Below, in pieces: positions 1 to 64,000 of a stretch of DNA of 64,000 nucleotides. The notes beneath the pieces were generated by a model. That model had not been told where the DNA came from. It saw only the letters and a list, made by a program, of their open reading frames with translations, and did no database searches. This stretch comes from Gautieria morchelliformis (taxonomy: Eukaryota > Basidiomycota > Agaricomycetes > Gomphales > Gomphaceae): positions 1 to 64,000 of the forward strand of contig WHVA01000477.1 in assembly GCA_015179125.1 (NCBI GenBank), given 5' to 3'. How positions within the stretch are numbered: the first letter of the stretch is position 1; each line of letters begins with the position of its first letter. A program made the position numbers and the translations under genes.

Positions 1-459
1 CAGGGGACACCCTGTTTTCCATTTCCAGTTCCGACTCCATTTCCGACTCCGCTTCCGGTTCCGATTCCATCTCCGCATCCGCTTTCGGGAACGATTCCGC
101 TTCTGGGAGAACTTCCACCAGTTCCGTTCGCCTTGCCAGTTCCACTCCAATTTCCGACTTCCGCCCCGGAACAGTGTCGGAAATCAAGCGACTCGCATAA
201 TAGGTGGCATCAAGGGTCGATCAAGGGTCAGGGGGATACAGGGTTGATGGCGGGTGCCAAGCGTTGTCCCTGGCTGCGCAGCGTAGTATAATACGGGCTC
301 GCTGACATTGGGGGTCCTTAGACTTTTCTCTTTGGATTTCCCCTTGTCAGGTGAGAACCCCCTCTCTTGTATGCTCTGTTCATTTATACATACTTTGGAT
401 TTCCCCTTGTCAGTTGTGTGGTAGTGTGATCTCCACGACTAGCCAGGGTTGCCCTTACA
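1..459 (+). repeat. LTR of family A, long form (upstream copy)
   Basis: Matches the LTRs at 2673-3099 and 6361-6849 and the inverted copy at 62217-62716. The window starts at LTR base 4. U3 (about 1-180) is built from TTCCRN hexamers. A TATA-like TATAATAC lies near 288. The hairpin arm CTGACATTGGGG (302-313) pairs with CCCCTTGTCAG at 340-350 and with a second copy of that arm at 403-413. Between the two arms lies a 63-bp block (351-413) that starts GTGAG and ends CAG. The LTR ends GCCCTTACA. Confidence 0.85.
302..413 (+). promoter_or_regulatory. LTR A leader hairpin with duplicated 3' arm
   Basis: CTGACA...GGGG (302-313) can pair with either of two identical downstream arms, CCCCTTGTCAG at 340-350 or 403-413. 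The stem is 6 bp plus 4 bp around a small internal mismatch. The sequence between the two arm ends runs GTGAGA...CAG (351-413) with a pyrimidine tract before the final CAG, so it has the form of a short fungal intron. It lies just downstream of a TATA-like motif, so it should be in the transcribed leader. The role is inferred; the repeats and pairing are directly visible. Confidence 0.55.
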
Positions 460-800
460 GCCGTAGGGTTTGTGACGTTGAGGCTTGGCTCGCATACAGG
501 TGGTGCATGACTTGCAGTAGTCTTGGACCATTGTGCGGAGGAGAGGCCAAGTATAGGTACGTCGGATTATGTCGAGGGTTTTGTTCTGGCCTTGGTTCCT
601 GAGAGCGGATGATCATGGCTTTGCTGGAGCACGCGAAGTCGTAGATCGTTGGTATCCGGAACGTAAATCCGGGACTTGTACCGGAGAAATCCATCGAAAT
701 CGAGGGACCATCCAGGACTGGTGGGGTCATCGAGGTGGGTTGCGGATATGGGGTCGGAATGGATGTCGGAATGGAGAGACTCGGTGTCCATAATAATTGA
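460..800 (-). pseudogene. Reverse-strand Gypsy integrase zinc-finger fragment
   Basis: On the minus strand this stretch encodes the linker that precedes Gypsy integrases (GFLRYKSRIYVPD, then an LR..L..SHDHPL histidine motif). Further on come pieces typical of the HHCC zinc-binding segment (a W-P-L-R-T run followed by a C-x2-C). The orientation is opposite to the surrounding family A pol, and the sequence does not resemble the A or B integrases, so it is a piece of a third Gypsy family joined into this element. It is a short fossil fragment with no ends of its own visible. Confidence 0.6.
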
Positions 801-824
801 GGCGCGGAGTAGCAGAAACTAGGA

Positions 825-2602
825 GATCCATGACAAGGAGATGCTGGCAATCATCCGAGCACTGGAGGAGTGGCGACACTTCCTCGAGGGTGCTCTATGC
901 CCATTTGAGATCTGGACAGACCACAAGAACCTCGAGTATTTCCGCACGTCTAAGAAGTTGAACCGACGACAAGCACAGTGGTCCCTACACCTGTCCCGGT
1001 TTGACTTCATGCTCCACCACCGCCCCGGCCGCACCATGGGCAAGCCCGATGCCCTATCCCGCCGCGCAGATCATGGAAGCGGAAGTGGAGACAACAATCC
1101 GCACCCTAGAATGAGTGACTGCAGTTGGAGTGGAAGTGGAAATGCTCCGGGATATCCGGAGGCAGTACCGGAATGGAGAGAAGGAGGAGTCGGTGGTGAA
1201 GGCAGTGGAGGAACTTCGGAAAGGGAACTCACGGTCGGTACGGGCAGCGCAATGGTCGGAACGTGATGGGCTGCTCCACTTCAGAGGCAAGGTCTACGTT
1301 CCAGGTGGGGCGGACCTCTGCCGCCGCATCGTGTCCCAGCACCATGACACCTGGGTCGCTGGGCATGCTGGCAGGTGGAAGACGCTGGAGTTAGTGGCTC
1401 GGAATTACTGGTGGCCTCAGATGTCCCGCTACATTGGACAGTACGTGAAGACATGTGACCTTTGTCTCTGAACCAAAGCGCAACGACATCCGCCTGTCGG
1501 AGAACTTGTTCCGCTCCCAATTCCCAAATCCCGCTGGGACACCATCAGTGTCGACTTCATCGTTGAACTCCCAGAGTCTCATGGCTACGACGCGATCATG
1601 AACGTCGTGGATTTGGTAAGCAAGGTGTCCCACTTCATTCTGACGCACACGACGATCACAGCCCTCGGAGCGGCCCGCCTGTTCCTTGCACATGTCTGGA
1701 AGTTGCATGGACTCCCGAAGCAAGTTGTTTCCGATTGAGGTTCGCAATTTGTCGCGGAACTGACTCGGGAGCTCTACCGCCTGCTGGGCATAAAGCTGGC
1801 TACCACCACAGCATACCATCCTCAGGGTGACGGACAGACGGAACGGGTCAATCAGGAGTTGGAGCAATATCTCCGCCTCTTTGTCAATGAGAGGCAGGAT
1901 GACTGCGATGAGTTACTTCCACTGGCGGAATTCCAATACCACAACCATGTACATTCCGCCACACAACAGACTCCCTTCATGCTTGACTCTGGACGACACC
2001 CGCGGATGGGCTTCGAACCACGCCAGGCTGACTCCCGACTCGAGACGGTCAATGAGTTCTGGGACCGCATGGACTCCACCCTTTCAGAAGCCAAGTCGGC
2101 CCTTGCGAAGGCCAAGGATGACATGGCAAGATACTACAACCAACGCCGGGTTCCTGCCCCAGAGTACCAAGTTGGAGACAAGGTGTATCTTGATGCAAGT
2201 GACATCCGCACCACACGCCCTTCGCAGAAGCTTGCCCACCGCTACCTTGGGCCCTTCACAGTGACGCGGAGGGTTGGACAGAATGCATACCGCCTCCGAC
2301 TTCCGATGTCCATGTCCCGCCTCCACCCCATCTTCAACGTGGTGAAGTTACTCCCTATGCTTGAGGACCCAATTCCAGGTCGGAAGGCTCGTCCGCCACC
2401 TCCGCTGGAAATTGTAGATGGGGAAGAGCACTATGTGGTGGAACAGATCCTGGACAGCCGGTTTGTGCGAGGACGACTCCAATTCCTCGTGAAATGGGAA
2501 GGGTATGGGTACGAGGAGAATTCATGGGTCCCGGAGCAAGATGTTTCTGCTCCAGACAAACTCCGTGAGTTCTATAGGACACACCCCCGTGCCCCTCACT
2601 GA
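825..2602 (+). pseudogene. Family A pol remnant: RNase H end, integrase, chromodomain
   Basis: The stretch opens with the Gypsy RNase H motif [17 protein letters not shown] (about 825-890) and the tether ending GKPDALSRR (about 1036-1066). The integrase zinc-binding segment (HHDTWVAGHAGRWKT ... CDLCL, about 1340-1470) follows, then the core domain and the GPY/F-type module (LAHRYLGPFTV, near 2235). A chromodomain (YVVEQILDSR ... FLVKWEGYGYEENSW, about 2430-2540) ends at a stop at 2600-2602. Chromodomain integrases are known to direct chromoviruses to particular chromatin. The region is broken in several places and cannot be active. The polypurine run just before the downstream LTR (GACGGGGGATAA, 2661-2672) looks like a plus-strand primer. 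Confidence 0.85.
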
Positions 2603-2672
2603 ATCCGCTTGCTGGCATTTCAATCCCTCGTGTCCTGTGCTCCGAGGACGCAGCACGCTAGACGGGGGATAA

Positions 2673-3099
2673 TGTCAGGGGACACCCTGTTTTCCATTTC
2701 CAGTTCCGACACCACACCCAGTTCCGACTCCATTTCCGACTCCGGTTCCGGTTCAGATTCCATCTCCGCCTCCGCTTTCGGAAATGATTCCACTTCTGGG
2801 AGAACTTCCACCAGTTCTGTTCGCCTTGCCAGTTCCACTCCAATTTCCGACTTCCACTCTCGGAACAGTGTCGGAAATCAAGCGACTCGCGTAATAGGTG
2901 GCATCAAGGGTCGATCAAGGGTCAGGGAGGTCAGGAGGATGCAGGGTTGATGGCGGGTGCCAAGTGTTGTCCCTGGCTGCGCAGCGTAGTATAATCCGGG
3001 CTCGCTGACATTGGGGGTCCTTAGACTTTTCTCTTTGGATTTCCCCTTGTCAGTTGTGTGGTAGTGTGATCTCCACAACCAGCCAGGGTTGCCCTTACA
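2673..3099 (+). repeat. LTR of family A, short form (downstream copy)
   Basis: Starts TGTCAGGGGACACC and ends GCCCTTACA, 427 bp. It aligns with the LTR at 1-459 but has only one copy of the hairpin 3' arm and lacks the 63-bp GTGAG...CAG block. The LINE1 endonuclease reading frame begins at the next base (3100). Confidence 0.88.
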
Positions 3100-6000
3100 G
3101 ACTTCAACAGACACCACCCGCTCTGGGACGAAGAACGAAACTCACACCTATTCACCGCAGCGAATCTCGACGCAGCACAAATACTACTAGAGCTGCTGGC
3201 CCAACACGACATGCTGACGGCCCTACCAAAGGACATCCCGACACTCTGTGCGACCAACTCCAAGAACCTCACCAGACCAGACAACCTATTCTGCACATCC
3301 AACCTACTCGACCTGTTCACGCGATGTACAGCTTACCCAGACCACAGGCTACCCTGCACGGACCACTTCCCCATCTCCAGTACCATCGACGTCTCGGTAC
3401 CCAGAGTCGATGACCCAGCGAGAAGGGACTGGCGCCAGGTGGACTGGACGCAGTACCGTGAGCATCTTCAAAGGCGGCTGGAAGAGGGGAGCCCACCCTC
3501 TGACATCAGTAGCCGAGAGGAGTTCGAGAACAGACTAACGCAGCTCACCACGGCTATCCACACAACGGTCGAGGAACTCGTACCATACTCCAAACCATCC
3601 CCATACTCCAAGCGCTGGTGGACAAAGGAACTCAGTGTAGCCAGGTCCAAGATGCGAGCAGCAGCCAGGCACGCAAACCGGGCGCAACATGACCCACTCC
3701 ACCTGAGCCACCAAGAATACTGCAACGCGCGTAACGAGTACACTGACAAGATACGCAGTACGAAGCAAGACTTCTGGTTCGACTGGCTAGAACACGCCGA
3801 CGAGAAAACAGTGTGGACGGCGAGCCGACTCGTCTCGGGCCCATCCACCAATGGGGGCCGCACCAGAATCCCACCACTCACGACAACAACGGAGACCGGG
3901 GCAGTAAGCAAGGTCACTGACAACAACGATAAAAGCAAGCTCCTATTCAAGTCCTTCTTTCCCTCACAAGGGGCACGACCACAGCATGAGAACATCACCC
4001 GATACCCCACCCCTGCGTTCGAGTACGAGCCAATCTCCAACCAACAGGTCTTCCGAATCATCGACAGAATGGGCCCATACAAGGCCCCAGGCCCATCCGG
4101 CCTATCTAACTCGGTACTCACACAATGCGCCAACATACTAACCCCATACCTAGGATGTTTGTACCGCGCGACCTTCCATCTCGACATATACCCGCAAGAA
4201 TGGAAAACTACCACCATAGCGGCACTTAGGAAGCCAGGCAAAATGGACTACATGGTAGCTAAAGCTTACAGACCTATTACGCTAATGGAAACCCTAGCAA
4301 AGCCATTGTCCGGATGCGTAGCAGAAACACTGTCATATCACGCAGAGGCATTGAAGATGCTGCCTGACACCAACTTCGGGGGGCGACCAGGACGAAGCAC
4401 GTCCGACGCCCTCCACCTGACAGTCGACTACATCAAATCACAGTGGAGGAAAGGGCAAGTCGTTTCCGCACTTTTCTTAGATGTTAAAGGGGCCTTCCCA
4501 AGTGTCACAGTTGACACGCTAATCCATGACATGCGAGCGAGAGGGGTACCCCCGCAGTACACCAAATGGGTCGGGAACAGGCTACAGGGCCGGCAAACTA
4601 GGATCCAATTCGACGACTTCCTCTCTGACCCCCTCAGTATCGACAATGGGTGCGACCAAGGAGACCCCATATCAGTTATTCTATATCATTTCTACAACGC
4701 CGGTCTCATCGAGGTAGCGCGAAGAGAACAAAACGAGATCGCACCGGCCTTCATCGACAATGTCACTTTTCTGGCAGCGGGCCCCTCGTTCACTCACACG
4801 CATGCAACAATCGAACGGATGATGGTCAGGGAGGGAGGAGCGCAAGACTGGTCGCGATCTCATAACTCACAGTTCAAGATGGACAAGATGCAAGTCATCG
4901 ACTTCACAAGGAAACCGGAAAAAGACCCAACACACCCTGGCAAGACGAGGCCTCTCCACCACCACCCCATCGACATCAGTGGCACCATCATCACCCCAAC
5001 CCCCACACACAAGCTGCTAGGCGTCATACTAGACCAGGAGCTGCGGTTCAGAGAGCACACAGCGTACGCAGCCGCCAAGGGTACTGACTGGGTGATGCAA
5101 TTTAGACGACTATCCAAGCCGACGAAGGGGATGTCACACAAAAACATGAGGCAGCTATATCTATCTATCGCAATCCCCAAAATGTTGTACGCCGCGGACG
5201 TGTGGTACACACCAGTCAGGAAAGAACCCGGCGATAGAAAATCCAAGGGTTCATTGGGAGCGGCTAGCAAACTGGCGAGGGTCCAGAGAATGGCATCGAT
5301 CCACATCACAGGCGCTCTACGCTCCACTCCCACCGACCTCCTCGATGCTCACGCAGACCTGCTCCCAATGAAGCTCCGGCTCGACCAGCACACGCATGGC
5401 GCAGCGCTCTGGCTGCTCACACTCCCGCAAGACCACCCCCTACACTCCCGGCTACGGAGGGCCACCAGGTACGTAAAGAGACACAGATCGCCTCTCCACG
5501 CGCACAACCTACACCCTGGGACGACAGAAACGATCCACCCGATGCGCCACGAACCCCGGTGGCGACTACCGGTCCTCACAACAATCCCTGAGAACGAGGA
5601 GCAGGCAATAGAGTACGACAAGCTCAAGTCAATGACCAACATCTTCAGACTTTACGCAGATGGCTCCAGCCTAGACGGAGGGGTTGGAGCAGCGGCGGTC
5701 CTGTATGTCAACGGAATACAAAGCAGGTCGCTACAGCACTTCCTGGGGCCAGATACGCAGCACACGGTATATGAGGCGGAACTGGTGGGCCTCATACTAG
5801 CGGCAACAATGCTACAAGAACTTGATCACCTAGAAGACGCCGCGATCGCCGTTGACAACCAATCGGCCATAACAGGCCTGAGTAGCTTCAAGAGCGCGCC
5901 GGGACAACACCTCGCAGACCACTTTCTCCAGCAAATGCAAGAAGTAGCCAGACGGCATCAAGGCGCTCCACTAGAGGTCTACTGGGTTCCCGGAGACAAA

Positions 6001-6360
6001 GGTATCAGAGGCAACAAAGCAGCGGATACGATGGCAAAACAAGCAGTGCAAGGATGTAGCAGCCCCGAAAACTCTCTCCTGACTCTGCTCCGCTCCCCAC
6101 TCCCGCTCAGCAAATCCGCACTTAAAACGGCCCACAACAAACAGCTCAAAAGTGAGACCTCCCTCATGTTCGCTAACTCTCCGAGACTCCACAGGATCAG
6201 AGCCATCGACCCCAAAATGCCGTCGGCTGACTACCAGAAAATAGCAGCGACGCTACCACGTCGCCAAGCCAGCATATTAGTCCAGCTTCAAACAGGACAT
6301 GCCCAGCTGCAGCGACATTTGTATAAAATGGGTCTAGTGGGCACGCCGCTGTGTCCCTCC

Positions 6361-6849
6361 TGTCGGGGGACACCCTGTTTTCCATTTCCAGTTCCGACAC
6401 CACACCCAGTTCCGGCTCCATTTACGACTCCGGTTCCGGTTCCGATTCCATCTCCGCCTCCGCTTTCGGAAATGATTCCGCTTCTGGGAGAACTTCCACC
6501 AGTTCTGTTTGCCTTGCCAGTTCCACTCCAATTTCCAACTTCCACTCTCGGAACAGTGTCGGAAATCAAGCGACTCGCGTAATAGGTGGCATCAGGGTCT
6601 ATCAAGGGTCAGGGTGGTCAGGGAGGTGCAGGGTTGATGGTGGGTGCCAAGTGTTGTCCCTGGCTGCGCAGCATAGTATAATACGGGCTCGCTGACATTG
6701 GGGGTCCTTAGACTTTTCTCTTTGGATTTCCCCTTGTCAGGTGAGAATCCCCTCTCTTGTATACTCTATTCATTTATACATACTTTGGATTTCCCCTTGT
6801 CAGTTGTGTGGTAGTGTGATCTCCACAACCGGCCAGGGTTGCCCTTACA
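6361..6849 (+). repeat. Solo LTR of family A (long form) in LINE1, TSD CCTCC
   Basis: TGTCGGGGGACACC...GCCCTTACA, 489 bp. It is flanked by the 5-bp direct repeat CCTCC (6356-6360 and 6850-6854). It falls inside the codons of the C-terminal zinc motif of LINE1, and the LINE frame resumes after the second CCTCC. It carries both hairpin 3' arms and the 63-bp GTGAG...CAG block (6741-6803). Confidence 0.93.
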
Positions 6850-7189
6850 CCTCCTGCCACCAGAAGGAAGAAACCGTACGACACTTCCTCCTCAGTTGCT
6901 TAGCACACGCGAAACACCGACAACCCCTGATCAATACACTGAGGCGCGATGCCCTCGACCTGGACAAACTCCTCTCCGATCCAGATTGCATAGATTACAT
7001 GTTAGATTACGTCCATGCGACCAAGAGATTCCACCCCACGCCTACACTCCCCCCACTGCGCTCCCCACATCCACACCCCACACCCCCCTCCCCCTCCCCC
7101 CCCCATGAGCTAGCACTGACCCCTCTGATGCAGGTCGCTGGGTCCCAGACGAACTGGGACCCGCAGTCAAGATTCCCGCACACGAACCC

Positions 7190-7310
7190 CCGTGCTCCCG
7201 CTCGCACGCCGCCCGCCCGCACGCCGTCCGCTCGCACGCCGCCCGCCCGCACGCCGTCCGCCCGTCCGCCGCCCACTCGCACGTCGATTGCCCACATGTC
7301 GCCCACCCGT
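7190..7310 (+). repeat. GC-rich minisatellite in LINE1 C-terminal tail
   Basis: Imperfect tandem 15-16 bp units of the CGCACGCCGCCCGCC type. In the LINE1 frame they read as repeated ARTPP/ARTPS. Probably slippage-grown sequence in a tail that was already under weak constraint. Confidence 0.7.
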
Positions 7311-7648
7311 TTGCCACACGCACGCACCCTGCCCTGGCCTAGCCTCCTACGCACACCCGCGCACCTGCCCTCCATGACCTCAGTTCACAGCCCACGGTCA
7401 CTTTTGTAGACAGCAATGACAAACTCTTCTAACCGTGTTACGGACAATACCCGCACGCCATTCTAGCCACTAACTTACTTTCCGTTACTATAGCTAATTC
7501 TCAAAGGGGTTAGTCCAACTTGGGACACCCCGCCTCAGGGCTTATGTTTCGTCACCATGATAACGGCCAATCTCTAGATACACTGCATGTATTATCCTAC
7601 ATGAGCAAGGCTCAATGGATATAAATGGATATAAAATAAAATAAAAAC

Positions 7649-8809
7649 GGGGGCGTCAAATTGGGAATGGCTTTGCGCTAAGGCGTCCCATTGGACAACC
7701 AAGGAAGGACTGGCAGTGGACCAAGACTGGAGACCGGAGCCATGTCGCCATCGCCCGGCAAGAACCTTTGGGGCTTACCATTAGAGGGTGGCACTATGTG
7801 TGGAGAGACTGCCACATGGAGAAGTTGTCGCAGTCGTTGGAGGCTTGGGGTTTGTGCTGCGTATGGTGGTTGGCTTTGGCTTGTTGGTTGAAGCACACGG
7901 CGCTGGTGGTGCCTGTAAAGACAGCGGTCTGGCAGGGTCATAGAGGGACACGCTGGCGGGGAACGGAGGGAGCCATTTACGGGAGGAATGGTACTGGACG
8001 ACTCGAGAGTGGATGGGCGTATACAATTTCGAGTCTTTGACAAGATTTGGAGGAGTCTCTGGGGATTTTAGGGCCACTGTCCTATGAGGGACTGCTGCTG
8101 AAACGCGATGTGGAGCATTGGAGGGTCTATGCAAGTTCGAAAGGTTTGGACAGGAGATGGACGATGCTGGATGGATAGGAGTCGCGTGGGAGAGCTAGTA
8201 GCAGACTGCTTTGCTGGAGCACGTATACGGGATGGTATCTCGACACTGGATGCTGGATCGAGTCGACCACTCCGGCGTTCAAGTGTGCGGGACATGGCGG
8301 CACGTGTGAACCTGTCGTCGGATGAATAATGGCGAGGCTGGGCTAATGGCGGCGTAAGGGAAGGGAGATTTCTGGATAGAAAGCGCTGAGATGCGCACGC
8401 CGTGGCATACCACATGGATGCAGTCCTGGTCCCTTCCTTGCGCTGATGCACATGTTGTGGGCACGAATACGGATCCAATGACGTGCCTGAGGTGACTAAA
8501 CCTACCTTTGACCGTGCACAGAGCTCAGTGCGTCACAACCACGGAGACATGAAGGTATGGACCAGCTGCGGGTACGAAGGCGGACATGGAGTACAGCGAG
8601 ACAGTGTACACGTAAGCACGGCCCCAGCGAAACGCCCGCGTGGGACAGCAGTGACGTGATTGACACATGTGCCACGGTCGTGCGCGCCAGGCACCCGCAT
8701 TCGCCGCCAGACTCCCGGACGTGCAGAGAAAGTACAATGGCGTATAGATGTGAGTATCGGCGGGCAGAAGGGTGCATGGAGTGTTCAGATTTAGTGGCCG
8801 GAGGGGCTT
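7649..8809. other. No recognisable gene
   Basis: Reading frames on both strands are short and without recognisable motifs. Base composition is moderately GC-rich. It may be host intergenic DNA between LINE1 and the candidate TIR element. Confidence 0.4.
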
Positions 8810-10009
8810 TAGTCTAGTGTGCGCCAGTGGGTGCTGCTGTACTACGTCGGTCTATTTATATACACGACCGCCCTCGCAACTCTGCTGTCGCCGTACCCTC
8901 GCTCTTCCCTCGCTTCTATGGAATCCACTCTTCTCTCGCTTCGACTCTTCTCTTGCTTCGACTCTTCTCTCGCTTTGCAACTCTTCTCTCACTGCATAAC
9001 TCTTCTCTTGCTTCGTCAATTGAATTGCAGATCACACGCGCTATATATTATGTAATGGACTTCTTGCTTCCTCCTCCCACCCGCCACCCGCTGCTCTCCT
9101 CCTTCCTCATGCCCCCGACTCCCAACTCCCCCAGTCCAGCATCCTCCACCACGCACCACTGCGCCCTCCCGCCCCCGCCCATCCTCTGCCCCCCAACGAT
9201 GACGCGACGCCCTGCTGGCCCCTCTATCACCCTTGGCTGTCCCTCGCCAGCGTCGCCTCTGCCCTATCTGCCACATTCTCTCCTCCTGGATCATGCGACG
9301 TGCCCGCGGGGCCCCGCCCACCCTCTGCCGCGTCCACGGGGTTGTCTCCGATGCGCCATGCACCCCCGTCCCGCCCACACTGCCCCCGCCTCCGCGGTGT
9401 CTCCATCTCCACCTCCAGCGTCGCCTCTGCTGCGTTGCCCCACCAGGTAGAGTGCCTGCATACAGCCTTCGTGCACCCAGTGTCCCCAAATTCTGACAGC
9501 GGTACGTGACGTCCTTCTGTGTTTTGGGGTCTTGCTCATGCGGCCCACCCCGTCCTCGTGGCTGTGTCCTATGTCCATGCCGCATGTGCCCCGCTCCTAT
9601 TGATCTATCTATATTGTTTTTGATGTCCCGCGGTGGCTGTTGTCGGTCATCAGGCTCGACTTCATCCCAACCCCCAGGATCCTCCCGGCGCCGCCCCCGC
9701 CCAGCATGTCGACCATGACCAGGTGCTTGACGTCCCGACCCGCGTTCCCATGGCCACTCCTATCCGTGAGCTACCAAGGGAACCATGGTGGGAAAAATCT
9801 CAAAAAATACCGTAGTTATCCTCGTGCCGCAACCTTCCTTCGTGAATTCTCGATAAAAAGATGAGCCGGGGCCTCATCATGATGCCAGTACCTCCTCGTC
9901 TCCACATTCAACACTCTGGAATGTCTCACTTATGCGCTTGGATTGTCTAGAGTTCCAAGGCTGCTAAAATTTTGTGTATATAAATAGACCAATTACGCAC
10001 ACTAGACTA
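8810..10009. mobile_element. Candidate TIR element, 1.2 kb, TA-flanked, no transposase seen
   Basis: The left end reads TA-GTCTAGTGTGCG (8810-8823) and the right end CGCACACTAGAC-TA (9996-10009). That gives 12-bp perfect terminal inverted repeats with a TA dinucleotide at both edges, as Tc1/mariner-like elements have. A second inverted pair, GGTCTATTTATATACAC on the left (8851-8867) and its complement on the right (about 9974-9990), lies at different distances from the two ends. The interior has a CTCTTCTCTCGCTTCGA-type tandem run (about 8925-9020) and a very GC-rich C-stretch (9060-9760). The frames there are proline/arginine-rich and not convincing, and no DDE transposase is visible. A chance inverted repeat is possible. 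Confidence 0.4.
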
Positions 10010-10453
10010 ATCCTCGATCCCGAAGCTAAATCCGAACATTCCATAATATCTGCTCCACCCTGCACACCTGAGCGATACCCACATCTCGCTCCCCACGTCC
10101 AGGGTCTGTCGGTGAAGGCGCGTGCCTGACAGGCATGATGTCGTCATGTCACTGCTTGTCCACGTGACATGACAAGAAGAGCGCTTCCCCACTCGATCAA
10201 TTCGCCATCCCACGCGACGCTTCCTGCCCAGTGTCTGTAATTCTGAGGTCAGTCCCATTCCTATGCGGCGTGTTCACATTCGCCGCTTTATTTTGCCGGT
10301 CGTGCCAATCTGCCGGCTAATTCACCCTAGGCTTCTGAGCATAGATAGATAAACATGCGGTGTGGGAACAGTGCACGGAATTGTGGGCGAAACTCCAAGC
10401 GAGTACGCATCAGGCCAACAATAGAAGGCTCAGCTTGCATGGCACACAGACAC
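10010..10453. other. No recognisable gene
   Basis: A stretch between the candidate TIR element and LTR B. No protein motif, RNA gene or long repeat was recognised. Confidence 0.4.
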
Positions 10454-10995
10454 TGTCAGGGGAACACCGATCGCACTGTGCATGATCACACTGTGCATGA
10501 TCGCACTGTGTATGATCGCACTGTGCATGATCACACTGTGTATGGTCACACTGTGTATGATCACACTGTGCATGATCGCACTGTGCGTGGTCGCACTGTG
10601 TACGATCGCACTGTGCGTTATCGCACACTGCATCATCGCAGCGTGTTGTTGGTGGCCCCTGAGCTTCTCCTAGCCTTTAGCATCCTTTTGTCTTGTGTTC
10701 CATTTATTTCCCTTTCTGTTCCGGCCCCTTCCGACATCATTCCTTCCTTATCTGTCCAGCCCTGTTATCGCTGGCATGATTGCTTATGTAACTCGGGCAT
10801 TCGGTGATCGGGCTAGCATGCCCGCGTTTGCTTATAGTCGTAGTTAGGTGGCGAAGGGGTTCCTTAGAGTTTTCTCTTTGGATCCCCCTTCGCCAGGTAT
10901 GTCTATGTCATGTATATAGTTCTCTATCTCACTTTGGATCCCCCTTCGCCAGTTCGCCTCTTGAGTGTAGAGCGTCTGCCTAGGTTGCCCTTATA
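10454..10995 (+). repeat. 5' LTR of element B (long form)
   Basis: TGTCAGGGGAACACC...GCCCTTATA, 542 bp. U3 (about 10470-10640) is a tandem array of 15-bp units of the CACTGTGCATGATCG type, about ten copies. A hairpin (10849-10859 with 10885-10895) is followed by a 56-bp GTATGT...CAG block (10897-10952), which ends with a second copy of the hairpin 3' arm. The array is longer than in the 3' LTR, and the 56-bp block is missing there. Confidence 0.9.
10849..10952 (+). promoter_or_regulatory. LTR B leader hairpin with duplicated 3' arm and intron-like block
   Basis: TGGCGAAGGGG (10849-10859) is an exact 11-base reverse complement of CCCCTTCGCCA at 10885-10895 and again at 10941-10951. Between them lies GTATGT...CAG (10897-10952, 56 bp), with a textbook fungal 5' splice site and a pyrimidine-rich 3' end. 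Family A has the same layout with different arm bases, so pairing rather than sequence appears to be kept. A function in splicing, packaging or strand transfer is inference. Confidence 0.6.
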
Positions 10996-11113
10996 GTAGA
11001 AAACTCTCTCTAGAGCACCGGTTGCAAAATCGCCCGACTTCAAATCGACCACCCTTCGAAAGCAGCGATTTTAGCAATCCTTTCTCATACCCTGACACCC
11101 TCTAACACTTACC

Positions 11114-12145
11114 ATGGACAACCTGCCATCTGCTGCTGAAGTTTTGGACCGCTTGGTGGTGATAGAGCAAGAGTTGATGAGGGAGAGGCAGGAAAAACAA
11201 GATCTGGAGACGAGGTTGAACACCCTGCAGGCTACGACCACTGGGCTGATCGCAGGACTCCCTAGTCGCGTTCGCGCCTCCTCAAAATGGACAGCAGAGC
11301 CAGCAAAGCCCTCCGAGTATGATGGGGATCGTGCAAACGGTCGCAACTTCATCCAGTCGTGCAGCCTCTACCTGGGTGTGTGTGCAAGCAACTTTCCAGA
11401 CGAGCAGTCGCAGATCCTTTGGGCGATGTCCTTCATGAAAACAGGAAGGGCTGCGACTTTCACCACACGCGCATTCACTCATGAAGCGAAGCATGGGGCG
11501 CCGCTCTACGCGACCTGGAAGGATTTCGTTGAGGCTTTTCGCCAGCAGTTCTACCCCCTACATGAGGCCACCGATGCTATGAATCAACTGGAATCGCGCC
11601 AGTACCACCAGGGCAAGCGTTCAGTTGACGGATACATCGATGGGTTCGAGGAGCTGGTTGAGAAGGCCGAATACACAGATGGGCGATCGATTGTGATGAA
11701 GTTCCGTCGAGGTCTCGAGCCTGCAATCCAGAGTCGCATTGCATTGATGTTGGATGGCAGGCCAAAGGATGATGACCCTTCTGCATGGTATGGAGCTGCG
11801 AGAACAGTCGCACTCACACGTGCGGCCAATGAAGCATTCCAGGGGCCTAGGGTGACGAACAGTGGCCCTCCCCCACCGCCAGTTTTTCGCAAGGCAGGTG
11901 AATCACACACCAGGTTCACCAGTCAGTTCTCTTCAAGGCCAGCGATAATGCCAGTGCCCACTCCCCTTCCAAATGCCTCTGGGCCTGCTCCGATGGACGT
12001 GGATGCTGCGAAGAAGCGGTTCCCACAGCCACTCACCTGTTGGCGCTGCGGAAAGGTTGGACACTTTGCGCGAGAATGCCCGCAGGCCTACGACATCCGC
12101 TACATGACAGCTGATGAGCGTGAGGAGCTTTTGGAGCACTGGATA
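11114..12145 (+). pseudogene. Element B gag, interrupted by hAT1
   Basis: Starts at ATG 11114 with a coiled-coil-like acidic/basic helix (VLDRLVVIEQELMRERQEKQ). A capsid-type retrotransposon gag region follows (about 11300-11800, with RQFYPLHEATDAMNQLESRQY). Then come a proline-rich linker and a single CCHC zinc knuckle, CWRCGKVGHFARECP (about 12040-12084), for nucleic-acid binding in the particle. It runs into the hAT target duplication at 12146. The continuing coding sequence lies beyond 15776. Fossil. Confidence 0.88.
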
Positions 12146-12154
12146 GTCGCTGCT

Positions 12155-12300
12155 AGTGTTGTTTACAGTTCAGTTCATTTCGATTCAGTCATGAACTGGT
12201 TCGACTTTTTGCCCATGTAATCAGCTCCAGCTCAGTTCACTAACCAGTTCAGCGCATGGACCGGTTCAGAACTGGCTTGGAACCGGTTCTTTATCAGTTC
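12155..12300. promoter_or_regulatory. hAT1 left subterminal repeat cluster
   Basis: Repeated CAGTTCAG/CCAGTTCA/GGAACCGGTTC words sit close to the terminal repeat and are mirrored at about 15610-15760 near the other end. Probably transposase binding sites; binding itself is inference. Confidence 0.6.
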
Positions 12301-12330
12301 AAGTGTCAGAATCATACTAGTGTACAAGTT

Positions 12331-15199
12331 TCATATAATATCGAGGGAGATGTCCACTTCAGTGCTTTGAGTGTCCTCCCCCCACTCTTCCATATTGATA
12401 GCAGCCATTCGTGATTCCCACCACTCCTTCAGCTCAGGGGCACTCATGCGTTTGATTCGACGCTTGCGATAAACAGACTTCAGGAGCTGCAGCGCCGCAA
12501 GTCGATTGGGGGTGAGGCTATTCCTTTTTTTGGAGTCCGTGTCAGCTGCTGCACTCCACACACGCTCAACAGGAGTCGCAGACCCCTGGATGGCCAAGTA
12601 GTCAAGCGCCATCCTACTCAGCTGGGGATACAGGTGCTGGACAGACTATAAATTAAATGTAAGGTATGCTACAATGTACAGTGTTGCTGATGGTGACTTA
12701 CCTGCCAGTAAACCAATGCATCTGGACCGCCTCGGTCTGGATGCATGGTTGGGGCTTCCTCCAGATACCGTTCAGCTTCGGTCTGAGGGCTCTGGGTCCT
12801 GGAAACATCATCCCACATGTCCCCCCAAATGGAGTTCTCAGTCTGCGAAGCTCTCGGAGGCAGGGGCAGATCAGTTGCATACGAGTCATTAAACTAGTCA
12901 AACTAATGTCAATGTAGTTGCTATTGATCAAGAATGATCATACCTTGGACAAGAATTTCTGCTTGGCCTCCTGTGCGAGTGTGAGTGTCGGATCAGATGG
13001 TGCTGTGTCTTTCCACCATTTCTCAAGATAACGCATTTTGATATATGGTGTGAGGACTAGACATTATTAGAAATGACAGGTGATGAATACCAGCAGAAAG
13101 AATCACTCATCGCATTGCCATAGGCATCGGAAGCGTCCATTTTGAGATAGTAGATGGCGAGTTTGTCAAGCCCAGCCTGAAGCACCTCACGAATGCCGGG
13201 TTGATCATCATACTTGTCCTGTAGTTTCTCCCATTCAGTCTGTAAATACTCAAGGGCTGGGATAGCCTTGTAAAGGGTCGGGTAGCTATCAGCGGAGAGT
13301 AGTTGTTGCCCTGTGTGGGCTTTCTGTGAGATATCAGCACGATGAGTAAGAACAGAGGGATGGGAGATTCAAGGTTACGCACTGATAATATTTCCAATAT
13401 GATTTCGATGCATTTCCACCCATTGCTTGAAATCTTGAACTTACGGAGTGCTTCTTCGTAGTCGGAATGCGCACACATAGCATTCAATGCCTGTGGGGCA
13501 ATGTGAGAGGACATGAAGGGACACATGATGACACACCTTGCGTAACTTGAAAGCCCGAGACAGCATAAAGTACGTAGATGGCCATCTCGTTACCACATCC
13601 AATAGCAGCTCCAATGCCCCGACAACCTCACCGCTTGAGTTCTTCACCAGTCCGTACTCAGTGACCTGGAAGTTGCGAAATGCCTGCCTTCTCTGGGGCG
13701 ATCAGGCCACGCAAGGCCACAATGGTATCCTTGAGGTCCTCAGCTGTGAGTTCCATCTCAGCAGCTGCTTGTGCATCACGGAAGGGGGCCGCGGTGAGTG
13801 CCTTGAGGGTGTCAGCAACCCCGAGTGTAAATGTGAGGCATACATCTGAGATTGTGCAGAATATTAGTCTTCAACGGGCTGAGCACAGAATCAGGAGTGT
13901 CACATACCTAATGTGGTTTGTAGGCTCATTCCAGTCCATATCATTGATGCCCTGGCATCGAAGCTTTGATTCAATGGCACGCATCATTGTGTCATTGTTC
14001 GTAGCATTGTCTGTTGTGATCCAACCCAGCTGGGATCACAAATCCACATTAGTCGAATCCTTCGGCGATTTCAATACTGCAGACATACCTTTCCAAGCAC
14101 GCCCATGTCCTCCAGTGCCTTGGTAACATAATCGGCCAAATTTGCCCCGGAGTGAGGCCCATGGAGGCATTGGAAGCCCAGTAGGTCCTCTTCAAGTGTC
14201 CAGGTCCCTTCCTTGACAGATATGTAATGACCTGTTATACCTACATAGGAATCCATGGGTCCTGAGGACCAGCAGTCGATGGTGCAGCTGACTCGACCAG
14301 GTGCTGCCTAAAATGGACACCCTTGGTTCAGTCACACTACGCACACCTTACGTATCATGACTACCTGCAGGTGCGTTCTCATTGCTTTCTTTTCCAGATT
14401 GTATTGAGACATCAGGGATTCAGTGAGGGCATTCCTCCCTGGGATGTCTGTCGCTCGCATGTCCGGCTTCAACAGTGTAAGAATTTCATGAAATTCATCA
14501 TGCTCAACGATTGAGATAGGCTACACAATCGTGCGTATTCAAATACCCATTGTAATAGTGCTAATAATGTTGACTTACCAGGTCACAGGCGGCAACCAGC
14601 TTAATTATGGCCACTCCAAGTCGTTCAGAAGAGAATGCGACCTTAGGTATGATCTTCTCGAGATGTGCATCAAGCAACCCTTGGTTTTTCTTGTGAGTCA
14701 CTTTGCCTGGGCCGAGCAGTATCTCCTGATACTGATCCCAGGCCCGTGGATGCTTTTTCAAATGCTTCACTAGGGCCGTGTTCCCAGTCTTGGCCATGTA
14801 CTCGGTCACTCGGTAAGCTGCCTTGCGTTCCTTAATCTTTCTGATAGCATGGTGAGTTCCTTTCAAATGGAACACGATAACATGAGATGACGCACTCGCA
14901 GACCTTGCAATACCTGACGTCACCCTGGTCGCTTGGAACCAGCTCGGTGTAGAACAACTTAATCGGTGCAGTGTCCCTTCCCTTTCTTCTTTTCCTCTCA
15001 ACAAGAATAACCTCAGGGTCGTCACTCTCTCCCTCATCGCTGCCATCCCCCTTATTGGGCTCTGTGGGTTTCCCTGGAATACCTGGCCACCCTGCTTTCG
15101 ATTTCCCATTTGACCCATTGGTCCTAGGACGCTTGTGGCTTTCTGGCACTCATCCATGTGAGTGCTCCCACAGTCAAATGGGTGCAATATCAATGACAC
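12331..15199 (-). CDS. hAT1 transposase, multi-exon
   Basis: Cut-and-paste transposase acting in the nucleus on the hAT1 ends. Reading down the minus strand, there is an N-terminal lysine/serine-rich part and then a BED-type zinc finger (YCKVC near 14900, the later H..H in ALVKHLKKH near 14770). The hAT core includes AAPGRVSCTIDCWSS (near 14300), GWITTDNATNNDTMM (about 13985-14035), and DVVTRWPSTYFMLSRA (about 13555-13605). The C-terminal dimerisation segment has ATPVERVWSAAAD and KRNSLTPNRLAALQLLKS (12480-12610), with the stop at 12331. The coding blocks change frame at short GT-AG gaps, as in intron-bearing fungal hAT genes. Exact exon ends and the start codon are uncertain. No obvious break in the core was noticed, so it may be or recently have been functional. 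Confidence 0.8.
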
Positions 15200-15776
15200 A
15201 CTTTTCTTTACAGCCTCAGCCTCCTCCCCTGAAAGAAGCTCAACATCTAGGAGAACCTTTAGCCGCCAAGAAATCCTTAGTGATGACGGACACTGTAAGT
15301 ACCTGTCTCCTTTTCTTCGTCAGATATGACAATAGGGCCTCGGGGCCGCTTCTGTTTCTGTTCTTTCTTCGCACCCAGACTCTCTTCAGGCTGCGAAGAA
15401 TGAACAGATATGGGGTCCCTTGGGCTAGGAGACTGATTCATAGAGCCAATGGGAGGTTCTTTGTAAAAAAGTACGGTTAGCAAGTTAAGCAACTGTACAG
15501 CAGTTCGGCGGCCTCTCCAGCCCACCGAGGCTAGCGCGGCTGTGACCGAAGTACGTAGTGTAGTAGCTATCTCAATCGATCTCTGCCTCATATGAACAAA
15601 ATATCAAAATATGAGCCGGTTATAAACTGGCTCAGAGTCGGTCTGAACCAGTCCACATTTGTCCAAATTCCAGAGCTCCTGCTCAGTCCGTGGAACCGGT
15701 CCCAACGCTGAGCTGAACCAGAACTGAACCTGAACGGACCGATCCAAACTGAACTGTAAACAACACTAGTCGCTGC

Positions 15777-18700
15777 GGATGTGCGAGATGTCGCTGAGGA
15801 AGAGGTTGAGAAGGATGAGGCGGAGGATTTTATGTCGCGCAGCGAGTGAGAGATGTGCCCTCGCTGCCCCTGTCCAATCGCTTTGCTGCTCTGTCAATAG
15901 CCCCAGATACTGAAGATACATTCCCTGTGTCAGAAACTGGGTCGCACACAGCAAGCGATAAAGACACATCAACCGCCAACATTCCGAAAGGTCCTTCACC
16001 ACGACTGAAGCGTTGGGAGCGAGCTCTTCCCAAGCACTTTGTGGTTGCATCCGTTCCCTCTCCAAATTCGATGAACCTCAAGGTAGAGATCCAGACAACA
16101 GACACTGCTGAGGTCAAAGGAGTGACTGCACTCCTCGACAGTGGTGCGACCGGGTTGTTCATCGACAGTGAATTTGTTGCCGCTCAGAAGTTAACCATGC
16201 GATCACTCACGCGCCCTGCCCCTGTCTACAATGTTGATGGCATTCCCAACGAGGGTGGAGCAATTCGCAATGTTGTTGATGTCATCCTGCGATTCCGCGA
16301 CCACTCTGAACGCGCTGTCTTTGCCGTTACGAACCTTGGGAAGCACAAGATGATCCTGGGCTATCCATGGCTCCGGGAGCACAACCCAGAGGTTAACTGG
16401 CGAATGCAGGAGGTGACACTGAATAGATGCCCTGCGCAGTGCCACACCTGCAGAGCAACACTGCGGGAAGAGCGGAGAGAGGAGGCGAGAATACGTGCAT
16501 GCCGCATGGGCCCCCTGCCTCAGATGGTGGAAGAGGAAGAGGGAGACGCAGAAGGAGATGAGGCTGGTGAGGTTGAGCCCCTGCTGGAGCCAGGTGACCG
16601 CCTGTTTGCGACTGTGTCCACGCCCAATGTACCTGTACCCATTATCGCAGCCACCACAACCACTTCGCAGCAGCTCGCGGAAAAGGCCCTTCGCAGTGTA
16701 CCCCCAGCGGAAAAGGAACTCATCCCTCCGTACCTCCGTGGCTTCGAGGATGTTTTCGCTAAAGAGTCCTTTGATTCGCTACCTGAGCGCAGGACATGGG
16801 ACCATGCGATTGAGCTCGAGCCAGGAGCCAAGCCATCTGTGTGCAAGGTTTACCCACTTGCCCCCAGTGAACAGTCACAGCTGGATGAATTCCTGCAGGA
16901 GAACCTGCGCACTGGCCGCATTCGCCCCTCGAAATCGTCTATGGCCAGCCCAGTGTTCTTCATCAAGAAGAAGGACGGGTCGCTGCGACTGGTCCAGGAT
17001 TATCACGCGCTCAATGCCATGACAGTGAAAAATCGCTACCCCCTTCCCATTATTTCTGAGCTCATTGCACAACTTCGTGGAGCGAAATACTTCACCAAGC
17101 TAGACGTGCGATGGGGCTTTAATAATGTGCGGATAAAGGATGGCGATGAGTGGAAGGCTGCGTTCCGCACTAATCGTGGCCTCTTTGAACCCCTCGTCAT
17201 GTTCTTTGGACTCACAAACAGCCCTGCGACCTTCCAGACCATGATGAACGACATCTTCCAAGACCTCATCATGGAAGGGCATGTGTGTGTGTACCTGGAT
17301 GACATCCTGATCTTCACCGACACCCTTGAGGAGCATCGCCGACTTCTGCGAATAGTCCTTGAGCGCCTATGGCAGCACAAGCTATATCTTCGCCCTGAGA
17401 AATGCGAATTTGAGCGAACAAAGATTGAGTACCTTGGGCTCATTGTGTCACATGGCAAGGTGGAGATGGACCCCGTCAAGGTTGCAGGTGTCATGGACTA
17501 GCCAGCCCCGGCAAATCGCAAGGAGGTGCAGGCATTCCTGGGCTTTGCCAACTTTTATCGCCGGTTCGTCGAGGGCTTCTCCCATCATGCACGTCCCCTG
17601 TTCGAGCTCACCAAGAAGGACGTACAATGGTAATGGGGTGATCGCGAACAGCAGGCATTTGATGGGCTGAAGCAGTGATTCACATCATCGCCGATCCTGC
17701 ACTTTGCAGATGACAATCAACCATACCGGGTGGAGGCTGACAGTTCAGATGTCGCCACTGGTGCAGTCCTATCCCAACAATCTCCAGACGACGACAAATG
17801 GCATCCGATTGCATTTTACTCCAAGAGTCTCACCCCTGTGGAGCGAAATTATGAGATTCATGACAAGGAGATGCTGGCGATTATTCGTGCCCTAGAGGAA
17901 TGGCGACATTTCCTTGAAGGTACTAAGCATCGCATTGAGATCTGGACTGACCACAAGAACCTGGAGTATTTTCGCACTGCAAAGAAGCTTAATCGCAGGC
18001 AGGCTAGATGGTCTCTCTACTTGTCGCATTTTGATTTTGAGCTTCACCATCGGCCTGGTGTCACGATGGGCAAGTCAGACGCACTGTCGCGGCGCTCAGA
18101 CCATGGGTCAGGATCGGGTGACAACAGCGATTTGACGCTCCTACGCCCAGAGCTGTTCATTGTTCGTGCCCTGGAGGGGCTCACCCTGGTGGGGGAAGAA
18201 CGTGGGATTATTCGCGACGTGAAGAAGGCATTTGGAGATGGGTCACTGGAGGATGAGGTCACAGGAGCGGTAAAGAAGCTGCGTGAGTCTGGTGGGAAAT
18301 CGCTGGTGTCTGCAGAGTGGGCTGAGATGGATGGGTTGCTCACATTCCGAGGTAAAGTTTACGTTCCAGACGTCCAGGACCTCAGGTGACGAATTGTCGC
18401 CCAGCACCATGATTCTCGGGTCGCTGGTCATCCGGGGCGATGGAAGACCCTTGAACTTGTCTCGCGAAATTACTGGTGGCCCCACATGTCGCGGTATGTT
18501 GGCGAGTACTCCAAGACGTGCGATTTATGCCTGCGAACAAAGGCACGAAGGCAGGCACCCCTCGGTGAACTCCATCCACTCCCTGTCCCTGAAGCTCACT
18601 GGGACACGATCAGTGTTGACTTCATTGTGGAACTGCCTGACGCACATGGCTACGATGCTGTTATTAATGTAGTGGACTCGGTCTCCAAGCGGGCACACTT

Positions 18701-19700
18701 CATCCCCACTAACACCACGATCACTGCAGCCGGAGCAGCACGACGTTTCCTACACCATGTCTGGAAGCTGCACGGCCTCCTGCGAACAGTGGTGTCAGAT
18801 CGCGGAGTCCAGTTCATGCGCGAATTCACTTGTGAGCTTTATCGCCTGCTGGGAATTCACATCGCAGCCTCCACAGCATACCACCCACAGACTGACGGAC
18901 AGACGGAGTGACTCAATCAAGAGCTAGAGCAGTACCTTCGACTCTTTGTCAATGAGCGACAGGACGACTGGGATGACCTCTTGCCCATGGCCGAGTTCCA
19001 GTACAACAACCATGTGCATGCTTCCACTCGTCAATCGCCCTTCATGCTGGACACTGGGCGGCACCCACGAATGGGCTTCGAACCACATCAACCCCCATTG
19101 AACCTTGAGTCTGTCAATGAATTCAAGGAACGCATGGAGGAGTCACTGTCAGAAGCGAAGTCAGCACTGGCAAAGTCGAAGGAGGACATGGCGATATACT
19201 ATAATCGCTGACGTGAACCAGCACCTATGTTTTCTCCGGGTGACAAGGTTTACCTCGATGCAAGCGATATACACACCACCCGTCCTTCGAAAAAGCTAGC
19301 TCATCGGCGACTTGGCCCCTACGCTGTTGAACGCCAAGTTGGGTCACAAGCCTACCGTCTCCGCCTCCCAAGGTCTCTAAGTCGCCTCCACCCTGTTTTC
19401 CCCGTCATTAAGCTCACTCCTGCTCCATCCGATCCAATCTTGGGTTGGCGACCATCCCCACCACCTCCACCCATCCTTAGAGAGGGTGATGAGCACTTTG
19501 ACGTTGAACAGGTGTTAGACAGTCGCATGCGAGCAAATCGCCTCCAGTTCCTCATCAAGTGGAAGGGGTATGGCTATGAAGAGAATTCTTGGGAAAATGA
19601 GGGCGATGTCCAAGCTCCTGACCTGATTGCTGACTTCTACCGTTCGCATCCAGGTGCCCCTCATTGCATTCGCTCCTTGGAGGCTGCCACATTTCAGAAT
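15777..19700 (+). pseudogene. Element B gag end and pol (protease, RT, RNase H, integrase, chromodomain)
   Basis: After the hAT element come an acidic linker and an aspartic protease (ALLDSGATGLFIDSEF, about 16127-16175). Reverse transcriptase follows (near 16850-17500, with PVFFIKKKDGSLRLVQDY and the catalytic VYLDDILIF at about 17290). RNase H comes next ([17 protein letters not shown], about 17850-17900), with the tether ending KSDALSRRSDH, and then integrase (zinc segment about 18400-18540; core with VDFIVELPDA near 18620 and TDGQTE near 18895). The module LAHRRLGPYAVERQ (about 19300) and a chromodomain (FDVEQVLDSR...FLIKWKGYGYEENSW, about 19497-19600) complete it. It is a standard chromovirus pol with several breaks, so not active. 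The closest relative in the window is family A. Confidence 0.9.
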
Positions 19701-19763
19701 CGCATCCCTGTTCCACCAGTGGGACTTCATGCGTCGGGTCACCGCATTCTAGAGGGGGGGTGA

Positions 19764-20224
19764 TGTCAGGGGAACACCGATCGCACTGTGTATGATCGCA
19801 CTGTGCATGATCGCACCGTGCATGATCGCACCGTGTATGATCGCACTGTGCATGGTCGCACCGCACTGTGCGTGGTCACACTGTGTACGATCGCACTGTG
19901 CGTTATCGCACACTGCATCATCGCAGCGTGTTGTTGGTGGCCCCTGAGCTTCTCCTAGCCTTTAGCATCCTTTTGTCTTGTGTTCCATTTATTTCCCTGT
20001 CTGTTCCGGCCCCTTCCGACATCATTCCTTCCTTATCTGTCCAGCCCTGTTATCGCCGGCATGATTGCTTATGTAACTCGGGCATTCGGTGATCGGGCTA
20101 GCATGCCCGCGTTTGCTTATAGTCGTAGTTAGGTGGCGAAGGGGTTCCTTAGAGTTTTCTCTTTGGATCCCCCTTCGCCAGTTCTCCGCTTGAGTGTAGA
20201 GTGTCTGCCTAGGTTGCCCTTATA
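19764..20224 (+). repeat. 3' LTR of element B (short form)
   Basis: TGTCAGGGGAACACC...GCCCTTATA, 461 bp. It is collinear with the 5' LTR, but the U3 array of 15-bp CACTGTG-containing units is shorter, and the 56-bp GTATGT...CAG block with one hairpin arm is absent. The hairpin itself remains. Confidence 0.9.
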
Positions 20225-20269
20225 GTTAGTATGCAGGGACTACTTGTATATATGTTACTGACCCATAGC

Positions 20270-23216
20270 CATTATATACGCTTGTGATTCATCTGTTCTG
20301 TTATAGTATTGGGCGAGTTTATTAATGCCGGCAGTAAGTGGTCCGTGGAATTCATCGTATCCAGACCGTGCAACGAGGTGGCTGGACCACGCCGTATGGA
20401 GACCTTCTAACCCTGGGATTGCAAGGTACAGCGTAGGATACTGTTCAGCCGAGAACTCATGCTGCGCGGCGTCAGCAAACTGATACAGGGGAGATGCTTA
20501 GAAATGTCTCAGTTGATAGCCAGGACAAACTTACCCGAAGGAGCTGTATAAGGACTTCACCGAGTCCCATTCTCCTGGGGTAAGTGACAGCTTCATGAGT
20601 TTCAGGGACTTGGTGCGATCCTTCTCGAGGTGTGCGATTTCGAGCACGAACCGGTTGACATGTGTTGGGTGCATTGATGCTCCTGCACCAAAATCAAGCA
20701 TAATATATCCAATTTGTTGTGTGCTTTCTCAATTTCTTCTCATGTTGTTCTTGTATCATGCATCCATTTCTCTGGTTATTTTCGAAATTTTCCACTCACT
20801 CCCTATCTCTCCATTTCATCTTGTTATTCCTACTTTCACAAGCGGCTGCACCCAGCGGAGTCTGAAATGACTTCGACGCGCGAGCTCTTGGGCGCTAAAG
20901 GGCCGGGTAGTAGTACATGCGCAGTGAAACAGTTTCCCCCTCTCTCAGTGACAACTAAATTCACTGAGAGAGGCAAGTAAATTAGTCTAGCATTCTTTCG
21001 ATTTATTAACCTAGAAATCCTCTGTAGTGAATTGTTTTCTAGGTAGTGTATAATATATTTACAGTGACAACTAAATTCACTGAGAGAGTGAATTGTTTTC
21101 TAGTCTATTCTTTTGAGCAAGAAGTCCATTCCTACTGCCTATAATTCCTGTCCTCTACAACATGTTACAGGGTCACGTTTGTACATATGGATATATACTG
21201 GTAGTGATTACACACCTCTTTGTTGCGATATGCTCTGTCGAGCATGATATACGTGGATGACCAGCGTACAACCATGTCGAGTAAGAGGGTGGTCAGCTGC
21301 TTGACCTGGTTTTGGACCTGGAGCATATGGTATACTTCCTTGCATTTGGCTGAAGACCGTTCCTGCTTACAGGAATGGTTATTAGAATGTATCCATGGAC
21401 AGGCTACAATGGGTGTACATACCTTGACACAAATTGCACGGATAAGTCCAACAGCATCTCGTTTCAATGCCTCGGTGTCTGGGATGTGATCGTCGGGCTT
21501 ATCCGCATTGTAATGCGGGGAGTGTGAGTGCGCGGCAAGAAGGGCTTGCGTTGCAAGATTGATGGAGTGCGTGAGACAGCTATAACCAATAGTTAAATGT
21601 AAATAACTTGTTGAAATAAAATCACATACCGGATGCGTCGTTCTACTGGGCAGAACGATTGTCCTGTGCGCTCCTTGATGCGCCAGGCCAACTCCTCCAT
21701 CATCATGGTATTATTAGAGGCGTTATCACAGGTCACCCACCCGATCTAAAGGAATAGGCTGTTGGTTAGAGAGAGGGTAATGGCATGGAACATACCTTAT
21801 GGACAGCCCCAACATGGTCTAGGACTTTGAACAGGACTTGTCCAAGCCGCCTACCTGAATGGCCGCCATTGACACGTACAAAACCAACAAGAGAATTCTG
21901 GAGACTCATTATACCTCCCGAATCCTTTTCAACCCAGTGACAGGTGACAGCAAAATACCCATCGACATTCGAGGCCTGCCATGCGTCACATGTGCAGGAG
22001 ATCAAACCTCGAATATCGGTGCCCTGGTCCGTGAGTTGTAGTTACGTTGGTTACAGAATAGGTGTCTGTACTCACCTTAAATCTTCTCTTGAGATCCACA
22101 AATGACCGTGGAATAGCTCTAAGACTTTGCTGCGGGCCAGCTTGTGGCCAGGAAGCTTGAGTTTCTCCTTGGCACGAGATGCCATTTCGAGCATTTCTTT
22201 GAATCGTGGGTTATCAAACACCGCTATAGGCTATGCACATAATATAAGTCAATGAATACAAGTGATAATATGACGAACATACCTGATCGGTCGCAATCAT
22301 CCACTCTACTGCGAGCTGGACAAATGTCTCGTCGGTATACTGAGCTACAGCTGCTTCCGTCACTCAGGAGGGAGCCGGTCCAAAATGTGTTGTCAGTATG
22401 CTGTTCTGCGCAAGCCTGGCTTGCCTAACCGCATTCGGCAGTTTGTTGGTAAACCCAGTCTTAGAACACCACTCTTGGTATTTTCCCTAAATGGGTAGTT
22501 AAATATCTAATGGGAATTTTCGATGGACTAAAAAATCACCTCATGCATCGACTGGAGGTGGTGTCGCAGGGTGCTGACATCGTTCACAAAACTGACCTTA
22601 GACCGATCATGTTTTCTGGGTTCGGACAAAGTCAGCGATGATGAGATTCCGGGAGGCTGCCACGACCGCCCACATGCACGGTGACGCACCGACACAGCTT
22701 GCAGTCCATGATTTTCTTGCCTTCTTCCTGGCGCCGGTTCTCAAAAAAGAACTGTATATCTAAGGTACGTTCCTTGGAAATTTTTGAATTGTCGGGTAAG
22801 ACCTCAATACCATCTAGATCTTTCAGCCACCCTTCCGGGTGGGTGTCGTCATGAGTGATAGTTGCCGGGGGTAAGGCTGGATCAGCTGAAACTGAATTAG
22901 ATGTACTTATTAATAAACCCAATATAATCATAATATCACGTCCCACACCCGGGGCGGGGACAGGCACTGGAACCTCCTTGTCCTTTTGCTTACCGGTAGG
23001 TTTGGCAACGGTAGGTTTAGGTTTCTTCCTTTTAGGTTCCTCTGCTTCCCCCAGCCTCCTAGTGCCGTGAGGCTGGCCTGGGACTTTCGCGGCATTACTC
23101 GGATCCAGAAGCGCCGCGCTTGGCTTCACCACGTGGCCCGAACTGCTTTTAAATGGCAGAGGGCCCATTTCCTGGATTTCCTCGTCGGAGCTGTCGATGA
23201 CACGCGGCATGGGCAA
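20270..23216 (-). pseudogene. hAT2 transposase remnant
   Basis: The minus-strand coding blocks are, in order: a charged nuclear-localisation-like N-terminus (EPKRKKPKPTVAKPTGKQK, about 23010-23070), then a BED-type zinc finger start (KIMDCKLCRCVTVH, about 22670-22715). Next is the core with SCTCDAWQASNVDGYFAVTCHW (about 21930-22000), a WVTCDNASNN-like block (about 21690-21740), and LLLDMVVRWSSTYIMLDRAY (about 21230-21290). Further blocks continue to about 20270 (AEQYPTLYLAIPGLEG near 20420). The family's ERVFS-type dimerisation segment is absent because element B begins there. A solo LTR (20663-21158) splits the later part. Blocks are separated by short GT-AG gaps, so it was an intron-bearing gene. 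Non-functional as it stands. Confidence 0.75.
20663..21158 (+). repeat. Solo LTR, family C, copy 1, TSD ACATG
   Basis: TGTTGGGTGC...CTCTACA, 496 bp, flanked by the direct repeat ACATG (20658-20662 and 21159-21163). A near-identical inverted copy is at 27027-27522. It contains a perfect 12-bp-stem hairpin, CTCTCTCAGTGA (20940-20951) with TCACTGAGAGAG (20961-20972). The second half of this motif is repeated near 21063-21089. The family is unassigned, since no internal region is present in the window. Confidence 0.93.
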
Positions 23217-23440
23217 CTTATGAAGAGTAGTAGATTCAATAGTATGCAGCGACTTGCGTCGCTGAATTAAATACTAATACCCACCCCCACCCAAAAGCCC
23301 GGGCTTAAGGGCCGGGCTCAGGGCTTATGAAAACGAAGCCCGGCCCTGCTCCTCGGGCTTTTGGAGGCCTGGGCCAGGCCGGGCTCGGGCTTTTTAGGGC
23401 TGGGCTCGGGCTCAGCCCGGGCCTAGGCCCAAGCCCGGAA

Positions 23441-23930
23441 GACACTCTCCACGCCGCGCGCGCGGAGCTACATAAGCACACTCATCCACACCAGCTCTTG
23501 GGTGCTGGATCGTGCCGACGGCATGCAGGCTATCCTACTAGGGAGGAGACAATGAGCAGATACAACGGGAAGAGGGTTGAGCCGAGATCGGCTTGGCCTC
23601 GAGCACGAGATCAATGGGGCCTAGACCTCACCAACCATCAGTTCCCAGAGGGAACGGACAGTCGGCCCATTGCTCGACTCACCCAGAGGACAGAGATGTA
23701 AAGTAAAACCATAAGCGACATACAGAATTGCAATGCAAGGAGACGTTGAGGGTTGAAACCGGTCAGGTCTGGCCTTGCACATGAGATTAATGGGCCTAGA
23801 CATTTGTCAATCACCAGATCGCAGCGAGAAACCCCCTTTTGACGCATTGTTTCCCAAAAACCATCGGCCCATCTCCCATTAGACACAAGGTGATGATCAA
23901 GGGCTGTAGTAGCAGTGCAGGAACAGAGGA
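23441..23930. other. No recognisable gene
   Basis: Two loosely similar stretches mention the same word order (GGCCTAGAC..CACCA/TCACCAG..., near 23615 and 23795). No coding motif was recognised. Confidence 0.3.
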
Positions 23931-24400
23931 AAGGGGTATATAGATATCATCCCAGTGAGGTTGTGCCATTAAACAGGGTTTGCAAAAGGATCATGAGCAT
24001 GCAACAGCAAATAAGGCAATGTCGAAAGAGTTGGTGTGAGTAAGATGTGCTCGAAATGCCCGTAAGTGAAGCATGGTATCCGGGTCCTGTCTCAGCAGTG
24101 ATGAGGGCAGAATTGATTCGCGGCACCATGAGTGGAGTGTTCGAGGATGGAGCATCGTTAATTTGGTGCCATAACTTGAGGCCTGCAACCCATGGACACA
24201 TGGCACCTTTGTGGACGGAACTGGAACTGGCGCCACGAGTGGTAATGAAATACACAAAAGAACATCCAAAGCAGGTACGCGCAAATCTTCAGGGATAAGG
24301 TATACTAATAACCACAGAAGGACGTAAACCGGACAGTAACTAGACAGAGTAACGTTGTATAGAGTTGGATGATATCTTCTGCGGACTATCATTGTATCAA
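23930..24400 (-). pseudogene. Decayed tyrosine-recombinase-like gene
   Basis: Two minus-strand blocks in different frames resemble the conserved part of the tyrosine-recombinase-like (DNA breaking-rejoining) proteins common in agaricomycete genomes. One has IPEDLRVPALDVLL and then SSVHKGAMCPWVAGLKLWHQIN (about 24170-24340). The other has HLRAFRAHLTHTNSFDIALFAVAC (about 23995-24065). The spacing is right for the N-terminal SAM-like part and the start of the catalytic domain. The R..H-x-x-R..Y catalytic residues are not seen. Frame changes within 300 bp show that it is decayed. Such genes are sometimes linked to Crypton-type elements, but I see no element ends here. Assignment is from remembered family motifs only. 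Confidence 0.45.
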
Positions 24401-25864
24401 GGAGGGAGGTAAAGTGTTGGATTGCAGTTGCAAGGGATGGCTGGCAATAAGGGGAACAGAGTGAAGATTATCGGGGGCAGCTGCCGGCGGATGTATTGCT
24501 GGGAGTAATGATGGAAGGTGAGGCATGGTGGACATGAGAACGGGAGAGGGTATGAAGCGTAGGGAAGCAATGCAGGTTGGACAGGATATGCCCAGGAGGA
24601 TAGGATTGGCTCGAAGGACCTTGTCAGAGCCACGGGGATGTGGTACAGGAGAGGATTGGTCCAAGTACAGCCGGCAACACAAAGGTGCAACCCAGATTGA
24701 AAGTAGAATCAGGAAAAACAACAGCAGATATCTGGTAAGCTTTGTTGGCTGCAGTGGTGACATAGATAGGTGTGATGAGGATATTGGCAGGGAAGAGAGA
24801 AGAGGTAATGCAATGGATAGAACTGCGCTTGCGTGGTGGTGGTATGTCATGTCATGTGTCCGAGAATGGCAGTTTTACAAACCAAGAGATAAACAATTCA
24901 AAGGATGGCAAGCTCAAGGGCGATTGAATCAGCCCATCCACCCTCCAGACCAATTCCAAGCGTCCCGTTTGTCACTGACACTTAAACCAACACCCCAGCG
25001 TATATGTTGGGAAAAGCAAGGGACACGCAACCACAACGCGGAGCACATGAAACCACCACTGAAGAGATTCCTTTACGGGAGTTGGAACATGATGGAGGGC
25101 CCGGTTGTTTGGAAATATGGACATGAAGTTGCGGAGATAGGATAGGGAATTTTGGTAGACAAAACAAACGTGTTGGTGAGTCATGAGCCGGTGAACAGTT
25201 AAAGAAACAAATGCTGTCACATTGATGAGAGCACATAAACGCTCCACTCCTGGGAGGCCATGTCCGCCGACAAAGATGGATTGAAAGTGAATGAATGTGA
25301 AGACACCGCCCCAGTAAGGACGGGATGGCAAGGGACGCCGGGAGGATAAGTGATGGAGAAAATGTAGCCCAACTCGAAGGGATAGGCAATGGTAATGCCA
25401 TGTTGCCATGTTCGGAATTAGAGTGAGAGACTGGAGAGCATCAATGAGAGCATCCACGACAGAGCCTTGAGTGCCACAGGGCAAGCGCACATGACAGCAA
25501 TACACAGCATGTGTTTAGGTGAGATGGGGGATTTTTCGGTATGAATTTGGCAATACTGAGGCGTGCGACTTGAGTGCCGGGAGGGCAGTAAGAGAGAAGG
25601 ATCTGAGCGAAAGAAGAGTGCTGTAGCATGGATATGAATATAGGACAGGAGGAAAAAACAGAGAGAACCATCATTTGTTTAAAGCTCACTCCTCAGCAGA
25701 GAATCAGTTAAGAGAACCAAGATTCTGAGTGCCAGGAGGACAGGAAGAGATCTGCCTAAGAGGACAGAAGAAAAGCCGTGAGAAGAGCAGACGTAAGGGT
25801 CATGAAATCTGCACAAAAGCAGAAGAATAGTAGCGAGTAGGAAATCAGCACCATCGGGGAACAA
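24401..25864. other. No recognisable gene
   Basis: Short, hydrophobic-biased frames on the minus strand with no family signature. Some may be further decayed parts of the recombinase-like gene. The stretch continues on the far side of LINE2 at 32486, since LINE2 inserted into it. Confidence 0.35.
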
Positions 25865-26021
25865 GTTAGAGAACGGAGGAGCTTTCTCACGCTTACCATC
25901 ACATCCAAAATCCAAAATACCCTCTCCCGAGCTACACACTCACACAAACACCCTCAGATCGTCGCTGACGACAGCCAGCGACATCATCCAGCTTCCTCGA
26001 AAAGAAGAGGCGACAAAAACG

Positions 26022-28292
26022 ATGCCCCAAAGCATCGAACCCCAAGCGCCGGCCACGTCACAAGGCCGAACGAGAGCGAGCACCACACAGCAGGTCACCA
26101 ACAAGACCAGAGCTGAGCTACTGCTAGAACCCAACACGTCAGTGCGCACAAAAGAACAAGCGAGACAATACCTAGACAAACACGGGTACTACGCAAAGGA
26201 AGACCCGTTGTCAGCGGAACACCTCAGCTACGCGCTACTGTCCCTAGCGCACAACGTCAGCGGCAAGACTCTACAAGAAGGAGTAAGGGCAGTGGCAGTT
26301 CTAATGATGGAAGAAGCAGCGAGAACGGTGGGAGCGGCGGTGATGAGGCATGTCTAAAAGAACCTAGAGCAGACCCTATACAGGTTCGAAAGGGCAGCAG
26401 ACGACGCAAAGGAAGCCGCAGAGAATGCAAAAGCGGCAACGGAAGGGGCTGGAAACGTCATTGAGCATATCAATAGCATGAGGCAGCAGAGCGAACTAGA
26501 GGGAGAGACCGGAACAAGAGGCACAACGTACGCGGCCGCACTCAGGGGTAATGTACCGCTGTCACACCTAAATAATTTGGCGAGGGTGAAGGCAAAAGCC
26601 AGACAAATATTGATAGACGCAGACCCACAAGGGGAGCAAGACATGCTCACCAGATTGACAGAACAGGAACTAGTGGCCAAAGCAAATGAGGCAATCAACA
26701 ACTTAGAAGAAGACCACAAACGCACCGACATTGCTTTCATAGGAGCCAAGAAATTGGCTAACGGAGGAATAGTCTTCGATCTAGAAACGGAGAGTGCAGC
26801 GAAATGGGTCCAAGACAACAGACGAACCTTTCTGAGCAAGTTCAGTGGATCGGCCACCATAAAAGATCGAGCACTATCGGTGATAGTCGAATACGTACCT
26901 TTGAGCCATTCGCCAGATACGATGGCAGAGATGAGAAAGATAGAACGAGACTCGAAGTTACCCACCGGCACCCTAATGTCCACCCGCTGGATAAAACCCC
27001 CACACAGAAGGACAGCAGGACAGAAGTGTAGAGGACAGGAATTATAGGCAGTAGGATGGACTTGTTGCTCAAAAGAATAGACTAGAAAACAATTCACTCT
27101 CTCAGTGAATTTAGTGGTCACTCTAAATATATTATACACTACCTAGAAAACAATTCACTACAGAGGATTTCTAGGTTAATAAATCGAAGGAATACTAGAC
27201 TAATTTACTTGCCTCTCTCAGTGAATTTAGTTGTCACTGAGAGAGGGGGAAACTGTTTCACTGCGCATGTACTACTACCTGGCCCTTTAGCGCCCAAGAG
27301 CTCGCGCGTCGAAGTCATTTCAGACTCCGCTGGGTGCAGCCGCTTGTGAAAGTAGGAATAGCAAAATGAAATGGAGAGATAAGGAGTGAGTGGAAAATTT
27401 CGAAAATAACCAGAGAAATGGATGCATGATACAAGAACAATGTGAGAAGAAATTGAGAAGCCACACAACAAATTGGATATATTATGCTTGATTTTGGTGC
27501 AGGAGCATAAATGCACCCAACAAGAAGACCGCCCACATCATCGCAAGGATGACCACCACAGAGTCGGCGAACCAGTGCATAAGGGATGGGTTAATAATAG
27601 CAGGGAAAAGAACATGGGCTAGGAGAATGAAAAGGGAACCACGAAGGTGTTTAAAATGTCAGAAATACAACGCGCGACACCTGGCGGCAGAGTGCAAGAG
27701 CCGAGACAAATGCGGCACGTGCGGAGCAGAACACAGAACAGCAGAATGTGAGGAGAACGACCCAAGCAAGTTCAGATGCGTAAACTGCGACACGACAGGT
27801 CACGCGTCATGGGACAGAACATGCCCGGTCTTCAGAGCGGCGTGCGAAGCGGTGGAGAAAAGTGATCCGGAGCACACGTACCGATTTTTCCCAGATGAAA
27901 ATCCTTGGACCTGGGAGCAACAAGGGGAGGCGGAGAGAGCAGTGGATGCAGGGGACCTGCTAAAACAGGTCAGGGAACAGGAGGAGAGGAGATGGCGCGC
28001 AGCCGAAGCGGAGGCCCGCACGGGAAGACAGATAATGGACAGAGGAGGCGAAGAACAACAAATGGAACCAAACTACCAGACACACAGAGGACGAATGGAA
28101 AGCCAAGGGCACGGAAGGGGTAGAGGGCGAGGGACGAACCCAAGGATAGGGCACATGGACCAAGGATGGCAGGAGAGAGGGCAAGGGGAAGGACGGCAGA
28201 GCAGGCTAGACGACTACGGGATTGGAACGCACCGCGAACAGACGCAAACAGGACAGCAGCAGGACAACAACAACGCACCGATCCCACAATGA
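26022..28292 (+). pseudogene. LINE2 ORF1 (Gag-like, three zinc knuckles), one stop and LTR insertion
   Basis: Nucleic-acid-binding Gag-like protein of the LINE ribonucleoprotein. It starts at ATG 26022 and has an N-terminal helical region with ALLSLAHNVSGKTLQEG and a long alanine/lysine-rich helix (about 26380-26470). A central domain follows (LVAKANEAINNLEED ... IGAKKLANGGIVFDLET, about 26670-26800). Solo LTR C2 interrupts it at 27027, and the same frame resumes at 27528. Then come three zinc knuckles: CLKCQKYNARHLAAEC, CGTCGAEHRTAEC and CVNCDTTGHASWDRTC (about 27647-27830). The tail is rich in R, G, Q and E. There is one in-frame TAA at 26355-26357. ORF1 ends TGA 28290-28292, overlapping the ORF2 start (ATGA). 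A second divergent ORF1 copy is at 38893-40600. Confidence 0.88.
27027..27522 (-). repeat. Solo LTR, family C, copy 2 (inverted), TSD AGAAG
   Basis: Reverse complement of the LTR at 20663-21158 and the same 496-bp length with few differences. It is flanked by AGAAG (27022-27026 and 27523-27527). It lies inside LINE2 ORF1, so it is younger than LINE2. The hairpin and its partial repeat are present. Confidence 0.94.
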
Positions 28293-31200
28293 ATAGAGCT
28301 GAACAACAGATCCAAAATTTGAGAATCAGACAACAAAACGTGAACAAGTCACTCACCGCCACAGCGGAAATGCTAGCTAAGTGCATGGCTGATCACTACG
28401 ATATCCTCGCGATTCAAGAACCATATATTGACTTTTTGGGAAACTCCAGGGCCACGCATAGCTGGTACACAGTATATCCGAGGACGCACTTCCAGAACGG
28501 AGGGGCAAGGACGAGGTCGATGATACTGATAAACAAAAAGATCGCGACGAGCGCATGGGGGGCGATGGAGGTAGGATCGCCGGACGTCACGGCAATAAGC
28601 ATCAAGACAAGCGCGGGTAAAATAGCAATCTATAACATATACGCAGACGTTGCACAGTCAGACAGCATAAGGGCCATGCGAAAACACGTACAGGACAAAG
28701 CGGCAGAAGAAGTCACACAGGGAAGGGAGACAGAAGAAATGCTATGGCTAGGGGATTTCAATAGGCACCACCCGCTATGGGACGAGCTACGCAATTCGCA
28801 CCTGTTCACCAGAGCCAATCTCGACGAGGCGCAAATACTGCTGGATGCCATAGCGGAGCAGGGGATGCAGATGACACTGCCCAAAGGAGTGCTGACCCTG
28901 AAAGCGATGGCAACGGGAAACCATACTCGGACAGATAACGTATTCGCCTCACCTTCGCTAGCAGAGAGACTGATCACTTGCATGACAGTGCCAGAGGAGC
29001 ACCCACCAAAAACCGACCACTATCCCATAGACACGAAGATAGACCTCACAGTCGAGACCGCCACGCACAGACCAAAACGTAACTACAGGCAGGTGGATTG
29101 GAAAGCTTACAACAAGGCGTTAGAAACGAGGTTGGAACAAGTCATAGAAGACCCAACCCCGAAGGACCAACGACAGTTCCATACCCACCTGGAGGCGCTC
29201 ATCACAGCCATCCAGGACACCACGGAAGAGCTAGTGCCGATGAGCAAACCCTCACCGTACATAAAGCGCTGGTGGTCGCTCCAACTGACTCAGAAGAGGA
29301 ACGAGACGAGGCGCTTGGGAAGAAGGGCTTACGCAAAGAGAAACGACCCGACGCACCCCACACACGAAGAGTACAGATGCGCCAGGAACAGCTATGCTGG
29401 AGCAATAGAAGACTCAAAAAAAGAGCACTGGGCCGAGTTCCTCGCAAGCATCAATCACAAGACGGTGTGGACAGCGCACAGGTACGCCTCGGCGGGAGCA
29501 TCGGACGGGGGGATGGCAAGAGCGCCGACGTTGGTATCACAAAAGGACAACGGCACAAAACAGGTGGCGGAATCAAACGAACAAAAAGCGAACATGCTCT
29601 TCGACATGTTCTTCCCGAAGACAATAGAAGGAACGGAACAAATCCCAGAGGACTTTGACTACCCGCCACCAGCGTTCGAATACCAGCCAGTAACCGACGG
29701 GCAGATACGAAGAGCAGTAGACAGGCTCAATCGGTTCAAGGCGCCCGGAGATAACGGTATCCCTAATGAACTCATAAAACAGTGCATTAATGTCATCCTA
29801 CCCTACATAGGCCCTCTTTTTCGAGCAACGTTCAACCTCGAGGTGTACCCACCCGAATGGAGAGATTCTATCACCAAGGTCCTGCGCAAACCGGGGAAAC
29901 CCAATTACACGGTCCCAGGCGCCTACAGGCCGATAGCCCTGCTCGACACCATAGGAAAAGTACTATCAGCGTGCGTCGCAGAGGACATAGTGAAAATGGC
30001 AGAGAAGCACCGGCTCCTACCTGACAACCACTTCGGCTGCAGACCGGGCAGGACGACTACGGATGCCATTCACCACGTGGTAGGACAAGCGAAGGACACC
30101 TGGAGGAGAGGAAGGGTACTAGGGGTACTATACCTAGATATAAAGAGGGCTTTTCCTAGTATCGTGCTGAAGAGACTGACTCACAACATGCGCAGGAGAG
30201 GAATACCGCGCGAGTACACGGACTGGATACACAGGAAAGTCCAAAATAGGCTAACAGTCGTCAGCTTAGATGACCACACCTCAGCGACCAGGCCCATAGG
30301 GCGGGGAATGGACCAGGGCTGCCCCCTGTCAGCAGTCGCGTACCAATTCTACAACGCGGACCTCATTGACATCGCGCAGAGTAGCAGGGGAGAAGGCTGC
30401 GTGGGGTTCGTGGACGACACGACCCTAACAGCGGAGGGGAAGGACTTACCTGAGGCATTCAGAAAGCTGACGGAAATGATGGAAAGGCCCGGAGGAGCGT
30501 ACGACTGGGCGGAACAACACCAGTGTCAATTCGCGGTAGAGAAGTTCGGGCTGATGGGTCTCACCAGGAGAAGAGAGAAAGACCCGGCGAGACCGAGGAA
30601 AACCAAGCCGACAATGAGGCCGACAATAAAAATAGGAACTCATGTGGTGCGGCCCACGGTGGCTCACAAATTCCTAGGGGTGATAATGGATCAGGAGTTG
30701 AGGTTCAAGGAACATGTCAACTACGCGCTGAAGAAAGGGGAAGCATACGTAGGGCAGTACAGGAGATTGACAAAACCGTCGAAGGGGATAATAGCTAAGC
30801 ACATGCGGACTTACTACCTAACGGTTGCAATCCGGAGGATGTTATACGCCGCTGACGTCTTCCTCACGCCAGAATCGAACAGGACCAAAGGAACGAAGGG
30901 CTACATAAACAAGTTAGCCAGAATCCAGAGACAGGTCGCGATAGACATCACAGGAGCGCTGAGAACCACGGCCACAGACACGCTTGACGCCCACGCCGAC
31001 CTCCTACCGTTCCCGCTGCTAGTGACGAAGATAGTGCACAGGGCGGCGGTAGTACAGCTAGCGTGCCTGCCCCAGGGTCACCCGCTAGCAGAGAGAACGA
31101 GGAGAGCGGCTAGGAGGTACGTCAAACGCCACAGATCGCCGTTACATGAGATGATGCACGCCTTTGAGCTGAATCCAGACACAATGGAGAAGATCCATAC

Positions 31201-32281
31201 GGTGGTGCTCGGGCCCAAGTGGGCCCCGGCATTCAACGCAAGGATCCCACTGTCCAAGGAGAAGGTGAAGGAGGAGATAGATGCTGATGAAGCAGAAGTG
31301 GTAGTATACACAGACGGATCCTGCATAGAGGGCGGAGTAGGGGCTGCAGCGGTGATGTACAGGAACGGGAGGGAATGCAAGACGACAAGGCTGTACATGG
31401 GCCCAGAACACGAGCACACCGTCTTCGAAGCGGAACTAGCGGGCGCAGCCATAGGGGCGAAGATGCTCAACATGGAACGTGGTGGCAGATACACCATTGC
31501 CCTGGACAACCAAGCGGCTATACAGACAACGAGAAAAGAGCGCGCAATTCCCGGTCAATATCTCATCAACGCAGTCCATAGACAAATTCAGGGCGTAGTG
31601 CAACAACAGCCGGGAGCCAAAATCACTATGAGATGGGTACCGGGGCACGAAGGGGTAGCAGGGAATGAGAGGGCGGATGAGGAGGCGAAGAAGGCGGCGA
31701 GCGGAGAGACCAGCGAGGAGAGAGACATACCAATCGAGTGCCGGGGAACGATGCCAACGAGCAGAACAGCAGAGGTCCAGAGACACGGCACGAGCCTGAA
31801 GCAGAGAGCGAGGGAAATCTTCGCTAAGTCACCTAGAGCTATGCGAGCGCACAAGATTGACCCCACCATGCCGTCAGCAGCCTTCGCGAAAATCACGAAG
31901 AACATGCCGCGCAAGCAGGCCAGCCTACTCGTACAGCTAAGGACGGGACATATACCGTTAAACAAGTACTTGCACAAGATAGGAAAAGCGGAATCGCCCT
32001 TGTGCCAGGCGTGTGGGAGCGCGCAGGAGACGGTACAGCACTACCTGTTCCAGTGCCGGGCATACAAGGAGCAGAGGCAAAAGCTGGAGAGAAAGCTGAA
32101 ACGGGGAGCGAGGTCCCTAAAGACACTGCTAGGCGGGCACAAGGCGCTAGAGCATCTATTTGGATATATACAGGACACGAAAAGGTTCAAAGATCAATAC
32201 GGAAACGTAGCCCTACCACCGGCGAAAGAGGACACACGAGGAAGAGCAGACGGACGACAGCGCAGGGAGAGAAGGCGCTAA
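28289..32281 (+). CDS. LINE2 ORF2: endonuclease, reverse transcriptase, RNase H
   Basis: A 1,330-residue open frame starting at the ATG that overlaps the ORF1 stop. An APE-type endonuclease occupies about residues 1-240 (ILAIQEPYI near 45; WLGDFNRHHPLWDE near 152; a TDNVF and TDHYPI end). The WW pre-RT motif (YIKRWWSLQL) is near residue 330. Reverse transcriptase spans about 470-770 (YLDIKRAFPSI; GRGMDQGCPLSA; catalytic FVDDTTL near residue 706, 30406-30426). RNase H spans about 1005-1140 (YTDGSCIEGG, EAELAG, LDNQAAI, WVPGHEGVAGNERADE). The C-terminal zinc motif is CQACGSAQETVQHYLFQC (near 1238). All catalytic residues that I can check are present and no stop or shift was seen. It would nick target DNA and copy the LINE RNA in place. 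Probably competent, although ORF1 is broken. Confidence 0.93.
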   Translation: MNRAEQQIQNLRIRQQNVNKSLTATAEMLAKCMADHYDILAIQEPYIDFLGNSRATHSWYTVYPRTHFQNGGARTRSMILINKKIATSAWGAMEVGSPDVTAISIKTSAGKIAIYNIYADVAQSDSIRAMRKHVQDKAAEEVTQGRETEEMLWLGDFNRHHPLWDELRNSHLFTRANLDEAQILLDAIAEQGMQMTLPKGVLTLKAMATGNHTRTDNVFASPSLAERLITCMTVPEEHPPKTDHYPIDTKIDLTVETATHRPKRNYRQVDWKAYNKALETRLEQVIEDPTPKDQRQFHTHLEALITAIQDTTEELVPMSKPSPYIKRWWSLQLTQKRNETRRLGRRAYAKRNDPTHPTHEEYRCARNSYAGAIEDSKKEHWAEFLASINHKTVWTAHRYASAGASDGGMARAPTLVSQKDNGTKQVAESNEQKANMLFDMFFPKTIEGTEQIPEDFDYPPPAFEYQPVTDGQIRRAVDRLNRFKAPGDNGIPNELIKQCINVILPYIGPLFRATFNLEVYPPEWRDSITKVLRKPGKPNYTVPGAYRPIALLDTIGKVLSACVAEDIVKMAEKHRLLPDNHFGCRPGRTTTDAIHHVVGQAKDTWRRGRVLGVLYLDIKRAFPSIVLKRLTHNMRRRGIPREYTDWIHRKVQNRLTVVSLDDHTSATRPIGRGMDQGCPLSAVAYQFYNADLIDIAQSSRGEGCVGFVDDTTLTAEGKDLPEAFRKLTEMMERPGGAYDWAEQHQCQFAVEKFGLMGLTRRREKDPARPRKTKPTMRPTIKIGTHVVRPTVAHKFLGVIMDQELRFKEHVNYALKKGEAYVGQYRRLTKPSKGIIAKHMRTYYLTVAIRRMLYAADVFLTPESNRTKGTKGYINKLARIQRQVAIDITGALRTTATDTLDAHADLLPFPLLVTKIVHRAAVVQLACLPQGHPLAERTRRAARRYVKRHRSPLHEMMHAFELNPDTMEKIHTVVLGPKWAPAFNARIPLSKEKVKEEIDADEAEVVVYTDGSCIEGGVGAAAVMYRNGRECKTTRLYMGPEHEHTVFEAELAGAAIGAKMLNMERGGRYTIALDNQAAIQTTRKERAIPGQYLINAVHRQIQGVVQQQPGAKITMRWVPGHEGVAGNERADEEAKKAASGETSEERDIPIECRGTMPTSRTAEVQRHGTSLKQRAREIFAKSPRAMRAHKIDPTMPSAAFAKITKNMPRKQASLLVQLRTGHIPLNKYLHKIGKAESPLCQACGSAQETVQHYLFQCRAYKEQRQKLERKLKRGARSLKTLLGGHKALEHLFGYIQDTKRFKDQYGNVALPPAKEDTRGRADGRQRRERRR

Positions 32282-32475
32282 ACACACACCTCGCCCACGA
32301 AGGCATGGACACGCTCGAGGCAATGCCTCTTGAGCATACGCAGAGCATAGAGGTCTAAAGGAGGGGCGGGCCAAACGCAAGGAGGAAACTGTAAATACCG
32401 TCTTACATAGGGCGCTGCCCCAAAAGACGTAAAATTGGAAAAAAAAAAAAAAAAAAAAAACAAAAAAAAAAAAAA
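32282..32475 (+). other. LINE2 3' untranslated region and poly(A) tail
   Basis: It ends TCTTACATAGGGC-GCT-GCCCC-AAAAGACG, then a 37-bp A-rich run. The same end, with a different hairpin loop (ACG), terminates the truncated copy LINE4 at 57805-58192. That makes it the likely recognition end for the reverse transcriptase. Confidence 0.75.
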
Positions 32476-32485
32476 GTTAGAGAAC

Positions 32486-34650
32486 CAGGATTTTGACAAC
32501 ACCGAGAGGAGCGGAGCGGAAATGCTCATTAGAGATGCAATGCGTTAGGAGAGCCATGCGATATCATGGACAAGATTGGGGCAGCAGGATGAAAGGCCCG
32601 TATTATGGAGAGCAAGCTGCTACGCAGACAGATTATAAAGCATGATGCCTTCGTATAGGATGCAAGAGAAGGCAGTGTTTAGGATATGCAAAGTCACCGC
32701 AGAGAGCACGGGAGTGCTCGAGGAATCAGAGCAGGAGCCACGGGGATTGAACTTGATGCAGATGTGTTAGCTCGATTGGTCAAATGAGGGAGACATTATG
32801 CCATTCGCAGAGAATGGGCCATTCAAGACGGCAGAAGTGGGAGGCGCTGCGAGCGGAAGGCACACTGGCAGACGGTACCGCAACGTATACAGAGCTTGGG
32901 CTTGTGGTCTTTCCGAAAGGAATTACCAGGGCAAGTGTGTTCTTCGTCATACGGAGCATACCGCAATGTAAACATAGCTCAAGCATCCTTTGTCGGATGG
33001 AACATTATCAGGAGACGAAGGGTCCCGAGGAGTGAGACGGATGAGCGCCCGTGGAGAGTGAAAGGCAGAGACAGGGTGACTGAGCGTGAAAGGCAGAAAG
33101 TGTCAGGAGAGAATAGTGTCAAGAGAAACGAAGAGTCACGAGAGCGAGACGGGCAAGCGTCGGTGGAGAGTGAAAGGCAGAAATAGTGGCAAGAGAGACG
33201 AAGAGTCAGGTGAAAGGTAGAAATAAGTGTCAGGAGAGACGAGTCACCAGGAGCGAGACGGACGAGCGAGCGTCCGTGGAGAGTGAATGGGGGTGCAGGG
33301 CAGAAATAAGTGTCAGGCGAGACGAAGAGTCATGAAGAGCGAGACGGGTGTCCGTGGAGAGTGAAAGGCAGAAACAGAGTGAATGAGAGTGAAAGGCAGA
33401 GATAGTGTCAGGAGAGCATAGTGTCAGGAGAGACGCAGTCAAAATGAGCGAGATGGAGGGTCAGGAGAGAATAGTGTCAGGAGAGACGCAGAGTCATGAG
33501 AGCGAGACGGACGAGCGTCCCTGGAGAGTGAATGGCAGAAACGGTATCAGGAGAGACGAAGGGTCCCGAGGAGTGAGACGGATGAGATGGACGTGTCAGG
33601 ATAGGAGGGAGCACAATGTGAAATAGAAATCTGCGCCCGTTCGAAGATCACGAAGTATGTGGTATCATGTGGATCAAGCGCATGATGGGGGTGCTAGCCT
33701 GTCGTAAGAGAGGCGTCCGTGAGGTTGCCAACGACAGATAGCCAGTTTTGGCATGCTTGCAGGAAGGTGGCGGCGTCGAGAGAAGCTCTCGACGCCCAGA
33801 CGGGAAGGAGTCGCCTAGTGATCGCTTACCAACCCCGTTGCCGAGAGGGATATTATTGTAACGTAGGTTGTCATTTGCAGCGAAAGCGAACAAGAGCGGG
33901 TATGGTGAGCAAGGAGAGCGGTATGCAAATGCAGTTGAAAGCCCATTCGCATTATGGCCGAAGGCATCTTGACAACGTTCATCAGTAGTTTGTCGCTGGC
34001 ATCAGAATGCAAGGTGTGCAACGGAGGCAACGTGCCAAAGTTAATGGGATCAGGCGGTGTTGGTTGACGTGTGAGGAACCCCAGAGCTTTGGGCAGGGAC
34101 TGAAGGAGCAGACAGCGGTTAGGATGGTACCGAAGGCCACGGAGGAATATTGGGAACGGAAAGAGACAGGCGGAATTGCGAGTTATGCCTGGAACAAGCG
34201 GCGCGAGCTTAGTGGAAGTGGCGTTGGCTGGGGAAGGTGCAAGCATAATGGAAAGAGCAGCGGCAAATGTGTTACGGAAATGCAGCATAAAAAAAGTACT
34301 TGAAACACTGGGTATTTGCCCTCTTAGCTCCTCCTACCACGCATGTGTATGTGTCGGGCCACCAGGCGCCGACAGAGATCAAGTTCGACGATTGTTTCCC
34401 GGGAGCGGCCCAGACCCACCAGCCTTGCTGGTCGGTTCGTGCCCAGGAGGTGATACACCTTGAGGAGGTCGTTCGAATAGAAGCACGGAGAAACAATCCG
34501 CTACGCTACTCTTGTGGAGGAGCGAAGGAAAGAATCAACCGCTAGAACTTGTCATGCGTTCCTTATGCATGGCTTTATTCATGCTCGGCATTCCTGCAAG
34601 ACTTTTCTAGCCTCCGTCATTATTGCATAACGTGATTATGATGGTATGCC
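32486..34650. other. No recognisable gene; minisatellite inside
   Basis: Continuation of the DNA that LINE2 entered. Only short frames are present. Apart from the tandem repeats at 33020-33600, nothing is recognised. Confidence 0.35.
33020..33600. repeat. Degenerate minisatellite
   Basis: Repeated words GAGTGAAAGGCAGAA, GTGTCAGGAGAGA, ACGAAGAGTCA and GAGCGAGACGG(A)CGAGCG recur in the same order about seven times, with unit sizes of about 60-100 bp and frequent partial units. Confidence 0.75.
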
Positions 34651-34654
34651 AAGT

Positions 34655-37203
<2,549 letters not shown>

Positions 37204-38892
37204 TAAAGGACAGAAGAAGATGGGGTAAGAAAAACTGATACATGCCTACCTTCCTGACTGTCTCCGTGTAACTTTGTGAGTGTAGGTATCAAGACTTGGT
37301 CTTGTCTGTTCTTTTTTCAAAATGCGGGCTGAAAGTAGATTACAGTACCGATAGTTTCCCCTCCAGATATCATGTATCAACAACTTGTTCCGAACCGCTA
37401 TATATGAGTTCAATAAGCATACCCATATCTGTTACAGTTATGTGAAAGAACGACGGGAAAAATCCTCCACAAATAATACGTGGAAATTCCACGTATAATC
37501 CCATATACGTCCATAAAAGTTGTCCAGGACCGTGAAAAATGCTGGGAAAATGATAAGGTTAGTACGTGGGATTTATGTAGCAAATCGTGCATTTCCTACC
37601 AGCAGTTAGTAGAAAATCAATTCAATTAAGACGCGACAGAAACGATCCCCTTGCTCGTCAAGGGCCTTGGGATGTCGTAAATCGCCTCTTGACGTGTATA
37701 AATGTCCCCTTTGGTCAATTTCTACTGTTCCATTCTCTCTGCCCAAAACGCTGCTGTACGTGATCATTATTTCTTTGCCATCTATGGTACACACCTGAGT
37801 TAGTTTTTTTCTCGTCTTAGGCAGGTGTCACCATAATGACTCACGTCTCCTCCTCCTCCTCCCTATCTCTCGCCACAGCCAGAATACTGGGCTCTCCAAA
37901 GCATGTGGTGTCAATCTCCGTGTGGCAGTTGTCACATCCTCAGCGAATCAGGCTCGCGTTTCGCTCGTGGGTGAAGTTACGTACTGCTTGCAAAGGATAG
38001 TCCGATTTACCTGACCCACCCCGAGTGTTATAATATACAGACACATGCCGACGCGAGACGTTGGCTGCCAGATGAGGCAGATTCTCCACAGCAGGTGCCG
38101 TCATGTAATAAATTTGATGGTTGTGATCGAAGACTTATCATTGCATCCATGCCTCGTAGTCCCTCTGGGTTTGCTTTGTCCATATAGTGAGTGTCCTCAA
38201 ACTTGCTACCATATCATCATAGGTATACAGCTTGAAGATGTCTCCGCAGAGCGTATCCTGTGGGTGGCTTCGGCGAGTAAGTCATGAATAACTGTACATG
38301 CAACTCTCGATCATATTTACTATATTGGCAAGATTCCCTTGCGACTATATCGATATTCCCTTACCTTTGGATGGAGGCGAGCTTGGATGAGGTAAATGGA
38401 CTGCAGGATTCTCGCGGGTCATCCATTCATGGATACAAGGCTTGTATTCCTGCCACCCGTAATGAATATACTGTGTACGAATGTCCTCGAGCGTATAGAA
38501 GGGCACATTCCCGTTTGTATCGCGGCGCACGCGGTCGACGGTGTTAAGTAAATCCAAAAACGAATTGTCATTTGCTGCGGGCAGTGCTGGACACAGCCGT
38601 ACACGTATCTCCCATTCAATCGTCGAGATACTCAAGCTCAAGTCTGAGCTAGAAGGGATGTACGAGGTCATCAATGAGCTGGCGGACGCGCTTTCGTATA
38701 GGTTCCCTGGGCTAGTCATCGTGCTCGTCAATGAAGAAGGAAAGGACGTAGTTTTTCCACTGCATCTGGGAGCGCTGGATTGGATCAAAAAGAGGGATGA
38801 TGTGGTGGCAGTGTCATTGGGAAACCTGAAATAGAGTGATGCAATACCAAGTGGGGCGTCGTCAAAACGCTTCCAGGCACGAAGCGTAAAAA
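37204..38892. other. Unassigned region with a possible minus-strand gene
   Basis: A minus-strand frame (about 38345-38800) has ordinary-looking protein composition (SFLDLLNTVDRVRRDTNGN, YTLEDIRTQYIHYGW), and a short minus-strand frame at 37606-37794 (ITYSSVLGRENGTVEIDQRG) may be another exon. I do not recognise the family. The overlapping plus-strand frame at 38541-38834 is less convincing. If real, the gene is cut off near 38890 by the LINE3 fragment. Confidence 0.3.
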
Positions 38893-40600
38893 ATGGCCAC
38901 GCCGACGAGCGCGGAGGGCCAACCGCCAGGGACGGCGAACCTGGCAAGAACGAGAGCGGGGACAGCGCAGCAGGGGGAGCAAGCCAGGACGAGAGGTGAG
39001 CTATTAGACAACGCTAACTCATCGGTTCGGAACAGAGAGCAAGCGAGAAATTTTCTGGACAAAAATCAGTATGTGGCGAAGGAAGACCCGATATCCCAAG
39101 AAAGCCTGAGCTACGGGCTGCTGAGTATGGCCCAGAGCACCACGCACAGAGCATTAAAGGAAGGCGCGAGAGCTGTGGCAATCCTGATGATGGACGCCTC
39201 GGCGAAGAGCATGGGGGAGCAGTGTCACAATTCCAATACTATTCATATTTCTCCTGTCTAAACCCTCCCTATGCCACAACCAACACGTGCCACTAATCAT
39301 CAGCCTACCCCCTCGAGCACACACACGCCCACTCGCTATACCACACCTATCCCCTCGAACATACACACGTCCACTCGCTATACCACAACATCCTGCCGAT
39401 CCACGAGCGCATAACCGACCCAGCCATCAGCAGATCCATCCCTGAACCCCAAGCCCGAGACGCGTCCATCCACGGAGCAGTTCGATGATTGAGTATATCA
39501 CGCACGAGACTCACTTCTTACCCCTTCCTGATTTACACCTTCTTTTGAAACGACACATCCTAATTCTGATATTGTAGTTATAGTACATTCCACACTCCCC
39601 ATCAACATACATCTGATGCCCCTAGTTAGAAACACACTCCTTCCAATCCATATAACATGCACCCACCGCAGTTTCCGGAGCACCGACTCCCGAGTCACAC
39701 ACACACACTTACCCCCACCCTCATTCCCATTTCATCTTAGTACATCACACACGATAGATAAAAGCTGCGCTGTATATCGAAATAGTCAGTCAATTGAACT
39801 CATTGTTTCCACACTTAGTTACTCACTTCGAAGCCCATCCTTCTGCATTGTGCACGTCTCACTACTTATATACTCTGCGTGATCCACTCCTATTGAAACG
39901 ACTGCGTACTCGATTCGACTTCACACTGAAGTTTGAATTATATTATCCTTCCATACAAAATTCAGACACTCTTACTCTTTACAAGCAGGTCATGAAGTAC
40001 ATGGAAAAGAAGTTGTAGCCGATGATGCGGAAAGCCGAGGAAGCGACGGACACCCTCAGAGAGGTGGCCTACGACACGGTACAGGCGACCGAGATAGCAG
40101 TGGAAGCGGTCGATAACAGCACACGTGGGAGGGGGGTAATGGAGTTTCTGCCCGAGTTGACGTACGCCACGGCGCTGAAGGGAACGGTCCCGATTACACA
40201 CCCCAACACCCTAGCCAGGGCTAAGGCAAGAAACAGACAGATCCTGATAGATAAGGATCCGGGAGCAGAAGCCAACCCCTTCGCCGACTTGACCGAGCAA
40301 GAGCTGGTCGCCAAGGCAAATGAAGCGGTGGAACACATGAATGCGCCAGAGGGGGGAATGGAACTGAGGTTCGTGGGAGTCAAGAAGCTGGCCAACGGGG
40401 GCATCGTATTCGATCTGAACACGGAAGAAGCGGCGAGCACCATCCAGACCCAAAGGGAGGATTTCATGCGCAGGTTCAGCGCGTCAGCAGTGGTCAAGGA
40501 GTGGGCGGTCTCTGTAATAGTGGAGTATGTGCCGGTCAGCCACGCCCCAGACGCACTGGCCGAGCAGGCCAGAATAGAACGCGACTCTGAAATACCAGAG
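38893..40600 (+). pseudogene. LINE3 ORF1 fragment (Tad-like), split by solo LTR D
   Basis: Starts at ATG 38893. It aligns with LINE2 ORF1 from the N-terminus (VRNREQARNFLDKNQYVAKEDPIS..LSYGLLSMA) to the central domain (LVAKANEAVEHM ... GVKKLANGGIVFDLNTEEA, about 40305-40440). LTR D (39223-39983) lies between, with the LINE frame kept across it. It contains an in-frame TAG at 40016-40018, four codons from where LINE2 has TAA. It stops at 40600 where the LTR of element E begins; zinc knuckles and ORF2 are absent. Amino-acid divergence from LINE2 is substantial, so this is a separate subfamily. Confidence 0.85.
39223..39983 (+). repeat. Solo LTR, family D, 761 bp, TSD AGCAG
   Basis: TGTCACAATTCC...CTCTTTACA, flanked by AGCAG (39218-39222 and 39984-39988). 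It contains a direct repeat of CACTCGCTATACCACA with nearby CACACGCCC/CACACGTCC words (about 39320-39385). No internal region or second copy is seen in the window. Orientation is only by TG...CA and cannot be fixed. It is younger than LINE3. Confidence 0.85.
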
Positions 40601-40813
40601 TGTAAATAACCTATGTATCTACATGTACACTAGTTATTACCTAATCCCAGTGGGCCCCTTAGGGACCCACTGTATAGTTTATGCGTGGGAACCGGCCAGC
40701 GGTTCCCATCGCATCTTACACCTATACTGTCACTACGTAGCATTCAGAATACCCTATTTGGTCAAGTTCTGTAGTGCCCTTGTGATACAAGGTCAAAGAT
40801 CGGTTTCTTTACA
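40601..40813 (+). repeat. LTR of element E with three hairpins
   Basis: The start is fixed by TGT after the LINE3 frame. The end is tentative at TTTACA (40813), as no second LTR is available for comparison. It contains three consecutive perfect or near-perfect hairpins: CAGTGGG/CCCACTG extended by CCC/GGG (40648-40672), TGGGAACCG/CGGTTCCCA (40686-40708), and CCTTGT/ACAAGG with a 3-base loop (40778-40792). Confidence 0.55.
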
Positions 40814-40952
40814 CCTTTTTGAACTATCCTGCGGTTGATCGCCACACGACCAACCGATTGTGGATTCGAAGCAATCTTGAAAAAAGATCGCTGCGTCGAC
40901 GACTAAACATCGTTGAGACCCTCCAGTAGACCCTCTACTGTCGGCTGCGAGC

Positions 40953-43900
40953 ATGACGATCCCACACAGTCAAAGACGGACACGAGTGACGAGATCGAGG
41001 TCCACGCCCCAGGCGCAGCCCAGCGACATGACGGCTGACGCTACCCTGGACCAAGAGTCCAGGATGATAGAAGACGGAGAGATCGTAGATCTCACCGCCC
41101 TCGCCCCCCCAGTAGAGGACGAGGAAAACCCCGACCACGTCTCGTCGAGCGTGGCCGAGGAAGAGACAACGCCGGGCAATGAGCTGGTGCCACCCCACCA
41201 TTCATCTCTGCCCAGAGACAAAGGCAAGGGAAGAGAGTCTCGCCGTCGTCAGATGGTAGAGCAACAACGTTGAGGCGGGCACAAAGCCACGACTCGAACC
41301 GACGCTCACGAAGTAGAGTGACGACGATCATCCCTGAAGGGGGACGACGACAAAAAAGACAAGCCCCAGACGATGGTCAGGGCTCGGAATACTCGAGATC
41401 CAGTCGCAAGAGCTCGAGGGCTCACGCCATCGACCATGAGACAGCAGAGGCCCTGAATAAACAGGTGCAGGCTGCACTGCACCGAAGCACGCTGACGCGC
41501 CTCAAGCACGATCAGCTGGCATCGCAGTTTGACAATGCCGCCACCGCCCTAATGGCAATCGGCAAGGATCTCCACCAGGCAGAGGAGATCAGGCTGCAAG
41601 ATGCAGCCACACTGGAGAGTGTCCAGAAAGCCCTCCGCCCACGTGGAGAACCCGACACAACTCGTCCGGGCTCGCGACAGTCCGCAGCCAACGAACGCAG
41701 TAATGACACGGAAGACCCACGCTGAGAGGAGCAGGACAAGCAGCGAATGCCACCGCCAGCCGTCCCGGTCGAACAGGACATAAGGTTCGGGAACGAACCT
41801 CAGGAGCAATCGGCTGCCCCAATGGACAGCCGCAAGACGATCCAACAGATCGTTAGGGAACAGGTCGCCTCAGAGCCTGACTCTGAAACGACGACCGAGA
41901 GCTTAGAGCTCGAAGTCGCACACTGGCAGCGTAAAGAAGCCGCAGCCGCGCGCCACCATATGCGGGCACTTGAGCTCCTAGTGACCACAGCCACACCGCT
42001 CAGCTGCCCGACGAGCAGCTCACGTGGGCCGTACAGGACGCACGGCAGGCGCACGCAGCCTACAACAGCAGGCTGTGGATCCACAACGCGGGACTGACCG
42101 GGGACACCAGGCACAAAACGCCCCTGGACCCGAGAGCATGGAATGCTCCCGAGCCCGAGCCCGATCCGGGCCCGGGGCCCGTCAGGGCATACAACGGCCT
42201 GCCCCACGCAGCGTCACAGCCGCGAGAGCGATCCATGGCCCCAATGGAAGGCCAGGGAATCCCTGACCAAGCTGACGTCGTACAGACGGAGCCGTACGAC
42301 GGGATCACACAGATGATCCGCGTGGCGTTAGCAGACGCCGCGGACACAGACCCAGAGAAGTCTGTCCCGACCACATCTCGTCGAGCGTGGCCGAGGAAGA
42401 GACGACGCCGGGCAACAAGCCGGCGCCGCCCCCCCATCTCTCTCTGCCCAAAGACAAAGGAAAGGGCAGAGAAGTCTCGCCGTCGTCAGACGGTAGAGCA
42501 ACAACGTCGAGACGGGCACAAAGCCACGACTCAAACCGACGACGATCGTCCCTGAAGGAGGACGATGGCAAAAGAGACGAGCCCCAGATGATAGTCAGGA
42601 CTCGGAATACTCGAGCTCTAGTCGCAAGAGCTCGAGGGCTCACGCCATCGACCACGAGACGGCAGAAGCCCTTAACAAACAGGTGCAGGCTGCGCTGCAC
42701 TGAAGTACACTGACGCGCCACAAGCACGATCAGCTGGCATCGCAGCTTGACAACGCCGCCGCCGCCCTAATGGCAATCGGCAAGGAACTCCACCAGGCGG
42801 AGGAGGTCAGGCTGCAAGACGCAGCCACGCTGGAGGACATCCAGAAAACACTCCGCCCACGCGGGGAACGCGACGCAACTCGTCCGAGCTCGCGATAGTC
42901 CGCAGCTAACGACCGCAGTCGCGACACACTCCGAAAGGAGCGAGACAAGCAGAGAATGCCGCCGCCAGCCACCCCGGTCGAACAGGATGTAAGGTTCGGG
43001 AACGAGCCTCAGGAACAACCGGCTGCCCCAACGGACAGCCGTAAAATGATCCAACAGATCGTTAGGGATCAGGTCGCCTCAGCGCCTGACTCTGAAACGA
43101 CGACCGAGAGCTTAGAGCTCGAAGTCGCACACTGGCAGCGTAAAGAAGCCGCAGCCGCGCGCCGCCACACACGGGCACTCGAGCTACTAGCGAAGAACGC
43201 TGAAGAAACGGTGGCCCACAGCCACACCACTCAGCTACCCGACGAGCAGCTCACGCAAGCCGTACAAGACGCACGGCAAGCGCGCACAGCCTACAACAGC
43301 AGGCTACGGATCCGCAATGCGGGACTGACCGGGGACACCAGGCACAAAACTCCCCCAGAGCCGAGAGCACAAAATGCTCCCGATCCCGAGCCCGACCCGG
43401 GCCCGGGGCCCGTCAGGGAATATAACAGCCTGCCCCGTGCGGCGTCACAACCGCGCGAGCGATCCATAGCCCCAACGGAAGGCCAGGGAATCCCTGACCA
43501 GGCCGACATCGTACCAATGGAGCCGTACGACGGGATCACACGGATGATCCGCGTGGCGTTGGCAGACACCGCGGACACAGACCCGGAGAAGTCTGTGCTG
43601 GCGAAGGCCGGCGTAAAACTGGCCCACCCCGAGCCATATGCAGGGGATAGGACCTCGAAGAGTTTGAAGTCTTCGTGGCAGCCATCCTACGATGGCTAGA
43701 AATGAATTGCCTCCTAGGGCCAACCAGCATTGACACGCAGGTCGGCTACGTGGGCACTCGCCTCACCGGCAAAGCCCAGGAGTGGTTCCTTAAAAACGTA
43801 GAACACTTTGATCGCCAGGTCCGCAACTGGACACTGGAAACTGTGATGCAAGGCCTTCAAAAAGGTTCCTGCACACACTGACGTACCATCACGCATCGAA

Positions 43901-44480
43901 TAAATTCGACACGGTCATGCAAGGCATGAATACCGTTCAGGAGATGCTGAATGAGCTCACGAAGTACGCGGCACGTATGATACAGCCGCCAGACGATTAC
44001 ACGTTCCGGAGATGGTTCGTGTGGCGCTGCGCGAAACACTGCGCAACGAAGTCCTCAAAAAGGGCTACAATTCTGAGAGCAGCTCGATAGAGCAACTCTT
44101 CGAGATGGCCGGATGATCGAGGAGGCATCCCGATACAACATGGGGATGCGCCGTGCAGAAAGCGCAGCAGCAACAGCAAGCGCTGCCCGGCTCACAGGGA
44201 GCAAGCCGTTGACACAAACAGGCCTGACCAGGCCCAGCCCATTCGCAATGAGCGCAACAGGACAACGGATGCCGCCCCCACGCCCAGCACAAGCTGGCCG
44301 GCCGCCCGAAGTTAAACAACCTCAGGCGTCAGGGTCGTCCCCGCGACCTGCCCCACCGGCGAAAGCACCAGGCCGACCTAACGATCAGCCCAGCGGCGGC
44401 CAAACAGCACCATGTGCTTTGAATGCGGCCAACCTGGCCACAAGAGGGCGGAATGCCCCCGGCTTAAGTCCAGTATCAGG
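40953..44480 (+). pseudogene. Element E gag remnant with large internal duplication
   Basis: Begins MTIPHSQRRTRV at 40953. The segment with VSSSVAEEETTPGN, SLELEVAHWQRKEAAAARxH and the following acidic/proline-rich region occurs twice in tandem (about 41100-42300 and 42360-43590). After it comes a capsid-like region (about 43600-44110, with VGYVGTRLTGKAQEWF) and one CCHC knuckle, CFECGQPGHKRAECP (about 44412-44456). Broken in several places. Confidence 0.75.
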
Positions 44481-44849
44481 ACAGTGGCCGCGAGGCACGA
44501 GGAGGAGACCGAAGATTCGGAGATGGATCTCGGTCAAAATTCTCTCCATCAAATTGATGAAGAAGGGGAGGGTGATCCCCAAGCCAACAACACTCCGGAC
44601 AACGGAGACGCGCCCGCTGAAGAATGGGACCCAGAGCCATCCCAATATTATGAATGGGACGAGGAGGTGGAGGACACCACCTACAGGTCCAGCGCGATCA
44701 GATTCAGCCGGAAGATGAAGCCGCCACGAAAGTCATGGCGGCACGCACGTCGGTCACGCCAGACACGGCGGCCGAGCCGGTGTATCACCACCGAAGCAAG
44801 CACAGGACGCGGCCAACGCACCCGCGCAGTGAGAACCATACCCTATCAG

Positions 44850-47800
44850 GGTACTGGGAGATAAATGGCGTAAAAGCCCACTGCCTGCTGGATAGCGGCA
44901 GCGAAGGGGTATTATTATCCCTGAATTCACGCGAGCTACAGGGATGAAGACATTCTCCCTGGAGCAGCCAATCGCGCTGCAGCTAGCCTGCATAGGCAGC
45001 CATTCCACAATCAACTATGGAATGAACACGACCATCAAATTTGGTCGTGAGACATACGACGAATATTTCGACGTAGCTAACGTCGAATATTACGATGCTA
45101 TCTTAGGGACACCGTTCCTGAGGAGATTCGGCATAACCCTGGACTTCTCGAGCCCAGGGACGATCTGCAAGGGGAACGAAACGATCCCCACGGGAAAGGT
45201 CTCGTTCGACGACGACGGATCGACGAACGAGGATAAGGGGCCACGGTGAGCGGGATCACTGGGCACCAAAGCCGAACCTGGCTCGTTGAAGCCAGGAGGA
45301 CGAGTCGCGGGACAACTCGTCCTCGAGCTCACCCTACAACCGTAGGGAGAGACGCTCTCACCTGACGGTGAAAGCGATGGGGAAGAGGAAAATGGTTCCA
45401 CGCGCCGCGGGACCTAATAGACGCATACAGCGCCTAATGGCTTCTAAGCCAACCACCACCATCATCCTCACGGATGATGATCTTCTGCCTCCGCGAGGAA
45501 TGGATGGAACGAATCACTGACCTAGTCAGTGGAATTCCATTAGAACTCCCGCCACTACGGGAGATCAATCATGAGATCAACCTCATCGATCCCAACAAGC
45601 ACATGCGGTATCGACTACCGAAATGCCCCAAAACTTCCGAGAGGAACTGTCGGCAAGATAGAACGATACACCACTGCAAAGTGGTGGATTCTGGCAGTCG
45701 CGCAGCAGGCTGTGCCCATGCTGTGTGTGCCGAAAAAGAAGGTACGTTGAGAACCGTCTTCGATCTGCGCCAGCAGAACGAGAACACGGTGAAGGACGTC
45801 ACGCCCTTCCGGATCAGGACATCATCCGCAGCGATATGGCTCGCTGTCGGTATAGAACAAAACTCGATATGTGGAAGCATATGAGCAGATCTGGATCCAT
45901 CCGGATCACGTAGCAAAGACTGCCTTTGCCACGATCCTTGGCACCTTTAGGAGCCAAGTGATACAGATGGGAGACTGTAACGCCCCATCTACGTTCCAAC
46001 GGCTGATGACAGCCATTTCCCGACTGCATAGGTCGCTCGTCCATGTATACATGGACGACATCTTCATATTCTCGCTCTCAATACAAGAGCATGAAGAGCA
46101 TCTATACATCGTCTTTGACAGACTGAGAAAAATCACCTTTTCTGAGCAAGAAAAAGGTGGACCTCTATTCCATCCGAATGGAGTGTCTCGGCCATATCAT
46201 CGATGGCCGAGGAGTACATGCCGACGAGGACAAGATGCAACGCATCCGCGAGTGGCGCAGGCCACGGACGTTCAACGACGTCCAGCGTTTCCTCGGGCTG
46301 GTACAGTATCTGGCACACTACATGCCAGATGTTAGCGCATATACCACCCCGCTATCGGGCTGTGCGCGTAATAACCGTCCATTCGAATGGACTCCATTAT
46401 TAGACAAATGCTGGCAAAGCATTAAGGCGTTGGCCTGTAAGGCCCCGATCCTGCGTCCAGTAGACGCTAGGTGCCCAGAGCCGATCTGGGTGATCACCGA
46501 CGGGTCAAAAGCCGGCGTCGGTGCGGTCTACGGCCAAGGTCCCGACTGGAAAACCTGTCGGCCTGCCGGCTTCTTGTCAAAGAAGTTCAGCGTTGCTCAG
46601 CAACACTACCAACTCACAGCACGAGACGATCGCGGTGCTCGAGGCTCTCATGAAATGGGAGGACAAACTGCTAGGGCGAAGGTTCACCCTCATCACAGAC
46701 CACAAAGGGCTCGAGTACTTCGAGACCCAGAAGAGCCTGTCTGACCGTCAGGTCAGATGGTGGGAGTTTCTCTCCCGGTTCAACTTCAACACCGTTCATG
46801 TTGACGGTGTAGAGAACAAGGTAGCGGACTGCCTGTCGCGCTACTACGAGAGCGACACGAGTGATGACAATCACCCGGACCACGTCTTCGTGAACGCAGA
46901 CGTGTGTTTAGACCCAGACGGTGAACTATTGCCCACCGACCGGTATATCAGCTGTGTACAGCAACGACGAGACGCTCTAAACGCCTCGCTGAGAAGACAG
47001 AGGCGAGAATAACGGAATCCGCTGCATTAAACGAGGGCTCACAAAGTCTGCAAGCGTCACCGCATCACGCACGATGACGACGATGACGTCAGAGTCATCG
47101 CCGCAGGAAATGATGGTGCACCCCTGCGCCGGATCGTCGAGCAGGGCATAGACCTGTCTAAGGTCCTATGAGACGCATACCACAAGGACGCCATGTTCTC
47201 AAAGATCATGGCGCACCTGGACACGCACCTGAGATTCAGGATCCGGGACGGGCTGATCTGGACAAAAAACCAGCTCAAAAGGGACGTCATCGCCGTCCCC
47301 CGCTCTGTTCTTCAAGGGGGAAGGAGACTGATCGAAATCATCATCGATCGGGCACATCAGATAGTCGGTCACTACGGCCATCTGAAGACTTCAAACTACG
47401 TTCGAAGGTCATATTGGTGGCCGGGCATGAGCCCGGACATAGAATCGTTCTGCACATCGTGCGCGAGATGTCAGATGACGAAAACCGGACCACAACGGCC
47501 CAAAGGCCTACTACACAGCCCACCCATCCTGGATAGGCCGTGGCAGTCGATTGGCATCGACTTCATGGGGCCCCTGCCCAAATCCAACGACTGTGACTAC
47601 CTGATGGTAGTCATTGACCGACTAACGTCGCTCGTTCACCTCGTACCAACCACGACGAGCGTGTCAGCCAAGGGAGTAGCCTGGCTGTTCCTGAAGGAGA
47701 TCGTTCGACTCCACGGAGTCCCCAACTCCATCGTCTCAGATAGAGACTCGAAGTTCATGTCGATCTTCTGGCGTGAACTACAGCGACTCATGGGGACTAA

Positions 47801-48548
47801 ACTCCTCATGTCAACTGCCTTCCATCCCCAAACGGATGGAGCCACTGAGCGGGCAAACCGCTTGATCGGTCAGATATTGCGTGCGGTTGTCAGAGATGAT
47901 CAGAAGGATTGGGCATTGAAATGCCCGATGGTTGAGGTCGCCCTCAACAGCAACGTCAGTGCGACCACAGGGTTCGCACCGTTCGAGCTGAACCACGGCT
48001 ATATGTCGCGGATAGACCTCCCCATAGCCGTGGACACCCCGTTCAAGGGGGTAGCCCGGTTCGCACATCAGGCAAAATGGAACCTGATGGCGGAACACGA
48101 TGCAATCATAGAGCATCGGGTGACGCAAACGTTTCATGCAAACAAGAAATGTATGGCGAGCGACAGGTACGCGGCCAACGACCACGTCTACCTCTTGACA
48201 CAGAACCTAACTCTCCCGAAAGGAAGAGCCAGAAAACTAGTCCCGCGGTACATCGGACCGTACCACATCATCAAGGCTCACAACGACGCCTCGACGGTGA
48301 CCCTTGATCTTCCCGACGAGCTGAAAAGCCGTCGCATTTCACCGGTCTTCCATTCCAGCCTTGTACGGCGATACGAGGCTAACAACGACGAATTATTCCC
48401 TCGTCGTGAGGCCAAGTCATTTTATGACTTCGGAGTGAATGACGACGAGGAGTGGCTTGTCGGAAGGGCTTTGGACGGGATGAGAATATACCCGAGGATC
48501 ACTTCGAGGGTTCTCAGAAACCTGAGGAAGAAGATGCCCTTTGTATGA
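44850..48548 (+). pseudogene. Element E pol remnant
   Basis: Aspartic protease motif HCLLDSGSEGVLLS (about 44880-44920), reverse transcriptase with VYMDDIFIFS (about 46045), RNase H (TDGSKAGVGAV near 46500; LITDHKGLEYFE near 46690) and tether VADCLSRYYE. The integrase follows: zinc segment about 47340-47480, core with IGIDFMGPLP near 47555 and HPQTDGATERAN near 47830, and GPY/F module VPRYIGPYHII near 48240. The last open frame runs on past the element into MFS transporter sequence and stops at 48548. It is a typical Gypsy pol, fossil. Confidence 0.85.
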
Positions 48549-49271
48549 CCCCGGCCGAGGAAAAGAAACTCTTACGGCGAATAGATCTATCGATTGTGCC
48601 ATATGCTTCACTGTGAGTCCCCTCTGCATGCGTCAGCTGAGTGGCACGCTCATATGTTATAGACTTTATTTGCTCAGTGAGCTTGCGGTCTTTAGCCCTA
48701 AACAAGGCATCTGAAATATCGTGGCAGGTTCCTTGGACCGCGTAAACGTCGGACAAGCACGACTAACAGGGCTTGAAAAGGACCTTCAGCTTCGTGGAAA
48801 TCAGGTGCACTGTGACACATGGAAGCAGGTTTATTGAGCTCATGCATTGCTTAGTATGACATAGCCTTGACAATCTTCTTTGTGTCATACGGCATGTAAG
48901 GCTTCATGCACCACAGTTTACATTCTTGTTTTACTCGCAATATGTCAGTTTCGAGCTCCCTAGCAATCTAGTCCTCAAGAAATTCAAACCTCCACGCTGG
49001 ATATGTTTCTTGATGGTATCGTGGGGGATTCTCCAAGTGTACGTGTTTTACCAATCGAAGCTAAAAAACCGACCCCGTTCATTATTTGTTTTCCCAGATG
49101 CATGGGTTTGGTGACTAATCACCGGAGCTTATACGCGACCAGATTTCTCTTGGGAATGTTTGAGGTGAAATACCCCTGCTTTACTGGCATTATATGTATG
49201 GCTCATCCCGCCTTTCAGTCTGGCTTATTCCCCGGTCTCAATTTCCTCTTTACAACCTGGTATACGCGTAA

Positions 49272-51371
49272 CATCAGGAAAAACCCGAAATTCTGGTAGC
49301 GACGCCTACCAGCACGTCGCGTCACGTGGTCTACCGTAGCCCACGTAGTCGTGCGCACGGCTGCGTAAGTCCACATAGTCCTCCGTGCTCAAACGTCCTT
49401 ATGTATCATATGTAAGATACATATCCGGGCCCTTTCTACCATAGACATCCCCTTTCTATGGTCGGCTAGAGTGCAAGTGCGTATCTACGGTAGAAATACA
49501 TGGCGCAGGTACACCTTCACAGGGAAGCAAGCTTCCTCTTGCCCACTTATATACACACTAATGCACTGCCCAGCTACACAGGGCGCAGGGTTCCTTTCGT
49601 GCGCTGATCTACGCAGCAAACACACTTGCCAGTGGAGCAGACCAGTCGCCGGCACACCGTATACGCTCCACACGACGTTCGTCTGTCCCATTCGCCCTCT
49701 GAGCCACCTCCTTGTCTCAGTGACGCGTCTATTGATGAGTGATTTTATACGCCGCAGGGACCACGGCCTTCGATCGCCGTGCTCCACTCTAACAGTCATG
49801 TGACTGGTTACCTCTAAGCTGCGTCGTTTCTTCTTCCTGACCACCACGACCGCACACCTGTTAGAGCATACTGACCTCAATGGCTCCAGTGACTAAACGG
49901 AAAGCTCTACAGGAGATCAATCTGACCCAACTCCCCACCCGTTCCACTGTGCCAAAGAAGTCCTCAACTCACAATGAATCAAGCTCGAGGACCTGTCCTT
50001 TGTTGGGCCCTGCACCAACCAAAACCATCACTACCAATCCCAGTTCACGCACTCGCCTGGCCGAAAAAGGACTTGAGTATCGTACGTACCATCTATCTTG
50101 AGATATTTGGGTAATATACCATGGGATGTTCCAGAAATCCAGGTAGAGGCCGACAAGCAATGACTTTCCCGTCAACTGGAACGTCGCCTTGCACGTGAGG
50201 AGCAAGCTCGAGCTCAAGAAGCCTTGAAAGTGGATGTCGCTGCTCTTAGGGATGAAGGCCTAGGGGACGAGGAAATAGATGAGTTCCTCAATGACCCGAA
50301 CGCGAATGATTCCGAGGACGAACCTGAGCCCCAGCCACATAAGCATTCCTGTGGCCCCAAATATCCCCTCATTTTTTTCCTTCGGTTAGGTTCCGGAAGG
50401 ATCCAGGCAAACGAGGTCCGTCATCCACATAATCCTTTTTTATTTTTATTTTTATTTGTTAATGCACTCACATTATCTAGTTTGCGTTCAAGGGCTTCTT
50501 TCCACCCAATTCGCGAGGCCACCATCGCATTGGTTTTCACCGTGGTACGTCCTAAACCCACGTGTCATACCATTGCCGCAACAATATTCTCGACCAGGTT
50601 GAGTATGCCATATACCAGTGGACGTCTGGCATCCATGTCAAGGGTAGCAACTTTACCGAGGTCAAATATGCCGAGGTTTACCGACGACACCTCAGCGGCC
50701 TTGAGGCGTGGCGCACGTACAGCGAAAGGTCTGGCCAGGCCCTGACGCGTCACCAGCAGCGCCTGCATGATCACAGACGGTGCATTTTTTTCCACCTGTT
50801 TATACCTGAACCATTGTCTTACTTCCTGTATCTTGTTACAGTGCGCATGCTGGATTCCCGAACATTGTCACAAACCCTCGAAAGCTGGCGTTCAATGCTG
50901 CCAAATTCGCTCGCGCCGCCCAGGCACTCGATGACGATGAGCACTCGGATAGTTAGAGGGCACTAGCTGCATCCTCGTTCCCGTGCAGAGCGCGTATAAA
51001 TATATGTAATCATTCCATTTTCCCAATCCCAATGACTGTATTATACCCAATCTGCGTGCCTACACCGGAATCCAAAGGCTGCGCTGCTGTTCTACACAAC
51101 TATATACGCCGTATGGGCATAGCTACACACAATATGCAGCCATGGGGAAATGCTACTGCCCCCTACGTCACCTCTCTAGTGCCCCGTAGCGGCTGTCCTC
51201 AGCGGAGTACAAATCCCTACGGAGCTTGGTGGCGTGCTACAGCGCACTACGTTGCGCTACGATGGCAGGTGGTCGGCTACGGAAGGCTACATGACAGGGG
51301 GGGTTGCTACGACGCTAACGGTGCTACGTGCGCTACGTAAAGCTAAGTAACACCCTCTTTTTTTCCTGATG
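49272..51371 (+). mobile_element. Unclassified TIR-bounded insertion carrying a multi-exon gene
   Basis: It interrupts the MFS gene exactly between codons for TWYTR and KELNGR. Left end CATCAGGAAAAA (49272-49283), right end TTTTTCCTGATG (51360-51371): 12-bp perfect terminal inverted repeats, with AA on each side (49270-49271 and 51372-51373) as the only possible target duplication. The subterminal regions are rich in CTACG/CGTAG words, most densely at 51100-51340 and also at 49310-49500. The length is 2,100 bp. The interior holds one gene-like reading (49880-50956) without any transposase motif that I recognise. It could be a non-autonomous element with a captured gene, or a new family. Confidence 0.6.
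49880..50956 (+). CDS. Unrecognised gene inside the TIR element
   Basis: Probable start ATG 49880 (context CTCAATGG). Exon 1 is basic and serine/threonine-rich (MAPVTKRKALQEINLTQLP). An intron GTACGT...CAG (about 50082-50142) follows. Exon 2 is a charged helix (RLAREEQARAQEALK, GLGDEEIDEFLNDPN, then an acidic SEDEPEP stretch). After further apparent introns come VSYHCRNNILDQVEYAIYQW, VKYAEVYRRHLSGLEAWR (about 50555-50745) and HAGFPNIVTNPRKLAF..AAQALDDDEHSDS, with the stop at 50954-50956. The blocks have ordinary protein composition and intron-like joins, so this is a gene rather than noise. One in-frame TGA in exon 2 (about 50160) suggests recent loss. I do not recognise the family. The charged, helical character would suit a DNA- or chromatin-associated protein, but that is a guess. 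Confidence 0.45.
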
Positions 51372-52920
51372 AAGGAGCTTAATGGCCGCGTCTCTATATT
51401 CTTTTCGGGAGCTACGCTCGCAGGTCAGAATCCTTGTCGCACCTTGTCGGAAAGCGTGGCTGACTGCCAATATGCGCTTTTGGAGGTCTACTTGCATTTG
51501 GGATTCGCCACATGGCGGGTGTAAGTGGTAAAAACGGCTGGGCGTGGATGTACGTATCCGCCCAAATAGTATGCTGAATCCAAGATGCTCACTGTATATC
51601 AGCTTCATCTTAGAGGGTTTACTAACCGTCATATGCGCCCTACCAGCATTATGGCTAGTTCAGGATTTTCCACAGTACAGCAATATCCTGAGCCCTCAGG
51701 AACGAGCGAAGTGGCTGCATCGCCTTAACATATCACAAGTGGCCACCAATGCTCCTCTCCCATTTAGCAAAGCACAGGTCGTGCGAGCGTTGACTGACTG
51801 GAAGACCTACGTCTACGGAGCCATATTGCTCTGTATGTTTTTCAAGTATTGCTCGCATTCCCATGATAGTAATCATCTGGGCACCCGTAGCCGTTGCGCA
51901 ACCATTTTACTCCCTTTCCTTGGTTGTCCCTTCTATCAGTAAGTTACCCCCGGCTTGTACGCAGATACCAACCAATCTTTCCCCGGAAGTTGCCGCGCTA
52001 GGCTTTACCAATGCCACTGCGAATCTTCTCTCGGCCGCGCCCTACACTATTGGTACAGCTGTCACCCTCTTGGTGGCCTATATCAGTGATCGGTACTCCA
52101 TAAGAGCCCCTGTGCTCATTGTGATGTAAGTCTGACTCCACTGCTGTAATCTTGCTGACCAGTCAAATACCTTCATCATATAACCACTTTCTTGGTTGCC
52201 CCTTGATCGGGATGCTATTCTGTATTGTCAGATACACCATCTTACTATGCGATGTATCCCCCGCTGCGAAATTTGTCGCCGTGTTCATCGCTGTCGCCGG
52301 TGTTAACCCCTCAATCCCAACTGCCATCACTTTCGTCGTGCGTATTTCTTTATTTGCCCGCCAGCCTGCTTCTTAATTCTTACCATTTTGTTAGGGTAAC
52401 AAGTATGTAAGGCAACGGTCTTTATGCATGGGAGATTAATATCAAGTACAGCTCCGGACCTATGTACACATGTGCAACTGTTATTGGTATGGTCTGGCCC
52501 CACCCCGTTTGTGGAAGTCTAACGAGGATTAAAGGGGTATTTTTCAGCATGGCGAATGCCGCAGGCATTATCTCCTCTAACGTGTATCCCACTGGAGATG
52601 CCCCTTGTTACATCCGCGGTCATGCTATAGCATTAGGGTTCTCGGTACCTACCGTTCTATCTTCCTGCTCGATCTCTATCCCTGATTGTTGTGTGTTTCT
52701 CTGACAGTGTTTGTCCATTGTGCTATGTGCCTTTATGACCTTCTATAACATGCGGGAAAATGCACGACGGGACATGGTATATGGCGTTCCTAATCCTGAC
52801 AGTAGCGATTGTAGTCCTTTATACGCCGACAATCCCATTCGATTGAAGAAATGGGGCCTGGAAGGCAAAAGTAAGGAGGAGATAATTGCACTTGGTGATC
52901 ATTCAAGTTCCTCATCGTGA

Positions 52921-53602
52921 CCAGTCTAACTTATACTTGTAATATCATGTACGGAAGATAATGATGGTGATCCCACCAGGGATCTACTTCAATGCATCGG
53001 TCACCATCCAACCGCTGCTTGGTAGAAAATCATCGCCTGCTCAGTGCTTATGCCATTGTTCACCGCCCATTTCCACGCCACGTCCTTGCTCACTTCTCCC
53101 TTTACGTAGCAAGTATGAGCTCGGTACTTGAACTTTGGGAGGTGAGGCACCTTCCGCCGCACCTGTGCCGCAGGTCTGGATCACCTGTATCTACATACCG
53201 CCCGCACAATGTCGGGATCGTCACAACCGTCCAACCCGCGCAACCTGCAAAAACAATGGCTACAACCGCTATAGCTGACCCAAGCACCCTAACCGCCACA
53301 ACCATCCGAATCCCCACGCCCTGTGGACATCAGCGGTCGGTTGGCGGCGCTGGAGGGCTCGAGGAACTGCTTCGCCATGGCCCATTTCGTCCACCATGCC
53401 AGTGTCATTCGCGCTGGCGTTATCGCAAATCACGTTGAGGATCTATCCACACGTCATGCTACATGTGAACGCCGTGCTCACAATAATAAAAGTCCTTCGG
53501 GTTAGCGTAGGGGCGCTTGGAGTGCCTGTCAAGGACGGTCTTCTCATTCCCACGTTCTCACCGCAGTTCCCTCGCACTGCCTCCTTCGTCCCCCATACCA
53601 CC
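52921..53602. other. No recognisable gene
   Basis: The spacer between the MFS remnant and the NLR-type gene. Plus-strand frames here lack family motifs. It would contain the promoter of the downstream gene, but no clear TATA box was found. Confidence 0.35.
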
Positions 53603-56600
53603 ATGGCCTCTAACTCCTCAATGGACCACAATGAGCAGGTCGCCAACGCTTTTCCTTGGCCCGGGCATGACGAAACACCGCCGATCGTAGAACCCTCTTT
53701 GCTACCCTCGAAGGTAAGCAAGGTTTATCCCAGCAGGCTAAAGAATCAACGAGACTGACTATCTGACGAATCTTCATGAATAGGTCGTATCGATGTCCAC
53801 TTCTGCTCTTGCTACAAGGGGAACGGCATCGAATCTAACCTCACGATGCAAACCGTTGAGCATCGAGGTACCGGGCTCAGGTTGCTTTCACTTGGTAATG
53901 TTTTGATGATTGTCATATAACACCTTCTGACTCCCTCAGCAGATGGCGGCGGCATCCGTGGCTTGTCCGAACTTATCATTCTGCAAGAAATCATGCAAAG
54001 AATCCAGCGCCAAGAAGGGCGACCCACGGTACCCCTTCCTTGCGAGTATTTCGACTTAATCTGCGGTACGAGTACAGGCGGGTAAGTTACTTGCTTAACG
54101 ATCACCCTCTCTCTCTCTAATATGGTCCATGCAGGCTCATAGCACTTATGCTGGGCCGCCTCCGCCTCCCCGTAGATAAGGCAATTGAAGCCTATGCCAA
54201 TTTCGCCTCAAAAGTGTTCTCGGAGAAGAAACTATTTTGGAAGGATGGAATGTTCAAGGCTAGCAATTTGGAGAAAGCTATTAAGGCGATCATCCAGGAA
54301 TCGACTGGCGACCCTAACGCACGCATGTTCGACCCAAGACCAAGCAGCGAAGTGTGCAAAACGTATGTTCACTTTGCCGCTCATTCTTGACTTGGTACAT
54401 ACCGGAGCCCACTGACCGGAGCCCAGTTTTGTCTGCGCGATGCCCGCAAATAATATAAGCACACCCCGCCTCTTTCGTACGTACACCGCAGACAAATATG
54501 AATCATTCGACTGCGCTATATAGGAGGCCGCTCGTGCCACGTCAGCTGCTCCTACCTTTTTCAAACAGATTTTCATCGGCATTCCACTTATGCGTGAATC
54601 CTTCGTCGATGGTGGCCTGGGTTGCAACAATCCTATCAAGCAAATCCTCAACGAGGCAGAACACATATTTCCACACCAACATATTGCTTGCGTCATTAGT
54701 ATCGGCACTGGACATGTCCCCACTGCCGGCCTGCCAGCACCTAGTCTGCATAACAATGTCATACCATTAGGTGTCATTGAGGCATTGAAGAAGATCACCA
54801 CGGAATGTGAGACAACAGCAGAGGAAATAGAGCGGCGTTTCAGATCTGCGCCTAATTTTTACTTTCGGTTCAATGTGGAGCAAGGATTGCAGAGTGTAAT
54901 GTTGGCACAGTGGGAAAAGCTACCAGAGGTGCAGACACACACATTGCAGCATCTTCAGCATGGAAAAGTAGATGAGATGGTAGCAGCTGCTGTCATTGCT
55001 CTCAGGGAGTCAGGGAGTGCCGGGAAGTGATAGCTGCCCAACACCTTAGTGCGTACAACTTGCAATGCCTCACAGCTGATGACATATGTTTTATGGTAGA
55101 CACTGTAGGTGCAGGCACTATTGGCCAGCTGTCAGGTAAGCATGGAGTTCCCCGTAAGGCTTGTCCTCCACCAACAAGCCGATTTACTGGGAGAGAAGAT
55201 ATCCTTTTGCAACTTGAGGGATATTTCTTCCCAGACCAGACATCCACTGTTAAAGAGGAACAGTGCATCTTTGTCTTATATGGACTTGGTGGGGCTGGAA
55301 AAACACAGATTGCATGGAGATTCATTGAAAGGTTTTATCAACAGTGGGGTGGTTTACCTGGGTCTGTTATGTTTGGACTAACTTGTGTTATGTTTAGTTT
55401 CTGGAGAGTCTATTATGTTGATGCAATTAGTGTGAGCACTATGGAGTCTCGCCTTTAAGATATTGCTCGGGAAGAGTGTATTGGTGAGACTGCCAAAGAT
55501 GCTCTTCTCTGGCTTGCTGGACAACACCAAGGATGGTTCCTCTTCATGGACAATGCTGATGACCATGACATAAACCTTCGAAAGTACTTCCCACCATGCA
55601 AGCATGGAAATATCATTGTGACAAGTCGCAATGTGGAGTGTTGTGTGCATGCACCCAGCTCCAACTGTCATGTGTCAAGTATGAATGCTGAAGAAGCTAT
55701 AGATTTGCTCCTTGTGTTTTCTAGAGTCAAAGATTCTGTAAAGAATCGTAGCCTGGCTTCTCTGATTGTCAAAGAACTTGGTTATCTTGCCCTAGCCATT
55801 GTACAATCTGGTGCCTATATCTCAAAGGGATGCAGCTTAAATGACTACCTGAAGATTTTCCAGAAGGATCGTGCTCAACTAATGAGCAAGCACTCAGTAC
55901 AAATGGTTGATGATTATCCATGGGCAGTATATGCAACATGGGAAATTAGTTTTAAAAGGCTAAGTCCCATAGCAGCAACCCTGCTACATCTGAGTGCATT
56001 TCTACACTGGAGGGAGATTTCCACAAGCACTTTTCAAACGGCTTCGCTGAGGGATCTTGATGGGCCATTTGATGATGCAAAACTATTTCTACATAACTTT
56101 CAAACCACAGATGGTGGCTGGAGTGATTTTCGATTTCAGGAGATCATTAATGAATTAGCTTCATACTCATTAATTAGTACTAATGAAGAAGACAGTACAT
56201 ATTTCCTTCATCCACTAGTACATGCCTGGGCTCGAGATAACCTAGAGGGGGAAGGACAGGAGAATAAGCAAAGGTGTACAATGCAGATACTACCACTTTC
56301 TATCCCAGATGAAGACAGTACAGAGGATTATGCTTTTAGGAGATCTCTCCTGCCTCATATCAATGAGCTTCATACAAAAGCTAAAGATGCAAACATGGCA
56401 GAAAGATTTGCAAAAGTGTTCCATGAGGCAGGACGATGGAAGGATGCTGAAGAGCTGGAGGTTCATGTCATGGAGGAAAGGAACAGGGTCCTTGGTGAGG
56501 AGCATCCTGACACCTTGAGGGTCATGGGCAGCCTTGCATCAACCTATCAGAATCAGGGCCGGTGGAAGGATGCTGAAGAGCTGGAGGTTCAAGTGATGGA

Positions 56601-57420
56601 GGCAAGGAAGAGTGTCCTTGGTGAGGAGCATCCTCACACCCTGATCACCATGGGCAACCTTGCCTCAACCTATAGGAATCAGGGCTGGTGGAAGGATGCT
56701 GAAGAACTGGAGGTTCAAGTGATGGAGGTAATGAAGAGGGTCCTTGGTGAAGAGCATCCTGACACCCTGACCGCCATGGGAAACCTTGCCTTAACCTATA
56801 GGAATCAGGGTTGGTGGAAGGATGCTGAAAAGCTGGAGGTTCATGTAATGGAGGCAAGGAAGAGGGTCCTTGGTGAGGAGCATCCTCAAACCCTGATCAC
56901 CATGGGAAACCTTGCCTCAACCTATAGGAATCAGGGTTGGTGGAAGGATGCTGAAGACCTGGAGGTTCAAGTGATGGAGGCAATGAAGAGGGTCCTTGGT
57001 GAGGAGCATCCTCACACCCTGACCACCATGGGAAACCTTGCCTTAACCTATAGGAATCAGGGCTGGTGGAAGGATGCTGAAGACCTGGAGGTTCAAGTGA
57101 TGGAGGCAATGAAGAGGGTCCTTGGTGAGGAGCATCCTCACACCCTGATCACCATGGGCAACCTTGCCTCAACCTATCAAAATCAGGGCCGGTGGAAGGA
57201 TGCTGAAGACCTGGAGGTTCAAGTGATGGATGCAATGAAGAGGGTCTTTGGTGAGGAGCATCCTCACACCCTGACTGCCATGGGCAACCTTGCCTCAACC
57301 TATCAAAATCAGGGCCGGTGGAAGGATGCTGAAGAGCTGGAGGTTCAAGTCATTGAGGCAAGGAAGAGGATCCTTGGTGAGGAGCATCCTGACACCCTGA
57401 GGGCCATGAGCAACCTATAG
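53603..57420 (+). pseudogene. Patatin-NB-ARC-TPR NLR-type gene (probably inactivated)
   Basis: A fungal STAND/NLR architecture: N-terminal patatin-like phospholipase, central nucleotide switch, C-terminal kinesin-light-chain TPRs, thought to act in non-self recognition and cell death. The ATG at 53603 has a strong context (ACCACCATGG), but exon 1 is tentative. Patatin: LSLDGGGIRGLSELI across an intron (about 53870-53970), nucleophile GTSTGG (about 54063-54080), VDGGLGCNNPIKQIL (54608-). Both catalytic residues are present. NB-ARC: YGLGGAGKTQIAW (about 55279-55317), WFLFMDNADD (about 55531-55560), IIVTSRN, ELGYLALAIVQSG. Eight TPR units follow, with the stop at 57418-57420. An intron probably lies at about 55346-55396. 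A one-base frame change is needed near 55015-55022, and a TAA at 55456-55458 sits where CAA (Q) would be expected. Either makes the full protein impossible unless it is a sequencing error or separate products are made. Confidence 0.82.
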
Positions 57421-57480
57421 GAATCATGGCCAGTGGACGCATGCTGAAGAGCTGGATATTCAATTCATAGAGTTAAGCAA
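56424..57480 (+). repeat. TPR (kinesin light chain) 126-bp tandem repeats
   Basis: Eight 42-residue units of the form RWKDAEELEVQVMEARKR plus VLGEEHPDTL and AMGNLASTYQNQG follow each other at exact 126-bp spacing from about 56430. They differ at few positions. A ninth unit (from about 57410) is shortened and decayed after the stop. The near identity implies recent expansion or gene conversion. Confidence 0.93.
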
Positions 57481-57575
57481 GAGGTCTTGGTAAGTAGCAT
57501 TCCAGAACACTGAGTTAGCTATTTTTAATGTCAATGATATATAGACTTTGTTTTGGTACCTCTATACTGATATAT

Positions 57576-58430
57576 TGTCACATATCATGAAACCTAGTGT
57601 TGGGACTAGAAAGGACTGAGGCTTCAACATATGTCGCAACCCCAATAAACTCCAGGTCTTAATTATTTTGAAACTCAGCCATGTCAGAAGACCAGGAATT
57701 GAGGTTGGCAAAGATTTAAGGTTTTGAAGTTGATATTGATGTTGGAAGTCAGAGGTAGGCAGTGCAAGGCAGAGTTGGATGATGGAAGATGGAGTAGAAC
57801 ACTTTGTTTTTTTTTTTTTTTTTTTTTTTTAATCCAATTTTTGTCTTTTGGGGCCGTGCCCTATGTAAGACGATGCGTACAGGTGTTCCGTCAACATGCT
57901 GTTTCTATCTATGCTCCCTTGTCTATCTCCACAAGTGCCCCTTGGACTAGGTCCCGGGCTTGTCCGTGCTTGTGTGAAAGCGAGGTGGTTGTTCCCGCGC
58001 GCTGCGCGCGGGCGTGTTTTCCGTTCTGTCCTCTGCTCCTATTCTCTTCCCTCGGGCAGCGCGACGTCACCGAATATTTGCCTAAACCTTCCTGTTTTGT
58101 TCACATACTGGAACAGCGGCGCCAATGCCTTCGGTTTGTTCAGTAGTGTGCTGACTGACCTTGCCCCCCACTTCAGCTTCCTCTCCAGCCTCGAGTAGAA
58201 CACTTAGAGACAGAGATCTTGCATAGGCACCATGTGCTAAGAACAGGAGGCTCAAGCACAGGTAGTACATATCAAAGTTGATATTCTGATTCCAGAATAA
58301 AGCACATACAGGTGGGGTTTTTATATAAGGAGCTTAGACGACCCACATATAAGGTGGAGCTACTAACCAAGTTCCAATGACATTGGAAATATCTAAGGCA
58401 TATGGGACAAGTATCTAATAAGACCCTTCA
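57576..58430 (-). repeat. Diverged LTR-like repeat F, copy 1 (interrupted by LINE4)
   Basis: Aligns with 59627-60080 in the same orientation. Both begin TGTYACRTATC, share GAAAGGACT/GAAAGGACG then GGCTTCAAC, GAGATCTTGC(A/T)AG, and GCTAAGAACAGGAGG, and run on through GATT(C/G)CAGAATAA to GGGTTTTTATATA/GGGTTTTATACA. Read on the minus strand the last motif is a TATA box ahead of the shared region. It may be a pair of old LTRs, but no coding sequence lies between them. Boundaries are approximate. Confidence 0.5.
57805..58192 (-). mobile_element. 5'-truncated Tad-clade LINE (LINE4), TSD 13 bp
   Basis: On the minus strand: the last part of ORF2 (RLERKLKWGARSVSTLL ... VALPEGRE and stop), a 3' untranslated region ending in the GGGC-NNN-GCCC hairpin and AAAAGAC end shared with LINE2, and a poly(A) (T-run about 57808-57830). 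It is flanked by GAGTAGAACACTT (57792-57804 and 58193-58205). A standard 5'-truncated insertion, inside repeat F copy 1. Confidence 0.93.
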
Positions 58431-59626
58431 TGTTAACTTGGTTTTCCTGGGTTCTTTCTTGTACCCCTGACTTCCCTTCTTAGCTTGTCCTGTTCCATTC
58501 CTGATGATTGTCCCCTGATCTTTCTTCTCTGCTCAATCCAGGCATTGATGCCCTCTTTCTGTTCCCTGATTTTCATATATAAACCCCTTGTCATGTACAC
58601 TATTTTCGCAGTTCTGATATACACTTAGATCCTTGTACCTCAATCTCTTGTAATATATGTCAGAATTATAGATTGATCTTAATGACTGGACACTCACTGA
58701 TGAGTGTATCCTAATATCCTTCCTTGGCTGAGTATATGCAGTGTCTGATTAAGCTTGGGATGATTGCCCTGATGATGATCTGAGTTGGTCATGTGATGTG
58801 GTTGGTGAGAAAAGGTTGTCGAACAAGATAATGAGAACTTCAAGGCTTTCAACCTCAGAGCAGTAGATAGTGTATCTTGTTAGTTATGGTGTCGAAGATA
58901 TAGCTGGTAGGAATATGATTCAAACTCCTAATAAGAGTTGAATCAAGAAGTGTTTAAGAAAGTAGAATGTTTGCACATATAACAGGGTATATGTGTCTTA
59001 CAACAGTACTGACTGAAGCCAGTAGCTTTAGAGCGTAAAAGAACTGAGTGATTCACTGTTGAATGTAGCAGACAAACTCGAGTATTTAACTATCAAGACA
59101 AGAACTTGGCATTCTTGGTGTGTTACAAGATGAGAACAAAAGAAACGTCATGTGGGGCAGTTGGCATAGGTTCAAGTATTAGGAGTAGGAACGACTTGTA
59201 TATGCAGTGTGATGGAGTATAAAGTATAATGGTGAATGGGGAATACAGAGTGAAAGAGAAAATGAGAAACAGTTGAGTTGCGTACAGGGTCACCTCAATG
59301 TGTCGTGTCCCTTGATCAGATCATGTGCACATGTGACGTGTGGAATGTGGGATAAGACTTGGCTCGGCTTGGCTCCACTGTGTTGTAATGATGTTATTGG
59401 CTTGGTGATAGGTGTATACAGGCTTGTGGACTTGGCAGTGAGTGTGTGCATGATGGGATGGACAGGTACTGGATTTGTGACAGTTAGACGCTGGTGCGGC
59501 AACAGTGTATATGCAGTGTGACAGTGTCACATGTATGAGTCGTAGCATGGGTGTGAATTGTACCATCCAAATAAGGAAAGTGGTCCACTGTGGTCCATAG
59601 AGTCGAGATGATGTTGTTACAGTGTA
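58431..59626. other. A+T-rich spacer, nothing recognised
   Basis: No convincing frames. A TATATAAACCCC motif near 58577 could be a TATA box of an unknown unit. Confidence 0.35.
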
Positions 59627-60080
59627 TGTTACGTATCGAGATTTCCACTAAGTCGGAACTGGAAAGGACGGCGGCTTCAACTTATAGGTTGCGCCCCCGA
59701 TGAACTATCGTCCTAAGTATTTCGGAACTGAGTCGGAAGTTGGAAAGTACTGAGCCAAAGATTTGGTCGGAACTTGAGTCGGAACTGAGGCGGAAGGCGG
59801 AAGACGGAGAGACTGAGATCTTGCTAGACTCGCTGTGCTAAGAACAGGAGGTGGAGCGAAGGAAATCAAGTATCGAAGGTGATTATCTGATTGCAGAATA
59901 ACAGACATACATGAGGGGGTTTTATACAAAGCGCAGAGCAACAAGTAATGGTGTTGTACTAAACAAATTCCGGAGGAAGCGGAAGTCGAGTACAATGTGT
60001 GGGAACTAACTAATTGGGAACAATGGGACTACAAGGGGGGTTCAGGGTAAGGTAGAACAATGGCAAAGAACAAGGGGTCG
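59627..60080 (-). repeat. Diverged LTR-like repeat F, copy 2
   Basis: Partner of 57576-58430 (see shared words there). It is additionally rich in CGGAA words (about 59650-59810), as if the 5'-TTCCG-3' repeats of LTR family A had an analogue here on the minus strand. Confidence 0.5.
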
Positions 60081-60164
60081 GGAAAGGATATCTGACAACG
60101 AACTACAAGGGTGACCGGATATATGGTTTTGATGGATGGCGAGGTGGGTCCGGTGGGTCCGAGT

Positions 60165-60325
60165 AATAGAGTCGAAAGAACAAGGGAAATGTACAAGGGG
60201 CGGAATGTCGGAAATGTCGGAGGGGCGGAACGTGTGACGGAAGTATCGGAGGGGCGGAATGTATGGCGGGAGTATCGGAGGGGCGGAATGTATGGCGGAA
60301 CTGAGGGTCGGAAGTCGGAAATGAA
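60165..60325. repeat. CGGAA-rich tandem repeat
   Basis: Units of about 30 bp of the form GTATCGGAGGGGCGGAAT, then GTATGGCGG(G/A), are repeated about four times with variation. Confidence 0.75.
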
Positions 60326-61150
60326 CCGTCGTAACAGTGTATTAGTGTGTTATTGGCATGAGTATTAGGTGGCATAGCTTTGGGTGTGTATTCATAACAG
60401 TATATGGTTGTAATGAAGTCTCAACCAAGAACTGAAATAAATCAATGGGGAATAGACCATATAGCGATCAAACATACATATAGGGAATGTTCGAGTGAGA
60501 ACAGATATTTTCTGGCTACCAAATCATACAGTCAGTACTGACTACTTATACTATAATGCCAGTGAGTACTAGGATTCGAGATAATAGAGAAATGGGTCAA
60601 AACATTGCAGATAGACAAGGGGGAAGCTACATGCAGCTCTTGTGGGCTATTAGTGATGTGGATAGTGATCTCAGTAACAAGTATTCAAGATAAAATCATG
60701 ACAGACTATACAAAGCCCCTCAATAAGATAGGAGGATAGTAGACGGTGAGACATGTCTGTGGAGCAATAGAGAAATAAAACCTTGTAACAACATACATGC
60801 ATGTACCTTCCCTCAACCCTGTCACCAGTGTATGCTCCCTCTGAGCTCAGGAGTCATGGAATACCCCCATATACTCTCCTTCTTTAATTCCTGTCAGGTC
60901 TGAGGCTACTTTGCAGTGTGGTGAGTGCTACAGAATTTATTTGTGTTTTGCCAATGGCCCAGCATCTGCTACAGTCAGGCACTCGAGTTCTGACGGATCA
61001 CCGAGGTTGGTGCCTTGCACAGCCACAAGGGCTGGTAACTTTTATCTTATCTAATTGATAGATAAGATAAGCCTGTTCACTCAATCATTTATTCGTGTAT
61101 TGATTCATGTCTGTTGTGGTAAGTTCATGTCTTGGTAAATGTATTTAGTG
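60326..61150. other. No recognisable gene
   Basis: A+T-rich. A short palindromic ATCTTATC...GATAGATAAGAT stretch (about 61042-61070) is the only structure seen. Confidence 0.35.
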
Positions 61151-62216
61151 TGTTTTTATTCATACTTGTAAAGTGAAATAGATGCATATCCATCTATCAC
61201 AACACAGTCTCCTATGTCTGATTTCTATTCCTGAACTTCAGCTTGAAGTTGAACACAATGCCAAAATTGGAGTGGAAATTCAGTTGGCGCAACCTACAAA
61301 GTTGAAGCCAAGCCCCCTGTTCCGAACGTTGGTTCAGCCCTCATCTTGGGCTGAGTCTAAGTATGACTTATAGTCTTAATAGTATGTCAGCACTCCCCAC
61401 ACTCAGCTGTTGGATATGCCTACTACCTGTTCTCATGCTTGTGCTGAAGGTAGCTGAGTCACACTGATGATAGAAGCTTGTGGTACACAAGGTGCTTTGA
61501 GCGTTCCAGAAAACCCTCCATTCTGTCACCATTACACTGACCCACCTGTCCACATATGCCTTGGCACCAAGTAATCAGTGCCAGTGAAGGGCACATCAGT
61601 GAGGTTCCTGATGCACCACCTGCTGAGCCCTTGTAACACCCCAAGCTTTCTGAGATGGTTCTGTGAAAGTGAACTATGTTCTTTCCTTCCTCGAGGGAAC
61701 GGCTCTTGATTACTTCAGGCCTTACCTTGCTGACAACCCTGCTGATGAGCCTCGGATTATGTGGGATTCAGGGAAGAACTTTACTTGAACTTCGGCACTT
61801 ACGATCAGGTTGCTGATGCCAATATTGAGTTTGATTGAGTTTGAAAACCTTGTGATGAAGGATAAGCACAAGGCAACTCAGTTTTTTGTTGATTTTTACA
61901 GGCTTGCATCCATGCTTCAGCACAATGATTCAGCTTTGCATCGCCAAGCATATCTTGCTCTGCCAAAGCAAATCAAAGATGAGATGGTGAATTTTGACCA
62001 ACCCCAAACACTTGATGACCTCAAGACCTCATCCAGAAAATCAACCAAAAGTATTGGGAACATTGCGGTGAAGTCTCTTGTGAGACCCACTCCACCCCCA
62101 AACCCAAGGCCAAGAACAATAAGTCCAGCCAAAGCCAAGCCCCCCAGAATGATGACCATTGTCAAGGTCAAAGTTCTGGCAATTCCAAGGCCAATGCCAG
62201 GAGGATGTTCAGATTG
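61150..62216 (+). pseudogene. Gypsy gag fragment G
   Basis: Plus-strand blocks match the capsid region of another Gypsy lineage. VNYVLSFLEGTALDYFRPYLADNPADEPR (about 61665-61755) comes first, then EFENLVMKDKHKATQFFVDFYRLASML and HRQAYLALPKQIKDEMVNFDQPQTLDDL (about 61835-62025), followed by a proline/lysine-rich tail. It runs into the A-family LTR at 62217. Broken in several places; no LTRs of its own are recognised. Family differs from A, B and E. Confidence 0.7.
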
Positions 62217-62716
62217 TGTAAGGGCAACCCTAGCTAGCTGTGGGGATCACACTACCACACAGCTGACAAGGGTAAATCCAAAGTATATATATAAATGAAC
62301 AGAATATACAAGAGAGGGGATTCTCACCTGGCAAGGGGAAATCCGAAGAGAAAAGTCTAAGGATCCCCAATGTCAGCAAGCCTGTATTATACTATGCTAA
62401 TCCACAGTCAGGGACAAAACTCGGCACTCACCATCAACCCTGCATTCTCCTGACCTCCCTGACCCTTGACTGACCCTTGACTGACCCTTGATGCCACATA
62501 CTAAGTGAGTCGCTTGACTTCGGACACTGTTCAGAGGGTGGAAGTTGGAGAGTGGAGGGGAATTGGAAAGGTGAACAGAACTGGTGGAAGGTCTCCCAGA
62601 AGCAGAATCATTTCTGAAAGCGGAGTTGGAAATGGAACCGGAACTGGAACTGGAGTTGGAAATAGAACCAGAACTTGGGGTAGTGTCGGAACTGGAAAAT
62701 AGGGTGTCCCCTGACA
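62217..62716 (-). repeat. Solo LTR of family A (inverted, long form), TSD GATTG
   Basis: TGTAAGGGCAACCC...GGGGACACCCTATTTTCC on the minus strand reading, 500 bp. It is flanked by GATTG (62212-62216 and 62717-62721) and inserted in gag fragment G. Both hairpin 3' arms and the intron-like block are present. The U3 here shows the hexamer array most clearly (GGAACY repeats, about 62600-62700). Confidence 0.92.
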
Positions 62717-62721
62717 GATTG

Positions 62722-63110
62722 ACAATAATGTACATTCTTCTAGGATATATTGGATATCTTTTAAAATATCAACCCTAACTGAATTCATAGTCCATCATTT
62801 TGAGAAATTCGTATATTGTGCACATCCTGAAATTTTTTGAATGTTCTGAAACATGAAGTGTAATGAGATAACAGAGCAATTTCAGGTAGGGTTTGGATGA
62901 CTATATGTTAAATGTATATAGCAAATTTTTTAGATGTATGATGATAAAATGTAGAGGCAAGTATGGACCATATCAGTATATGTTAGAAGTATATATGAAG
63001 TTGTTAGATGTACGATAATAGAATGTAGAAGCAAGTATGGACAATAACTCTACTATGTCATTATATATGGTTGATAGATCTGATTAGAAGGTATGTTTAA
63101 AATAATTACA
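62722..63110. repeat. A+T-rich direct repeat pair
   Basis: Two similar units of about 65 bp (about 62905-62969 and 62979-63041) share TATATGTTA, AGATGTA, AATGTAGA and GCAAGTATGGAC in order. No gene seen. Confidence 0.6.
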
Positions 63111-63189
63111 CTATATGAAAGCGCCTCGGTGGGTTGTGGGCATCGAGCTTATGTCAGGTTTTATGTCAGCCTTAGTCAGCTGGCCAATC

Positions 63190-63400
63190 GGACGCGAGTG
63201 GCGCAGCCGCAAGCCAAGAATGCTGCGCAGCATGGTCACGTGACCGTTTGCGTTCCTAATTAGGTTAGCGGCGAGCGGCGCAGCCGTGAGCATAGAACGC
63301 TGCACAGCGGTCACGTGACCCGTTCGCAACCAGAGCGCGCATACTAGTGTGGTCCGTGCACGACACGTGCACACGGTATAAAGGCCGAACGGTAAGGAGG
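63190..63400 (+). promoter_or_regulatory. Promoter-like duplicated block with TCACGTGA sites and TATA box
   Basis: Two direct units of about 75 bp (about 63199-63260 and 63272-63330) share GGCGCAGCCG, AATGCTGC/AACGCTGC, and GGTCACGTGACC or GGTCACGTGACCC. Downstream is another CACGTG (ACACGTGC, about 63364) and a TATA box (GGTATAAAGG, about 63375-63384). CACGTG is the classical bHLH (Cbf1/Pho4-type) site in fungi. This looks like the upstream part of a transcription unit running rightwards, but no coding sequence follows within the window. Confidence 0.5.
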
Positions 63401-63439
63401 GAACGCCAGGAACTTGCCCAAGCGGCGATTCCTCTGTCT

Positions 63440-64000
63440 GCTGTCTGCTCTGTCTGCTGTCTCCTCCTTTAGCTGGCTGGTTGTCTATTGCTTTGGCTGG
63501 CTGGCGATCTATTGGCTTGGCTGGCTTTCTATTGGTAGGTAATATCTTTGTTTTAATACATTGCCATGTATTTTATTTTATTTGTGTTGGTAATTTTATT
63601 GGTTCCTTTTTTTTCATTATATAGTATTGTCACATGTGCATGATATTTTTGTGATTTTTTTCGAAAATACATTTAAATAACATCCAAAGACTGCTCAAAA
63701 AAAATATGTGAATATCAATATTTTTCAGGTTTTTTTTCGCAAATAGACATCAATAAGTTTCCTCTAAAATTAATGACAATAGATTCTGCTTTTAAATGTG
63801 GTTTGTTTTATTGTTTTATTTACTGTAAAGCTGCTTACCAGCCACTCCTCTCTGGCTATATTGGTGGCTGGCTTACTATGGCTTTGGCTGGGCATTAATA
63901 ACAGCTTCTGCTTCAATGTACTGTACTTTTTTGACATTTTTTCGCAGATAGATGTCAATAAATTATCCTGACTTTATGAAAATTGACAACAGCTCCAGCT
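63440..64000. repeat. GGCTGGCT-rich and TCGCA-ATAGA repeats
   Basis: CTGTCTGCTGTCTGCT and GGCTGGCTGG runs (about 63430-63540) recur near 63840-63895. A unit beginning TTTTTTCGCARATAGAYRTCAATAA occurs twice (about 63727 and 63938), giving a loose 200-bp period. No gene. Confidence 0.55.

Follow-up and report, generated by a model that had tools for sequence, protein, structure and literature searches.

The window and its retroelements

The window analysed here is a stretch of 64,000 nucleotides from Gautieria morchelliformis, positions 1-64,000 of contig WHVA01000477.1, position 1 being the first base of the contig. Searches were extended to the 122 Mb assembly with its 1113 contigs, in which the contig of the window is C534. 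Two families of LTR elements, A and B, occupy the window, and their LTRs exist in a long form, which contains an intron-like block, and a short form. Other LTR families (C, D and F, also E and G) were met by chance at fetched loci: C is represented by one copy (L010), D by L075, the F leader by L021, and E and G by one decayed copy each. Two LTR rows whose LTR end could not be read were left out.

Family A begins with a long-form LTR at 1-459 (+) that is cut by the contig start. A sequence-only reading had taken it for an upstream (5′) LTR; that assignment is unsupported, as the LTR lies at the contig start and the family A primer-binding site is absent from the DNA behind it. The 3′ part of a family A pol gene (1739-2602, +), with a Tf2-1-like SH3 domain and a chromodomain, precedes the short-form 3′ LTR of a 5′-truncated element (2673-3099, +), which has a polypurine tract upstream. 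This LTR overlaps the start of a LINE-like open frame of 1170 codons (3070-6582) with endonuclease-like, reverse transcriptase and RNase H matches. Two long-form solo LTRs of family A, at 6361-6849 (+; target duplication CCTCC) and 62217-62716 (-; diverged and old, target duplication CAATC), both have the block, as had been claimed, the second with three base differences between the copies of its duplicated segment.

Family B comprises a long-form 5′ LTR (10454-10995, +), a gag open frame with Retrotrans_gag and zinc knuckle matches (11114-12220, +), a pol region of several separate frames encoding reverse transcriptase, RNase H, a Tf2-1-like SH3 domain and a chromodomain (15819-19763, +), and a short-form 3′ LTR (19764-20224, +). 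The U3 of this family opens with an array of a 15-bp unit, and the number of units differs between 10469-10656 and 19779-19941. The two B LTRs had been regarded as a pair, which their flanks do not support: GACAC stands at one and GTTAG at the other, with no common 5-bp duplication. The exact absence of the block from 2673-3099 and 19764-20224, in contrast, was read as described. Taken together, the frames of the window match Retrotrans_gag, zinc knuckle, RVT_1, RNase H, Tf2-1-like SH3 and chromodomain, with PF24626 (SH3_Tf2-1) and PF00385 (Chromo) both found in A and in B. Judged by these predicted domains, the elements are chromoviruses with Tf1/sushi features.

The intron-like block and the duplicated segment

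The LTR at 1-459 carries, all on the forward strand, a TATA motif (287-292), the U3 arm of a U3/R hairpin (302-317), the leader TTAGACTTTTCT (318-329) whose last ten bases, AGACTTTTCT (320-329), form the predicted self-primer and nucleotides 1-10 of the predicted RNA, copy 1 of a duplicated R segment (330-350) with a GT donor directly after it, and the intron-like block (351-413), composed of a GTGAG body (351-392) and copy 2 (393-413) with its CAG end. The B LTR at 10454 is built in the same order (+): U3 arm (10849-10863), leader (10864-10875), predicted self-primer AGAGTTTTCT (10866-10875), copy 1 (10876-10896), and a block (10897-10952) with a GTATGT body (10897-10931), copy 2 (10932-10952), a CAG end and three ATGs. 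The sizes and signals that had been reported for the block (63 bp, GTGAG...CAG in A; 56 bp, GTATGT...CAG in B) and the twofold occurrence of the arm are borne out, the last 21 bp of each block being an exact repeat of copy 1. Both lengths lie within the size range of fungal introns, and with the GT...AG limits they are what is expected of a spliceosomal intron. Candidate branch points are CTCAC, canonical-looking and just before copy 2 in B, and CATAC, not canonical-looking, in A.

The signals recur in the other families. Copy 1 is followed by GTGAGA in A, GTATGT in B, GTGTGT in C, GTGAGT in D and GTGAGG in E and in the truncated G, giving GTNNG behind copy 1 in A, B, C, D, E and G, and CAG forms the block end in A-E. 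The only F copy read is a short form, which continues with GTAGCC. In the predicted numbering copy 1 starts at RNA nucleotide 11, just after primer nucleotide 10; the repeat match stops at nucleotide 11 in A, B and E and enters the primer by 3 nt in C and 5 nt in D.

Within a family the two copies are alike, and between families they have changed together. Among 39 long A LTRs the copies are identical in 35, differ at one base in three and at three bases in one; among 26 long B LTRs, 13 are exact, 12 have one difference and one has an indel, and these B differences mostly fall on copy 2 because the search required an exact copy 1. Exact repeats are also present in the window copy of B and the single copy of C, though the copy sequence differs between families. 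The C copy sequence with its donor occurs at two places genome-wide, one of them exact. In family F an exact second copy stands 62-70 bp on in 35 of 54 exact leader-linked copies among the matches listed (contigs up to C600). The spacing of these F copies has two frequent sizes among the matches listed, 62-63 bp (13/35) and 68-70 bp (22/35). Alignment of the block bodies scored above all 500 shuffles for B/D and A/E, above 496 of 500 for A/D and above 497 of 500 for C/E, the other six pairs being lower. Because the bodies of B and D align, the three differences of D from B, which are present in both D copies, arose in concert.

One A LTR (L027, 1167-1600, +) has three tandem R-U5 units, in the order long, long, short, and each added unit begins at GGCTCGCTGAC, immediately past TTACA.

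Start codons were considered as a sign of splicing. The block holds three ATGs in the B LTR of the window and one in an A LTR (L003), while the exonic leader has none in 192 nt (B) and 264 nt (A); an ATG-free exonic leader arises in 0.08 (A) and 0.34 (B) of shuffled cases. Among 17 long 5′ LTRs, four report no block ATG, one of which (L036) is so scored only because a frame was called before the block, and three carry ATGs outside it. In view of these shuffle rates and counts, ATG depletion is too weak to serve as proof of splicing.

Evidence for self-priming

The ten bases before copy 1 are the exact complement of ten bases located 2 nt past the LTR, AGACTTTTCT/AGAAAAGTCT in A and AGAGTTTTCT/AGAAAACTCT in B, the primer-binding site of B in the window lying at 10998-11007 (+). 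Throughout the genome, 5′ LTRs are followed by GC-AGAAAAGTCT (A) or GT-AGAAAACTCT (B). Each family's own primer and site pair by 10/10 Watson-Crick matches in A, B, D and F, while cross-family pairs reach 5-9/10, with compensatory changes over the four families. From the leaders alone, the primer sites of D (L075), F (L021) and C (L010) were predicted as AGCTTTTCCT, ACTCTGTTCT and ACCTTGTTCT. A degenerate genome search after CCCTTAYAGN gave 45 sites: 31 as predicted for F, 9 as predicted for D and 5 others. The predictions were thus borne out for two of three sites (D and F), and the site predicted for C had no representative among the 45 matches genome-wide. The exact F leader lies upstream of 20 of the 31 F sites. 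By this complementarity of ten leader bases to the site just behind the LTR, the elements should self-prime.

The position of the putative RNA start can be compared with that of the promoter. The TATA motif lies 33 nt 5′ of primer nucleotide 1 in A, B, C, D and F and 35 nt in E, and G has only TAACA, 31 nt before primer nucleotide 1. This spacing in six of the seven families is consistent with the predicted 5′ end at the primer, in which case the RNA would open with the primer bases. No LINE-made processed copies marking the RNA start were found; only two exact A leaders lack G at the five G-run places of the arm, and both keep TCC by the start. In folding predictions the primer:site helix has a probability of about 0.94-0.97, and the spliced leaders of A and B fold alike. 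Since spliced and unspliced leaders can both bring the primer onto the site, folding does not distinguish which of the two RNAs serves as template.

The U3/R hairpin

The 5′ arm of the hairpin sits between the TATA motif and the predicted RNA start. It pairs with copy 1 over 14 bp in A (with an internal loop), 14 bp in B, 17 bp in C, 12 bp in D and 17 bp in F; the D arm forms 15 bp with its own copy 2 versus 12 bp with copy 1. The folding energies of the hairpins are lower than those of 200 plain shuffles (z = -4.1 in A, -6.3 in B). The duplex within the family is the strongest: none of 12 cross pairs is as strong in B, C, D or F, and one of 12 is in A. In families E and G, however, copy 1 of the same family is not the best partner of the arm, with cross pairs as strong in 10/12 (E) and 3/12 (G) cases, and the E arm favours copy 2 (-20.6 kcal/mol versus -12.7 with copy 1). 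Covariation confirms the earlier statement that the arms have changed with pairing kept: several stem positions have two-sided changes, with A-T, G-C and T-A found at one of them, and the B arm includes 11 bp of perfect pairing.

Short forms keep the hairpin as well, and the predicted start site and primer lie in its loop in the seven families read. If the RNA starts at the primer, the arm belongs to U3, the hairpin would exist only at the RNA 3′ end, and the primer sequence would lie in its loop. The hairpin had been placed in the transcribed leader, which is doubtful given the position of its 5′ arm between TATA and the predicted start. When the A sequence is folded as a 3′ end, the minimum free energy structure pairs the arm with copy 2, while the ensemble favours copy 1.

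Arm variants in B copies (L055, L073, L074, L077, L087 and others) resemble CpG decay, with CG replaced by CA or TG, and such decay weakens arm pairing in old B copies.

Long and short forms in relation to LTR position

Exact family A junctions number 1880 for the long form and 198 for the short form genome-wide, and precise short forms were found in A, B and F. The sequence-only reading described a recurrent pattern of long 5′ and short 3′ LTRs, which the distribution of the block over LTR positions does not uphold. Among the matches listed (the first 100 places each), 17 long-long and 4 short-short A pairs stand 5.4-6.0 kb apart by exact position; no mixed A pair occurs among these matches, where one was detectable only on C1-C114 (100 long and 12 short sites). 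Polypurine tracts precede 3′ LTRs in the genome, and LTRs were scored by this tract and by the primer site. Of 32 short A LTRs read, 10 have a primer site after them, 6 a polypurine tract before them and 16 neither; for 39 long A LTRs the numbers are 11, 10 and 17, with both in one. Most short A rows came from the short-form search, so these totals are not frequencies. The 20 family F 5′ LTRs with the exact leader comprise 8 short and 12 long ones, in sharp distance classes of 58-59 and 119-129, a count that left out the 11 of 31 primer sites without an exact leader.

Intact elements in the genome carry 5-bp target duplications, by which pairs can be matched. Five matched A pairs are long-long (L046/47, L053/54, L058/59, L060/61, L065/66) and one is short-short (L029/30), the short-short elements being about 6.1 kb; two matched B pairs are long-long (L040/41, L087/88). 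One B element (L077/L076, on C132) is mixed in the reverse sense, with a short 5′ and a long 3′ LTR and the target duplication GGACC; its LTRs are about 18 kb apart, and given this spacing it probably contains internal insertions. The B pair L092/L093 is likewise short at the 5′ and long at the 3′ end, its duplication being unreadable since the start of the L093 LTR is missing, and the flanks of L078/L079 differ. The F locus on C470 looks mixed by position.

A tree of 70 A LTR rows, weakly resolved, requires 19 changes between long and short, against a shuffled mean of 22.8 and matched by 23 of 500 shuffles. Its well-supported branches force only two changes, and one group of 14 rows contains 12 short forms. 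A single short-form lineage is therefore unsupported, the short A LTRs being scattered, with some clustering, on a poorly resolved tree. Linkage of the block with U3 and U5 (mean r2) is 0.24 versus 0.27 in A and 0.15 versus 0.06 in B.

A possible cycle of intron loss and recovery

Two claims of different reach can be made about the block. The preferred reading, tentative and with a probability a little short of even, is that it is a spliceosomal leader intron in R/U5 of self-priming chromoviruses, built to survive reverse transcription through the cycle set out below. That this LTR-internal intron is regenerated by reverse transcription, with a second copy of the segment from primer end to splice donor letting the spliced strong-stop cDNA land downstream and a hairpin formed only at the 3′ end shielding the copy, is a proposal of slightly lower probability. 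Both build on the observed repeat limits, the compensated complementarity of primer and site, the covariation of arm and copy, the joint change of the copies and the precise short forms in A, B and F.

In the proposed cycle, transcription would begin at the A of AGASTTTTCT, producing an RNA whose 5′ end has no U3 arm. The donor would be free there and the block spliced out, after which minus-strand synthesis would be primed by RNA nucleotides 1-10, base-paired to the primer-binding site. The resulting strong-stop cDNA would terminate at nucleotide 11, where the duplicated segment begins. At the 3′ end of the RNA the U3 arm would be present and would pair with copy 1 up to the donor, so that the block is retained. 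The spliced strong-stop cDNA would then land on copy 2, since copy 2 with U5 offers the longer match: if the RNA includes 10-30 nt of U5 past copy 2, 31-51 bases would match on copy 2 versus 21 on copy 1. Extension through the intron, copy 1 and U3 would restore the intron in every cycle and rewrite copy 2 from copy 1. Short forms would result from landing on copy 1 or from slippage between the repeats. By bookkeeping of the strand transfer, spliced cDNA would give a long LTR when landing on copy 2 and a short one on copy 1, and unspliced cDNA would give a long LTR on copy 1 and a three-copy LTR on copy 2, a form that was not encountered.

The rewriting of copy 2 in each cycle would explain why the copies are identical, and the predicted self-primer in the hairpin loop accounts for the start of the repeat and for the probable absence of the 5′ arm from the RNA 5′ end. 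The overlap of the repeat into the primer, by 3 nt in C and 5 nt in D, exceeds what the model needs and, as read from these sequences, counts against it. The branch point of A that does not look canonical, the B copies that are identical in no more than 13 of 26 long LTRs under a search requiring an exact copy 1, and the E and G arms that do not prefer their own copy 1 weigh against it as well.

Among the alternatives, the one that fares best dispenses with an intron. An old tandem duplication in R, with GT and AG incidental, would lose its block by deletion between the 21-bp repeats, during reverse transcription or in chromosomal DNA, and slippage with conversion would keep the repeats alike. 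Such a deletion gives the same short sequence as splicing, so the junction does not identify splicing, and splicing and slippage both remain live as causes of the short form. The mixed B element with matched duplications, the mixed-looking F locus and the scatter of short forms on the A tree also favour a duplication. It is nevertheless unlikely, though a serious contender, as GTNNG and CAG are kept in A-E despite diverged block bodies and the repeat in these families extends from the end of the primer, or close to it, up to the donor.

A leader intron could also be kept in the ordinary retroviral way, the spliced RNA being translated and the unspliced RNA packaged and copied. Short forms would then stem from rare copying of spliced RNA, and the copies would be alike because the U3 arm has to pair with each of them if it is to mask either splice site of the 3′ LTR. 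The intron signals and ATGs within the block, the equal pairing of the arm with both copies in A, B and C, the meeting of primer and site in unspliced leaders too, and the existence of short-short elements all suit this explanation. However, it predicts neither a repeat that starts at the end of the primer nor identity of the copies over the little-pairing CTTTGGAT part. No exact third copy was found beside the 35 two-copy F LTRs among the matches listed, a further point against copying of unspliced RNA, although unspliced cDNA would in any case seldom mis-land. Retention by packaging of unspliced RNA is accordingly rather doubtful.

It is very improbable that the hairpin merely serves promoter DNA structure, 3′-end formation or the holding open of R for strand transfer, the block being tolerated; its persistence in short forms and the predicted start and primer in its loop would fit such roles, but the second copy and its upkeep would be unexplained. 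A systematic 5′-long/3′-short asymmetry arising in LTR synthesis, for which only the two arrangements in the window speak, can be given almost no credence, as it is contradicted by the A pairs among the matches listed, the short F 5′ LTRs, the scoring of LTRs and the reversed B element, and the pairing of the window LTRs is unsupported.

Comparison with known systems

The closest likeness is to Tf1/sushi elements such as Tf1 of S. pombe, which, as far as the consulted parts of two accounts describe them, share the chromodomain pol, the Tf2-1-like SH3 domain and a primer-adjacent folding that is predicted for the present elements (PMC10085805, PMC7175516). The primer-binding site directly behind the LTR is complementary to the first 11 bases of the RNA in Tf1, according to the portion consulted (PMC7175516), and to a predicted 10 here. 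In the consulted parts of these accounts (PMC10085805, PMC7175516), a duplicated R segment, an intron-like block in the LTR and a U3/R hairpin with the primer in its loop are absent, unlike in the present elements; a cryptic intron of Tf2 is mentioned in the part consulted, its place not being given (PMC7175516). The consulted sections on marY1 of Tricholoma matsutake give an LTR of 426 bp and an element of 6047 bp (PMC10211490, PMC10627285). The family A short LTR of 427 bp and its short-short elements of about 6.1 kb are similar, a comparison by lengths only, which makes family A probably marY1 itself or an element closely related to it. Unlike marY1 as described there, most A LTRs here have an extra 63 bp (1880 versus 198 exact junctions). 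No report of an intron lying wholly within an LTR was found in the literature searched, in which subscription papers are little covered; the one match concerned the bacterial ltrB gene.

If the proposed cycle is true, it represents a general way for retrotransposed sequences to escape the usual loss of introns: an element passing through spliced RNA could keep an intron, splicing, self-priming and strand transfer would be joined in a device of 100 bp, and the concerted evolution of both copies would be explained. Should only self-priming and covariation hold, they would still characterise about two thousand LTR copies of family A in this genome and set right the reading of asymmetric LTRs.

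Penelope-like elements transpose yet keep introns, with a different enzyme and different priming; to our knowledge, they have no duplicated segment able to restore an intron. In HTLV-1, BLV and foamy viruses a splice donor lies in R, within the LTR leader, the acceptor is far downstream and the full-length RNA is packaged, and in HTLV-1 a U3/R structure forms only at the RNA 3′ end. Unlike in these viruses, the predicted donor and acceptor of the Gautieria elements both lie within the LTR.
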